The notes under the pieces: generated by a model | Seen by the model: only the letters and a program-made list of their open reading frames with translations | Database searches by the model: none | Told to the model about the DNA's origin: nothing | Shown here: positions 1 through 49,751 of the stretch, one piece after another | Position numbering within the stretch: the stretch's first letter is position 1 | How the letters are laid out: each line of letters opens with the position of its first letter | Position numbers and translations under genes: made by a program | DNA from: Paludibacter sp. | Lineage (GTDB): Bacteria; Bacteroidota; Bacteroidia; Bacteroidales; Paludibacteraceae | Length of the DNA stretch: 49,751 bases | Direction: 5' to 3' | NCBI GenBank assembly: GCA_013426815.1 | Contig: JACDZH010000004.1 | Span: 1 to 49,751, forward strand

Positions 1-50
1 GTCAAATTTTATATATAAACGTAGTCTGAGTTTAACAGCAGACCCTAATT

Positions 51-85
51 ATATTGATTTGTGTATTCGTGAATATTTGTAATTA
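51..85. repeat. Flank repeat, copy 1 (downstream of the first BspA-like gene)
   Basis: The segment reads roughly ATTGATTTGTGTATTCGTGA and then ATATTTGTAATTA. It recurs nearly unchanged at 3592..3628. Each copy lies on the 3' side of a BspA-like gene, so the tandem duplication seems to have carried downstream flank along with the gene. The rest of 1..259 shows no gene. Confidence 0.6.
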
Positions 86-259
86 AAAAAACATTTGAAT
101 CATAAACCACACAAAATTGCACAAATTTCGTATAATTTAAAAACACGGCATAATGCTTTTATCTTTTTCCATCATGTCATTGACCTGTGGTTATTTTACT
201 TCATTGTTTCAGGCATTAAATATTCATTTTCAACACCTACATCACACAATTTTTCAAAC

Positions 260-3200
260 TTATAATATCACTTTTGAACTTCTCTCGCCCACTTTTACGA
301 GATAAACACCATTAGTTTTTACCGGAATTTTTACATTTTCGCCATTAGATATTTGAGAACTTACCTTTTTACCATCAATGCTAAAGATATTTACCATTTG
401 ACCTGCGATAATTCCTTCGATTATAATTTCGGAGTGCGAACTGTAGATTTTAAGGTTGCTGTTTTGTGGCGTAAAAGTGCTAGTACTTACCATTTCGGAC
501 ATAAGTGTAAAATCCTTCCAAAAATTTGCTGCCCGAAATGACCCTGTAGCGCCGACAGGCACATAAAGCGTACATAAATTTTTAGGTATGCCGGCAAAAG
601 TACTAATAGATACGATTGGTGGCGTGCTTCGCTGCATATAAATTTTGGTAAGTTTTGTACAATTGTAAAAAGCATAATTGCTAATCGTGGTTATATTATT
701 GGGTAGAGTTAATTCAGTAAAATTACCACAACCAAAAAAAGCACTATTTCCTATCGAAGTTACCGAATTGGGAATAGTTAAACTGCCTGTGAAGCCGCCG
801 CAACCATAAAAAGCACGAACTCCAATTGAAGTTACCGAATTGGGAATAGTTAAACTGCCTATAAAGCCGCTGCAACCTTCAAAAGAACGACTTCCAATTG
901 CAGTTACCGAATTGGGAATATTTAAACTGCCTGTGAAGCCGATGCAACCATAAAAAACTTGATATTCAATTGCAGTTACCGAATTAGAAATAGTTAAACT
1001 GCCTGTGAAGCCGCTGCAACCATAAAAAGCATTTTCCCCAATTATAGTCACCGAATTGGGAATAGTTAAACTGCCTGAAAGTTCGCTGCAATTATAAAAA
1101 GCATATTGACCAATCGAGGTTACAGAATTTGGAATGCTAAAAGTTCCCGTTTTCGATCCAAGACATTGTATAAGTGTTGTTTTTGTTTTATTGAATAACA
1201 CACCATCTAATGAAGAAAAACTAGCATTAGCTTCTGGCACAGAAAATGCAGTTAGCCCTATACAACCTGCAAAAGGATTATTTCCTATAATAGTAAGCCC
1301 TTCGGGGAGAGTTAAAACACCTGAAATACTTGAACAACCACTGAAAGCCCAATCTGCAATTGTAGTTACCGAATTGGGAATTATCAAGCTACCGGTTAAG
1401 CCGCTGCAACCCGAAAAAGCAGATTCTCCAATTGATGTAATACTTGCTGGAAATGTAATGGAGGTAAGGGAAGTTTTACTTGGAGAGGTGTCAAACGCAG
1501 AACTCGGTATTTCATTGGCTGGGTAAAAAGCACCCCCATCAGTAGCATTACCATCATAAGCCATAATATTCACTTCTTCCAAATTCAGCACTGCCAGCAA
1601 TGGCATATCATCTCGCATGGTTTTAAAATCGCGTGCATCGATGTTTCCTGATAGTGAAAGGTTTGTAATGGTACTTTTTTGAGTATCCGTCAACAATGTG
1701 CTAAGTGTACCAGCCGATGCAACATAAAAAGATTCGGAAATATGCGTAAATTCTCTCCAATAGTTTGTAGAATGATATGTTGTCAACGATCCGGGAACTA
1801 CATAAAGGCGACATAAACTTTTATTAATGCCATTGAATGTACCAGCACTTATGATTGGTGGTGTACTTCGAGGCACAAAAATTTTGCTAATATTATTACA
1901 ATTTCCAAAAGCATAGTCTTTAATTTCAGTTAAATTATTTAATACTAATTCTGTTACATTACTACAACCATAAAATGCATTTTCCTTAATTGTAGTTACC
2001 GAATTTGGTATCGTTAAATTGCCTGATAGTCCACTGCAACCGTAAAAAGCATTACTTTCAATGGTGGTTACCGAATTTGGTATCGTTAAATTGCCTGATA
2101 GTCCGCTACAACCATGAAAAGCATGTTCTTCTATCGATGTAACGTTAGTTGGAAAATAAATTGAAGTAAGGGAAGTTTTCCCTGTTGAGGTAGAATTGTT
2201 ATAAAATGCATACTGAGGAATTTTGTTGGCAGGATAAGTAACAGAGCCTGGAGCAGTAGCAGCTCCCGTAAAAGCCAGAATATTTGCTTCATCCAGATAA
2301 ACAACTGCCAGCAATGGCATATCATCGCGCATGGTTTTAAAATCGCGTGCGTCGATGTTTCCTATTATGGTTAGGTATTTAATTGTGCTTTTTTCAGTAG
2401 CTGTTAACGACGAACTAAGTGTTCCGGCTGAAGGTACAGAAACGGGAGGTTCGGATATAAATGTAAATTCCTTCCAGAAATTTGCTTCCTTATATGCCGA
2501 CGATGAGCCAAAAGGCACATAAAGCCGACATAAGTTTTTAGGAATGTAACCAAATGTATTAGAAGATATGGTTGGTGGAGTACTTTGTGGCATATGAATT
2601 TTGGTAAGTTTTACGCAGTATGCGAACGCACGATCGTCAATTGTAGTTATATTACTACTAAGAGTTAATTCCGTTAAATTATTACAACCACTAAAAGCCT
2701 GATACTTAATAGATGTAACCGTATTAGGAATTGTTAAACTTCCTGTAAATTGCCTGCAACTTTGAAAAGCAGAATACCCAATCGAAGTTACCGTATTAGG
2801 AATTATTAAACTTCCTGTAAAGCCATCGCAAGCACCAAATGTACCATCTTCTATTTTAGTTATTGAATTGGGAAGCGTTAAACTGCCTTTAAAATTGTTG
2901 CAATTAGCAAAAGCATAAGCTCCAATTGAAGTTACCGAATTTGGAATAGTTAAATTACCAGTGAAGCCCGTACTCAATTCAAAAGCAGACATCCCAATTG
3001 AAGTTACCGAATTTGGGATAGTTAAAGTGCCATTAAAATAGCAATCATAAAAAGCAGAGGTTTTTATTGTGGTTACCAAATTTGGAATTACCAAATTGCC
3101 ACTTCCGGATTTTCTGAAAGCATTACTTCCTATTGAAGTAATGCTTGTTGGGAAAATAAATGAAGTAAAGGAGGTTTTGCCCTTAGAGGTCGAATTGTTA

Positions 3201-3514
3201 TAAAATGCATACTGTGGAATTTCGTTGGCAGGGTAAGTGACAGAACCTGTGGCAGTAGCAACTCCCGTAAAAGCCATAATATTCACTGCTCCTAAATCAA
3301 GCACTGCCAGCAGCGGCATATCGTCGCGTATGGTTTTAAAATCGCGCGCATCGATGTTTCCTATTACAATTAGGTTTGTAACTGTGCTTTTCTCAGTAGC
3401 TGTGAGTTCCGTACTTAATGTACCGGCTGTTGTTAAATTTACCGTTTTTGAAACTTGTGACATTGCAGTATGTACTAATACGATAAAGGCAATAAAAAGT
3501 AATATTTTTTTCAT
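260..3514 (-). CDS. BspA-like leucine-rich-repeat surface protein, three modules, T9SS tail
   Basis: A secreted 1084-residue protein. A signal peptide (MKKILLFIAFIVLVHTAMSQ) is followed by three homologous modules starting near residues 30, 362 and 600. Each opens with a conserved block (AGTL...EKST...GNIDARDFKTMRDDMPLLAV). It continues with about 23-residue BspA/TpLRR repeats of the type GFTGSLTIPNSVTSIG..AF.GC, and ends with STPP...LC.LYVP....FWK.FT. The last 75 residues (about 1010-1084) resemble a type IX secretion C-terminal sorting domain, ending GVYLVKVGERSSKVIL. By family knowledge BspA-like proteins are surface adhesins or binding proteins; the ligand is unknown. It is the largest of four tandem paralogues. 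Long near-identical DNA stretches between modules suggest recent expansion and could also cause assembly errors. Confidence 0.9.
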   Translation of the reverse strand: MKKILLFIAFIVLVHTAMSQVSKTVNLTTAGTLSTELTATEKSTVTNLIVIGNIDARDFKTIRDDMPLLAVLDLGAVNIMAFTGVATATGSVTYPANEIPQYAFYNNSTSKGKTSFTSFIFPTSITSIGSNAFRKSGSGNLVIPNLVTTIKTSAFYDCYFNGTLTIPNSVTSIGMSAFELSTGFTGNLTIPNSVTSIGAYAFANCNNFKGSLTLPNSITKIEDGTFGACDGFTGSLIIPNTVTSIGYSAFQSCRQFTGSLTIPNTVTSIKYQAFSGCNNLTELTLSSNITTIDDRAFAYCVKLTKIHMPQSTPPTISSNTFGYIPKNLCRLYVPFGSSSAYKEANFWKEFTFISEPPVSVPSAGTLSSSLTATEKSTIKYLTIIGNIDARDFKTMRDDMPLLAVVYLDEANILAFTGAATAPGSVTYPANKIPQYAFYNNSTSTGKTSLTSIYFPTNVTSIEEHAFHGCSGLSGNLTIPNSVTTIESNAFYGCSGLSGNLTIPNSVTTIKENAFYGCSNVTELVLNNLTEIKDYAFGNCNNISKIFVPRSTPPIISAGTFNGINKSLCRLYVVPGSLTTYHSTNYWREFTHISESFYVASAGTLSTLLTDTQKSTITNLSLSGNIDARDFKTMRDDMPLLAVLNLEEVNIMAYDGNATDGGAFYPANEIPSSAFDTSPSKTSLTSITFPASITSIGESAFSGCSGLTGSLIIPNSVTTIADWAFSGCSSISGVLTLPEGLTIIGNNPFAGCIGLTAFSVPEANASFSSLDGVLFNKTKTTLIQCLGSKTGTFSIPNSVTSIGQYAFYNCSELSGSLTIPNSVTIIGENAFYGCSGFTGSLTISNSVTAIEYQVFYGCIGFTGSLNIPNSVTAIGSRSFEGCSGFIGSLTIPNSVTSIGVRAFYGCGGFTGSLTIPNSVTSIGNSAFFGCGNFTELTLPNNITTISNYAFYNCTKLTKIYMQRSTPPIVSISTFAGIPKNLCTLYVPVGATGSFRAANFWKDFTLMSEMVSTSTFTPQNSNLKIYSSHSEIIIEGIIAGQMVNIFSIDGKKVSSQISNGENVKIPVKTNGVYLVKVGERSSKVIL

Positions 3515-3591
3515 AAATCTTCTTTTTCTAATTGTATATGATTGATATATTGAATTTTACATTTAAAACAATTGAATCAATAAAATGTTGT

Positions 3592-3628
3592 ATATTGATT
3601 TGTGTGTATTTGTGAATATTTGTGGTTA
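3592..3628. repeat. Flank repeat, copy 2 (downstream of the second BspA-like gene)
   Basis: Near-identical to 51..85, with the same ATTGATTTGTGT and GTGAATATTTGT core. It lies between the first and second BspA-like genes, on the 3' side of the second. This marks the unit of duplication as gene plus downstream flank. Confidence 0.6.
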
Positions 3629-3695
3629 GAAAATACTACAACGACAAATCAAACCAACGTTTAGCAGAGCTAATCTGCACAAATATCGAATAATT

Positions 3696-5867
3696 TTATA
3701 GTATCACTTTTGAACTTCTCTCGCCCACTTTTACAATATAAACACTATTGGTTTTTACTGGAATTTTTACGCGTTCGCCATTAGATACTTGTGAAATGAT
3801 ATGTTTACCATCAATGCTGAATAAATTCACCATTTGCCCAGCGATAAATCCTTCGATTACAATTTCGGAGTGCGAACCATAGATTTTTAGATTGCTGTTT
3901 TGTGGCGTAAAAGTACTAGTACTTACAATTTCTGACATAAGTGTAAATTCTCTCCAAAAGTCTGTTGCCTGATATGACCCTGTGGCACCAGCTGGAACAT
4001 AAAGCGTACATAAATTTTTAGGAATATCTGTAAATGTATTAGAATATATGACTGGTGGAGTGCTACGTAGCATATAAATTTTGGAAAGTTTTGAGCAATT
4101 TTGAAAAGCTTCATCACTGATTTGAGTTATATAATTAGGTAGTGTTAACTCTGTAAAATTGCTACAATTTTTAAAAGTTAAACCTTCAATTGAAGTTATT
4201 GAATTTGGAATAGTTAAACTACCAGTAATGCCAGAGCAGTTTAAAAAGGCACCTTCTCTTATTGAAGTTACCGAATTAGGAATAATTAAACTGCCTGTAT
4301 AACCAACGCAGCCTCGGTAGGCATCCATCCCTATTTGAGTAATTGTATTAGGAATAGATAAAGTACCTGTTAAACCACTACATCTCCAAAAAGCAGCATC
4401 ACCAATTGAGGTTATTCCTGTAGGAAAAGTAAATGATGTAAGAGTCAGTTTGCCTACAGTGGTAATAAGATTGCTAAACGCATACTGTGGAATTTCGTTA
4501 GCAGGGTAAGCAATAGAACTCGAAGTAGTAGCAACGCCCGTAAAAGCCATAACACTCACCCCTCCCAAATCAAGAACAGCCAATAATGGCATATCATCAC
4601 GTATGGTTTTAAAATCGCGTGCATCAATGTTTCCTATTATGGTGAGGTCTGTCACATTGTTCTTTTCAGTAGTCGATAGTGCAGAGCTTAGTGTACCTGC
4701 TTCAGCGGATGTTCCCATCTTAAGATCCGAAACAAATGTAAATTGCTTCCAGAAGTCTGTTGCCTGATAAGTAGGCAAAGATCCGGAAGGAATGTAAAGC
4801 CGTAATAAATTTTTAGGTATGCGGGTAAAAGTATTAGCATATGCGGTTGGTGGAGTGCTTCGCAGCATATTTATTTTGGTCAGTTTTGTACAACTTTCAA
4901 AAGCATAATCACCAATATTGGTTATATTAGTGTGTAGATTTAACTCTGAAAAACCATTACAACTCCTAAAAGTATGACTTCCTATTGAAGTTACCGAATT
5001 GGGAATAGTTAAACTGCCTGTAAAGCCGCTGCAATATAAAAAAGCTCCCTCACCTATTAATGTTACCGAACTCGGAATAATTAAACTACCTGTGAAGCCG
5101 CTGCAACCCGAAAAAGCCTCTTTTCTAACCGTACGAACATTGGGAATAGTTAAACTCCCAGTGAAGCCCCGACATCCAGAAAAAGCATATTCTCCAATTG
5201 AGGTAACCGAATTGGGAATAGTTAAATTGCCAGTAAAGCCGCTGCAATTTCCAAAAGTACTACTTTCAATTGTAGTTATCAAAGTGGAAATTGATAAATT
5301 ACCTGTAAAGCCGCTGCAATTGTAAAAAGCATATTCTCCAATTGAGGTAACCGAATTAGGAATAGTTAAGTTGCCAATTAAGCCACTGCAAACTTGAAAT
5401 GCTCTTACTCCTATTGAAGTTACTGAATTTGGAATAGTTAAGTTACCTGTTAGACCGCTGCAAAAAGAAAAAGCATAATCTCCAATTGAAGTAATGCTTG
5501 TTGGAAAAATAAAAGAAGTAAGAGAGGTTTTACCTGAATACGTTGTCGGATTATTAAACGCATACTCTGGTATTTCGTTGGTTGGATATATTACAGAACC
5601 AGAGGCAGTAGCAACTCCCGTAAATGCCATAATATTCACAGCTCCCAAATCAAGCACAGCCAACAGTGGCATATCGTCGCGCATGGTTTTAAAATCGCGT
5701 GCATTGATGTTTCCTATTATGGTTAGGTTTGTAACTGTGCTTTTCTCAGAAGCAGTTAGTGCCGTAGTTAATGTACCAGCATCTGTTATATTCACCGTTT
5801 TAGAAACTTGCGCCATTGCCGTATGTACGAATACGATAAAGGCAATATAAAGTAAACTTTTTTTCAT
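3696..5867 (-). CDS. BspA-like leucine-rich-repeat surface protein, two modules, T9SS tail
   Basis: A 723-residue paralogue of the gene at 260..3514. The signal peptide is MKKSLLYIAFIVFVHTAMAQ. Two modules follow, the second starting near residue 388 with AGTLSSALSTTEKNN. Each carries the DARDFKTMRDDMPLLAVLDL block, a run of TIPNSVTSIG-type repeats and a closing STPP/LYVP segment. The final about 75 residues are the same type IX sorting domain (ends VYIVKVGERSSKVIL). Its start context (AAGATTTATG) resembles that of its neighbour, so a duplicated upstream region is likely. Function beyond surface display cannot be read from the sequence. Confidence 0.9.
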   Translation of the reverse strand: MKKSLLYIAFIVFVHTAMAQVSKTVNITDAGTLTTALTASEKSTVTNLTIIGNINARDFKTMRDDMPLLAVLDLGAVNIMAFTGVATASGSVIYPTNEIPEYAFNNPTTYSGKTSLTSFIFPTSITSIGDYAFSFCSGLTGNLTIPNSVTSIGVRAFQVCSGLIGNLTIPNSVTSIGEYAFYNCSGFTGNLSISTLITTIESSTFGNCSGFTGNLTIPNSVTSIGEYAFSGCRGFTGSLTIPNVRTVRKEAFSGCSGFTGSLIIPSSVTLIGEGAFLYCSGFTGSLTIPNSVTSIGSHTFRSCNGFSELNLHTNITNIGDYAFESCTKLTKINMLRSTPPTAYANTFTRIPKNLLRLYIPSGSLPTYQATDFWKQFTFVSDLKMGTSAEAGTLSSALSTTEKNNVTDLTIIGNIDARDFKTIRDDMPLLAVLDLGGVSVMAFTGVATTSSSIAYPANEIPQYAFSNLITTVGKLTLTSFTFPTGITSIGDAAFWRCSGLTGTLSIPNTITQIGMDAYRGCVGYTGSLIIPNSVTSIREGAFLNCSGITGSLTIPNSITSIEGLTFKNCSNFTELTLPNYITQISDEAFQNCSKLSKIYMLRSTPPVIYSNTFTDIPKNLCTLYVPAGATGSYQATDFWREFTLMSEIVSTSTFTPQNSNLKIYGSHSEIVIEGFIAGQMVNLFSIDGKHIISQVSNGERVKIPVKTNSVYIVKVGERSSKVIL

Positions 5868-5909
5868 AAATCTTATTTTTGTAATTGATTGTGTTTGATA
5901 TATTGAATT

Positions 5910-7097
5910 TTATAATATCACTTTTGAACTTCTCTCGCCCACTTTTACGATATAAACACCATTAGTTTTTAACGGAATTTTTACATTTTCGCCATTAGAT
6001 ATTTGAGAACTTAACTTTTTACCATCAATGCCAAAGACATTGACAATTTGCCCTGCAATAACTCCTTCGATTACAATTTCGGAGTGCGAAGCATAAATTT
6101 TTAGGTTGCTGTTTTGTGGCGCAAAAGTACTTGTACCAATAATTTCGGACATAAGTGTAAAATCCTTCCAGAAATCTGCTGCCTGATATGACCCTTTAGC
6201 ACCTGCTGGCACATAAAGCGTACATAAATTTTTAGGGATACCGGTAAAAGTATTGTCATAGACAGTTGGTGGAAAACTTCTCGGCATTTTAATTTTGGTA
6301 AGTTTTGCACAATTTACAAAGACTCCATCTCCAATCTCTGTTATATTATTAGGTAGATTTAGCTCTGTAAAATTACTACAATTTAAAAAAGTACTATTTC
6401 TTAAAGAACCATAAGAGCCATCTGAATTTGAATCAACTCCATTAAGAATAGTTAAGCTGCCGTTGAAGCCGCTACACTCAGAAAAAGCAAACTGATTAAT
6501 TAAAGATACAGAATTAGGAATAGTTAAACTTCCTGTGAAGCCGCTACAAAATCTAAATGCTTTAACTCCTATATAAGTTAAAGAATTAGAAAGGGTTAAA
6601 CTACCATTAAAGCCACTGCATTCCTCAAAAGCGTGATCTCCAATTGAAGTTACCGAATTGGGAATAGTTAAACTACCTGTAAAGCCCCTACAAATATAAA
6701 AAGCACTAACTCCAATTGAAGTAATACTTTCTGGTAATACAATAGAGGTAAGAGAAGTTTTCCCTGATTCTCTAGAAAAATTGTAAAACGCCCATTGCGG
6801 TATTTGGTTGGCAGGGTAAGCAACAGAACTCGAGGTAGTAGCAATACCCGTAAATGCCATAATATTCACTGCCCCTAAATCCAGCACTGCCAGTAGCGGC
6901 ATATCGTCGCGCATAGTTTTAAAATCGCGTGCATCGATGTTTCCTGTTACAGTTAGGTTTGTAACTGTGCTTTTCTCGGTAGCTGTGAGTGTCGTACCTA
7001 ATGTGCCCGCTGTTGTAATATCCACCGTTTTTGAAACTTGTGCCATTGCCGTATGTACTAATACGATAAAAGCAATAAAAAATAAACTTTTTTTCAT
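5910..7097 (-). CDS. BspA-like leucine-rich-repeat surface protein, one module, T9SS tail
   Basis: A 395-residue paralogue with a single module. It has a signal peptide (MKKSLFFIAFIVLVHTAMAQ), the DARDFKTMRDDMPLLAVLDL block near residues 55-75, about five LRR repeats, the PRSFPPTVYDNTF/LCTLYVPAG segment, and the type IX tail ending VYIVKVGERSSKVIL. One repeat is disturbed: between residues about 225 and 240 the sequence reads GVDSNSDGSYGSLRNSTF instead of the standard repeat. Only about 40 bp separate its stop from the start of the two-module gene, so cotranscription is possible. With one module and an intact tail it may be the simplest functional form of the family. Confidence 0.9.
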   Translation of the reverse strand: MKKSLFFIAFIVLVHTAMAQVSKTVDITTAGTLGTTLTATEKSTVTNLTVTGNIDARDFKTMRDDMPLLAVLDLGAVNIMAFTGIATTSSSVAYPANQIPQWAFYNFSRESGKTSLTSIVLPESITSIGVSAFYICRGFTGSLTIPNSVTSIGDHAFEECSGFNGSLTLSNSLTYIGVKAFRFCSGFTGSLTIPNSVSLINQFAFSECSGFNGSLTILNGVDSNSDGSYGSLRNSTFLNCSNFTELNLPNNITEIGDGVFVNCAKLTKIKMPRSFPPTVYDNTFTGIPKNLCTLYVPAGAKGSYQAADFWKDFTLMSEIIGTSTFAPQNSNLKIYASHSEIVIEGVIAGQIVNVFGIDGKKLSSQISNGENVKIPLKTNGVYIVKVGERSSKVIL

Positions 7098-7144
7098 AAT
7101 TTTTGTTATTTTTTTTAATTTAATTTAATAAGATATGTAGAATT

Positions 7145-8053
7145 CTTTAATATCACTTTTAGCTTTAATTCGCCCTATTTTACTTTATAAACAAAATTGG
7201 TTTAAGAGGTATTTTTATGTGTTCGCTACCAGATATTAGAGAACTTACCTTTTTTTACTATCAATGCCAAAGACAATCACAATTTGCTCTGCTAAAAATC
7301 CTTCGATTACAATTTCGGAGTACGAAGCATAGATTTTATAGTTACTGTTTTTGGAGTAAATGTGCAAGTACATACAATTTCAGATATGAGTGTAAATTCC
7401 ATGCAAAATTCTGCTGCAAGATATGTTGCAGTAGAGCTTTCAGTCACAAAAAGTGGACTAAAATTTTTAGATTTACCTTCAAAAGTATTTGTACATACGT
7501 TTGATTGTATGCTTCGAGGCATATTAATTTTGGTAAGATTACTACAGTTGTAAAATTCAGAATTTCTATTCTTAGTTATTTTTAAGTGTAGTTTTACTTC
7601 AAAGAAATTACAGCATTTATAAAAAGGAGACCCTCCTATTTCAGTTAAAGAATTAGGAATAGTTAAACTACTTGTAAAGCAGCTACTACCTGAAAAAGCA
7701 TAGGTACCTATTGAATTTAACAAGTTAGGAAACGTTAAACTTATAAATTCGTTGCAATTATAATAAGCACCAAGAATAGATCCATCATTAGCAATAATTG
7801 CAAAATCAACACCCCATCTATCTATCACATTGGATGTTATTTCAACTCCTTCGTTTTCTGTTGTCTGATGACCTGCTTCAAAATGCTCGAATAATGAGTA
7901 TCTGTTCCAGTGAAAATCCAATCCAATTTGTAGAATTTGATTAGGAAAACTGGGCAGATCATTCATTTGCTGTCGACCATTTTCGATACTACAGAGAATG
8001 GGGCATTCACTTGTAGCAACAAGGTCGAAAGCTAGAATTGATTTGTTTTTCAT
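7145..8053 (-). pseudogene. Decayed fourth BspA-like paralogue
   Basis: An open frame from ATG 8053 to a stop at 7307 keeps recognisable family pieces: SLTIPNSLTEIGGSPFYKCC, FYNCSNLTKINMPRS, and an LISEIVCTCTFTPK segment aligning to LMSEIIGTSTFAPQ. It lacks a signal peptide (it begins MKNKSILAFDLVATSE) and the DARDFKTMRDD block. Near 7345-7355 one base is missing relative to the neighbouring gene, which shifts the tail out of frame to TAA at 7307. DNA homologous to the rest of the sorting tail continues to about 7150, with further shifts and stops. Some repeats have lost the consensus as well (KITKNRNSEFYNC). I infer an inactivated copy; a truncated, non-exported product cannot be excluded. 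Confidence 0.8.
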
Positions 8054-8077
8054 ATTTATTACTTTAAGTTGGCACAA

Positions 8078-8710
8078 AGATATTTATACTTATTGTATTA
8101 TCGATGCTAAATTTGACTTTAAACCTTTATTTTTTGATAATAAGATGTAGTGAGGTATTGGTGCTATTTTTGTTGTCTAAATTAAATCTAATCTCTTCAA
8201 TATTGAATCAAAATTTGATAATACTTTCAAACTTATTTAAAAAACCTTATAGATAAAATTATTGATTTCAGTATATCAAATACTTAGGTGAACTGAACTA
8301 TGATGCAAAGTTAGAGTTTTCTTTCAATATACACACATTGTAATTTATGTTTTTCTGCATAAAAACATAAACCTAAACTTATTTCAAAAATCTTATGAAA
8401 AAGTTATTAACTCATTTCTACAAAAGTACAAAAAAATAGTCTAAACAGTAATCAAAGTTTTCTTTAAAATTTACAATACATCAGATTGCGAGGCAAAAAG
8501 CAGGCAGAGTGGTACTTTGCAGTTGGGAGAATAAGTCGAAGTAGTGATTAAAAAAATTCTTTATTCGATTGAAATTAAATTTGATATTTTTCTGAATAAC
8601 ACAAAACCCGCACATTTCCAAAAGAAAATATTCGGGTTTTTATACTAAAAAATTGAATGAACAAGGGCGCTGTACATTCTTTGAGGTTTGATAAAACCCA
8701 AAATCCGGTG
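8078..8710. other. 633-bp intergenic stretch, no gene recognised
   Basis: Mostly AT-rich DNA without a credible reading frame, separating the BspA-like family from yqeY. The segment at about 8478-8545 (starting CATCAGATTGCGAGGC) is more GC-rich than its surroundings and unexplained. A terminator-like hairpin lies at 8603..8640. Confidence 0.6.
8603..8640 (-). terminator. Hairpin downstream of the yqeY-like gene
   Basis: Inverted repeat AAAACCCG / CGGGTTTT with a 22-nt loop. It sits about 70 bp beyond the stop of the yqeY-like gene. T-rich sequence follows on both strands, so it could terminate in either direction; yqeY and the dcw transcript are the obvious clients. Confidence 0.5.
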
Positions 8711-9163
8711 TTATTTTGTAAGCAAGGCTTTTACTTTTTCAGAAATCATTCGACCTTCGGTTTTTCCTGCTAATTGTTTGCTGGCTACACCCATTACTTT
8801 TCCCATATCTTGTGGTCCGGTAGCACCAACTTGTGCTATAATTCCTGCCACAGCCGATTCCAGTTCTGCATCGGTCATTTGTGTAGGTAAATAAAGTTCA
8901 ATCACCGATGCTTCAGCCAGTTCGTTTTCTGACAATTCGGGACGGTTTTGTTCCTGGTAAATTTGTGCCGAATCCTTGCGTTGTTTTATCATCTTTTGTA
9001 GGATTTTCACTGCCACTTCATCCAACAATGTTCCATCGCCACATTTTGATGTTTTAGCTTCCAAAAATTCTTTTTTTATTCCACGAATAGCTTCTAAAGC
9101 AACTTTATCGCGAGCCAGCATGGCAGTTTTAATATCACTGCTTACTCTATCGTATAAATCCAT
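8711..9163 (-). CDS. yqeY: GatB/YqeY domain protein
   Basis: A 150-residue protein of the YqeY family, the stand-alone relative of the C-terminal tail domain of GatB (amidotransferase subunit). Visible family features are the N-terminal DLYDRVSSDIKTAMLARDKVALEAIRGIKKE, the middle QRKDSAQIYQEQNRPELSENE, and the C-terminal GPQDMGKVMGVASKQLAGKTEGRMISE. The length matches the family (about 148). In full-length GatB this domain contacts tRNA; the role of free YqeY is not well established. It follows ftsZ by about 130 bp on the same strand, a common arrangement in Bacteroidota, so it may be read from the end of the division operon. Confidence 0.9.
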   Translation of the reverse strand: MDLYDRVSSDIKTAMLARDKVALEAIRGIKKEFLEAKTSKCGDGTLLDEVAVKILQKMIKQRKDSAQIYQEQNRPELSENELAEASVIELYLPTQMTDAELESAVAGIIAQVGATGPQDMGKVMGVASKQLAGKTEGRMISEKVKALLTK

Positions 9164-9296
9164 AATGATTGATTTTTATGTTTAGTTGATTTACTAATTA
9201 GAATTTTAATTGCATTAGTGCTATAAAATTAAGATAAACCATTACAAATTAGCATTATCTAAGTAGCACATTTTCAAATTATAAAATTAAGCAACA

Positions 9297-10589
9297 CTAG
9301 TTTTTAAAAAGTTTTCTCTTCCATGCCGGAATGCTTTCTACTTTCTTATATGTTGATTCATCTTCTAAATCGTCTAACGTAATTGTAGGTATCTCAACTT
9401 TCAACTCAGGTTCAACTTCGACTATAATATCTAAAGGTTTACCATAATATTGTTCCATGGCTTTTTCTGTATCCGATTTTTTCGCATCCAGCAATTCTTC
9501 TCCGGCTTGTTCTGAATCAGATGAATCATTAGAATTTGACATATTTATTTTTGCAGAAACTAATTTATGAGAATGTGTTTTTGCAACACTAGCAGGCATT
9601 CCGGGTATATCGCCAACATCGAAACCTGTTGCTATCAAAGTTATTTTAACGTTTTCATTCAAATCATCATCAAAAGTTGCACCCCAAATAACCTGAACAT
9701 TTTCGCCTACTGTTGACATGAATTGATGAATTTGATCAATTTCATCCATTCTAATCTGGTTGGTAGTAGAGCAATACAAACTTAACAAAATTTTGCTGGC
9801 ACCACTTACATCGTTTGTATTTAGCAATGGAGAGTTTAATGCATCTTCGATAGCTTTGGTAATTCTGTTTTCGCCCGAAGCGTAACCGGTATTCATTATC
9901 GCTACATTTCCATCTTTCATGATGCTATAAACATCAGCAAAATCAGTATTGATATAGCCTGGAACAGTAATTATTTCGGCAATGGCTTTTGCAGCATTGG
10001 TCAATACATCATCCGCTTTGGCAAACGCATTGGAAAGTTCCAGATCGGGATATATTTCTTTAAGTTTTTCGTTGTTAATAACCAAAATAGCATCCACATG
10101 TTCGCTGAGTGCAGCAACACCTTCCAATGCCTGTCTGATTTTTAAATTACCTTCAAATGCAAATGGAATAGTAACAATACCAACCGTTAGAATGCCCAAA
10201 TCGTGTGCAGCTTTGGCAACTACAGGCGAAGCACCTGTACCGGTTCCTCCACCCATCCCAGCTGTAATAAATGCCATTTTAGTATTGTCTTTCAGCAAGT
10301 TCTGAATTTGCTCAATCGATTCTTCGGCAGCTCGGCGGGCAACTTCGGGTTTACCTCCTGCACCTAAACCTTCGGTGGTATCAACACCCAATTGTATTTT
10401 ATTTGGCACCGGCGATTTCACCAAAGCCTGATTGTCGGTATTACAAACCACAAACGACACATCGGTAATTCCCTGACGATACATGTGATTTACGGCATTA
10501 CCACCACCGCCACCAACGCCAATAACTTTAATGAATGAACTGTCAACCAGTGGCAATTCTAAAGGCAAACTTTCATCTAAATATCCCAT
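9297..10589 (-). CDS. ftsZ: Cell division GTPase FtsZ
   Basis: A 430-residue tubulin homologue that polymerises into the Z ring at midcell. The glycine-rich nucleotide site VIGVGGGGGNAVNHM is at residues 22-36 and the tubulin signature GGGTGTGASPV at about 113-123. The synergy-loop part of the GTPase fold follows (about 180-310). A variable linker rich in acidic residues (about 345-400) leads to a C-terminal peptide with IPAWKRKLFKN, the likely docking site for FtsA. It is last in the dcw cluster, about 100 bp after ftsA. Confidence 0.97.
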   Translation of the reverse strand: MGYLDESLPLELPLVDSSFIKVIGVGGGGGNAVNHMYRQGITDVSFVVCNTDNQALVKSPVPNKIQLGVDTTEGLGAGGKPEVARRAAEESIEQIQNLLKDNTKMAFITAGMGGGTGTGASPVVAKAAHDLGILTVGIVTIPFAFEGNLKIRQALEGVAALSEHVDAILVINNEKLKEIYPDLELSNAFAKADDVLTNAAKAIAEIITVPGYINTDFADVYSIMKDGNVAIMNTGYASGENRITKAIEDALNSPLLNTNDVSGASKILLSLYCSTTNQIRMDEIDQIHQFMSTVGENVQVIWGATFDDDLNENVKITLIATGFDVGDIPGMPASVAKTHSHKLVSAKINMSNSNDSSDSEQAGEELLDAKKSDTEKAMEQYYGKPLDIIVEVEPELKVEIPTITLDDLEDESTYKKVESIPAWKRKLFKN

Positions 10590-10690
10590 ATATTTTGATT
10601 TTTAATGTCTAAAGTCCAATTTATTTTTCAGAAACTTTTTGACTTTTAGTTTATTTTTAATTCGTTATTTCTTAAACCTTCTTTCTGGAT

Positions 10691-11962
10691 TTAATTCAGT
10701 TTTTGCTCATCGCCAAAGAATACAATAAAACCATCGGCAACTCTTTCTCTAAAACCTTTCTTGGGAATTTTGGGTTTCTTTCCATTATCTTTTTCGGTTT
10801 CTTCAATCGGATGTTCTTTTCGATACTCATTGGTAAGAATAATTGTACCAACTAGCTGAGCAAAGCTAGGATCGAGGAATTTTTCGGGAGTATCGTTCGA
10901 TAACCAATCGGAATGATTTCCGAAACGGGTATTCATTCCTGATTTTTCCTCAATAAAATCTATAATATTGCTTAGTTTTGAACCGCCACCTGTTATAATA
11001 ACACCAGCATCTAACTGATATTCGAGCGAATTAATAGTGTCAAAAATTGGTTGTAACATTTCCTCTAGACGTGCCTCGATTATAGTTGCCAAAAACAATG
11101 TAGAAATTTTTACAGGTGGATTTTCTATCTTATTCGAAGGTATTTGTACGTAAACAGGGTTATCGACCAATGATTCCATTGCTACACCTTTCAGACATTT
11201 AAGTCTTTCGGCATGTGTTTCGCTTACACCTAACTCTTCAATGTCTTTTGTGATATTTTTCGAGCCGAGTGGAACAACCAACAACTTTTGTAGAATTCCA
11301 TCGGAATAAACAGCCAAGGTTGTGGTGGTGGCGCCAAAATTAATTAAAGCACATCCGTTTTCGCGTTCATGGTCTTCAATCAATACTGTCGACAAAGCCT
11401 CAATTGACAATGGGGTATGTTCAACAACAAGACCTGTTTTTTCAAAACAGCGATCTCTTTGGGTCTTTATATTTGAACTTCCAATAATTAAATGATAATT
11501 TCCAATTATTTGAGAACCTGTTTTTCCCACCGGTTCATCCATTCGCACTCCATCAACAAAATATGAAACAGGAAAAACATCAAAAATTTCAACACTTTCA
11601 TTCTTAGATTTACGCTCACATTCTTCTAACATCTCAGCTAAAAGCTTGTCAGTAATAATATTATGTTTTCCTACAAAACGACTTACCGTATCGTTTTTCA
11701 TTTTCATCGATTTTGCACCCACACTTACCGAAACCATCGAAATTTCAGCAATTTTTGCACTATTCTGAAGATACTTCTGTAATTCGCTCACCTTGAAAGC
11801 GGCACCGGTGTGTTGCTCTACAATCCCCCATCTAATATCATCGGAGTTTTTAAATTCTGCCGATAAAATTTTAAGTTCACCATTCACCTGCATTTCGCCT
11901 GCCATAGCCGAAATACGGGAACTACCTAAATCATACGCTACAAATTGTTTCTTTGAAATCAT
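10691..11962 (-). CDS. ftsA: Cell division protein FtsA
   Basis: A 423-residue actin-like ATPase that tethers FtsZ filaments to the membrane. Actin-fold phosphate motifs are visible: AYDLGSSRISAMAGE at the N-terminus, NFGATTTTLAVYSDG near residue 210, and GVIITGGGSKLSNI near residue 320. The 1C domain lies between the first two. The C-terminus KKGFRERVADGFIVFFGD is a plausible amphipathic membrane-targeting helix. Its ATG overlaps the TGA of ftsQ (ATGA, 4 nt), so translation is probably coupled. Confidence 0.95.
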   Translation of the reverse strand: MISKKQFVAYDLGSSRISAMAGEMQVNGELKILSAEFKNSDDIRWGIVEQHTGAAFKVSELQKYLQNSAKIAEISMVSVSVGAKSMKMKNDTVSRFVGKHNIITDKLLAEMLEECERKSKNESVEIFDVFPVSYFVDGVRMDEPVGKTGSQIIGNYHLIIGSSNIKTQRDRCFEKTGLVVEHTPLSIEALSTVLIEDHERENGCALINFGATTTTLAVYSDGILQKLLVVPLGSKNITKDIEELGVSETHAERLKCLKGVAMESLVDNPVYVQIPSNKIENPPVKISTLFLATIIEARLEEMLQPIFDTINSLEYQLDAGVIITGGGSKLSNIIDFIEEKSGMNTRFGNHSDWLSNDTPEKFLDPSFAQLVGTIILTNEYRKEHPIEETEKDNGKKPKIPKKGFRERVADGFIVFFGDEQKLN

Positions 11963-12765
11963 AATTTCTTGGCAATAATACTATCTTTTTTTTCAATAAC
12001 TGCTATTTCTTTGTGCACCGGATCGAGACCAACTTTGGTACAAACTACCTGATCTTTATATTGTAAATCTATTTTTTTATATTTATTCCACCCAATTACA
12101 TTGAATCCATTCACATACAATTTATGCAATTTATTGAGCTTAACAGCATAATTATCAAGTGTCCCCAACAGAATAATTACATCGCCAACACGTGGAACAA
12201 GTTCAATTTTCAAATCATCACGGACATAAATTTGCTCTATTTGCGCATCCCAAAAAGGATTTTCCTCCAAAAAACTCACAAAATCGAAAAGCTTTCCACT
12301 GGCCATTGTTTTGGTTACCCGCCCCGAAACAACCGGCACATAAACAGCATAATTTGTAGAAATTGGCATTGTTTTCCGGTCCACATCCATATAATAACTT
12401 CCTAAACCAACAACCCTGAATTTTGGACGACGTTGCAGCACCCTGACATGAACGATTCCTGCCGGCGTTTTGTAACACTCAGCCACTTTTATCATGGGGT
12501 TTTTGTGCAGGGTTTCTTCAATAGTTGCCGTACATATATGTTTAATGGTTTTTCCAATCGGATTCAGGTTATTTTCATCTAAAATGGTTGCAATATCTTT
12601 TTGGGTGATAAGCTGTACTTTGTCGCTGTCTTCAAGTTCAATCTCAAATCTACGACATACTTCCTCTTTGTTTCTGTCCGAAAAATACCACAATGTATAA
12701 ACCATATAACCCACTACCAGCAGGGCAAATATGGAAATCAGTATGTATTTGAATATCGGTTTCAT
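11959..12765 (-). CDS. ftsQ: Cell division protein FtsQ
   Basis: A 268-residue bitopic division protein. One transmembrane helix lies near the N-terminus (residues about 5-28, KYILISIFALLVVGYMVYTL). The periplasmic part begins with a POTRA-like region (LITQKDIATILDENNLNPIGKTIKHI...) followed by a beta domain. Sequence conservation with FtsQ/DivIB is low, as usual. Position between murC and ftsA, membrane topology and length support the call. It would link the cytoplasmic Z ring to the peptidoglycan synthases through FtsL and a FtsB-like partner; no ftsB is visible here. Confidence 0.9.
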   Translation of the reverse strand: MKPIFKYILISIFALLVVGYMVYTLWYFSDRNKEEVCRRFEIELEDSDKVQLITQKDIATILDENNLNPIGKTIKHICTATIEETLHKNPMIKVAECYKTPAGIVHVRVLQRRPKFRVVGLGSYYMDVDRKTMPISTNYAVYVPVVSGRVTKTMASGKLFDFVSFLEENPFWDAQIEQIYVRDDLKIELVPRVGDVIILLGTLDNYAVKLNKLHKLYVNGFNVIGWNKYKKIDLQYKDQVVCTKVGLDPVHKEIAVIEKKDSIIAKKL

Positions 12766-12858
12766 AGATAGCGTATAGTCTGGATTTCAATGAAAGAAAA
12801 ATAGTTTGAATGTATTGTAATATGTTTTAATTCATTTATTATGCAAATACCAAAATTC

Positions 12859-14244
12859 TTAATCCTTCTTCTTTCCCAAACTTTTTAGCAATTCTTTAAT
12901 TCTTGGCACCATTTTATCAATATCTCCTGCACCAAAAGTCACTAGCACATCCAGCTTTTTTTCTTTGAGCAAAGGTAATAGATTTTCGGTGGAGCACAAT
13001 GTCTTATCAGTTAATTTTACATCACGTAAAATCATTTCCGAACTTACACCTTCAATGGGTAATTCACGTGCCGGATAAATATCCAGCAAAATTAATTCAT
13101 CCAGTTTTGATAATGCTTCGGAAAATTCTGGTGCAAAATCCCTGGTTCGGGAGAATAAATGTGGTTGAAAAATTCCGGTAATTTTGCGGTCGGGATAAAG
13201 ATTTCTGATTGAAGAAATACTGGCTTTGAGTTCACTTGGATGATGAGCGTAATCGTCCATATATACCACTTTATCAGATTTATACACCACATTGAACCGA
13301 CGATAGATACCTGAAAATGACGAAATCCCTGCTCTTAATTCTTCGGTAGTCACTCCGTTGAGCCAGGCCAGCGCCATTGCTGCTACACTATTTTCAATAT
13401 TAATACGTGCAGGAACGCCTAAACGTACATCAGAAATACGATCAGTTGGTGTCACAAAATCGAAATGTATTACACCTTTTGATGTTCTTATGTTTTCTGC
13501 ATGAAAATCTCCACCATTATCCATCGAATACGTAAAGAGTTTTACTCCTTTTTGCAATTGTGGATGTATATCAATTCCTTTACGCATAATAAGTACACCA
13601 CCTGTACGAATTAGCGATGTAAAATGTTCAAAACTTTCCCTAAAAGCTTCCGGTGTTTCATAAATGTCTAAGTGATCTGGATCTACCGAAGTAATTACTG
13701 CCATAAATGGCGAAAGTTGATGAAAAGAACGATCGTATTCATCTGCTTCAACTATGACCAAATTACTTTCATTGGAAATCAACAAGTTTGTGTTGTAATT
13801 ATTTGAAATTCCTCCCAGAAAAGCATTACACGAAACCTGTGATTGATAAAGCAAATGGGCAGCAATAGTGGAAGTTGTGGTTTTACCATGTGTTCCGGCT
13901 ATACATAACGCTTTACACGAACGGGTAATATTCCCAAGAACTTGCGCTCGCTTTTGGATATTAAAACCATGTTCCTGAAAATAAATCAATTGACGATTAT
14001 CTACTGGAATTGCAGGTGTAAGCACTACCAACACATCCTTTGCTAGAGCAAAATTGGTAGGAATATGATAGGTGCTTTCGTCGAAACAAACTTCAATTCC
14101 CTCGGTTTGTAAATCGCTTGTCAACTTGGTTTCTGTTCGGTCGTAACCGGCTACCTGAAAACCTTTGGCTTTGATGTAACGTGCCAAAGCACTCATGCCA
14201 ATGCCACCAATTCCCAAAAAGTAATATTTTGTAAACTTGTTCAT
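12859..14244 (-). CDS. murC: UDP-N-acetylmuramate--L-alanine ligase MurC
   Basis: A 461-residue cytoplasmic Mur ligase that adds L-Ala to UDP-MurNAc using ATP. The N-terminal UDP-binding domain begins FTKYYFLGIGGIGMSALARY. The ATP P-loop is CIAGTHGKTTTSTIAAHL near residue 115. The central domain carries EADEYDRSFHQLSPFMAVITSVDPDHLD, and the C-terminal domain has YMDDYAHHPSELKASI and QPHLFSRTRDF. All are typical of MurC rather than MurD, E or F. It sits between murG and ftsQ, and the about 110 bp gap to murG is the largest within this part of the cluster. Confidence 0.97.
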   Translation of the reverse strand: MNKFTKYYFLGIGGIGMSALARYIKAKGFQVAGYDRTETKLTSDLQTEGIEVCFDESTYHIPTNFALAKDVLVVLTPAIPVDNRQLIYFQEHGFNIQKRAQVLGNITRSCKALCIAGTHGKTTTSTIAAHLLYQSQVSCNAFLGGISNNYNTNLLISNESNLVIVEADEYDRSFHQLSPFMAVITSVDPDHLDIYETPEAFRESFEHFTSLIRTGGVLIMRKGIDIHPQLQKGVKLFTYSMDNGGDFHAENIRTSKGVIHFDFVTPTDRISDVRLGVPARINIENSVAAMALAWLNGVTTEELRAGISSFSGIYRRFNVVYKSDKVVYMDDYAHHPSELKASISSIRNLYPDRKITGIFQPHLFSRTRDFAPEFSEALSKLDELILLDIYPARELPIEGVSSEMILRDVKLTDKTLCSTENLLPLLKEKKLDVLVTFGAGDIDKMVPRIKELLKSLGKKKD

Positions 14245-14354
14245 AAATTTCAGACAACCACTAAGTCTTTTTAATGCGGACTTGAAGTTTGTTAGTTTAA
14301 TTCATTCAATATATCATTACTAATATCTTATTCTTTCCAATAATGATTTGGAAT

Positions 14355-15452
14355 TTATTTTATTAAATTCAAAATCTCTTCTGCAATTCTATCTGCTGAA
14401 TCTTTTTCTGCCATTTTTAGTATATTTTCACCCAATTTTTTTAAGGCTTTGGTATCATTTATCAATTCCAACGCCCTGATAACCAGTTGTTCTTTTGCGT
14501 CAACATCTTTTACCATCACTGCTGCTTCTTTCTTGACCAAAGCCAAGGCATTTTGAGTTTGATGATCCTCTGCAACATTGGGCGAAGGAACTAAAATTAC
14601 CGGTTTTGCTAACAAACACAATTCAGAAATAGAACTGGCACCGGCACGCGAAATCACCAAATCGGCAATGGAATATGCTAAATCCACGCGCGAAACGAAA
14701 TCGGTTACCAACAATCGGGGCGAAGCAAATGGTTCTGCTGCTTTGCGTGCATTTTCAATATAAAATTTTCCGGTTTGCCAAATCACCTGAATATCAGCTT
14801 TCGACAAAAGTTCCAACTGAGCAATTATGCTTTGATTAATGGTTCGTGCTCCTAAACTTCCACCTACCACCAGAATTGTTTTTTTTGTAGGGTCAAATCC
14901 AAAAAACTGATAAGCTGCTGCTGTTTTTGGTTCTACCATAAACAAATCCTGACGAACTGGATTTCCGGTCAGAATTATTTTGTTTTTCGGGAAAAATTTC
15001 TCCATGCCTTCATAGGCCACACAAATTTTGGAAGCTTTTTTTGAAAGTAATTTATTGGTTACTCCTGCATACGAATTTTGTTCCTGAATCAGCGTAGGAA
15101 CGCCAAAAGCCGATGCTGCCCTGAGCGTTGGAGCACTGGCATAACCACCTACACCTATGGCGATATCTGGTTTGAACCGACGAATGATGCGGCGTGCTAA
15201 AACCAAACTACGTAATAAATCCACTACTACTTTTACATTACGCAACATGTTGGATCGATTTAATCCACTTACCGGTAACCCTTCGATAGGATAACCTGCT
15301 GCGGGAACACGTTCCATTTCCATACGTCCAAGCGCACCAACGAAAAGAATTTCGGCAGTCGGTAGTTTCTTTTTTATGGCATTGGCAATACTTATTGCCG
15401 GAAATATATGTCCACCTGTTCCACCACCACTAATAATAAATTTGTGTTTCAT
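14355..15452 (-). CDS. murG: UDP-GlcNAc:lipid I GlcNAc transferase MurG
   Basis: A 365-residue GT28 glycosyltransferase that converts lipid I to lipid II at the inner face of the membrane. The first glycine loop is ISGGGTGGHIFPAISIANAI at residues 7-26. The second domain starts with KKTILVVGGSLGARTINQSI. The donor-site region SRAGASSISELCLLAKPVILVPSPNVAEDHQ is well conserved. It starts 2 bp after the ftsW stop, so the two are tightly linked; FtsW uses the lipid II that MurG makes. Confidence 0.97.
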   Translation of the reverse strand: MKHKFIISGGGTGGHIFPAISIANAIKKKLPTAEILFVGALGRMEMERVPAAGYPIEGLPVSGLNRSNMLRNVKVVVDLLRSLVLARRIIRRFKPDIAIGVGGYASAPTLRAASAFGVPTLIQEQNSYAGVTNKLLSKKASKICVAYEGMEKFFPKNKIILTGNPVRQDLFMVEPKTAAAYQFFGFDPTKKTILVVGGSLGARTINQSIIAQLELLSKADIQVIWQTGKFYIENARKAAEPFASPRLLVTDFVSRVDLAYSIADLVISRAGASSISELCLLAKPVILVPSPNVAEDHQTQNALALVKKEAAVMVKDVDAKEQLVIRALELINDTKALKKLGENILKMAEKDSADRIAEEILNLIK

Positions 15453-15454
15453 AT

Positions 15455-16684
15455 TTACAAACTTTCAAATTCTACCACAGGAAGTTCATCTACAGATTTT
15501 TCTGTAACTTCTTCAATGGGTTGAATTTCTTCTTTTATTTGTCGTGTAATTCCAAAAATAACTCCAAAATATATACAGGTAATCAGAATCGAAGTTCCAC
15601 CTCTACTTATTAAAGGTAAAGGTTGACCTGTTACCGGGCCTAAACTGGATGCCACCGACATACTGATAAATGCCTGAATTACTATCATTAACGAAAGTCC
15701 AATAACCAACAAAGCGGGAAAAACTGTTGAACATTTTGTTGCAATTCGCCCCGCTCGAAAAAGCAATATCAGATAAAGCATTATCACAAAAATACCACCA
15801 AGCAATCCCATTTCTTCGACAACAATGGCATAAATAAAATCGGAATAAGCCTGTGGAAGGAAATCGCGTTCAATACTGTTGCCGGGCATCACACCCAAAA
15901 CACCACCACGGGCAATGGCTATTCGTCCGTGTTGTACCTGACGATTTTCATCTGTGATTTTATATTTTTCTTTATCATCGTGTTTTTCGGTTTTAAATCT
16001 ATCAATACGTCCAACCCATGTATAAGCACGATCAAACATTTTCGGCATAGATTCTTTTGGTATCGTTTTAACTAATGTAAAACAGATAACAAGTACAAGT
16101 ATCAATCCACCTGCCAGTCCGCCCAATTTTAACAACGAAATTCTTCCGATAAACATCATGATAAATACCACCATAAACAGAATAAAGGCAGTTGAAAAAT
16201 TGTCAAATAAAATCAGTGTGCAAATTATTCCCAATATAATAATCGTGTTCCGAAAATACTTCCATTCATCTTTGGACGCATCTTTTATACGTGAAATCAA
16301 ATCGGCAGCAACAATAATTACCGATAATTTAGCAAATTCAGATGGTTGAAATTTTATTCCGGCAATGACCAACCAACGAGATGCACCATTTTCGGTAACT
16401 CCTCTGAAAAGTACCCAAACCAACAATACTGCTGATACTATTAGAACAATATAAGCTGCCATTCGCGTATACCGATACGGAACAAGATGCACTCCAAATG
16501 CGATTATTGCACCTCCAATTAAAAAACCAACATGACGTAGCATGGGACCGGCATAATTGTCAGCACCATAAGCCAAAGTGCTTGATGCACTGTACATTTC
16601 GATAGCTGAAATAATGCACAAGGCAAAAAATACAGTCCATAAAATTGGATCGCCTTTTAGGTGTTTTTTAATGAGATTTTCCAT
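15455..16684 (-). CDS. ftsW: Peptidoglycan polymerase FtsW (SEDS family)
   Basis: A SEDS glycosyltransferase of 409 residues with about ten membrane helices. Conserved segments are GASRWLVIAGIKFQPSEFAK, ARGGVLGVMPGNSIERDFLPQAYSDFIYAIVVEEMGLLGG and GPVTGQPLPLISRGGTSIL. The frame stays open upstream to 16813, but that extension is made of a DNA tandem repeat (QTFQTFQT...). I therefore chose ATG 16684, giving MENLIKKHLKGDP, right before the first helix. It follows murD by about 180 bp. It should polymerise lipid II together with the FtsI-type transpeptidase of the same cluster. Confidence 0.93.
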   Translation of the reverse strand: MENLIKKHLKGDPILWTVFFALCIISAIEMYSASSTLAYGADNYAGPMLRHVGFLIGGAIIAFGVHLVPYRYTRMAAYIVLIVSAVLLVWVLFRGVTENGASRWLVIAGIKFQPSEFAKLSVIIVAADLISRIKDASKDEWKYFRNTIIILGIICTLILFDNFSTAFILFMVVFIMMFIGRISLLKLGGLAGGLILVLVICFTLVKTIPKESMPKMFDRAYTWVGRIDRFKTEKHDDKEKYKITDENRQVQHGRIAIARGGVLGVMPGNSIERDFLPQAYSDFIYAIVVEEMGLLGGIFVIMLYLILLFRAGRIATKCSTVFPALLVIGLSLMIVIQAFISMSVASSLGPVTGQPLPLISRGGTSILITCIYFGVIFGITRQIKEEIQPIEEVTEKSVDELPVVEFESL

Positions 16685-16689
16685 ATTGC

Positions 16690-16795
16690 AGGTTTGAAAA
16701 GTCTGAAAAGTTTGAAAAGTCTGAAAAGTTTGAAATGTTTGATAGTTTGAAAAGTTTGATAGTTTGATAGTTTGATAATTTGAAAAGTTTATTTT
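16690..16795. repeat. Short tandem repeat upstream of ftsW
   Basis: Alternating units GTTTGAAAA / GTCTGAAAA (9 nt) and GTTTGATA (8 nt) on the plus strand, about a dozen in all. The array ends a few bases from the ftsW start codon. It remains open in the ftsW frame and would code for a QTF-rich leader if a farther upstream start were used. Such arrays can change length by slippage. Confidence 0.85.
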
Positions 16796-16864
16796 TCCCT
16801 TTCTAATTTCCAAAAATTTGATATTAACCTATTTCCGTAATTTTAAATTTTAAAAAATAAAATT

Positions 16865-18199
16865 CTAAAGATTTCTGACACAGTTTTTAAATTTTTTTCC
16901 CCTATCTTCGTAGTTCTGAAATATATCGAAACTGGCACAACAAGGTGAAAGTAAAACAGTATCACCTGCGTCAGCCATAATATATGCATTTTTTACAGCA
17001 TCTTCCATAGATTGAACATCAGCAATTTTAGCAATTTTACCATCAAAAAACTTATGTAAAGCCTTATTATCTAATCCCATAAAAACAAGCCCTTTCACAT
17101 TTCTACGCACCAGATCTTCAATTTCTGCATAGTTATTTCCTTTGTCCGTTCCGCCAAGAATCAAAACAACCGGTGTTTTCATGCTTTGTAGAGCATACCA
17201 ACATGAGTTGACATTCGTTGCTTTTGAATCGTTGATAAACCGGATATTTCGAACAGTTGCAACATATTCCAGGCGATGTTCAACCCCCTGAAAATCCTGC
17301 AACGATTGTCGGATACTTTCTTTTCGAACATTAACAATGGAAGCAGCTAATCCTGCAGCCATCGAATTGTAGGTATTGTGCATACCTTGTAATGCTAAAT
17401 CTGATGAAGGCATAGTAAAAATTGTTTTTAGTATTTTGATAATCAGGTCATCATGTTGAATAAATGCTTTGGTTTTTTCGGTGCGTTCTATTGCAAATGG
17501 ATACAACGTCGATTGAATCTTTCGTTTTTCTAGTTCTGCTTTTATAACAGGGTCGTTTTCCCAAAAAATAAAAGCATCTTCGGAAGATTGATTTTGGGTA
17601 ATCCTAAATTTTGAATCCACATAATTCTGAAAATTATAATCGTACCGGTCCAAATGATCGGGGGTTATGTTCAATAAAATAGCTATATCTGCTTTAAATT
17701 TGGTCATTCCATCGAGCTGAAAACTACTAAGTTCCACTACAAAATAATTATAGGATTGGTTAGCCACCTGCAAAGCCAGACTTTGTCCCACATTACCAGC
17801 CAAACCAACATTCAAACCTGCATTTTTCAGAATATGATACAACAACATGGTTGTGGTCGTTTTTCCGTTGCTACCGGTAATGCAAATCATTTTTGCCTGT
17901 GTGTATCTTCCTGCAAATTCAATTTCAGATATTACTGAAGTTCCCAGTGCATATAACTTTTTGATTATTGGAGCTTTATCGGGAATACCAGGACTTTTTA
18001 TCACTTCATTTGAATTCAATATCTTTATTTCCGTATGTTGTTTTTCTTCCCAAACAATTCCGTAGTTATCCAACATTGATTTGTATTCAGGTTTTATTTC
18101 CGACAAATCAGAAACAAATACTTCTAAGCCTTGTTTTTTAGCTAAAACTGCTGCTCCCGTACCACTTTCGCCAGCACCTAATATTACAATTCTTTTCAT
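16865..18199 (-). CDS. murD: UDP-MurNAc-L-Ala--D-glutamate ligase MurD
   Basis: A 444-residue Mur ligase that adds D-Glu to UDP-MurNAc-L-Ala. The N-terminal nucleotide-binding segment is RIVILGAGESGTGAAVLAKK. The P-loop ITGSNGKTTTTMLLYHIL is near residue 109. The central motif LNITPDHLDRYD is present, and the C-terminal domain carries FINDSKATNVNSCWYAL and ILGGTDKGNNY, a signature of MurD. The terminal LLSPCCASFDIFQNYEDRGKKF is also MurD-like. Its start directly abuts the mraY stop with no spacer. Confidence 0.97.
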   Translation of the reverse strand: MKRIVILGAGESGTGAAVLAKKQGLEVFVSDLSEIKPEYKSMLDNYGIVWEEKQHTEIKILNSNEVIKSPGIPDKAPIIKKLYALGTSVISEIEFAGRYTQAKMICITGSNGKTTTTMLLYHILKNAGLNVGLAGNVGQSLALQVANQSYNYFVVELSSFQLDGMTKFKADIAILLNITPDHLDRYDYNFQNYVDSKFRITQNQSSEDAFIFWENDPVIKAELEKRKIQSTLYPFAIERTEKTKAFIQHDDLIIKILKTIFTMPSSDLALQGMHNTYNSMAAGLAASIVNVRKESIRQSLQDFQGVEHRLEYVATVRNIRFINDSKATNVNSCWYALQSMKTPVVLILGGTDKGNNYAEIEDLVRRNVKGLVFMGLDNKALHKFFDGKIAKIADVQSMEDAVKNAYIMADAGDTVLLSPCCASFDIFQNYEDRGKKFKNCVRNL

Positions 18200-19465
18200 T
18201 TACCTTATCTTCAATGTAATAATTGTAATTGCAGCTAGAATAATTCCAACTATCCAAAAACGAATCACGATTTTTGATTCGGGAAGTGCTTGTATTGGTC
18301 TTTGAAAAAATGCTAATACTCCCGCGTTTCCCTGTTTTTGGAAATGATGATGCAAGGGTGTCATTTTGAAAATCCGTTTTCCTTCACCAAACCGTTTTTT
18401 TGTGTATTTAAAATATCCAACTTGAAGCACAACAGATAAATTTTCGACTAAAAACACACCACATAAAATCGGAATCAACAATTCTTTGCGGGTAACAATG
18501 GCAAAAACAGCTATAATTCCTCCTAACGTTAAACTACCGGTATCGCCCATAAACACTTGAGCCGGATATGAATTATACCACAAAAAACCAATTGTTGCAC
18601 CAATAAATGCACCTGCAAAAACCAACAATTCGCCGGTACCAGGTAAATACATTATATTCAGGTATCCGGCATAGTTTATATTTCCCGAAACGTACGCCAG
18701 AATCCCGAGTGTTATTCCCATTATCGCCGAAGTACCTGTGGCTAAACCGTCGAGTCCATCTGTCAGATTTGCCCCGTTCGAAACTGCCGTTACAATAAAA
18801 ATTACCACTAAAACAAATAATATCCATCCGTATTTTTGTGCATTTGCCCCTGCCCATTTAAAAGCATCGGCATAATTGAAGTTATTATTCTTCATAAACG
18901 GAATCGTAGTTTTTGTGGATTTTATATCATGTTTTGCATATAATACATTTTCAACACGACTCGTCACACCTTTAACTTCAATATTTTCCCTTATCACCAT
19001 TGCCGGACTTAAATACATTGTCAAGCCTACAATCACTCCTAAACCAACTTGTCCAACAATTTTAAACTTGCCTTTCAGCCCGTCTTTGTTTTTACGAAAA
19101 ATTTTAATATAGTCGTCCAAAAATCCGATAAACCCCAACCAAAGGGTGGTGATTATCATCAAAATCACATAGATATTTGTTAAATTGGCAAGCAAAATGG
19201 TAGGAATCAAAATGGAAATGATAATGATTATTCCGCCCATTGTCGGTGTGCCTTTTTTACTCATCTGCCCTTCCAACCCCAAATTGCGGATGGTTTCACC
19301 GATTTGCTTCTTTTGCAAATAATCAATTATTCGCCTACCAAATAAAGTAGAAAAGACAAGTGCCAGAATAAAAGCCAAACCTGTACGGAATGAAATAAAA
19401 TTAAACAGTCCGCCTCCGGGAATGTGAAAAAGTTGGTCTAAATAATGAAATAAATGGTATAGCAT
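18200..19465 (-). CDS. mraY: Phospho-MurNAc-pentapeptide transferase MraY
   Basis: A 421-residue polytopic membrane enzyme that makes lipid I from UDP-MurNAc-pentapeptide and undecaprenyl phosphate. Visible signatures are [12 protein letters not shown], the catalytic-region [55 protein letters not shown] and the histidine motif MTPLHHHFQ. At 421 residues it is longer than the about 360 of the E. coli enzyme. The extra part lies between helices, around residues 150-200 ([20 protein letters not shown]). It lies between murE and murD. Confidence 0.97.
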
Positions 19466-19490
19466 ATATTTTTGATTAACAGTTTACAAT

Positions 19491-20972
19491 TTACCTTTTC
19501 AATAAGGGAATAAACCCTAAAAAACATTCTCTCACTACTTCTTTGTCATCGAAATGATGTTTCACACCTTGTATGATTTGATAATTTTCGTGTCCTTTGC
19601 CGGCAACCAGCACCACATCTCCGGCTTGAGCCAAAGCACATGCTGTTCTAATTGCCTCACGTCGATCAACAATGGTCAGACTTTTCGCTTTTTCAACCAC
19701 ATCAAGACCAGCCAACATGTCGTTTAAAATATCTTGTGGTTCTTCAAAACGTGGATTGTCGGAAGTTAGAATAGCTTTCCAACTACCGTTTACCGCTTCA
19801 CGAGCCATCATGGGACGTTTGCCTTTGTCGCGATTTCCACCACAACCAACCACAGAAATTAGTCGACCATTTCCCTGTAAAATTTGATTTATTGTTCCAA
19901 TCACATTATTCAGTGCATCGGGTGTGTGCGCATAATCCACTATGGCTGTATAGTCTGCCGGCGCGTGCAACGTTTCGAATCGACCTGAAACCGAATGCAA
20001 CAAACTGATAATTCGTAAAACTTCTAATTCATCTTGTCCAAGCAAAACTGCTGCTCCAAATACTGCCGATAAATTACTTGCATTGAAACGCCCAATAAAC
20101 GAAACATTTACTTCACGATCGTTCATGTCGAGCAACATACCTTCAAAACTATGTTCCAAAATACGTGTTTTGAAATCGGCCATTGTCTGGAGCGAATAAG
20201 TATATTTTTTTGCTTTTGTATTTTGAAGCATTACCAATCCATTTTTATCGTCGGCATTGGTAAGGGCAAAAGTATTAGCTGATAATGTATCAAAAAATTG
20301 CTTTTTAGCTTTCAGATAATTTTCAAAAGTCAAATGATAATCAATATGATCGCGGGTGATATTGGTAAAAATACCACCATCAAATTCCAATCCAGCAATT
20401 CTGTGTTGATCCACAGCATGAGAGCTTACTTCCATAAATGCATATTCACAACCATCTTCCACCATTTGTGACAACAATTCATTCAATGCCAACGCATCGG
20501 GTGTGGTATGTGTAGCTTCTACAGCAAGATCGTTTACATAATTACAAACCGTTGATAATAAGCCGGATTTGTGACCCAACTGACGAAAAAGCTGATACAA
20601 TAAAGTGGCAATTGTTGTTTTTCCATTTGTACCGGTTACACCAACCAAAATCATTTTCATAGATGGATAGCCGTACCATGCAGAAGACATTTTGCCAAGA
20701 GCATCCGAACTGTTTTCAACCTTCAGATAGCTTACTTTTGGATTTATTTCAGATGGAATTTCTTCGCAAATAACTGCTACTGCTCCTTTTTCGATGGCAA
20801 CAGGAATATACTGATGACCATCTGAAGCAATTCCACGGATTGCAACAAAAATGCAACCTTCTTCAACTTTACGTGAATCAAATTGAATACCGGATATTTC
20901 TATTTCTATACCACCAATTGTTTTCTTAATAATTACATTTTGCAATAGTTCTTCTAGTATCATACTTGTCAA
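19491..20972 (-). CDS. murE: UDP-MurNAc-L-Ala-D-Glu--meso-DAP ligase MurE
   Basis: A 493-residue Mur ligase adding the third stem residue. Motifs in order: [16 protein letters not shown] (UDP domain), P-loop [18 protein letters not shown] near residue 112, [21 protein letters not shown], and [14 protein letters not shown]. The C-terminal [14 protein letters not shown] contains the DNPR signature that in characterised enzymes selects meso-diaminopimelate rather than lysine, consistent with dapB at 30.3 kb. An in-frame ATG three codons downstream (MILEELL) is an alternative start. It lies 24 bp after ftsI. Confidence 0.96.
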
Positions 20973-20996
20973 TTTAATATTTTATTACCAATCGGT

Positions 20997-23138
20997 TTAT
21001 TCAAAATTAAGTAAAACTAAACTGCCTTTTTTTGCAAAAAAACTGGGTTTTATACTTTGTGAAATTACTTTTCCCCGTCCCTGAACCTGTACACTCAATC
21101 CCAGTCTTTCAAGCAAATACACTGCGTCTTTTGCTCCCATTCCAGTTAAGTCGGGTACTACATTGCTTGCAACGGCAACAGAGTGAACCTCGGTTTTATT
21201 ATCATCAGAAGTGGTTTTTACCCATACTGATTTTTTTGTTCCAAGCGGCAATTTCAAATCAGCCATAACTGTACTCAATGCCTCATAGTATCCAACTTTT
21301 GTAAAGGGTTTTATAGGATTGTGAGTTATCGTATCTTTTTCATAAGCCAGCGGATTTCTGTTTGACCGTAATGCCATAACCCTTTCGGCAATATTTTTAA
21401 AAACCGATCCACTCATGTGTCCTCCCGACGGATAACCTATGCCAGGTTCCCGCATAACTACAACACAGGTATAAAGGGGATTTTCATAAGGAAAATAGCC
21501 ACAAAAGGCAACTTGATGCTTTGTTTTTCCAACTTTATAGCCCTCCTTACCCTGAGAAATTTGTGCAGTTCCCGATTTTCCTGCAATGCGAACATATTTT
21601 GAACGAACATTTTTAGCAGTCCCCATATCATCTTCCAAAACACCTAATAACATATAACGAATATCTTTCAATGTGGTAGGTTTACATATTGCAGGATTAA
21701 GCACTTCGGTTTTAAACTCTTTAATAATCTGTCCATTTTTACTTATCGATTTCACAAAAAATGGACGAATCAATTTCCCATTGTTGGCTATTGAATTGTA
21801 AAAAGCCAGTGTATAAATTGGTGGAATCTGTGTTTCATATCCAACAGACATCCAGGGCAATGTAGTAGGCGACCAGGGATTTTTTGTTGATTTATCTTTA
21901 GGATGACGAATATATGGAGCTGCTGCACCGGGTATTTCGAGATCCATTCGTTCATTCATTTTCATGGCATACAACTTAGCTACATAATCTGATGGATTAC
22001 TTCCATAAGCTTTCACAATTGCCCGTGAAACGCCAATATTCGATGATCCGTAAATTGCTTGAGCCAGTGTGATTTTATGAAATCCACCATGATGTGCATT
22101 GTGATCAGTCATCGTTCTGTTGCCAAATTTGTATTGACCGTTATATGTATTTATTGTATCAGTTATCTTTATTTTACCATCGTCCAATGCCGCCATCATT
22201 GAAACGACTTTGAAGGTTGAACCCGGTTCGGACAAATCGGAAACTGCGCCATTTCTGTTTTCGGTATATGAACCATCCTTGTTTCGTTGCATATTGACAA
22301 TTGCTTTCACTTCACCCGATTGAACTTCCATTAATATAGCATAACCAACCGCTGCATCAAACTCGCGCACACCATCTACCAACGCTTTTTCTGCAATATC
22401 CTGCAAATCAATATCAATTGTTGTGGTTATATCCATACCATCAATAGGTTCTACCTGAACTGTTTCCATATAAGTATTTGCAACTTTTTGGCGAATTGAA
22501 ACACCTGGCGTACCCAATAGAAATTTATTGAACTTCAGTTCAACGCCATTTTTTCCACCCTTGGTTTCATCTGCATAAATATCGCCAATGGTCCGTGTTG
22601 CCAACGATCCAAAAGGCTTTACCCTTCGAAAAAGCTCTTTGGTTATCAAACCGCTTTTATTTCTGCCTAGTCGGAATAATGGAATGGTTTTCAGTTGCTT
22701 GAGCTGTAAATAAGTAATTTTATCCGGAAATATTTTGAATTCTCCTACACTGTCATTATATGCTTTTTGTAAAGCTAACTTATACTTTAAAGCAGTTTTA
22801 TCTTTGAAAAAACTTGATAAATAAATGGAAACTGAATCGATGTTTTCTTTAAATAGTTTTCCGTTCTTTTCGTGTAAAGCAGCCACACGTGTGTCCATAT
22901 ATACATAATAATTTGGTATGGAACTCGCCATCAATCGTCCATCGCAAGCATAAATATTTCCTCTATTGGGTTTTACAACTATATTGGTTTTTATATTCTT
23001 AGCTGCCAAAGCCATCCATTTTGTCCGCTCAACAGTTTGAATAACAGTAATTTTATATATTACAAGCACAAAAGCAAAGCATATAATTAAATATACAATC
23101 CCAAAACGAAGTACTATATTTTTACGAATATCAGCCAT
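20997..23138 (-). CDS. ftsI: Division transpeptidase FtsI (PBP3) with PASTA domain
   Basis: A 713-residue class B penicillin-binding protein that crosslinks septal peptidoglycan. One membrane helix (about residues 10-30) is followed by a dimerisation domain and the transpeptidase domain. The catalytic motifs are SEPGSTFKVV (SxxK), SSNIGVSRAIV (SxN) and AGKSGTAQIS (KSGT). A single PASTA domain closes the protein (VPDLTGMGAKDAVYLLERLGLSVQV...), which E. coli FtsI lacks but which is common in Bacteroidota. The start abuts the ftsL stop with no spacer, suggesting coupled translation of the two partners. Confidence 0.95.
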   Translation of the reverse strand: MADIRKNIVLRFGIVYLIICFAFVLVIYKITVIQTVERTKWMALAAKNIKTNIVVKPNRGNIYACDGRLMASSIPNYYVYMDTRVAALHEKNGKLFKENIDSVSIYLSSFFKDKTALKYKLALQKAYNDSVGEFKIFPDKITYLQLKQLKTIPLFRLGRNKSGLITKELFRRVKPFGSLATRTIGDIYADETKGGKNGVELKFNKFLLGTPGVSIRQKVANTYMETVQVEPIDGMDITTTIDIDLQDIAEKALVDGVREFDAAVGYAILMEVQSGEVKAIVNMQRNKDGSYTENRNGAVSDLSEPGSTFKVVSMMAALDDGKIKITDTINTYNGQYKFGNRTMTDHNAHHGGFHKITLAQAIYGSSNIGVSRAIVKAYGSNPSDYVAKLYAMKMNERMDLEIPGAAAPYIRHPKDKSTKNPWSPTTLPWMSVGYETQIPPIYTLAFYNSIANNGKLIRPFFVKSISKNGQIIKEFKTEVLNPAICKPTTLKDIRYMLLGVLEDDMGTAKNVRSKYVRIAGKSGTAQISQGKEGYKVGKTKHQVAFCGYFPYENPLYTCVVVMREPGIGYPSGGHMSGSVFKNIAERVMALRSNRNPLAYEKDTITHNPIKPFTKVGYYEALSTVMADLKLPLGTKKSVWVKTTSDDNKTEVHSVAVASNVVPDLTGMGAKDAVYLLERLGLSVQVQGRGKVISQSIKPSFFAKKGSLVLLNFE

Positions 23139-23525
23139 CTATTTTTCAGTTACCGAATCTTCAATTACAATAGGCGGATTTGATGTTTGAATCAAATCTA
23201 AACCTCTTGTGTTCAACTGGTTCAGCACATTCGATTGTCTGCTGATTTCCATCAACTGAGCAGAAATGGTCAACGATTCATATTTTACATCTTGAATTTT
23301 TTTCTTTAGTTCAATTTCTTTTGCCAGTTGTTTCTCGCACGAATAACGATTATCGACATACATAAAAGCCAATACCGCCATCATTATCAATAAACCATAT
23401 TGCTTTTTTAAAAAATTTTTCGACAAAATTTCACCATTCAGGATGTCACGAATGGTACTCGACTTAATATCCGAGAAATCTTCACTGCCTCTAATGGCAT
23501 CTGCCATTTTTTTTATCCACGCCAT
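23139..23525 (-). CDS. ftsL: FtsL-like division protein
   Basis: A 128-residue bitopic protein. A cytoplasmic part of about 40 residues is followed by one helix (YGLLIMMAVLAFMYVDNRYS). A periplasmic coiled-coil-like segment comes next (KQLAKEIELKKKIQDVKYESLTI...). Primary sequence similarity to E. coli FtsL is weak, and the call rests on topology and on the position between rsmH and ftsI. It would bridge FtsQ/FtsB with FtsW-FtsI. It starts 11 bp after the rsmH stop. Confidence 0.85.
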   Translation of the reverse strand: MAWIKKMADAIRGSEDFSDIKSSTIRDILNGEILSKNFLKKQYGLLIMMAVLAFMYVDNRYSCEKQLAKEIELKKKIQDVKYESLTISAQLMEISRQSNVLNQLNTRGLDLIQTSNPPIVIEDSVTEK

Positions 23526-23536
23526 GGTTCTATTTA

Positions 23537-24502
23537 CTACTTACTAACTTTCATTTCTGCAATACGTAATTTTGCACTGCGCGCCCTCGGATTACGTGCA
23601 ATTTCCGTTTTATCGGCAGTAATCACCTTATTATTAATAACTTTCAAAGGAGATTGAATATTGCCATAAAAATCTTTCTCTAATTTTCCTTCAAAATTTC
23701 CACTTCTAAAAAAGTTTTTCACCAATCTGTCTTCGAGTGAGTGATACGTTAATACTACCAAACGACCCTCGGGATTAAGTACTTTTAAACCTTGCTCCAA
23801 AAGCGATTTCAACACATCCATTTCTTTATTCACTTCAATACGCAAAGCCTGAAAAACACGTGCCATATCTTTCTTCTTCTTTTCTCTTCCGAAATATGGT
23901 TTCAATGCTTCGATAAATGGATAAATATTATTAAATGGCTTTTTAGCCCTTTCATTGACAATGGTTTTTGCAATTTTTCGCGAATTGTGCAATTCCCCAT
24001 ACAAATAAAATACATCGGCCAATTGCTCCTCTGTATAGGTGTTAAGTACTACCGCTGCCGTCAAAGGCGATTGTGTATTCATACGCATATCCAATGCTCC
24101 ATCAAAACGAAATGAAAAACCACGTTCTGCTTCATCAAAATGGTGAGACGATACACCTAAATCAGCCAAAATTCCATCAATTTTTTCAATCTGATGATAG
24201 CGCAAAAAATTTTTTAAAAATTTAAAATTACTACGAGCAAATATAAAACGTGGGTCATCAAGTGCATTTTTAATGGCATCTTCATCTTGATCGAACCCCA
24301 ATAACTTGCCTTTTTTACCCAAATGGGCTAATATCTCGCGCGAATGTCCACCACCTCCAAAAGTAGTATCCACATATATCCCATCAGGTTTAATACTCAA
24401 ACCTTCAATCGTTTCATTTAGTAATGCAGGAATGTGATAAAATCCCGAATCCTGAATGAGTGTGGAATTAAAACTGTTTGACGTATTCTTTTTAATCTTC
24501 AT
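23537..24502 (-). CDS. rsmH: 16S rRNA (cytosine1402-N4)-methyltransferase RsmH (MraW)
   Basis: A 321-residue SAM-dependent enzyme that methylates N4 of C1402 in 16S rRNA. The N-terminal HIPALLNETIEGL and the SAM motif VDTTFGGGGHSREIL are visible. Further family motifs are GILADLGVSSHHFDEAERGFSFRFDGALDMRMN and the C-terminal LTYHSLEDRLVKNFFR with NPRARSAKLRIAE. The first about 20 residues (KIKKNTSNSFNSTLIQDSGF) are a poorly conserved extension, so a slightly later start is possible. It follows mraZ by 27 bp, as in most bacteria. Confidence 0.96.
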   Translation of the reverse strand: MKIKKNTSNSFNSTLIQDSGFYHIPALLNETIEGLSIKPDGIYVDTTFGGGGHSREILAHLGKKGKLLGFDQDEDAIKNALDDPRFIFARSNFKFLKNFLRYHQIEKIDGILADLGVSSHHFDEAERGFSFRFDGALDMRMNTQSPLTAAVVLNTYTEEQLADVFYLYGELHNSRKIAKTIVNERAKKPFNNIYPFIEALKPYFGREKKKKDMARVFQALRIEVNKEMDVLKSLLEQGLKVLNPEGRLVVLTYHSLEDRLVKNFFRSGNFEGKLEKDFYGNIQSPLKVINNKVITADKTEIARNPRARSAKLRIAEMKVSK

Positions 24503-24529
24503 TTTTTTAATTTGAGGAATTTGTTAACC

Positions 24530-25000
24530 TCATTCACCTTCGGGGTTTTGGGGTTTCATCATTCTCTCTTTCAACAAAGCTGCAAAGTCAATATTCGACA
24601 TTTTAGCCTGTTCGTACCTAGATTTACTCCAAACAGCAAATCGGTCAATCATGCCTACAAACAATACTTCTGCATTTTCTACTCCAATAGCTTGCAGGTT
24701 TCTCTTCGAAATCAATATGCGACCCTGTGCATCTATGTCCAACCATTCCGCATCCGAAACGAATTGCATCAGCAAAAGTTGATCAATAGGATTCCATTCA
24801 TCCAATTTGGTTTTGAAACCTTCTACCTTCTCATTCCAAACGTGTTCCGGGAAAAGCACCATGCAGTCATTTTCAGCATCTTTGCGCATCACAACTCGTT
24901 CTTTTTCACCATCGGGCAATAGTTTTCTATATGCAGAAGGAATGAAGATTCTTCCTTTTACATCGGCTTTTGCTTCGTATTTACCAATAAATGTGAACAT
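24530..25000 (-). CDS. mraZ: Transcriptional regulator MraZ
   Basis: A 156-residue protein with two SpoVT/AbrB-like halves. The first is MFTFIGKYEAKADVKGRIFIPSAYRKLL, followed by RKDAENDCMVLFPEHVWNE. The second is AEWLDIDAQGRILISKRNLQAIGV with VLFVGMIDRFAVWSKSRYEQ. MraZ is the first dcw gene and in E. coli represses its own promoter by binding TGGG-type repeats; matching repeats occur at 25051..25070. It is divergently arranged to the acyltransferase gene. Confidence 0.96.
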   Translation of the reverse strand: MFTFIGKYEAKADVKGRIFIPSAYRKLLPDGEKERVVMRKDAENDCMVLFPEHVWNEKVEGFKTKLDEWNPIDQLLLMQFVSDAEWLDIDAQGRILISKRNLQAIGVENAEVLFVGMIDRFAVWSKSRYEQAKMSNIDFAALLKERMMKPQNPEGE

Positions 25001-25026
25001 AATAAATTGGATTCATTTTTTCAACT

Positions 25027-25035
25027 GTAAAAGTA
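25027..25035 (-). promoter_or_regulatory. Possible -7 element of the mraZ promoter
   Basis: On the minus strand TACTTTTAC approximates the Bacteroidota -7 consensus TAnnTTTG (last G replaced by A). It lies 27 bp before the mraZ ATG and 16 bp downstream of the direct repeats at 25051..25070. A weak match chosen partly by position. Confidence 0.35.
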
Positions 25036-25050
25036 GGAAATAATTTTCAT

Positions 25051-25070
25051 ATTCCCCACTATTCCCCACA
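25051..25070 (-). promoter_or_regulatory. Putative MraZ operator: two 10-bp direct repeats
   Basis: On the minus strand GTGGGGAATA occurs twice in direct tandem. This gives TGGGG boxes exactly 10 bp apart, that is a 5-nt spacer. The E. coli MraZ box consists of TGGGN repeats with 5-nt spacers upstream of mraZ, so both motif and spacing fit. It lies about 51 bp before the mraZ start, where a repressor would cover the -33 region. Confidence 0.65.
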
Positions 25071-25351
25071 TATTTTTTTTCAACAATTTATTACGTTAAA
25101 ATCGATGGTTTTAAACAACTTCTCAACAATTTAAATGTAATTCATTTAATTGCCATTTGTATTTTAACTATCATATTATCAATTATTAAAAACAAATTAT
25201 CTTTAAAACTGTTATAAAATGGAAAAAAGTGGGGGAAAAATTTCAGAAATTTAAATTTTATCTTAGTATTCAAATTTGTATTGATAATAATGTATTTTAT
25301 TTATATAAAATCAAAATTACAAGTGTTTTTTCTCAATTTAAGCAATTTTCG

Positions 25352-25360
25352 TACATTTGC
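25352..25360 (+). promoter_or_regulatory. -7 element of the acyltransferase promoter
   Basis: TACATTTGC matches the Bacteroidota -7 consensus TAnnTTTG exactly and sits 29 bp before the ATG at 25390. No clear TTTG -33 element is present at the usual distance. The rest of 25001..25389 is AT-rich DNA with no gene. Confidence 0.55.
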
Positions 25361-25389
25361 ACTAAATCGAAATTTAAAACTCGTTTAAC

Positions 25390-26208
25390 ATGAGCCAAAA
25401 CAAAATTATGAATATTGATGTAGCCAAAATACTTAAAAAAAAAGCTCCAAATATTCAAGTTCCTAAATTCATTGTCAATTACTTACGTAGAATTGTACAT
25501 GAAAAGGAAATTAATATTTTTTTAAAAAGTAATCCCGATAAAAAAAATCTCGATTTTATTAAATCCGGACTCGATTATTTAGATGTTTCTATCACCAGCA
25601 AAGGAAAAGAAAACTTACCACCCAAAGGAGGTAAATATATTTTTGCTGGAAATCATCCTTTAGGTGGTTTGGATGGCATTTCAACCGGCTATTTACTTGG
25701 TAATGAATATGAAGGCAAAGTCAGATTTTTCTCAAACGATCTTTTAATGAATTTGCATCCTTTGCACGATATGTTTATACCTGTAAATAAAACCGGCACA
25801 CAAGGAAAGGAACATGCAGAGCTGATGCAAAAACTATATGAGTCAGAAAATCATCTGATTACATATCCTGCAGGAATGTGTTCGCGAAAAATGAAGGGGA
25901 AAATTGTGGATTTGGAATGGAAAAAAAATTTCATCAACAAAGCTGTGAGTTACCAGCGGGATGTGATTCCAATTTACTTCGAGGGACGTAATTCTATTTT
26001 TTTTTATAACCTGGCTAATCTCCGTAAATTCCTGGGTATAAAATTTAATGTGGAAATGATGTATTTAGCCGACGAAATGTTTAAACAAAAAGGAAAAAGC
26101 TTTACAATCACCATTGGCAAACCGATACCTTGGGAAACATTCGATAAATCGAAAACTCAGACCCAATGGGCACAATGGGTGAAAGAAATTGTATATAAGA
26201 TGGCATAA
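25390..26208 (+). CDS. PlsC-type acyltransferase
   Basis: A 272-residue acyltransferase of the LPLAT/PlsC superfamily, which transfers acyl groups to glycerol phosphate or related acceptors. The catalytic motif is AGNHPLGGLDG (H-x4-D in NHPLGGLD, near residue 95). The acceptor-binding block FFSNDLLMNLHPLHDMFIPVN and the TYPAGMCSRKMKG motif follow. The C-terminus carries ITIGKPIPWETF. It resembles the hemolysin/OlsA-like acyltransferases, some of which make N-acyl amino-acid lipids (ornithine or glycine lipids) in Bacteroidota. Whether this one acts in phospholipid or aminolipid synthesis cannot be decided here. It is alone on the plus strand, with its own promoter. Confidence 0.85.
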   Translation: MSQNKIMNIDVAKILKKKAPNIQVPKFIVNYLRRIVHEKEINIFLKSNPDKKNLDFIKSGLDYLDVSITSKGKENLPPKGGKYIFAGNHPLGGLDGISTGYLLGNEYEGKVRFFSNDLLMNLHPLHDMFIPVNKTGTQGKEHAELMQKLYESENHLITYPAGMCSRKMKGKIVDLEWKKNFINKAVSYQRDVIPIYFEGRNSIFFYNLANLRKFLGIKFNVEMMYLADEMFKQKGKSFTITIGKPIPWETFDKSKTQTQWAQWVKEIVYKMA

Positions 26209-26281
26209 TGGAATATAAAAACGAAAAAAATAACCCATGATTTCTAATGAGGTCAAGGTATTATTCATATATATCATATTT

Positions 26282-26301
26282 ACTCACATAGGTGAGTTTT
26301 A
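26282..26301 (+). terminator. Small hairpin between convergent genes
   Basis: ACTCAC-ATAG-GTGAGT followed by TTTTAT, a short 6-bp stem with a T tract. It sits 74 bp after the acyltransferase stop and overlaps the 3' end of rimM on the other strand. Weak but well placed. Confidence 0.45.
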
Positions 26302-26817
26302 TAAATCCAACAAACCTTCGGGCAAGTTCACATAGATAATTTTTTTATCGTGGTCAATTTTCTGAATATATTCTTCACCAGCAGGAATAAGCAATTCATC
26401 ATTCGGTTTTGGAATTACAAAAAGCACATTTTCAGTAGTTTGATCCACTTCCGAAATAATTCCAAGTACTCCTATCTCTTTGTCAATCAGCGTAAATCCT
26501 GCAAAATAATCTAATTCAATCTCTTCATCTGTCACTTTTTCGAGAAAAGTTTTTGGTAAATAAATTGTCAAACCATAAAAAGATCTGGCTTGTTCCTCAC
26601 TCGTAACACCATCCAGTTTCAACAATCCGGTCGTGCTGCCATTGAAACGATATTCATCCACAAAAAATGGGACTAAAATACCTTCTATTTCAAACACAAA
26701 GAACGGAACATCTTCTCTGTCGAAAATATCTGACGTGAAAGAAAATGACATTTCGCCATTTACACCATGCGGTTTATTGATTTGTCCTATTGGAAAAACT
26801 TCAGATTTTTGTATCAT
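26299..26817 (-). CDS. rimM: Ribosome maturation factor RimM
   Basis: A 172-residue 30S assembly factor that acts on the 16S 3' domain through protein S19. The N-terminal domain starts EVFPIGQINKPHGVNGEMSF, the typical G-x-I/V-x-x-P-H-G-x-x-G signature. The C-terminal PRC-barrel part shows ELDYFAGFTLIDKEIGVLGIISEVDQTTENVLFVI and ends IPAGEEYIQKIDHDKKIIYVNLPEGLLDL. The length is normal for the family. It follows ilvE by about 37 bp on the same strand. Confidence 0.94.
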   Translation of the reverse strand: MIQKSEVFPIGQINKPHGVNGEMSFSFTSDIFDREDVPFFVFEIEGILVPFFVDEYRFNGSTTGLLKLDGVTSEEQARSFYGLTIYLPKTFLEKVTDEEIELDYFAGFTLIDKEIGVLGIISEVDQTTENVLFVIPKPNDELLIPAGEEYIQKIDHDKKIIYVNLPEGLLDL

Positions 26818-26853
26818 ATTTTTTAAGTCACCCTTTGGAAGATTTAGGAGGCT

Positions 26854-27873
26854 TTAATCTAAAACAGTTACCCAGCCATGTTCATCTGGTTCGTCACCAT
26901 ATTGAATGCCACGCAGTTTATGGTACAATTTATCACAAATTGGTCCCGGTGATCCATCGTGCGAAAAAATGTAGGATTTCTTTTCATTGTAGTCGTCAAT
27001 GCGCTCAATAGGGCTGATAACTGCTGCTGTTCCGCAAGCTCCCGCTTCTTCAAAAGTAATAAGTTCATCTACGGGAACTGCTCTTTGTTCAACTTTCAAA
27101 CCTAAATCCACAGCCAGCACCATCAAACTTTTATTGGTAATTGAAGGGAGTATTGAAGCTGATTTAGGTGTAATGTAAGTATTATTTTTTATGCCAAAAA
27201 AATTGGCAGCGCCACATTCGTCGATATATTTTTTTTCCTTGGCATCCAGATAAAATATATTGGAATATCCTAACTCATGCGCACGTTCACCTGCCACCAA
27301 ACTGGCAGCGTAATTTCCACCAACTTTATATTTTCCCATTCCAAGGGGAGCTGAACGGTCGTATTCTCGCATGATCACAAATGGAGTAGTTTGAAATCCA
27401 CCTTTAAAATAAGGTCCCACCGGAGTTACAAAAACAATAAACATATATTCTGTAGCTGGTTTCACACCAATCTGAGGACCACTTCCAAAAAGCACCGGTC
27501 GAATATACAAAGCTGCACCCGATTCATAAGGTGGCACAAATCGTTCATTAAGTTTAACGGCTTTTATCACTGCTTCTTCGAAAATCTCTACAGGAACTTT
27601 TGCCATTAAAGTGCCTTCACTCGAATCCTGCATACGTAAAGCATTGTCTTTCATTCGAAAAATACGGATTTTTCCATCTTTTCCACGAAATGCTTTCAAT
27701 CCTTCGAATGATTCCTGTCCGTAATGTAAACTGGTGGCAGCAATATGTAAACTCAGAAACTCACTTTCATGAACTTCAAGTTCTCCCCACTTGCCATTGC
27801 TATAGGTGCTACGGATATTGTGATCGGTTTTCATATAACCGAATCCTAAATTTTTCCAATCTATTTGTTCCAT
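26854..27873 (-). CDS. ilvE: Branched-chain amino-acid aminotransferase IlvE
   Basis: A 339-residue PLP-dependent fold-type IV aminotransferase interconverting Leu, Ile and Val with their 2-oxo acids. Visible features are the N-terminal MEQIDWKNLGFGYMKTD, YGQESFEGLKAFRGKDG, and YIRPVLFGSGPQIGVKPA. The PLP-lysine region is GMGKYKVGGNYAASLVAG, and the C-terminal part has ITFEEAGACGTAAVISPI. Length and motifs fit the eukaryote-like BCAT type II common in Bacteroidota. It lies between the WbqC-like gene and rimM, with a GC-rich palindromic element directly upstream (27879..27906). No leader peptide with Ile/Leu/Val codons is visible ahead of it. Confidence 0.95.
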   Translation of the reverse strand: MEQIDWKNLGFGYMKTDHNIRSTYSNGKWGELEVHESEFLSLHIAATSLHYGQESFEGLKAFRGKDGKIRIFRMKDNALRMQDSSEGTLMAKVPVEIFEEAVIKAVKLNERFVPPYESGAALYIRPVLFGSGPQIGVKPATEYMFIVFVTPVGPYFKGGFQTTPFVIMREYDRSAPLGMGKYKVGGNYAASLVAGERAHELGYSNIFYLDAKEKKYIDECGAANFFGIKNNTYITPKSASILPSITNKSLMVLAVDLGLKVEQRAVPVDELITFEEAGACGTAAVISPIERIDDYNEKKSYIFSHDGSPGPICDKLYHKLRGIQYGDEPDEHGWVTVLD

Positions 27874-27878
27874 AATTT

Positions 27879-27906
27879 AGCCCCCTTAAATCCCCCAGGG
27901 GGACTT
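27879..27906. repeat. GC-rich palindromic element, copy A
   Basis: Plus strand AGCCCCCTTAAATCCCCCAG then GGGGGACT. It contains the dyad CCCCC-A-GGGGG in otherwise AT-rich DNA, a few bases before the ilvE start. It resembles the elements at 28571 and 28659. Confidence 0.65.
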
Positions 27907-27930
27907 TTAAATTACTATTTTAATCACTAC

Positions 27931-28611
27931 TTATATATTCATTTTTACCTTATAATGTCCCTTTTTATAATTTAGGAGCACTAATTGACTTTCATTTCCC
28001 ATGTTAAAAAGTAAATCTATGATGCTTAAATTCGGCTGAAAACCAAATCGTTGGTCGAAAACCTGATAATAGGGTTTGTATAATTCAACTGAATTTTTGT
28101 TTTTTGGATGTATACTATTTCTCAAATCGGTAATATCACCATCAAAATTGGTTTTATATTCAGTTGTCAACTTAATTTTCAGTTGTAAGTCTAACAATTC
28201 GAATACTTTTGCTTGAATCTCCAAATTAAAATCCCATAAAAAATCCCATTTTCTCTCGTAAAATGGCAATAAATCATCTTTGTAAAACTCAAAAAATGGA
28301 GTTGAATTATATGCCGATTCAATTGAACGCCAGTGATGTACTTGCCAGTCATTATGTTCCGAAATCCGTATATCACGTGTCAGAATCTTTTCTCCACTTG
28401 TTTTTTCCATCGGAATACTCAACGCCATCTTACCGTTGGCTGTTGCAATGGTACAACGGTTACGATACGATTGTTTTTCGTAATGCTCGCAATACTCAAA
28501 AAAAACAATATCAGCATTCACCAAAGCAATATAATACTCAATTGGAGCTAAATAAGCCGATGATAAATATAGCCCCCCAACCCCCGATGGGGGCTTTTGC
28601 AGTTGTGACAT
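27931..28611 (-). CDS. WbqC-like family protein
   Basis: A 226-residue protein of the WbqC-like family, whose members occur in polysaccharide loci and elsewhere; the biochemical role is uncertain. Family features are YLSSAYLAPIEYYIALVNAD, FFEYCEHYEKQSYRNRCTIATANGKMALSIP, WQVHHWRSIESAYNSTPFFEFY and the C-terminal NLSIIDLLFNMG. The N-terminus is odd. Between the ATG and the conserved SSAYLAP lies MSQLQKPPSGVGGLYL, and PPSGVGG is encoded by a GC-rich palindromic element (28571..28596) inside the gene. No alternative ATG lies between the element and SSAYLAP, so the element is probably translated. Confidence 0.85.
   Translation of the reverse strand: MSQLQKPPSGVGGLYLSSAYLAPIEYYIALVNADIVFFEYCEHYEKQSYRNRCTIATANGKMALSIPMEKTSGEKILTRDIRISEHNDWQVHHWRSIESAYNSTPFFEFYKDDLLPFYERKWDFLWDFNLEIQAKVFELLDLQLKIKLTTEYKTNFDGDITDLRNSIHPKNKNSVELYKPYYQVFDQRFGFQPNLSIIDLLFNMGNESQLVLLNYKKGHYKVKMNI
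28571..28596. repeat. GC-rich palindromic element, copy B, inside the WbqC-like CDS
   Basis: Plus strand AGCCCCCCAACCCCCGATGG then GGGCTT, with inner dyad CCCCC-GAT-GGGGG. Read on the minus strand in the gene frame it codes for KPPSGVGGL. It is an inverted near-copy of 28659..28686, one mismatch in the core. Confidence 0.75.
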
Positions 28612-28658
28612 TTTAATTTAAATGTAAAGTGACGAAGCACATATAAGGTAAACTTTTA

Positions 28659-28686
28659 ATCCCCCTTCGGGGGTTGGGGGGCTTTA
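28659..28686. repeat. GC-rich palindromic element, copy C
   Basis: Plus strand ATCCCCCTTCGGGGGTTGGG then GGGCTTTA. It lies directly after the lepB stop codon and is the inverted partner of copy B about 75 bp away. The dyad CCCCC-TTC-GGGGG could form a hairpin in the lepB-to-WbqC transcript. Confidence 0.75.
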
Positions 28687-30105
28687 TTTCACGGCATTCT
28701 TAAAAAACCTGTTCCAACGAATTTTACCACTAAACCAACCTTTATCTTTATCCAGCGACAACCAAACCAACACCGGACGACCCACAATATGATCTTCGGG
28801 GACAAATCCCCAATAACGAGAATCGGCTGAATTATGACGGTTATCGCCCATCATCCAGTAATAATCCATTTTGAAAGTATAAGTTTTTGTCAATTTATCA
28901 TTAATGTAAAAATCATTACCCTTCACTTCTAGCTTATTGTGTTCATAAGTGGAAATAATTCTTTCGTAAATTGGTAGATTATAATGATTTAAAGCCAGTC
29001 TTGCACCTTTTTTTGGCACCCAAATAGGACCAAAATTATCCCTATTCCAGGTTTTGTTTCCTCCAAGCGGAAAAACTTCTCTTTCTCGAGCGGGCTCAAT
29101 GATTACTTTCAGAACACCACTCACTTTTTGTATCTTGTTGTATGTTTCTTCATTCATTGGGAAATGATAAATCGGTAAAGAAATATCCAATCCAATTGTG
29201 TTTGCAAGTTCAGTTATGTTTTGAAATCCGAAATTTCTGGCAGAATTATCATCCATCAACAATCTGTCATCAACACTGATATTTAATTTGTCCAACAAAT
29301 CACCGTTCAAACGAGTTCCATCAGTTTGCACATAATAATTAAATTGAATTCCCTGAAACTTATCTTGTTTATTTCCATTTATATACACTTGATTATCTTT
29401 GATTTGAAGCCAATCTCCCGCAATTGCGACACAACGTTTTACATAATTTTCGCGTCGGTCTACAGGTCGATAAACAATATCGCCAAAAATATCGTTCCGG
29501 TTATTCACTACATCTCTTCCATACAAATAACACAAAGTGTAATAATCAGGATTCTGTTGTTTTACAGCCACAGTATCTCCTGTTGGAAAGTTAAATACTA
29601 CAATATCATTGCGCTTAACTGAGTCAAAACCTTTTAAGCGTTTGTACTCCCATTGAGGATTTTCGAGAAAAGACTTACAATTCAGCAAAGGAAAAGTATG
29701 TTGTACTAATGGAAACGAAAACGGTGTATTGGGTACTCGAGGACCGTAACTTGCTTTGCTAACAAACAAAAAATCGCCCACCAATAAACTTTTCTCTAAC
29801 GAAGATGTGGGAATCTGATAATTTTGAAACAAATAAGTATTGATAAAATAAACCGCAATTAAAGCAAAAACGATAGCATCAATCCACCCTAAAACAGCTA
29901 GCAAAGATTTATTTTTGGTTTCTTTCCAAAATGTCCAACGAACGTATTTGGTTACAAACGCATCAAAAACCATGGGCAAACCTAATAACCACCAGTAATT
30001 ACCTACCCAAACGATAAATAAAATATAAACCAAACTCCAAACAATGCCTTTTATCCATTGTTTCATTGGCTTATCAAAACGAGAAGATTCTTTTTCAGTA
30101 TTCAT
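28684..30105 (-). CDS. lepB: Signal peptidase I LepB
   Basis: A 473-residue S26 membrane peptidase that cleaves signal peptides of exported proteins. N-terminal helices lie at about residues 19-45 and 70-92. The catalytic serine is in QIPTSSLEKSLLVGD (Ser102 by alignment to PSGSM) and the general-base lysine in YVKRCVAIAGD (Lys223). The C-terminal box is MMGDNRHNSADSRYWGFVPEDHIVG. It is much longer than the about 320 residues of the E. coli enzyme owing to a long insertion between these boxes, usual in Bacteroidota. It follows dapB after a 183-bp gap holding a palindrome and promoter. Confidence 0.95.
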   Translation of the reverse strand: MNTEKESSRFDKPMKQWIKGIVWSLVYILFIVWVGNYWWLLGLPMVFDAFVTKYVRWTFWKETKNKSLLAVLGWIDAIVFALIAVYFINTYLFQNYQIPTSSLEKSLLVGDFLFVSKASYGPRVPNTPFSFPLVQHTFPLLNCKSFLENPQWEYKRLKGFDSVKRNDIVVFNFPTGDTVAVKQQNPDYYTLCYLYGRDVVNNRNDIFGDIVYRPVDRRENYVKRCVAIAGDWLQIKDNQVYINGNKQDKFQGIQFNYYVQTDGTRLNGDLLDKLNISVDDRLLMDDNSARNFGFQNITELANTIGLDISLPIYHFPMNEETYNKIQKVSGVLKVIIEPAREREVFPLGGNKTWNRDNFGPIWVPKKGARLALNHYNLPIYERIISTYEHNKLEVKGNDFYINDKLTKTYTFKMDYYWMMGDNRHNSADSRYWGFVPEDHIVGRPVLVWLSLDKDKGWFSGKIRWNRFFKNAVK

Positions 30106-30198
30106 ATTTTTTTTATTACAAGTTACAAAGCTAAGAATTAGATTGGAGTCTAAAGTGTAAATGCACTAAAAAAATAAACTCACATCCTAATTATCGCT

Positions 30199-30207
30199 GC
30201 AAATATA
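30199..30207 (-). promoter_or_regulatory. -7 element of the lepB promoter
   Basis: Minus strand TATATTTGC is a perfect match to the Bacteroidota -7 consensus TAnnTTTG, about 95 bp before the lepB start. The perfect palindrome at 30212..30248 lies immediately upstream, where the -33 element would be, and no TTTG is seen there. Confidence 0.55.
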
Positions 30208-30211
30208 AATT

Positions 30212-30248
30212 TTATTATAGTACTATGTTATGCATAGTACTATAATAA
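30212..30248. repeat. Perfect 16-bp inverted repeat between dapB and lepB
   Basis: Arms TTATTATAGTACTATG and CATAGTACTATAATAA are separated by TTATG. No T tract follows on the minus strand, so it is not a classical terminator of dapB. Its centre lies about 35 bp upstream of the inferred lepB transcription start, a typical position for an operator. It may be a regulator site or an RNA hairpin. Confidence 0.75.
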
Positions 30249-30288
30249 TAGAATTATTATTAATTTTTATCGTATAACGGCAGTATTT

Positions 30289-31005
30289 TTAGAAATTAAA
30301 CAAGTCCTTCATTCCTAAAAATCCTTTTTTCCCTTTTGTAAATTCTGCAGCCAGTACAGCTCCAAATGCAAATCCTTCACGACTCTTTGCGTTGTGTGTG
30401 ATGGTTATCGAATCCACTTCCGATTCATAGCGAATGGTATGAATACCCGGAACCAGACCTTCGCGAATTGATTTAATTGCCATTTCCGCTGGTTTTGTTT
30501 CCGTTTCTTTTACCCAAATATACTTTCTGTCCAATTCGTCCAAGATTTGTTCCGCCAAAGTTATCGCTGTTCCACTTGGAGCATCCAGTTTTTGAGTATG
30601 ATGCACTTCGGTCATTTCGACATTATAACTAGGAAATTGATTCATTATTGACGCCAAATGTTTATTCACTGCCATAAAAATATTCACTCCAATACTAAAA
30701 TTTGATGACCAAAATAAAGTTTTCCCGCCTTCCTCAATTTCTTTTTTTATTGCCGGTAATTCATTTGCCCAACCGGTAGTTCCCGACACCACAGCCACTC
30801 CTGCAGCAAAAGCCCTTCGATAATTACTTAATGCCACTTGTGGTACAGTAAATTCAATCGCCACATCGGCACTTTTGAAAGCTGCCGACTCAAAATCATC
30901 CGTATTATCCACATCTATAATAGACACAATTTCGTGTCCACGTTCACGGGCAATTTTTTCAATGGTTTTACCCATTTTACCATATCCAATTAATGCTATT
31001 TTCAT
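30289..31005 (-). CDS. dapB: 4-hydroxy-tetrahydrodipicolinate reductase DapB
   Basis: A 238-residue NAD(P)H-dependent reductase in the lysine/meso-diaminopimelate pathway. The N-terminal Rossmann motif is KIALIGYGKMGKTIEKIA. Further features are VVSGTTGW, SSNFSIGVNIF, and the catalytic/substrate motif EVHHTQKLDAPSGTA. The C-terminus shows REGFAFGAVLAAEF. At 238 residues it is the short form typical of Bacteroidota. Its product feeds MurE (DNPR-type, meso-DAP) in this window. Upstream at 31014..31030 the 7-8 nt repeat AAGTTACAAGTTACA lies before the start codon. Confidence 0.95.
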   Translation of the reverse strand: MKIALIGYGKMGKTIEKIARERGHEIVSIIDVDNTDDFESAAFKSADVAIEFTVPQVALSNYRRAFAAGVAVVSGTTGWANELPAIKKEIEEGGKTLFWSSNFSIGVNIFMAVNKHLASIMNQFPSYNVEMTEVHHTQKLDAPSGTAITLAEQILDELDRKYIWVKETETKPAEMAIKSIREGLVPGIHTIRYESEVDSITITHNAKSREGFAFGAVLAAEFTKGKKGFLGMKDLFNF

Positions 31006-31125
31006 TTAATATTCCAAGTTACAAGTTACAGTACGAGTCAAAAAAAAATTGACAAGAAAAAATAACTAAAATTTATAATAAACTTTAACTGTTTATCAAA
31101 TTGATTTGTTTACAATTGACATCTT

Positions 31126-31911
31126 TTAGTTAAGTTCTACCTTACGTAATAATTTCCTGCTAAAATCATTCACAGCATCCAAGGATGAAATCATCTCACC
31201 TCCAGTATTTGATAGCCTTGCCAAATCTGGTCTCGGCATGGTGGTTTGGTCTGCAAATATTAACAATGAATCAAAATTGGCATTCGCTCGTAATAAACGT
31301 TCCAAAACAATGGTTGTTAGTCGAGCTTTGTCTTTATTTGGTATCCCAAATACAAATAAGGGTGAATGTTTCCCTTCAATACAATAATCTATTGGATAGT
31401 CCTTTGCATTCTCTATTCCATCGTAAATATAATCTTTCTTGATTTTATCTTCTGGAATAATTTTAAACATGTTTTCTTGCAAGTCATCATAAAATGTTGA
31501 TTCGGCACGAGCTCTGTTCAGGAATTGCAAATCATTCAATTTGGTTATTGCTTGACCAAATCTGAAAAGGTTCATTATCAAACTATCGATATTTGTGTCA
31601 ATAGTGAATTCGCCATTCTCCTCTTTTACAAAGGTTTCAGCAAGTAATTGATTGTAAATTTTCCCTCTTGTACCTTCTCTAAATTTGGTTGTATCATTTT
31701 CGTAACTTAAATGCATCATAGTATGTCCCATGTCCGAAAGTTTCAGATTTCCACCTGGCAACTCTTTGATATAGATTTGATATGGATCTCCATCTGGAAA
31801 GAAGAATGGGGTTTCTACCCGAATCAAATTCTTGTTTTTTTCATAAAGTCTAATCTCAGCACAAAGCATTTGGCATAGATTATCTTGAATTTTATTTAAA
31901 TCTAAGTACAT
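31126..31911 (-). CDS. DUF1828-type protein of unknown function
   Basis: A 261-residue protein. I recognise the DUF1828 pattern in its first third: IRVETPFFFPDGDPYQIYIKE followed by LKLSDMGHTMMHLSYE. The C-terminal half (YDGIENAKDYPIDYCIEGKHSP, LFVFGIPNKDKARLTTIVLE) occupies the place of the DUF1829 domain that often accompanies it. No catalytic motif is certain. I start it at ATG 31911 (MYLDLNKIQD) because the longer frame would overlap the upstream gene. Only 2 bp separate it from that gene's stop, implying a two-gene unit. Such pairs are scattered in accessory regions; a toxin-antitoxin or defence role is possible but unproven. Confidence 0.65.
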   Translation of the reverse strand: MYLDLNKIQDNLCQMLCAEIRLYEKNKNLIRVETPFFFPDGDPYQIYIKELPGGNLKLSDMGHTMMHLSYENDTTKFREGTRGKIYNQLLAETFVKEENGEFTIDTNIDSLIMNLFRFGQAITKLNDLQFLNRARAESTFYDDLQENMFKIIPEDKIKKDYIYDGIENAKDYPIDYCIEGKHSPLFVFGIPNKDKARLTTIVLERLLRANANFDSLLIFADQTTMPRPDLARLSNTGGEMISSLDAVNDFSRKLLRKVELN

Positions 31912-31913
31912 GA

Positions 31914-32399
31914 TTAAAACAATTTTGGTAAATCTTGTTCGGTTTGTAATCCTGTAATATGACAATCATTAATTAAAGAGTGCAATGCACCTTTTAACGA
32001 ATAATACTGATTAGTTTTAACCGCAAAACCTTCAGGTTTTCTATTGGCAATTATATAACGTTCAGATGTTTTGTGTATATGGCACGTATAACCAAGTTTC
32101 TCGTTTTCTAAATGGTTTGGATGACTGTGGCTCGAACCGTTGTACCTACACAAAGTTAGGGTTTCGCCATTGGCAGCAACCCAACTTAATCCACACGAAA
32201 AATCATCTTCCATTCCCTCCAGCTTGTTTTGGCGAGTATAAAGTTCAAATCTATATTTGTCATCAGTTGTACAAATTACGGTGTAGTTAATTTGTTCGTG
32301 ACATTCTTTCAATTTAGCACGGATATTTGCATTTGTAATCCTCTTCGGAAGATTTAATAATTCTTCCACATTTGCTTCTGTTATTGATTCAAAAGCCAT
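31914..32399 (-). CDS. DUF6978-like protein, partner of the DUF1828-type gene
   Basis: A 161-residue protein of unknown function. The middle holds LCRYNGSSHSHPNHLENEKL and then GYTCHIHKTSERYI. This His-rich pattern resembles the RxxxxxxxHxNPxG...HxHxY core of the DUF6978 family, though I am only moderately sure of the assignment. It has no signal peptide or membrane segment, so it is probably cytoplasmic. It is translated just ahead of the DUF1828-type gene with a 2-bp gap and is presumably its functional partner. A minus-strand TAAATTTGT at 32502..32510 could be its promoter -7 element. Confidence 0.55.
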   Translation of the reverse strand: MAFESITEANVEELLNLPKRITNANIRAKLKECHEQINYTVICTTDDKYRFELYTRQNKLEGMEDDFSCGLSWVAANGETLTLCRYNGSSHSHPNHLENEKLGYTCHIHKTSERYIIANRKPEGFAVKTNQYYSLKGALHSLINDCHITGLQTEQDLPKLF

Positions 32400-32539
32400 T
32401 TACATATATTCTTTGTTTGATTGTTCTAAATTGTTTAATTCTAAGTGAATCATATTTTTTACTACATTTCATTTTCTTTAATTATCTCAAATTTGATTCA
32501 TACAAATTTATTTGAAGTACTATACTAAATTGATTTACT

Positions 32540-33400
32540 TTATTTATATACCATATCATATGGATAACAAGCACCTTTAAAACTCGATGCATCAATAAGT
32601 CTTTTGACTACATTTGACTGAAATTGAACCCATACAGAACCATAATTATAGAATAAATCTGTGCATTTGTCTGTGGAACGAAGAATCCCACAAACTTGAG
32701 TAACTTCAAGAGGAGTCATCCCAAGTCGAACATTATTAACGGCTTTTGTTGTTGCATTTTTTATTTTATTTTCAATAGTTTGTATTTCAGATAGAATCTG
32801 ATTTTCTTGAATTTGATATTTAGAAAGTGAATTTTGAGCATTTGTAAGTTGCTGATTAAGATTAATTAAATCTTTCTGTTTTTGTATTATTTCATTATTT
32901 TGAGTTGAAAGTTGTGCTTTTAATTTACTTAATTCCTGACTATGAATCTGAATATCCTTATTAGATGTATTTAACAATACTTTTAAACTGTCAATAACAG
33001 CACTACTTCTTCTTGATGACAGTGTCTGGTTTATTTTTCTGAGTACTTCATTAGGATCTGCTTATATCTGAGCTTTAATATAAAACTCATAACCATTCCA
33101 TTTTTCTTCAAGAATTTTTGTTTCAGTAATCCCGGCAGACATTGTCTTAATCTCTTGATTAAAAAATGAAGTATTTATCTTTTCGATTTCCTTGACGTTA
33201 TAATTTACATAACTCTCAACATAGATACCTAATTCTTCTAACAGCATTGATTTAACTTCCTTGATTGCTTTTTCTCGTGCTGTTATTTTACTATCAGATT
33301 CTCCTGCAGTATATTTATATTCTCTCACGAAATACTTTTCTTGTGAGAATGAATGATATGAAACCGCTAACAATAATAAAACAGAAAATAAAGTTTTCAT
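32540..33400 (-). pseudogene. Secreted LPP20/coiled-coil protein split by one in-frame stop
   Basis: Reading from ATG 33400 the frame is a 112-residue protein: signal peptide MKTLFSVLLLLAVSYHSFSQ, then an LPP20/FlgT-N-like region (KITAREKAIKEVKSMLLEELG) ending YEFYIKAQI. It stops at TAA 33064..33062. The same frame then continues without any other stop as ADPNEVLRKINQTLSSRRSS, a long coiled coil (SQELSKLKAQLSTQNNEII...), and a small C-terminal domain (VRLGMTPLEVTQVCG) to 32540. The second part has no ATG start. I infer one 286-codon gene interrupted at codon 113, by a nonsense mutation (for example AAA or CAA to TAA) or a sequencing error. The truncated exported N-terminal part could still be made. 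Confidence 0.8.
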
Positions 33401-33471
33401 AGAATAGAGATATAGAGTTAAGGATATTGGGGGTTTATTTTTTTAACATCAATATTTTTAGCTGTTAAGTA

Positions 33472-33831
33472 TCAATATTGTCCAGTTCCCAATAAAACCA
33501 AAGTACAAGCTTCTTCGGCAAGAATTCCATTTTTGGTTAGTAAACTTTCAAATTCGGAGTTTTCAGTTCCAGGATTAAAAATTACACGTTTAGGTTTGAT
33601 TGCCAACACATAATCATAATATTCAGGTTGATTTTTTGGTCCAACATACAATGTAACTGTATCAATATTACTGAATAATTTAGGTTCAGTATCAACAGTT
33701 TTCCCAAAAACTTCCAGCGGTTTTAAACCCAACAATTCAATTTCGTGACCAAATGCCAATAACCGCTCGGCCGCTTTATACGAATAGCGATGATGATTGC
33801 TACTAGCTCCAATTATCAATGTTTTTTTCAT
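33472..33831 (-). CDS. CoA-binding domain protein
   Basis: A 119-residue single Rossmann-fold protein of the CoA_binding_2 family. The start KKTLIIGASSNHHRYSYKAAERLLAFGHEI has the nucleotide-binding G-A-S motif. The middle PKRVIFNPGTENSEFESLL and the end EACTLVLLGTGQY match the family, whose length is about 120-140. Members bind CoA in vitro; the cellular role is unknown. Its ATG overlaps the TGA of the methyltransferase gene upstream (ATGA), so the two are probably cotranslated. Confidence 0.85.
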   Translation of the reverse strand: MKKTLIIGASSNHHRYSYKAAERLLAFGHEIELLGLKPLEVFGKTVDTEPKLFSNIDTVTLYVGPKNQPEYYDYVLAIKPKRVIFNPGTENSEFESLLTKNGILAEEACTLVLLGTGQY

Positions 33832-34553
33832 ACTATTTGCTTCCTAATAAAATTTAAATGAGACAACATACGACTCAAATTTTTGAACTTAATATTAATA
33901 TAATAAATTGAAAATCTATTAATTGAACTTTTCCGCACCAAACTAGTTCTAAGAATTTCTTGATTTGATGGCACACAAGAATATGTTTTCAAATTGACTA
34001 TCTGTGTTTTACCTCTGTATGGTTTTTTTGCGACTAACATACTGTCAGCTCTAATCTCACTGAACCAATCGGCATATTCTAAAAGTGGGGCACAATTTGT
34101 ATGAGCATGTAATGTTTCCAAAGAAAAATATCTGGATAAAGCTACCAACCCATCGGAATAGAAACGGTAACAATCTACAGGATATCTGTGTTCTACTTCA
34201 CTATTTGGTACAATTATACACAATAAACCATCCTTTTTCAACACCCTTGTCATTTCGGACATGGTTACCCAAAAAAACTCGATATGTTCAAAGGCTTGAC
34301 CTGAAATTACAATATCATATTCATCTGTTTCAAGTTCAGACCAATTATAAGGATTTTTGAGTACCATATCCACATTTGGTCCTTCCTCCATGTCCAATCC
34401 TATATACTCAAATTTTTCGTCATTAAAAATTTCCTTATATGATCCATTTACTCCAAAACTACCTACATCGAGAATTTTTATTTTATTGACATTTAATTTT
34501 GCGACGTAATTATCGGCGAACCATTTCATTCGCAGCATTGAACTTTTGTGCAT
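33828..34553 (-). CDS. Class I SAM-dependent methyltransferase
   Basis: A 241-residue methyltransferase. Motif I is KILDVGSFGVNGSYKEIF and the acidic ribose-binding residue lies in YIGLDMEEGPNVD. Motif II is DIVISGQAFEHIEFFW, and LKKDGLLCIIVPNSEVEHRYPVDCYRFY follows. The fold is Methyltransf_11/23-like, often seen in surface-polysaccharide loci, but the substrate cannot be deduced. It lies 20 bp after aroB and overlaps the CoA-binding gene by 4 nt, so the three form a short operon. Confidence 0.85.
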   Translation of the reverse strand: MHKSSMLRMKWFADNYVAKLNVNKIKILDVGSFGVNGSYKEIFNDEKFEYIGLDMEEGPNVDMVLKNPYNWSELETDEYDIVISGQAFEHIEFFWVTMSEMTRVLKKDGLLCIIVPNSEVEHRYPVDCYRFYSDGLVALSRYFSLETLHAHTNCAPLLEYADWFSEIRADSMLVAKKPYRGKTQIVNLKTYSCVPSNQEILRTSLVRKSSINRFSIYYINIKFKNLSRMLSHLNFIRKQIV

Positions 34554-34573
34554 ACGTTTATTTCTTTATTTAT

Positions 34574-35629
34574 TTATCCTTTTCTAAACCAGTCAAAACA
34601 TTCAAATATTTCCTCTCGTGTCGCTGTTTGATTGATTCGAATATCACCAATATCCGCCAAAAGTGTAAAGTTTATTTCTTTCGATTCATTTTTTTTGTCG
34701 TGGGTCATCAGTTCCAACAGCGTATCGTATTGCCGACAATGTAACTCAAAAGTTCCGTAATATTTTTTTATTAAATCCTTTAGCCGAAGTAAATCCTCGC
34801 GTGGAAAGTTCAATTTAACATGCGATAAGTACAATTCGCACAACAAACCCCACATTACGGCGTATCCGTGCAAAACAGGTTGCTCAGTTTTGTACGACCA
34901 GCTTTCGAAAGCATGACCAAATGTATGACCCAAATTCAAGGCTTTTCGGATATTTGCTTCGTGTGGATCTAGTTCCACAATACGTTGTTTGATACTGAAA
35001 CTTTTGATTAGCAATGGTTTTAATTCATCCAAATCAAACTTATCTAAATCAAATTTTAATATATTACGCCATTCTTCTCTGGTATCAATTAGCGCATGTT
35101 TTACCATTTCAGCATAACCAGAGCGAAGATTTTCAACATCAAGAGTTTTGAAAAATTCAATATTTATAAGTACAGCGTCAGCCGGAGCAAAAACACCAAT
35201 TTCGTTTTTGAAACCCAAAAAATTAATACCGGTCTTTCCACCTGTGGCAGCATCCACTGCACCCAGTAATGTAGTAGAAACATTGATATATCTGATTCCA
35301 CGTTTAAAAGTTGAAGCCGTAAATCCGCCAATATCAGTTATCATACCACCACCAACATTAATCATCAATGATTTACGGTTTGCACCATTCTCGCTCAGAT
35401 AAGTCCAGATTTTTACTGCCGAAGTCACATTTTTATTTTCATCCCCACTCGGAATACAAACCAAATGACAACCTTTCAATTTTTTAGATAGTAACATTGC
35501 CGGTAAACAAAAACGTTTAGTGTTTATATCACAAAGTACATAAATATTTTCAGCACTTTGTTCACCAATTTTCTGGTTTAGTTCCGTAATAAAATCTGTA
35601 CAAATCTTTGTAAACGGATGATGCATCAT
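34574..35629 (-). CDS. aroB: 3-dehydroquinate synthase AroB
   Basis: A 351-residue NAD-dependent enzyme of the shikimate pathway, converting DAHP to 3-dehydroquinate. The NAD-binding motif is VGGGMITDIGGFTASTFKRGI. Other signatures are STTLLGAVDAATGGKTGINF, KNEIGVFAPADAVLINIEFFKTL, SGYAEMVKHALI and the metal-ligand region LNLGHTFGHAFES. It heads a three-gene run with the methyltransferase and CoA-binding genes and is divergent from arsR. DAHP synthase is 3 kb away in a different operon. Confidence 0.95.
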   Translation of the reverse strand: MMHHPFTKICTDFITELNQKIGEQSAENIYVLCDINTKRFCLPAMLLSKKLKGCHLVCIPSGDENKNVTSAVKIWTYLSENGANRKSLMINVGGGMITDIGGFTASTFKRGIRYINVSTTLLGAVDAATGGKTGINFLGFKNEIGVFAPADAVLINIEFFKTLDVENLRSGYAEMVKHALIDTREEWRNILKFDLDKFDLDELKPLLIKSFSIKQRIVELDPHEANIRKALNLGHTFGHAFESWSYKTEQPVLHGYAVMWGLLCELYLSHVKLNFPREDLLRLKDLIKKYYGTFELHCRQYDTLLELMTHDKKNESKEINFTLLADIGDIRINQTATREEIFECFDWFRKG

Positions 35630-35644
35630 TTTTTGTTTTAGCTT

Positions 35645-35653
35645 ACAAAGATA
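35645..35653 (-). promoter_or_regulatory. -7 element of the aroB promoter
   Basis: Minus strand TATCTTTGT matches TAnnTTTG exactly and lies 16 bp before the aroB ATG, giving a very short leader. Confidence 0.6.
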
Positions 35654-35753
35654 CTTTATTCTTTAAAATTAGCATTAATAAATAGTTGGAAACTGTCTTT
35701 TTTTTTCTCACTTTCCACAATTTCATGCTTTTTTCTTAATTAATCTAAATAAA

Positions 35754-35787
35754 TTTGGAATATATGAATATATGTTCATATATTTGC
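35754..35787 (+). promoter_or_regulatory. arsR promoter with palindromic operator
   Basis: The -33 element TTTG is at 35754..35757 and the -7 element TATATTTGC at 35779..35787, 21 bp apart, a textbook Bacteroidota promoter 16 bp before the ATG. Between and over them lies a palindrome, AATATATGAA-TATATG-TTCATATATT (35759..35784), of the ATGAA/TTCAT type bound by ArsR/SmtB repressors. Bound regulator would block the promoter, so autoregulation is very likely. Confidence 0.8.
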
Positions 35788-35802
35788 AGAAAAATTTGAG
35801 AC

Positions 35803-36102
35803 ATGGTAGAAAACTTGGATGCAATAAAAATGGATGAAGCCGCTTATACTCTAAAGGCAATATCAAATGGCACCCGTTTGTGTGTAATTTCGTTATTGTC
35901 GGAACAAAATGAAATGAATGTCTCACAATTAGGTGAACTATTAAAATGTGAACAATCTTTACTTTCGCATCACTTAACAGATATGCGGGCAAAAGGAATT
36001 CTGAATTGCAGAAGAGACGGTAAGAATTGCTTTTATTCTCTTAAAAACAAACAGATTGTGCAAATTCTTGATTGTATACGTACTTGTAATTGTGTACAAT
36101 GA
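35803..36102 (+). CDS. ArsR/SmtB-family regulator
   Basis: A 99-residue winged-helix regulator. The helix-turn-helix region is ISNGTRLCVISLLSEQNEMN followed by VSQLGELLKCEQSLLSHHLTDMRAKGIL. The wing follows (CRRDGKNCFYSLK). It is unusually rich in cysteine for its size (Cys27, 49, 69, 76, 91, 95, 97). Cys49 sits in the recognition-helix area used for metal in ArsR, and the tail CIRTCNCVQ ends in C-x3-C-x-C. Metal, metalloid or sulfane-sulfur/redox sensing are all possible. It is first in a plus-strand cluster and probably represses it. Confidence 0.9.
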   Translation: MVENLDAIKMDEAAYTLKAISNGTRLCVISLLSEQNEMNVSQLGELLKCEQSLLSHHLTDMRAKGILNCRRDGKNCFYSLKNKQIVQILDCIRTCNCVQ

Positions 36103-36173
36103 TTTTTTATTCAAACATTTATGAAATCAAGTAATATAAATATAATCCGAAATAAAATTATACTAAAAGAAAT

Positions 36174-36380
36174 ATGAACAAATTTTTTAAAAAAAATTAT
36201 CTAAAAATTATTGGTGCTTTACTTGGAGGCATAGCTGGTTTTATGTATTACTATTTTGTGGGCTGTGCCAGCGGCACTTGTCCTATCACTTCAAATCCAT
36301 ATATCAGTGTAATATACGGTGGATTTATGGGATATTTATTATTTGATATGTTTAAAAAGAAACAACATGGGACAAATTAA
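36174..36380 (+). CDS. Small DUF6132-like membrane protein
   Basis: A 68-residue protein with two hydrophobic segments (IIGALLGGIAGFMYYYFVG and YISVIYGGFMGYLLFDMF). Between them is GCASGTCPITSNPY, a paired-cysteine motif I associate with the DUF6132 family. It could be a membrane-bound thiol or metal site; function is unknown. It lies 71 bp after arsR, and its end overlaps the next gene by 14 nt. Its partners suggest a role in redox or metal handling. Confidence 0.75.
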   Translation: MNKFFKKNYLKIIGALLGGIAGFMYYYFVGCASGTCPITSNPYISVIYGGFMGYLLFDMFKKKQHGTN

Positions 36381-36609
36381 AGTTTATTTTAAGAAATTTG
36401 GAGCAGCACGTATTATTCGTATTGTACTAGCAGTTTTTTTGGGAATTGCATTTTATTATAACCATGAAACTCTTTTCCTTTTTGCAGGAATTATTCTAAC
36501 ATTGCAATCGGTATTTAATATCAGTTGTCCTGGTGGTAGTTGTAATACATCCTATTCCAAACAAGACAAGCCGGTTATTAAAACTGACAAATACAATACA
36601 AAAAAATAA
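36367..36609 (+). CDS. Small YgaP/DUF2892-like membrane protein
   Basis: An 80-residue membrane protein. I start it at ATG 36367 (MGQIKVYFKKFGAARIIRIV) because the longer frame would run far into the preceding gene. Two helices (IIRIVLAVFLGIAFYYN and LFLFAGIILTLQSVFNI) are followed by SCPGGSCNT, again a paired-cysteine motif. The two-helix plan and SCPGGSC segment resemble the membrane part of YgaP-type proteins, which elsewhere are fused to rhodanese domains; none is present here. It overlaps the DUF6132-like gene, indicating coupled translation. Confidence 0.7.
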   Translation: MGQIKVYFKKFGAARIIRIVLAVFLGIAFYYNHETLFLFAGIILTLQSVFNISCPGGSCNTSYSKQDKPVIKTDKYNTKK

Positions 36610-36614
36610 GATAT

Positions 36615-36869
36615 ATGTATAGCTCTTTTTCAATTTCAAAATCGGAATGCAAGACATGCAATAATCAGGTGCTTAAAACACTGGGAACATTACAAGGTGT
36701 GTTTGGTGCTGAAATGGATAGAATTGAGGGAAAAATTATAGTGTCGCATACAGATGAAGTTTCACGAGAGAAAATAGCAGAAGTGCTTTTGACGCTGGGA
36801 TTCCCCGAAATGAATATTGAAGAAGATGTGGAATCAGATGGTCCATCTGTTTGGGGTTGTGCATTATAA
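36615..36869 (+). CDS. HMA-like heavy-metal-associated protein
   Basis: An 84-residue ferredoxin-like-fold protein. The N-terminus MYSSFSISKSECKTCNNQVL has a C-x2-C pair (Cys12, Cys15) where HMA domains bind metal. The remainder follows the beta-alpha-beta pattern (VFGAEMDRIEGKIIVSHTDEVSREKIAEVLLTLGF). The tail ends VWGCAL with a third cysteine. It may be a copper or other soft-metal chaperone; canonical HMA has M-x-C-x2-C, and the Met is absent here. It starts 5 bp after the previous gene. Confidence 0.75.
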   Translation: MYSSFSISKSECKTCNNQVLKTLGTLQGVFGAEMDRIEGKIIVSHTDEVSREKIAEVLLTLGFPEMNIEEDVESDGPSVWGCAL

Positions 36870-36911
36870 ATACAATAATTTACTAATAATAATTATCTTA
36901 AAATTCACACA

Positions 36912-37388
36912 ATGAGAAAACTAATCTTTGCAGGTATTTTATTTGCTACAACTTTAACAGCCTGCGCCGGAAACAATAAAGAAAATCAAACACAAAATAA
37001 ACAAATTAATCAAGAAAAAAAAATGGGAACAATTCATTTAACTAAAGCAGAATTTTTATCTAAAGTTGCAAATTACGAAAAAAGTCCAACCGAATGGAAA
37101 TACCTGGGCGATAAGCCTTGTATTATTGATTTTTACGCATCGTGGTGTGGACCTTGTAAAACTATTGCACCAATATTGGAAGATTTGGCAAAAGAATACG
37201 AAGGTCAAATTTACATTTACAAAGTGAACACTGAAGAAGAACAGGAATTAGCCGGTGCATTTGGTATTCGGAGCATTCCAAGTATACTTTTTTGTCCAAT
37301 GAGTGGTGCACCTCAAATGGCTCAGGGGGCTTTACCACACGATGCTTTTAAGAAAGCAATTGTCGAAGTATTATTAAAAAAAAAATAA
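36912..37388 (+). CDS. Lipoprotein thioredoxin
   Basis: A 158-residue thioredoxin-fold protein. The N-terminus MRKLIFAGILFATTLTACAG has a lipobox ending in Cys18, so it is probably a membrane-anchored periplasmic protein. After a polar linker (about 20-38) the thioredoxin domain follows, with IIDFYASWCGPCKTIAPILE (WCGPC at 78-82) and the cis-Pro loop IRSIPSILF. An internal ATG at residue 38 (MGTIHLTKAEF) could give a cytoplasmic form, but the lipobox argues for the long one. It would reduce disulfides of the cysteine-rich neighbours or act in a thiol relay; partners are inferred from position only. Confidence 0.88.
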   Translation: MRKLIFAGILFATTLTACAGNNKENQTQNKQINQEKKMGTIHLTKAEFLSKVANYEKSPTEWKYLGDKPCIIDFYASWCGPCKTIAPILEDLAKEYEGQIYIYKVNTEEEQELAGAFGIRSIPSILFCPMSGAPQMAQGALPHDAFKKAIVEVLLKKK

Positions 37389-37417
37389 GCCCTAGCATTA
37401 ATAATCAGTAAAAATAA

Positions 37418-37590
37418 TGTCCACAAAATCATGTTTGTTCAGTTTTACGGGTTTGCCCGGCTGGGGCGATTTCACAAAATGGCTTTGGACTAACAGTTAT
37501 TGAAACCGAAAAATGCACCGAATGTGGAAAATGTACCCAATTTCTTGTGGAATGGGTAACGGTATAAAAGGCATATTAAATATTTCTTAA
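37418..37590 (+). pseudogene. Remnant of a 2x[4Fe-4S] ferredoxin-like gene
   Basis: In one frame the DNA reads RVCPAGAISQNGFGLTVIET then EKCTECGKCTQ (37448..37540). After a shift of two bases it continues SCGMGNGIKGILNIS and a stop at 37588..37590. Joined, this is the end of a bacterial ferredoxin: CP of the first cluster, then C-x2-C-x2-C-x3-C of the second. No start codon is in frame, the upstream cysteines are scrambled and a stop precedes them. I infer a decayed gene that once ended the arsR cluster. The remainder of 37389..37711 shows no other gene. Confidence 0.7.
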
Positions 37591-37711
37591 TCTATATTTT
37601 ATTGTGTGTTAATTATTTTAAAAAATCAAGTAAACATTAAACTCTATTGTGTTTGATAAGTCAAACAAACAGATTTGAAAATATTTAATTAACAACATTA
37701 AAAAAAAGATT

Positions 37712-38167
37712 ATGAAAAAGTATGCGATTTTAGCTTTGGCTACAGTATTTATGTTAAATGTGACAATCATGGCTCAGGACCAAAGACCGCCAAAAGAAAG
37801 AAAAGGCGAACGAAAAGAATTGAATCGTGGAGAAAGACCACAAATGACAGCTCAAAAACGTGCAGCATTAATGGCAATTGATTTAGGATTGACCGATGCC
37901 GAAAAAGTAAAAGTACAGGCTTTGATGGAAAAACAAGATGCATTACGTGAAAAACATCAAACTGATGGAAAAGGGTTAATGAAAGAACGTAAAACTCAAA
38001 TTGAAACTGAACGCAAAGCTCATGATGCTGAATTAGAGCAAATTATTGGAAAGGAAAAGTTTCAGAAATTTGAAAAGAATAGGGCTGAGATTCGCGAAAA
38101 AATGAAAGATAGAAGAGAGGGAATGAATAAAGATTCAAATGATTCCGGAAAGAAACATCTTGACTAA
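37712..38167 (+). CDS. Secreted Spy/DUF4890-like helical protein
   Basis: A 151-residue protein with signal peptide MKKYAILALATVFMLNVTIM-AQ followed by a highly charged helical body. The core MTAQKRAALMAIDLGLTDAEKVKVQALMEKQ and the DAELEQIIGKEKFQKFEKNR segment resemble DUF4890 and Spy/CpxP-type periplasmic proteins, which in other bacteria act as stress chaperones. Charge is strongly alternating (KERKGERKELNRGERP), and no cysteine is present. It follows the ferredoxin remnant by about 120 bp and precedes two hairpins. Confidence 0.75.
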   Translation: MKKYAILALATVFMLNVTIMAQDQRPPKERKGERKELNRGERPQMTAQKRAALMAIDLGLTDAEKVKVQALMEKQDALREKHQTDGKGLMKERKTQIETERKAHDAELEQIIGKEKFQKFEKNRAEIREKMKDRREGMNKDSNDSGKKHLD

Positions 38168-38176
38168 TAGAAAAAA

Positions 38177-38212
38177 TAAAAGCTGAATGTTTTTTTTAAT
38201 ATTCAGCTTTTA
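38177..38212 (+). terminator. Hairpin after the Spy-like gene
   Basis: Arms TAAAAGCTGAAT / ATTCAGCTTTTA (12 bp, perfect) with a T-rich 12-nt loop, 10 bp after the stop. The arm itself supplies the TTTT run. Good terminator for the plus strand. Confidence 0.75.
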
Positions 38213-38221
38213 ATTTTAATG

Positions 38222-38262
38222 AAAACTCCCACGATTCAACTTGACTCGTGGGAGTTTTTTTT
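38222..38262. terminator. Bidirectional terminator between convergent genes
   Basis: Arms AAAACTCCCACGA / TCGTGGGAGTTTT (13 bp, perfect) around an 11-nt loop. T runs follow on both strands, so it can serve both the Spy-like gene and the converging aromatic operon ending at 38275. Confidence 0.85.
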
Positions 38263-38274
38263 CTTTCATTTTAA

Positions 38275-39333
38275 TTATTTCATTATTTCCATTTGATGTC
38301 TTATGGATTCTTCGTGAATGGCAACCAAAACGGTTTTCATAAACTCTCCATCCATGTCCATTTGTTTAGCTTGGACTATGCGGTTTTGAAGAATTTCGTC
38401 ATATCGCTGTTCTTGCAAAATAGGCATATTGTGCTCTTTTTTATAAATGCCGATTTCATTTGATTTTCGCATCCGTCGCGCCAATAATTCAAGTAAACTA
38501 TTGTCTAATTCATCTATCTGACGGCGTAAAGCTGTCAGATTTTCGGTACTTTGGGTGATATCGCGGATAACGATGGTATTAAGAATAAAGTCCAGCACTT
38601 CCGGAGTAATTTGCTGAGCCGCATCGCTCCATGCTTTATCGGGGTGGCAATGCGATTCAATTATTAATCCATCGAAATTCAAATCCATGGCATGCTGACA
38701 AAGTGGTGCAATTAATTCTCGTTTTCCACCTATATGACTTGGATCACAAATAATTGGTAAATTTGGAATTTGACGATGTAATTCGATTGGAATGTGCCAT
38801 TGTGGTAGATTGCGGTATATTTTTTTATCTGAAGTACTGAAACCACGGTGTATAGCACCAATTCGATGAATGCCTGCATTATAAATCCGCTCGATGGCAC
38901 CAATCCATAAGTCCAAGTCCGGATTTACAGGGTTTTTTATCAATACAGGAATATCTATACCTTCAAGCGCATCAGCTATTTCCTGAACTGCAAAAGGATT
39001 GGCTGAAGTGCGCGCACCAATCCAAAGTATGTCTACATTGTGCGACAGAGCTTCGCGAACATGCTTGGCAGTAGCAACTTCTACGGCAGTATACATTCCC
39101 AATTCTTTTTGAACACGTTTGAGCCATGGTAAACCTTCGGCACCAACTCCCTCGAAACCACCTGGCTTGGTTCGGGGTTTCCAAATTCCGGCACGAAATA
39201 TTTTAATGCCTCGGGATGATAATTCACGGGCTGTTTGCATTACTTGTTCTTCAGTTTCTGCACTACAAGGACCGGCAATGATTAACGGTCGTTTGGCATC
39301 GACTCTGGGTAATAAAATTGATTCGAGTTCCAT
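38275..39333 (-). CDS. Bifunctional DAHP synthase / chorismate mutase
   Basis: A 352-residue fusion. The N-terminal domain (about 1-255) is a KDSA-like DAHP synthase (type I beta) that condenses PEP and erythrose 4-phosphate: RPLIIAGPCSAETEEQVMQTA, FRAGIWKPRTKPGGFEGVG, LWIGARTSANPFAVQ, IKNPVNPDLDLWIG and CDPSHIGGKRELI. The C-terminal domain (about 262-352) is an AroQ chorismate mutase (LTALRRQIDELDNSLLELLARRMRKSNEIGIYKK). The fusion is typical of Bacteroidota, where the mutase domain also mediates prephenate feedback in related enzymes. It is the last gene of the pheA operon, and no tyrA follows. A short GTTTGATG/TTTGAAATG repeat precedes its start. Confidence 0.93.
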   Translation of the reverse strand: MELESILLPRVDAKRPLIIAGPCSAETEEQVMQTARELSSRGIKIFRAGIWKPRTKPGGFEGVGAEGLPWLKRVQKELGMYTAVEVATAKHVREALSHNVDILWIGARTSANPFAVQEIADALEGIDIPVLIKNPVNPDLDLWIGAIERIYNAGIHRIGAIHRGFSTSDKKIYRNLPQWHIPIELHRQIPNLPIICDPSHIGGKRELIAPLCQHAMDLNFDGLIIESHCHPDKAWSDAAQQITPEVLDFILNTIVIRDITQSTENLTALRRQIDELDNSLLELLARRMRKSNEIGIYKKEHNMPILQEQRYDEILQNRIVQAKQMDMDGEFMKTVLVAIHEESIRHQMEIMK

Positions 39334-39344
39334 ATTTTAAGTTT

Positions 39345-39372
39345 AATTAAGTTTGATGTTTGAAATGTTTGA
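39345..39372. repeat. Short imperfect repeat before the DAHP synthase gene
   Basis: Plus strand GTTTGATGTTTGAAATGTTT then GAAAATC, made of GTTTGAAA-like units as in the array before ftsW. It lies within the 100-bp spacer just upstream of the start codon. Confidence 0.5.
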
Positions 39373-39433
39373 AAATCAAAATGGTTTATTGTACCTATAA
39401 TATCCTCTTTCAGAGTTAATTAAAATTAATAGG

Positions 39434-40624
39434 TTACTTTAATCTCTTCAATACTTCTTCAAGTATTGGTTCGGGGCAGCAGAGCGAAATGCGCACATAT
39501 CTGTCGCCTTTATCCCCAAAAATAAATCCAGGAGTAATAAATACGTTTTTACCATACAGAATTTCATCGGCTAATTCACCTGAATTGGAATATTTGTCTG
39601 GAATTTTCGCCCATAAAAATAAGCCAACTTGTTTAGTATCATACTTGCAGTCAAGGATATCCATAATCTGACAGGCCAAAATACGCCGTTTTGTATAAAC
39701 CTTATTCATTGCGGCATGCCATAATTCGGTATTTTTCAGAGCAACCACTGCTGCCATCATCATGGGTCGAAACATACCAGAATCGACATTTGATTTTACA
39801 TTCAATACCCATTCCACGAATTGTTTATTGCTAGCCAACATCGCCATACGCCAACCAGCCATATTGTGCGATTTGCTCATCGAATTCAGTTCGATACAAA
39901 TATCTTTTGCTCCTTCAACAGAGAGAATGCTTAGTTTTCCGTCGTTCAGTATAAAACTGTAAGGATTATCGTTACAAATAACAATATTATGTTTTTTGCC
40001 AAAAGCTACCAATTTCTCAAATAAATCAATTGTTGCGTTTGCACCGGTTGGCATATTGGGATAATTGACCCACATCAACTTAACGTTGCTCAAGTCTTTT
40101 TGTTCTAATGCATCAAAATCGGGATACCAATAGTTTTTTTCATCTAAATCGTACGAAATGATATTTGCCTCGCAAATACGACTAGCCGAACTGTAAGTTG
40201 GATAACCCGGATTGGGTACCAATACACCATCGCCGGGGTTTACAAAAGCCAGCGTGATATGTAAAATTCCTTCTTTTGAACCTATAAGTGGTTGAATTTC
40301 AGTTGCAGGATTCAATTCCACATTGTACCATTTTTTGTACCATTGAGCAAAACCGGTGCGTAATTCGGGAATTCCAACATAACTCTGATAACCGTGAACA
40401 TTTGGTTTTTGTGCTTCAGCACAAAGTGCGGCTATGGTTTCTTCGGAAGGAGGTAAATCGGGATTTCCGATTCCCAGATTGATGACATTTTTGTCGGCAG
40501 CGTTCATTTCCCTCACTTCGCGGAGTTTTGCCGAAAAATAATATTCCGAAACGCTGTTAAGTCTATTGGCGGGTTTTATTTTAATGCCCACATCTCCTAA
40601 AGGGGAGTTAGTTTCGTCTTGCAT
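39434..40624 (-). CDS. PLP-dependent aminotransferase (class I/II), aromatic operon
   Basis: A 396-residue fold-type I aminotransferase. Features are INLGIGNPDLPPSEETIAAL, the NPGYPTYSSASRI loop, MWVNYPNMPTGANAT, ICNDNPYSFIL, and the PLP lysine in ELNSMSKSHNMAGWRMAML. It ends YVRISLCCPEPILEEVLKRL. Its place between pheA and DAHP synthase-chorismate mutase suggests it transaminates phenylpyruvate or prephenate/4-hydroxyphenylpyruvate, though aspartate-type activity is possible. The extreme N-terminus (MQDETNSPLGDVGIKIKPAN) looks added: NSPLGDVG is encoded by a degenerate copy of the GC-rich palindromic element. Confidence 0.88.
   Translation of the reverse strand: MQDETNSPLGDVGIKIKPANRLNSVSEYYFSAKLREVREMNAADKNVINLGIGNPDLPPSEETIAALCAEAQKPNVHGYQSYVGIPELRTGFAQWYKKWYNVELNPATEIQPLIGSKEGILHITLAFVNPGDGVLVPNPGYPTYSSASRICEANIISYDLDEKNYWYPDFDALEQKDLSNVKLMWVNYPNMPTGANATIDLFEKLVAFGKKHNIVICNDNPYSFILNDGKLSILSVEGAKDICIELNSMSKSHNMAGWRMAMLASNKQFVEWVLNVKSNVDSGMFRPMMMAAVVALKNTELWHAAMNKVYTKRRILACQIMDILDCKYDTKQVGLFLWAKIPDKYSNSGELADEILYGKNVFITPGFIFGDKGDRYVRISLCCPEPILEEVLKRLK
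40587..40609. repeat. Degenerate GC-rich palindromic element, copy D, inside a CDS
   Basis: Plus strand CCCACATCTCCTAAAGGGGA then GTT, with dyad CTCC-TAAAG-GGGAG. In the aminotransferase frame it codes for NSPLGDVG near the N-terminus. It resembles copies A-C in pattern, but with several substitutions. Confidence 0.5.
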
Positions 40625-40669
40625 TTTTTTTGTTTGTCAATTGTAAATATTAAATTGAGAAATTGTATA

Positions 40670-41515
40670 TTATTCAGCCGGCGTAATTCCTTCGGGATAT
40701 TCTCCCAAAGTTTTTAACTCATTGATTAATGGTTTAATAGCTGCTAATGATTGTTTGTAACGTTCCAGGTCTTCAAACTTGAAATCGACATAAAACTGGT
40801 ATTCCCATTCGCGACCAATGATGGGCAATGATTGGATTTTTGTAAGATTAATTCCGTAGAACGAAAATACCGACAAAACCTTCGACAAACTTCCTTCGGC
40901 ATGTGGCAAAGTAAAAACGATGGATGCTTTATTAATGGGTTCGTCCTTTTGTATCTCGTCTACTACCCATGTATTTCCAAAAACCAAAAAACGTGTAAAA
41001 TTCCGTTTATTCGTTTCAATACCTTTTGCCAAAATAGTTAATCCGTATATTTCGGCTGCACGTTCGCTGCAAATGGCGGCATTTCCCAGTAAATTGTTCT
41101 GAGCAATATCGCGGGCTGCAAGTGCAGTATCTTCGTGTTCAACTACTTTAATCCCTGGTAATGTTGCCAGAAAATCGGCGCATTGCATCAATGCTATCGG
41201 GTGCGATTGAACTTCTTTGATATCATATATGGTTTGACTGGGCAAAACAGCCAGACAATGTGTTACACGTAGCTTAATTTCGCCGGCAATGGGTAGTTTG
41301 TGTTCTTTGAGCAACTCGTAATTTGGCAATAAACTTCCTGCAATTGTGTTTTCAATTGCCATAATTCCTACCACATTTGAATCCTTTTTTATAGCTTTAA
41401 AAATATCGCGGAAAGTAATACAAGGCATGATTTCTATAGGTTCTCCGTTAAAAAAAATCTCAGCAGCAATGCCGTGATATGCTCCCAATCCTCCCTGAAT
41501 AGCTACTCGTTTCAT
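40670..41515 (-). CDS. pheA: Prephenate dehydratase PheA
   Basis: A 281-residue monofunctional prephenate dehydratase making phenylpyruvate, the last precursor of phenylalanine. The catalytic domain (1-185) shows VAIQGGLGAYHGIAAEIFF, NVVGIMAIENTIAGSLLPNY, GNAAICSERAAEIYGL, and the TRF motif in NKRNFTRFLVFG. A C-terminal ACT domain (about 195-275) begins KASIVFTLPHAEGSLSKVLS. The Phe-binding ESRP motif of E. coli PheA reads QSLP here and GALV reads GSLS, so allosteric control may differ. The gene is first in the operon and lies behind an attenuator leader (41630..41806), which ties its expression to Phe/Tyr supply. Confidence 0.95.
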   Translation of the reverse strand: MKRVAIQGGLGAYHGIAAEIFFNGEPIEIMPCITFRDIFKAIKKDSNVVGIMAIENTIAGSLLPNYELLKEHKLPIAGEIKLRVTHCLAVLPSQTIYDIKEVQSHPIALMQCADFLATLPGIKVVEHEDTALAARDIAQNNLLGNAAICSERAAEIYGLTILAKGIETNKRNFTRFLVFGNTWVVDEIQKDEPINKASIVFTLPHAEGSLSKVLSVFSFYGINLTKIQSLPIIGREWEYQFYVDFKFEDLERYKQSLAAIKPLINELKTLGEYPEGITPAE

Positions 41516-41522
41516 ATTATTT

Positions 41523-41586
41523 TGTGTTTTGCGTTTCGTGTTTTGCGTTTCGTGTTTTGAATTTCGTGTTCTGCGTTCTGTGTTTC
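41523..41586. repeat. 14-bp tandem repeat upstream of pheA
   Basis: About 4.5 units of GTGTTTTGCGTTTC (third and fourth unit diverged, ending GTGTTTCC) on the plus strand. It fills the space between the pheA start and the attenuator terminator. Confidence 0.85.
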
Positions 41587-41629
41587 CTAAGCCACTAGAA
41601 CATTGTCTTGAAGTTTTTTTTGAGGTCTT

Positions 41630-41663
41630 AAAAAAAAATCCTACTCGTTTTGAGCAGGATTTT
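41630..41663 (-). terminator. pheA attenuator: intrinsic terminator (segments 3 and 4)
   Basis: Minus strand AAAATCCTGCTC-AAAAC-GAGTAGGATTTT, a 12-bp stem with one G-U pair, followed by an uninterrupted T run of about 8. Segment 3 (41652..41660, ATCCTGCTC) can instead pair perfectly with segment 2 at 41709..41717. That would prevent this hairpin and let transcription reach pheA. Confidence 0.85.
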
Positions 41664-41708
41664 CATGTATTTTCTATAAATATAGTTTTGTTTTTTTACA
41701 TAAAGGCT

Positions 41709-41717
41709 ATCCTGCTC
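41709..41717 (-). promoter_or_regulatory. pheA attenuator: antiterminator segment 2
   Basis: Minus strand GAGCAGGAT, the exact 9-nt complement of terminator segment 3 (41652..41660). It begins on the base after the leader-peptide stop codon. A ribosome that reaches the stop would cover it and allow the terminator to form. One stalled on the Phe/Tyr codons would leave it free to form the antiterminator. Confidence 0.8.
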
Positions 41718-41771
41718 TTACCTACTAAAGTAAAAGTAAAGACTAAAATATGCAAAAAAACGATTGATCAT
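41718..41771 (-). CDS. pheL: Phenylalanine/tyrosine leader peptide of the pheA operon
   Basis: A 17-codon frame, ATG to TAA, reading MINRFFAYFSLYFYFSR. Five Phe and three Tyr in 17 residues is the hallmark of an amino-acid leader peptide. It lies about 20 bp after the inferred transcription start, and the stop directly precedes antiterminator segment 2. The order promoter, leader peptide, antiterminator, terminator, pheA follows the classical attenuation layout. Low charged Phe-tRNA (or Tyr-tRNA) would stall the ribosome and switch the operon on. No Shine-Dalgarno is seen, which is usual in Bacteroidota. The symbol follows the E. coli analogue; homology is not implied. Confidence 0.85.
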   Translation of the reverse strand: MINRFFAYFSLYFYFSR

Positions 41772-41797
41772 ACCGGATGTGTATTTGTTTTTATGAT

Positions 41798-41806
41798 GCA
41801 AAAGTA
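41798..41806 (-). promoter_or_regulatory. -7 element of the pheA operon promoter
   Basis: Minus strand TACTTTTGC matches TAnnTTTG and places the transcription start near 41790, 20 bp before the leader-peptide ATG. A -33 TTTG is not evident. Between 41807 and 41951 I see nothing else. Confidence 0.65.
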
Positions 41807-41951
41807 ATATAATTTCAATAAATATAACCAGGTTGATATGAAAAAGTTCAAAAATTTTTCAAACATTAATTAATATATCTAGATGGGTACAAACCTTAAA
41901 AAATAAAACTTGTTGAAATTAAGCGCTTTACTTCACAGTTTAATTGAGCTA

Positions 41952-42257
41952 TTAAACTTTATAATCTACGGCTGCACGAGTTGTTCTTACTTTCCCGATA
42001 TAGGCTGCTACTCTTTTGTGAGATGGATGTTCCTGGTATATTTCAACAGCTTCCATACTCTCGAATTCTGAATACAGAGCAACATCATAATTTGTTTTTG
42101 GCGCATTTGGCAGGTTGATACCAACTTCTATCATTTTAATTTCCGGAATGAGATGGATTAAGTTTTCTAATTCAGATTTGATAAATTGAGCGATCTCTTC
42201 TTTCGATTTACCTTCAGCATTTTCGGCTAGACCGAAAAAAACAATGTGTTTAAACAT
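41952..42257 (-). CDS. Dabb-family (stress-responsive A/B barrel) protein
   Basis: A 101-residue dimeric alpha/beta barrel-type protein. The start MFKHIVFFGLAENAEGKSKEEIAQFI and the segment NYDVALYSEFESMEAVEIYQEHPSHKRVAAYI match the Dabb domain, whose typical length is about 95-105. Members range from stress proteins to small cyclases; no active-site assignment is possible here. It stands alone between the pheA leader region and a small secreted protein. Confidence 0.85.
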   Translation of the reverse strand: MFKHIVFFGLAENAEGKSKEEIAQFIKSELENLIHLIPEIKMIEVGINLPNAPKTNYDVALYSEFESMEAVEIYQEHPSHKRVAAYIGKVRTTRAAVDYKV

Positions 42258-42363
42258 ATATTTTATTTTTAAGTAAGTTGTTTGTTCAGAAGTGATTATT
42301 TTAAAAATATGTGAAGTCTGGAATTATTTGTTATCTATGAATTATAAACTATTAACTATCCAA

Positions 42364-42753
42364 TTACTTACAAATCACTTTGTAGCTTTTGTTATTAATT
42401 CTCAGAAAATATATGCCTTGTTTTGTTGGAATAAAAAAACGACCCTGGTTCAAATCACCGTTAAATAGTAATTGCCCTGTAAGTGCAAACAATTTGATTT
42501 TATTGGTTCCATTAATAATATTTATATAAATTCCACTGGCTGAAGCACTAAAACTAACATTTTCGTTGCCAAAAATTGTATTATTGGAAGTTGAATTAGC
42601 CTCATTATCGCCTTTTGGCCAACTGTTTTGTGTTCCTTCCAGTCGAACTACAACATAAGGAGTTGGAGCATGCGTATCACTTTTTGTAGTGCTTTGAGCA
42701 AAAAGCATCACAATTGAAATAAGCAAAACCAAAAGTGTAAATATTCGTTTCAT
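42364..42753 (-). CDS. Small secreted protein with type IX-like C-terminal domain
   Basis: A 129-residue protein from MKRIFTLLVLLISIVMLFAQ, a clear signal peptide; I prefer this ATG to one four codons upstream. A short low-complexity region rich in Asn, Ser and Thr (THAPTPYVVVRLEGTQNSWP...) follows. The last about 70 residues (ASGIYINIINGTNKIKLFALTGQLLFNGDLNQGRFFIPTKQGIYFLRINNKSYKVI) have the beta pattern of a type IX sorting domain (LF.LTGQ...GIYFLRI). The mature part is very short, so it may be mostly a sorting tail. Adjacent nadB is on the same strand 45 bp away. Confidence 0.75.
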   Translation of the reverse strand: MKRIFTLLVLLISIVMLFAQSTTKSDTHAPTPYVVVRLEGTQNSWPKGDNEANSTSNNTIFGNENVSFSASASGIYINIINGTNKIKLFALTGQLLFNGDLNQGRFFIPTKQGIYFLRINNKSYKVICK

Positions 42754-42797
42754 TGAATGAATCATTAAATCAATTTATTTTTTATATCAAAAGAGTT

Positions 42798-44375
42798 TTA
42801 GTGTTCATTTTTCATTCTCTCTGGATAATCGACAGTATAGTGCAATCCTCGGCTTTCTTTACGAAGCAGTGCCTGTTTTATAATTAAATAAGCAATACTT
42901 ATCACGTTTCGAAGTTCACAAATTTCGCGTGAAACAACCGATTTTTCAAATAAATTTTCTGTTTCGCGATATAGAATTTCTAATCTGTGAATGGCACGTT
43001 TCAAACGTAAATTAGAGCGAACAATGCCTACATAAGTACTCATAATTTGTTCGACTTCTCTAAAACTCTGTGTAATCAATACCATTTCTTCGGGTAGTGA
43101 AGTTCCTTCATCATTCCAGTCGGGTATATATTCGTTAAAAGTAATTTTATCAATTATTCTCATTGCATCTTTTAGTGCTGCATCGGCATAAACAATGGCT
43201 TCAATTAGCGAATTGGATGCCAAACGGTTAGCACCGTGAAGTCCGGTACAAGAACATTCGCCGGCTGCGTATAATCGTTTTATGGAAGATTGTCCGTTAA
43301 TATCAACCATTATTCCACCACATAAATAGTGCTGTGTTGGAACAACCGGAATAAAGTCCTTTGTTATGTCAATTCCATAGTCCAAACATTTTTTATAGAT
43401 ATTCGGAAAGTGTACTTTTGTTTCTTCTGCATTCATACGGGTCACATCCAAATATACAAAATCATGACCCCGAAGTTTCATTTCATTGTCGATGGCTCGC
43501 GCTACAATATCGCGTGGAGCTAAAGAACCACGCTCATCATATTTGTGCATAAATTGTTTTCCATCTTGGGTCATCAGAACAGCACCATAACCACGTATTG
43601 CTTCTGTAATCAGAAAAGTTGGTCGTTCGCCCTGATGATATAAAGCAGTAGGATGAAACTGAATGAATTCCATGTCCTTAATTTTTCCGCGTGCTCTGTG
43701 AACCATGGCGATTCCGTCGCCAGTGGCAATTTCGGGATTAGTAGTAGTTGAATAAACACTACCGATACCTCCTGTTGCTAACAAAGTAATTTTGGCAAGA
43801 AAAGTATGAATATTATTTGTATTCTGATCTAACACATAAGCCCCATAGCATTCAATATCAGACGAATGATGCGTTACTACCTGACCTAAATGATGCTGGG
43901 TAAGAATTTCGATGGCGAAATAATATTCAAAAACTTCAATTTCTGAATGAGTTTTAACCTGACGAATTAAACTTTCCTGAATTTCGAAACCTGTATTGTC
44001 CTTGTGATGTAATATGCGATGTTCAGAATGACCACCTTCGCGATGCAAATCAAAAAGTCCATTTTCGTCTTTATCAAAATCGACACCCCAACCCAATAAT
44101 TCTTTTATTTGTTCAGGAGCATTTCTTACTACTTTCTCAACAGTCTCTAAATTGCAATGTCCGTCACCAGAAATAAGTGTATCTTCGATGTGTTTATCAA
44201 AATTATCAGGTGTATAAGTTACCGAAGCTATTCCACCCTGCGCATAAGAAGTGTTGGATTCGTTTAGTGTAGTTTTACAAAGTAATGCTACTTTACCAAA
44301 TTTAGCTGCTTTCAGCGCAAAACTGATACCTGCTATGCCGCTACCAATGACTAAGAAATCGAACTTGCGTGTCAT
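42798..44375 (-). CDS. nadB: L-aspartate oxidase NadB
   Basis: A 525-residue FAD flavoprotein that oxidises L-aspartate to iminoaspartate, the first step of NAD synthesis. The FAD site is FLVIGSGIAGISFALKAAKF. Substrate and flavin motifs follow: NTSYAQGGIASV, REGGHSEHRILHHKDNTG, LATGGIGSVYSTTTNPE, EFIQFHPTALY, and the late HYLCGGIMVDINGQSSI / LYAAGECSCTGLHGANRLASNSL block. The C-terminal helical domain is present, so the protein is complete. nadA and nadC are not in the window. Tandem AT-rich repeats occur upstream of the start. Confidence 0.95.
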   Translation of the reverse strand: MTRKFDFLVIGSGIAGISFALKAAKFGKVALLCKTTLNESNTSYAQGGIASVTYTPDNFDKHIEDTLISGDGHCNLETVEKVVRNAPEQIKELLGWGVDFDKDENGLFDLHREGGHSEHRILHHKDNTGFEIQESLIRQVKTHSEIEVFEYYFAIEILTQHHLGQVVTHHSSDIECYGAYVLDQNTNNIHTFLAKITLLATGGIGSVYSTTTNPEIATGDGIAMVHRARGKIKDMEFIQFHPTALYHQGERPTFLITEAIRGYGAVLMTQDGKQFMHKYDERGSLAPRDIVARAIDNEMKLRGHDFVYLDVTRMNAEETKVHFPNIYKKCLDYGIDITKDFIPVVPTQHYLCGGIMVDINGQSSIKRLYAAGECSCTGLHGANRLASNSLIEAIVYADAALKDAMRIIDKITFNEYIPDWNDEGTSLPEEMVLITQSFREVEQIMSTYVGIVRSNLRLKRAIHRLEILYRETENLFEKSVVSREICELRNVISIAYLIIKQALLRKESRGLHYTVDYPERMKNEH

Positions 44376-44720
44376 TTTTATAAAAAAGACTAGGATTATA
44401 CTTTAATGAAACAAGTATAAAGTAAATAAGTTGATAATGTGCTAATTTGAAAATATGCTAATTCGATAATGTTGTTTACTAATGATTTGGATGAAATATT
44501 CTGCGTTATAACAAAACTAACAAAACACTAAAAATAAAACACTTTACGCTAAAATAATATCATCTTTGAGTCTACTCCTGTAAATCTATATTTCATTTTT
44601 GAACGCTAAGTCCGCAAAGACACAATGACGTAACGTTCATATATACAGCGTATATATTTCTTTGCAGCTTACGACTTTGCATTTTTGCGTTCAGAAAATA
44701 CTTCTTTTATTGGACTCACT
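44376..44720. other. 345-bp intergenic region with repeats upstream of nadB
   Basis: No gene seen. At 44432..44472 the motif GATAATGTGCTAATTTGAAA recurs in part as ATATGCTAATTCGATAATG. Further out, an imperfect inverted repeat pairs GAACGCTAAGTCCGCAAAGA (from 44601) with TTTGCATTTTTGCGTTC (ending 44694). A -7-like TAGTTTTGT on the minus strand at 44511..44519 could be the nadB promoter. Confidence 0.55.
44601..44694. repeat. Imperfect inverted repeat of the CGCAAAGA type
   Basis: The left arm starts GAACGCTAAGTCCGCAAAGA; the right arm, read on the minus strand, starts GAACGCAAAAATGCAAAGTC. The words GAACGC, GCAAAG and TAAG are shared in both arms. Such AACGCAAAGACGCAAAG-like elements are frequent between Bacteroidota genes. 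It lies just downstream of the GNAT-like gene's stop. Confidence 0.5.
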
Positions 44721-45845
44721 TTAGATTTGTTTTATAAAAATTCGTCTAGTTTTGTGATTTTCAAACTCAAAACTCCCCCATTGCGAGGACATCTGCGTAT
44801 TTGTTTCCAATTCAGGATTGCTTTCGGCAAATTTATAACCATTTTTTGCAAATCGAGGCATAAGTTCGGCAAACAAAATGGAGTTTACACCTTTATTTTG
44901 ATAATCGGGATGAACAGCCATCAAGTACAAATCCACCATATCGTTCTTTTTCAAAGCTCTAAACAAATAATACCAACCAAAAGGGAAAAGATGTCCTTTG
45001 GCTTTTTGCAGAGCCTTGGTAAAGCTTGGCATAGCAATACCAAGTGCCACCACATTATCTTTTTCGTCGGCAATAATACAAAGTGTGTCCAAACGTAAAA
45101 TGCTAAAATAAAGTTGAATGTAGAAGTGAATTTGCTTATCATTTAATTTGGTAAAACCATATAAATGCTGATAAGTTAGATTCAGTAAATCAAATATTTT
45201 AGTAGCATAATTCTTTACCAATTCTTTGCGAGATTTGAATTGAAGTGCTTTTAGATTGTATTTGTTTTTTACAATATCCGCAATTCGAAAATATTTTTCG
45301 GGAAAAACTTCTGGAATTGTAATCAGGTACTCTTTCGAATCAATATCCTGTACAAAACCGTTTTGTTCAATATGACGAGCATAATAAGGATAATTGTAAA
45401 TGGCAGCCAAAGTTCCTGGTCTGTCGAATCCTTTGATAAGAGTACCCTCATGATCGAAGTCGGTAAATCCAAGGGGACCGTGAATTGATGTCATCCCCTT
45501 GTCTTTTGCCCAAGATATGGCACAATCGAACAATGCTTTTGTAACTTCGTCATCGTCAATAAAATCAATCCAACCAAAACGTGCATATTTCTGATTCCAA
45601 GTTTGATTTGACACAGGATTTATAATTACAGCAATACGACCCGCAATTTTATTGTTTTTGAAAGCCATAAAATATGTAGCTTCGCAAATATCTAATGTGG
45701 GATTTTTTCCTTTCGTTAAATTCAGCAAATCATCGATCATCAAAGGTGGTACTGCAAATTCACAATCTTTGTATAAATTAATACCAAACCAGATGAATTG
45801 CTTTAATTCTTTTTTGTTCGAAACTTCACGAATTGTTACTGACAT
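44721..45845 (-). CDS. GNAT-like acyltransferase family protein
   Basis: A 374-residue protein of a conserved Bacteroidota family with acyl-CoA N-acyltransferase (GNAT) fold features. The N-terminal half contains FMAFKNNKIAGRIAVIINPVS, ARFGWIDFIDDDEVTKALFD and GPLGFTDFDHEGTLIKGFD. The C-terminal half has LYLMAVHPDYQNKGVNSILFAELMPRFAKNGY, which matches GNAT motif A (V-x-P-x-x-Q-x-x-G). The acceptor is unknown. It stands alone upstream of the repeat region leading to nadB. Confidence 0.75.
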   Translation of the reverse strand: MSVTIREVSNKKELKQFIWFGINLYKDCEFAVPPLMIDDLLNLTKGKNPTLDICEATYFMAFKNNKIAGRIAVIINPVSNQTWNQKYARFGWIDFIDDDEVTKALFDCAISWAKDKGMTSIHGPLGFTDFDHEGTLIKGFDRPGTLAAIYNYPYYARHIEQNGFVQDIDSKEYLITIPEVFPEKYFRIADIVKNKYNLKALQFKSRKELVKNYATKIFDLLNLTYQHLYGFTKLNDKQIHFYIQLYFSILRLDTLCIIADEKDNVVALGIAMPSFTKALQKAKGHLFPFGWYYLFRALKKNDMVDLYLMAVHPDYQNKGVNSILFAELMPRFAKNGYKFAESNPELETNTQMSSQWGSFEFENHKTRRIFIKQI

Positions 45846-45999
45846 ATTAATATCTTTAAGTTTATTCTAAAAAAATCGTGTAAAATAACGCAAAATAATT
45901 GCAATTTCCAATAAATCACAGGATTTTTTGTTTAAATACAATCTATTTGTTTATATTGTAGAAATATTATTTACTTTGAATCAGAATCTAAAAAATCAT

Positions 46000-47418
46000 C
46001 TAAATTACAATTTTTATTTCGAGTAGCACCACATTCTCAACATGATGCGTATGTGGAAACATATCAACCGGCTGAACTGCAGTTACCTTATATTTGCTAT
46101 CGAGTAAATTCAAATCACGCGCTTGTGTAGCAGGATTACAACTTACATAAACAATACGTTTTGGTTCCGCAAAAAGAATTGCACTAATCACATCATGGTG
46201 CATACCGGCACGAGGTGGATCGGTAATAATCACATCGGGTTTTCCGTGCCTTTCAATAAATTCGGCAGTCAGAATGTTTTTCATATCGCCAGCAAAAAAC
46301 AGGGTATTGCTAATATTATTTAACTTTGAATTTACATCAGCATCTTCGATAGCTTCCGAAACATATTCAATACCTATTACTTGTCTGGATTGGTGTGCAA
46401 TAAAATTGGCTATTGTTCCGGTTCCTGTATATAAATCATATACCAACTCGTTGCCGGTAAGTTGTGCCAGATTTAGTGTGACATTGTAAAGTTCATAAGC
46501 TTGAACCGAGTTAGTTTGGTAGAATGATTTTGGTCCAATTTTAAATTTTAACCCTTCCATTTCCTCGTAAATACATTCATTTCCTTTAAAAACAAGAACT
46601 TCCTTGTCGGTAATGGTATCGTTGGCTTTGGAATTTATAATGTATAACAACGATGTAATTTGCGGAAATTTATCGGCAATATGCAGTAGAAGTGCATCTT
46701 GAGTTGCTTTGTCTTCATAGAAAATAATCAGAATAACCATCAACTCACCAGTAGAAGTGGTTCGGATCATCAGGGTGCGCAGAAAACCTTCCTGATTGCG
46801 AAGATCGAAAAAAGTGAGATTGTTTTCCAACGCATAACGACGGATTTCATTGCGGATTTCGTTTGAATCGGCGGTTTGTAGCCAACATTTTTCGATATCC
46901 AACACTTTGTCGAACTGACCGGGAATATGAAAACCCAATGCATTCATGGTTTCAAAGATCTTACCATCGGCAATTTCTTCGTTTGTTCTCCAGCGTTTGT
47001 TGGAGAAAGTAAATTCAAGTTTGTTGCGGTAAAACTCTGTTTTGGAAGAACCAATTATGGGCGATATTTCCGGCAATTCAATTTTTCCAATGCGTGTAAG
47101 GTTGTCAACTACTTGTTTTTGTTTGTAGCGGATTTGTTCTGAGTAAGGCAAAATTTGCCATTTGCAACCACCACAAATTCCAAAATGTTGGCAAACAGCA
47201 TCAATGCGTTTTTCGGAATACGAATGGAAATGGATGGGGCGTGCTTCCATAAAATTACTTTTCTTGCGCGTAACCTGCAAATCGACCACATCGCCAGGCA
47301 CCACAAAAGGTACAAAAACAATTATGTCATTCACTCTGGCAATGGCTTTGCCTTCGGCGGCAATGTCGGTTATGGTGATGTTTTCGAAAATTGGATGCGG
47401 TTTTTTATTTTTAGCCAT
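46000..47418 (-). CDS. rlmD: 23S rRNA (uracil-C5)-methyltransferase, RlmD/TrmA family
   Basis: A 472-residue SAM-dependent m5U methyltransferase. I start it at MAKNKKPHPIFENITITDIA (ATG 47418), since the TRAM domain (AEGKAIARVNDIIVFVPFVVPGDVVDLQVT) follows at once. An upstream in-frame ATG would add 14 unrelated residues. An iron-sulfur cluster motif is seen in CQHFGICGGCKWQ. The methyltransferase domain has VYDLYTGTGTIANFIA, GIEYVSEAIEDA, ITDPPRAGMH and the catalytic cysteine in IVYVSCNPATQARDL. By family it methylates U1939 or U747 of 23S rRNA; RlmD versus RlmC cannot be resolved. Confidence 0.93.
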   Translation of the reverse strand: MAKNKKPHPIFENITITDIAAEGKAIARVNDIIVFVPFVVPGDVVDLQVTRKKSNFMEARPIHFHSYSEKRIDAVCQHFGICGGCKWQILPYSEQIRYKQKQVVDNLTRIGKIELPEISPIIGSSKTEFYRNKLEFTFSNKRWRTNEEIADGKIFETMNALGFHIPGQFDKVLDIEKCWLQTADSNEIRNEIRRYALENNLTFFDLRNQEGFLRTLMIRTTSTGELMVILIIFYEDKATQDALLLHIADKFPQITSLLYIINSKANDTITDKEVLVFKGNECIYEEMEGLKFKIGPKSFYQTNSVQAYELYNVTLNLAQLTGNELVYDLYTGTGTIANFIAHQSRQVIGIEYVSEAIEDADVNSKLNNISNTLFFAGDMKNILTAEFIERHGKPDVIITDPPRAGMHHDVISAILFAEPKRIVYVSCNPATQARDLNLLDSKYKVTAVQPVDMFPHTHHVENVVLLEIKIVI

Positions 47419-47516
47419 TATTTCGGTTGTCAGAATAGAACTTGCGTACAAGGTCTGCAATTATTTGAAACCGCAAAAGTACAACAATTTCTTTATTCAT
47501 TTACCGACAAAATGAA

Positions 47517-48233
47517 TCAAAAGATAATTCTTAATGCAATACCACCGGGGTAAGTACTTATAAAATATTCGGGTTGGAATTTATATACTAGAGCATTTGG
47601 TGTTGATTTATATTTATTACAATATTTTTTATAATCTTTCATTGCCCGAGTGGGTTGCGTCCAAATTTGCGCTTCGCTAATTACCGTATTGAATAAAAAA
47701 TTTGTTACACCATCCCACACCGAGCGTTTAAATCCTATCCAGGTGATTAATCCACTGCTAATATTTACCACGCCACTGAGTGCATGAACTTGCCACAATC
47801 GTCCTGCTTTTTCTTTTATTGCAAGTGCTTCTAAAAGCTTTTCGGCAGAATATAGTTTGATGAGTTTATCATCTGTTGAATTTTCGGGCATTTGATCCAA
47901 AGAATTGGTATCAGCTGTATTCAAGGGCGTAAGCAATTGTTTTGCACCTCCCAATAATGTAGTAACGCAACCAAGTGCCATGTCCTGTCTTATTGCTGCA
48001 TCTTTACTTATCAAAAAAAAAGCTCCTTGTCCAACTGTGGCAACACTATAACCTGCCATCCAACCTTTCCACCAAACATTAACCCCTGGTTTTGATTGTT
48101 TTAGCATGTTTTGAATGCATTGAATACGCTTATGTATCAGCGTATCTGAAATGTTTTCCTCCGCAAAACTGTTTATTGAAAGAGAAAAAAATGGGATAAA
48201 AATAATAGACCATCCCCAGTTAAATCTATTCAT
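47517..48233 (-). CDS. Exported or membrane protein of unknown function
   Basis: A 238-residue protein I do not recognise. The N-terminus NRFNWGWSIIFIPFFSLSIN is a probable signal peptide ending near SFA-EE. Two further hydrophobic stretches (AGYSVATVGQGAFFLIS and LSGVVNISSGLITWIGF) suggest membrane association. The last residues (FQPEYFISTYPGGIALRIIF) could be an outer-membrane-type beta strand. It lies about 100 bp upstream of rlmD on the same strand. Confidence 0.6.
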   Translation of the reverse strand: MNRFNWGWSIIFIPFFSLSINSFAEENISDTLIHKRIQCIQNMLKQSKPGVNVWWKGWMAGYSVATVGQGAFFLISKDAAIRQDMALGCVTTLLGGAKQLLTPLNTADTNSLDQMPENSTDDKLIKLYSAEKLLEALAIKEKAGRLWQVHALSGVVNISSGLITWIGFKRSVWDGVTNFLFNTVISEAQIWTQPTRAMKDYKKYCNKYKSTPNALVYKFQPEYFISTYPGGIALRIIF

Positions 48234-48657
48234 ATTAATTAAATATCAAGTTAAACAAATGTAAATATGAATGTTGTGTAGAAAGTAAGAGCAATGAACA
48301 CAGAACCATGAACAAAGACAGTAGTTGTAACTTGTTATATTCGTTAGTCCCTTCGCTATTTATTAATCAAAAAAAAAGTTTTAAGCAAAATGTTACAATT
48401 ATTTTTTTTGATTTCAAAAGATATAAATCTAAAAATAAATGATTGATTGATTGATTATTTTCTCCTACTTGTAGTTTTGTTATAATTACCAACACTATTA
48501 CAATCCTAATTTCCAATTATTTATTTCAGTAAATAAAATTATATTTTACTATTTTCTTAATTGACAGGATACAAATGAACATGATAACCTGGTGAATGAT
48601 GGTATTATACATTATAGCATTTCTACGATTGAGCTATAAAAAAATTCCCCTCAGTTA
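48234..48657. other. 424-bp intergenic region, no gene recognised
   Basis: AT-rich DNA with a short tetranucleotide run (GATTGATTGATTGATT near 48440) and word repeats such as ATGAACACAGAACCATGAAC before the start of the gene ending at 47517. I see no credible coding frame, hairpin terminator or RNA gene. Confidence 0.5.
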
Positions 48658-49044
48658 TTATATTTTGTCTCTTAATATTTTAGGAATAAAGAATAAGGGG
48701 TATATCAGTAAAAATAAGTTTGGAATCCACCAATTTAAATCAGTTTCACGAGCAAGTGCCCAATATGAAACGGCTTGCAAGCCAGAAACACTTGTAAGCA
48801 CTAAGGAAATTAAAGCATAGTTTTTCCAGTTTTCGTTTTGCTTACTGTAAATATAAATACTATAAAGTCCAGAAGTTGATACTAAAATATCTAAAGGAAA
48901 AAAAGACCAATTCCAATTAACTAAAATTGGATTTGTATAGTCACTGTAAAGATATATTGCAGGTATTAAATGTAATGCCGTAATTGTCCAATAGAGAATA
49001 AATCCAATATCTACTACTAAAAAAAAATACTTTAATGTTTTCAT
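48658..49044 (-). CDS. DUF5360-like membrane protein
   Basis: A 128-residue protein with four hydrophobic segments (YFFLVVDIGFILYWTITALH, FFPLDILVSTSGLYSIYIY, YALISLVLTSVSGLQAVSYW, LFLLIYPLFFIP). The pattern resembles the YvaD/DUF5360 family of small membrane proteins. The start is ATG 49044, whose ATGA overlaps the TGA of the upstream gene. The longer frame would run into that gene. Function is unknown; translational coupling suggests joint expression with the DUF2147 protein. Confidence 0.75.
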   Translation of the reverse strand: MKTLKYFFLVVDIGFILYWTITALHLIPAIYLYSDYTNPILVNWNWSFFPLDILVSTSGLYSIYIYSKQNENWKNYALISLVLTSVSGLQAVSYWALARETDLNWWIPNLFLLIYPLFFIPKILRDKI

Positions 49045-49469
49045 TTTGTTTTTGTCCATGTTTGAGATTGATAAAAAATGCCCCAATAACCTCTTACTTT
49101 TAATGTATTATAGCTTGTTAACCATATTGTACAATTATAAGTTTTACCACTTTCGGGGTCATATATTGTTCCGTCCTTCCATTCATTATTGTTGAACCGA
49201 AGGTCTTTAATTATGATTAATTCAATTAATGGCCTATTTTTTAATAACTTATTGGGATTTTCGGTATCGGTGTAAGGGTTTCCTTTATTGTCATTCTGAT
49301 TCTTTAGCCAAATTATTTTCCCAAAATACTTCCCAGATTGTTGGTAAATTTCGGTGATACCTTCTTTATCGGCTGATAGCCACTTACCAATAATTTGATT
49401 TTGAGAGTAAGAAGTAAATGTGATGCAAATGAGCATCACTTCAATAAGAGATATTTTAACTTTCATCAT
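49041..49469 (-). CDS. Secreted DUF2147 protein
   Basis: A 142-residue exported protein. A signal peptide (MMKVKISLIEVMLICITFTSYSQ) is followed by the DUF2147 fold: IIGKWLSADKEGITEIYQQSGKYFGKIIWLK, PNKLLKNRPLIELIIIKDLRF, then WKDGTIYDPESGKTYNCTIW and LKVRGYWGIFYQSQTWTK. These lipocalin-like proteins are common in Bacteroidota and Proteobacteria and their role is unknown. A -7 element and two FNR/CRP-like boxes lie upstream, so expression is probably regulated by such a factor. Confidence 0.88.
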   Translation of the reverse strand: MMKVKISLIEVMLICITFTSYSQNQIIGKWLSADKEGITEIYQQSGKYFGKIIWLKNQNDNKGNPYTDTENPNKLLKNRPLIELIIIKDLRFNNNEWKDGTIYDPESGKTYNCTIWLTSYNTLKVRGYWGIFYQSQTWTKTK

Positions 49470-49520
49470 TTGTGTGTTTTTTGGATTGAATTAAATTATA
49501 TGTTTTTCATTAATTGTTTT

Positions 49521-49529
49521 GCAAAGATA
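49521..49529 (-). promoter_or_regulatory. -7 element of the DUF2147 promoter
   Basis: Minus strand TATCTTTGC matches TAnnTTTG exactly. It places the transcription start near 49516, about 45 bp before the start codon. A normal -33 TTTG at 19-21 bp is absent, as expected for an activator-dependent promoter. Confidence 0.6.
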
Positions 49530-49551
49530 GAATGCTTCAAAAAGTAATCAT

Positions 49552-49565
49552 TTGACAAATATCAA
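49552..49565. promoter_or_regulatory. FNR/CRP-like box 1
   Basis: TTGAC-AAAT-ATCAA, one mismatch from the FNR consensus TTGAT-N4-ATCAA. Its centre lies about 42 bp upstream of the inferred transcription start, the standard class II activator position. Confidence 0.6.
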
Positions 49566-49594
49566 AAAATAAAATTATGATAAATATATTTTTT

Positions 49595-49608
49595 TTGATA
49601 TATGTCAA
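49595..49608. promoter_or_regulatory. FNR/CRP-like box 2
   Basis: TTGAT-ATAT-GTCAA, the mirror-type variant of box 1. The two centres are 43 bp apart, close to four helical turns. Together with flanking A/T runs the boxes form a larger inverted repeat (49551..49609). The rest of 49610..49751 shows no gene. Confidence 0.55.
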
Positions 49609-49751
49609 ATGTAATAGTAAAATCTATATAGAATTTTGTATTGTAAAAATAACAAACAACATCAGAATGAAAATCTTAAAGAAATATTGGAAAAGAATAA
49701 TAGACATTATTTGAATTAATTTGTTATATGGTTGTTTATCAACAATATTCA

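Follow-up and report, generated by a model that had tools for sequence, protein, structure and literature searches.

Attenuators of the pheA/trp type of Escherichia coli consist of a protector (1:2), an antiterminator (2:3) and a terminator (3:4), and this kind of control needs a ribosome that follows closely behind RNA polymerase. Bacteroidota are generally described as being without Shine-Dalgarno sequences. Amino acid attenuators were reportedly predicted by comparative genomics by Vitreschak et al. in 2004, in a study whose abstract is said to name the Bacteroidetes/Chlorobi, and Lopatovskaya et al. are said to have presented a comparative survey of predicted amino acid attenuators in 2010. 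An excerpt of a study of Flavobacterium psychrophilum mentions strong clues to leader-peptide attenuation upstream of amino acid operons, together with 5′ structured elements of pheA and hisG that are conserved in the Flavobacteriaceae and have no Rfam match; in the same excerpt Flavobacterium is described as being without Shine-Dalgarno sequences (PMC9723704). Leader-like small ORFs are noted in an excerpt of a work on B. thetaiotaomicron (PMC7366714). No description of a Bacteroidales pheA leader was found in the literature searched, from which most subscription journals were missing.

We analyzed a 49,751-nt stretch of DNA of Paludibacter sp. (referred to below as the window), which carries a pheA operon preceded by a short ORF rich in Phe and Tyr codons. 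As judged from this sequence and its relatives, the operon is very probably controlled by a four-arm ribosome-mediated transcription attenuator of the trp/phe-leader type.

Leader and operon in the window

The leader elements that had been pointed out in an earlier, sequence-only reading of the window were all recovered: a TAnnTTTG promoter box on the minus strand (41806-41799), a 17-codon frame on the same strand (41771 to 41718), a 9-nt segment beginning on the next base after the stop codon (arm A, 41717-41709), an exact complement of this segment (arm B, 41660-41652, the reverse complement of arm A), and a terminator in which arm B pairs with arm C, with one G-U pair, ahead of a T run. The proposed gene order (pheA, aminotransferase, DAHP synthase-chorismate mutase) is likewise matched by Pfam domains. 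The features, in the direction of transcription, are:

41799..41806, minus strand: promoter box TAnnTTTG (TACTTTTG), 27 nt upstream of the leader start, read in the sequence
41718..41771, minus strand: leader ORF MINRFFAYFSLYFYFSR, with ATG at 41771 and TAA ending at 41718
41749..41757, minus strand: arm 1 (TTTTGCATA), protector 5′ arm within the leader ORF near Phe6-Ala7-Tyr8, placed by covariation with arm 2 and by the fold
41709..41717, minus strand: arm A (GAGCAGGAT), antiterminator 5′ arm, placed by the fold and by covariation
41694..41702, minus strand: arm 2 (TATGTAAAA), protector 3′ arm, located 3′ of arm A and placed by covariation with arm 1
41652..41660, minus strand: arm B (ATCCTGCTC), common to antiterminator and terminator, placed by covariation
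41630..41646, minus strand: arm C (GAGTAGGAT, 41646-41638) and T run (to 41630), 3′ half of the intrinsic terminator
40670..41515, minus strand: pheA, prephenate dehydratase (PF00800, 1.6e-52)
39434..40624, minus strand: class I/II aminotransferase (PF00155)
38275..39333, minus strand: DAHP synthase fused to chorismate mutase (PF00793 and PF01817)

Eight of the 17 residues of the leader peptide are Phe or Tyr (codons ATG ATC AAT CGT TTT TTT GCA TAT TTT AGT CTT TAC TTT TAC TTT AGT AGG TAA). Between the terminator and the start of pheA, approximately four tandem copies of a 14-nt repeat (AACACGAAACGCAA-like) are located at 41520-41589 of the minus strand. No further copy is present elsewhere in the window (at most three mismatches allowed), and AACACGAAAC strings resembling the repeat occupy the equivalent position in some relatives (L007, L013, L014).

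Occurrence of the leader in close relatives

Relatives were screened with a strict detector, which requires (i) a short ORF with at least 30% Phe/Tyr, (ii) an A:B pairing of at least 7 bp, (iii) a B:C terminator and (iv) a stop codon near A. When 109 regions upstream of pheA were dinucleotide-shuffled, it matched none of the 51,012 shuffles, nor did it match any of 539 regions upstream of other genes in the named loci (see below), in which a Phe/Tyr-rich ATG ORF taken alone (at least 6 and at least 35%) was present three times. The whole set comprises 96 distinct matches, the first-search and named sets overlapping in some genomes.

The first genome search found pheA in 46 of 60 genomes, the window's own included. 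It supplied 30 loci, of which 29 had upstream DNA that could be read (in L004 the contig breaks off 50 nt ahead of pheA), and the detector passed 28 of these 29, among them the window's own; the sole miss (L013) has a mismatch in arm A. The other 16 of the 46 pheA genomes gave 11 strict passes, and 14 have a Phe/Tyr ORF. The two that do not are L121, which has no upstream DNA, and L113 of genome G008, with 200 leader-free nucleotides. In G008 an RNA model (see below) places a leader (L232) on another contig (C76), 54 nt short of its end, and this leader and the pheA gene at the start of contig C56 (L113) may be one locus parted by a contig break.

The named loci are the best 80 of 568 and include Paludibacter, Dysgonomonas, Proteiniphilum, Parabacteroides, Bacteroides and Tannerella. 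The detector passed 60 of these best 80; inspection by eye of the 20 misses revealed a Phe/Tyr leader in 17, whose arms contain a mismatch or a bulge, and in L073 and L093 the upstream region is cut by contig ends. One locus, L101 (503 nt read upstream of pheA), has the Phe/Tyr codons, located near the promoter box, and the arms, and has no start codon, as a result of either a deletion or an assembly error.

The RNA model was built from 61 aligned leaders, and 150 first-look candidates were scored with it per genome. It gave one match at E < 0.001 in 14 of 20 genomes; these counts have to be read with the fact that the window and, apparently, at least three of the genomes searched (G001, G004, G011) went into the model, so that the matches in these genomes are built in. 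Twelve of the 14 matches are located directly upstream of pheA, in G041 the match is followed by a partial pheA gene at the end of a contig, and the remaining one is the G008 leader described above. Among the genomes that do not match, G010, G036, G038 and G040 had no pheA match in the first genome search, G043 has a weak match (E 0.066) before pheA, and G042 has none before pheA; the loci of both G043 and G042 pass the detector.

The leader of the window contains Tyr as well as Phe codons, although the tyrA gene of this genome is located on a separate contig (G000:C109, L229), apart from the pheA operon. Among the 72 named loci with sufficient DNA downstream, a motif search located a TyrA-like start in 43, no more than 5.8 kb from that of pheA and mostly about 1 kb past the DAHP synthase motif. 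Upstream of tyrA itself the strict detector found no match in seven loci, including that of the window's genome. The Tyr codons may be a relic of an ancestral operon, or may relate to the steps that the two pathways have in common, DAHP synthase and chorismate mutase.

Competing helices, reading frame and model of the switch

The sequence-only reading had described three arms. All three were retained in our analysis, but this layout proved incomplete, since a fourth arm takes part: in the fold of the full window leader TTTTGCATA (41757-41749) pairs with TATGTAAAA (41702-41694), forming helix 1:2, which covaries. Covariation was assessed in 61 aligned leaders against 500 shuffles, and the numbers given are counts of related sequences, not of events. 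The positions of helix 1:2 are paired in 90.5% of cases, with 28 two-sided cells (8.2 in the shuffles), those of A:B in 88.2% (36 cells; 13.1 in the shuffles) and those of B:C in 98.5% (85 cells; 28.2 in the shuffles). For none of the three helices did any of the 500 shuffles reach the observed percentage or the observed number of two-sided cells, and partners slid along the sequence paired in at most 68.1% (1:2), 43.5% (A:B) and 46.3% (B:C). Two other measures were less discriminating. The number of pairs with a two-sided change was reached by 20 (1:2), 310 (A:B) and 458 (B:C) of the 500 shuffles, and the number of further pair types by 2, 450 and 322, respectively. A candidate extension of A:B (TTTATGTA:TACATGAA), which looked good in the window fold, was rejected, as it is 68.9% paired versus 69.5% in the shuffles.

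One pair of helix 1:2 involves a codon for Thr or Ala, and in the 61 leaders it is A-U in 36, G-C in 12, G-U in 7, U-A in 1 and unpaired in 5. The Thr codon ACA is matched with UGU, and the Ala codon GCA with UGC, or with UGU by wobble. In 40 of 60 named leaders, in the window and in all twelve G-C rows, the stop codon lies before or adjoins A. In those leaders the arm-2 partner is located outside the ORF, so that coding alone does not explain the change of this pair. A cruder count of Thr/Ala codons against partner bases, which gave 27 rows without a partner, 26 leaders without ACA or GCA before TA or TT and 3 ACA rows with ATGC, was set aside in favor of the alignment counts because a second downstream ATGC in Bacteroides rows can mis-anchor it. 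An earlier test of 1:2 in 96 leaders had yielded a mean duplex weight of 18.8 versus 13.6 for shuffled partners, with 5.1% of shuffles reaching the observed median.

Helix A:B excludes both 1:2 and B:C. It shares arm B with the terminator, and helix 1:2 crosses it, so the two are mutually exclusive unless a pseudoknot forms, as with a classical protector.

The gaps in the alignment of the 61 leaders bear on the question of whether the ORF is translated. In the ORF body (columns 20-57) 95 gaps are of 3 nt and one is of 6 nt, and after A (columns 79-141) 228 of 294 are of 1-2 nt. The tail of the ORF (columns 58-68) has 60 gaps, of which 45 are not multiples of three, and there the position of the stop codon relative to A shifts between groups; over the 96 matches it ranges from just before A to as much as 30 nt beyond that point. 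The distance from the first base of the last Phe/Tyr codon to A is 12-15 nt in 73 of these 96 distinct matches. Of 88 strict matches, 87 have a TAnnTTTG box in the 60 nt preceding the leader start, compared with 71 of 1600 shuffled 60-nt stretches. Leaders titled Bacteroides (L094, L102 and L104, with L084, L091, L108 and L109 by eye) have an ORF that continues across arm A and ends in a conserved tail of the KVEREFVCVK type.

Direct sensing of phenylalanine, tRNA or a protein by the RNA (as a riboswitch, a T-box or the target of an RNA-binding protein), with the short frame being incidental, is very improbable. A conserved structured leader with a terminator would be compatible with such sensing, and pairings alone do not prove control by a ribosome. 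However, no family of Rfam release 15, the T-box and amino acid riboswitch families included, was found at its gathering score in the whole window, and the gaps in threes, together with a Phe/Tyr content that is kept in dissimilar peptides, point to translation of the frame. Translation would also be expected if the ORF encoded a functional small protein and the terminator were constitutive, keeping pheA expression fixed at a low level. The frame does have the look of a translated one, and across the 61 aligned leaders the peptide shows strong conservation; yet the peptides of other families differ widely while their Phe/Tyr content stays, and A:B, which a fixed terminator would not need, covaries. 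We consider this explanation extremely improbable.

The preferred reading, a switch operated by a ribosome, was modeled by folding the leader with a mask that starts 14 nt upstream of the first base in the P site and extends to 16 nt downstream of it. This is an assumed footprint; in an excerpt of a published study, a ribosome at a stop codon covers up to 12 nt past it (PMC4833913). When the window leader was folded up to B, an A site at any of codons 4-15 gave the middle A:B pair a probability of 1.00; for codons 16-18 this probability was 0.00 and 1:2 was formed. The model thus switches once the ribosome has moved beyond the last Phe codon, at which A:B averaged over the whole arm is 0.76. 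With no ribosome present, 1:2 reached 0.79 and A:B 0.21. Folding of the full-length leader, C included, favors B:C at equilibrium whatever the ribosome state (at least 0.92). The antiterminator must therefore form first and hold, which makes the switch a kinetic one.

Over the 96 leaders, the modeled mean of A:B is 0.94 at Phe/Tyr stalls, 0.80 at the last of them, 0.06 at the stop codon and 0.67 without a ribosome. A:B is kept low at the stop in 89 of the 96, largely by construction of the assumed footprint. The other seven have a stop codon whose end lies over 24 nt beyond the first base of A, so that A remains free at the stop (modeled mean A:B 0.89). For L094, L102 and L104 this distance is 26-27 nt, and simple masking by a ribosome at the stop codon fails in the fold model.

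The following course of events would be consistent with these values. With charged tRNA-Phe and tRNA-Tyr plentiful, the ribosome would reach the stop codon and cover A, the terminator B:C would form and transcription would stop. If charging of tRNA-Phe or tRNA-Tyr were scarce, the ribosome would stall on a Phe or Tyr codon and cover arm 1, leaving A free; A could then capture B before C is made, and transcription would continue into pheA and the aminotransferase and DAHP synthase-chorismate mutase genes behind it. In the absence of any ribosome, 1:2 would fold and trap A, which would favor termination.

This last step separates the four-arm attenuator from a three-arm one, as pictured in the sequence-only reading; an attenuator of that kind would have no working protector, and its default without a ribosome would be read-through. 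The mean no-ribosome A:B of 0.67 over the 96 leaders implies that in the model the protector alone often fails, and in 61 of the 96 the modeled no-ribosome value is not more than 0.2 below the mean at Phe/Tyr stalls, as a three-arm attenuator would have it. Helix 1:2 is nevertheless conserved with two-sided changes, and in the model of the window it is what holds A:B to 0.21 without a ribosome; we therefore regard the lack of a working protector as unlikely. Three results slightly lower the odds of the four-arm reading and of the proposed ancestry (see below) and raise those of the three-arm alternative: the gaps in the tail of the ORF, the measures of covariation in which the shuffles do as well, and the no-ribosome values.

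The central proposal of the sequence-only reading, that the leader is a ribosome-mediated attenuator, is supported by the retained frame and by helices A:B, B:C and 1:2, with an antiterminator that is kinetic in the fold model. Loss of the frame or of the alternative pairing among relatives had been named there as an argument against it. The comparison gave the opposite result: the frame, A:B, B:C and 1:2 are kept with two-sided changes, and gaps in the ORF body are of 3 or 6 nt.

Wider spread and relation to known systems

A sample of the class Bacteroidia comprised 139 genomes (the window's own included), of which 39 have pheA. The 38 pheA regions other than the window's own gave 9 strict passes, and a Phe/Tyr ORF was found in 17 of them, compared with 9 of 1140 shuffles; the other 21 have no such ORF at that threshold. 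Leaders of other families can contain Phe/Tyr peptides and arms that are unlike those of the window, e.g. MKLFNTYYFGYFYYFSKSRG with GCCGGGGCT, AGTCCCGGC and GCCGGGACT. Some strict matches beyond the closest kin look weak (L123 and L124 of the order set; L129, L138, L159 and L163 of the class set). In other classes of the phylum, 20 hand-picked pheA regions contained neither a strict match nor a Phe/Tyr ORF.

A Phe/Tyr attenuator of pheA may be ancestral to the Bacteroidia, a proposal whose chances we judge to be just short of evenly balanced. According to it, the peptides and the arm sequences have drifted, while (i) the codon content, (ii) the geometry, with the last Phe/Tyr codon 12-15 nt before A, and (iii) the three competing helices have been kept, and one Thr/Ala codon serves as a base-pairing position. 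The Bacteroides-type ORF, which extends far past A, would then imply a modified switch, in which termination is not triggered by covering A at the stop codon.

Leaders of comparable appearance were seen at other pathways. Upstream of ilvD in the window's genome (L204, G000:C34) there is a Leu/Val/Ile-rich leader, MTLQHLNIILVHFVLLFVKNQK, with a GTG start; its arms (GTGAGGATGGTT, AACCTTTCTCAC and GAGAAAGGTTTTTT) are of a similar kind, with one A:B mismatch by eye. Branched-chain-rich ORFs precede ilvD in all eight genomes with this gene (11 searched), these being raw observed counts. A terminator is present in seven of the eight, and a relaxed detector passes five, the window's own genome not among them. 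No leader was found before hisG in seven same-genus loci (own included), before trpE in five same-genus loci (the own locus has only 172 nt upstream in its contig), or before thrA in four of the seven same-genus loci. In other families of the same order, a His-rich leader (MKLYTSHHGHHHFLQ) followed by a terminator precedes hisG in L186, and a Trp leader (WWW; MQLFSNIWWWQSLIIFVERSY), also followed by a terminator, precedes trpE in L195.

Among the RNA families of Rfam, Phe_leader (RF01859) scored 25.1 bits in comparison with a gathering score of 55, and Trp_leader (RF00513) had no match in the window's own genome. A plasmid collection gave no match. The pheA RNA motif of Weinberg et al. 2010 (PMC2864571) shares its name and the gene, and in the excerpt of that article it is listed for Actinobacteria, not for Bacteroidota.

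The conserved pheA attenuator argues for coupling of ribosome and RNA polymerase in Bacteroidota, at least on short leaders, and the leader provides a ready reporter for coupling in laboratory Bacteroidales. In such bacteria, synthesis of aromatic amino acids is predicted to respond to Phe and Tyr, via a leader that in the window lies outside the families of Rfam release 15 at their gathering scores. The principle is classical and the arrangement recurs in many relatives; most likely, the switch would permit read-through into the operon only when Phe or Tyr runs short.

The leader of the window shares with the pheA and trp leaders of E. coli a leader peptide rich in the relevant amino acids, a protector, an antiterminator, a terminator and a biosynthetic operon downstream. 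It differs from them in that it mixes Phe and Tyr codons, has a TAnnTTTG promoter, and has an arm A that begins directly after the stop codon or, in other leaders, sits inside the ORF. The pheA element of the Flavobacteriaceae, as described in the excerpt of PMC9723704, comes from the same phylum and precedes the same gene, and neither it nor the window leader has an Rfam match; the comparison is one of descriptions, as that excerpt gives no leader sequence, arms, covariation or tie to a Phe/Tyr peptide. Since leader-peptide attenuation and a structured pheA leader have already been reported for the Flavobacteriaceae, the attenuator of the window, itself well supported, belongs to a known kind, what is new being its arms, their covariation and its spread.
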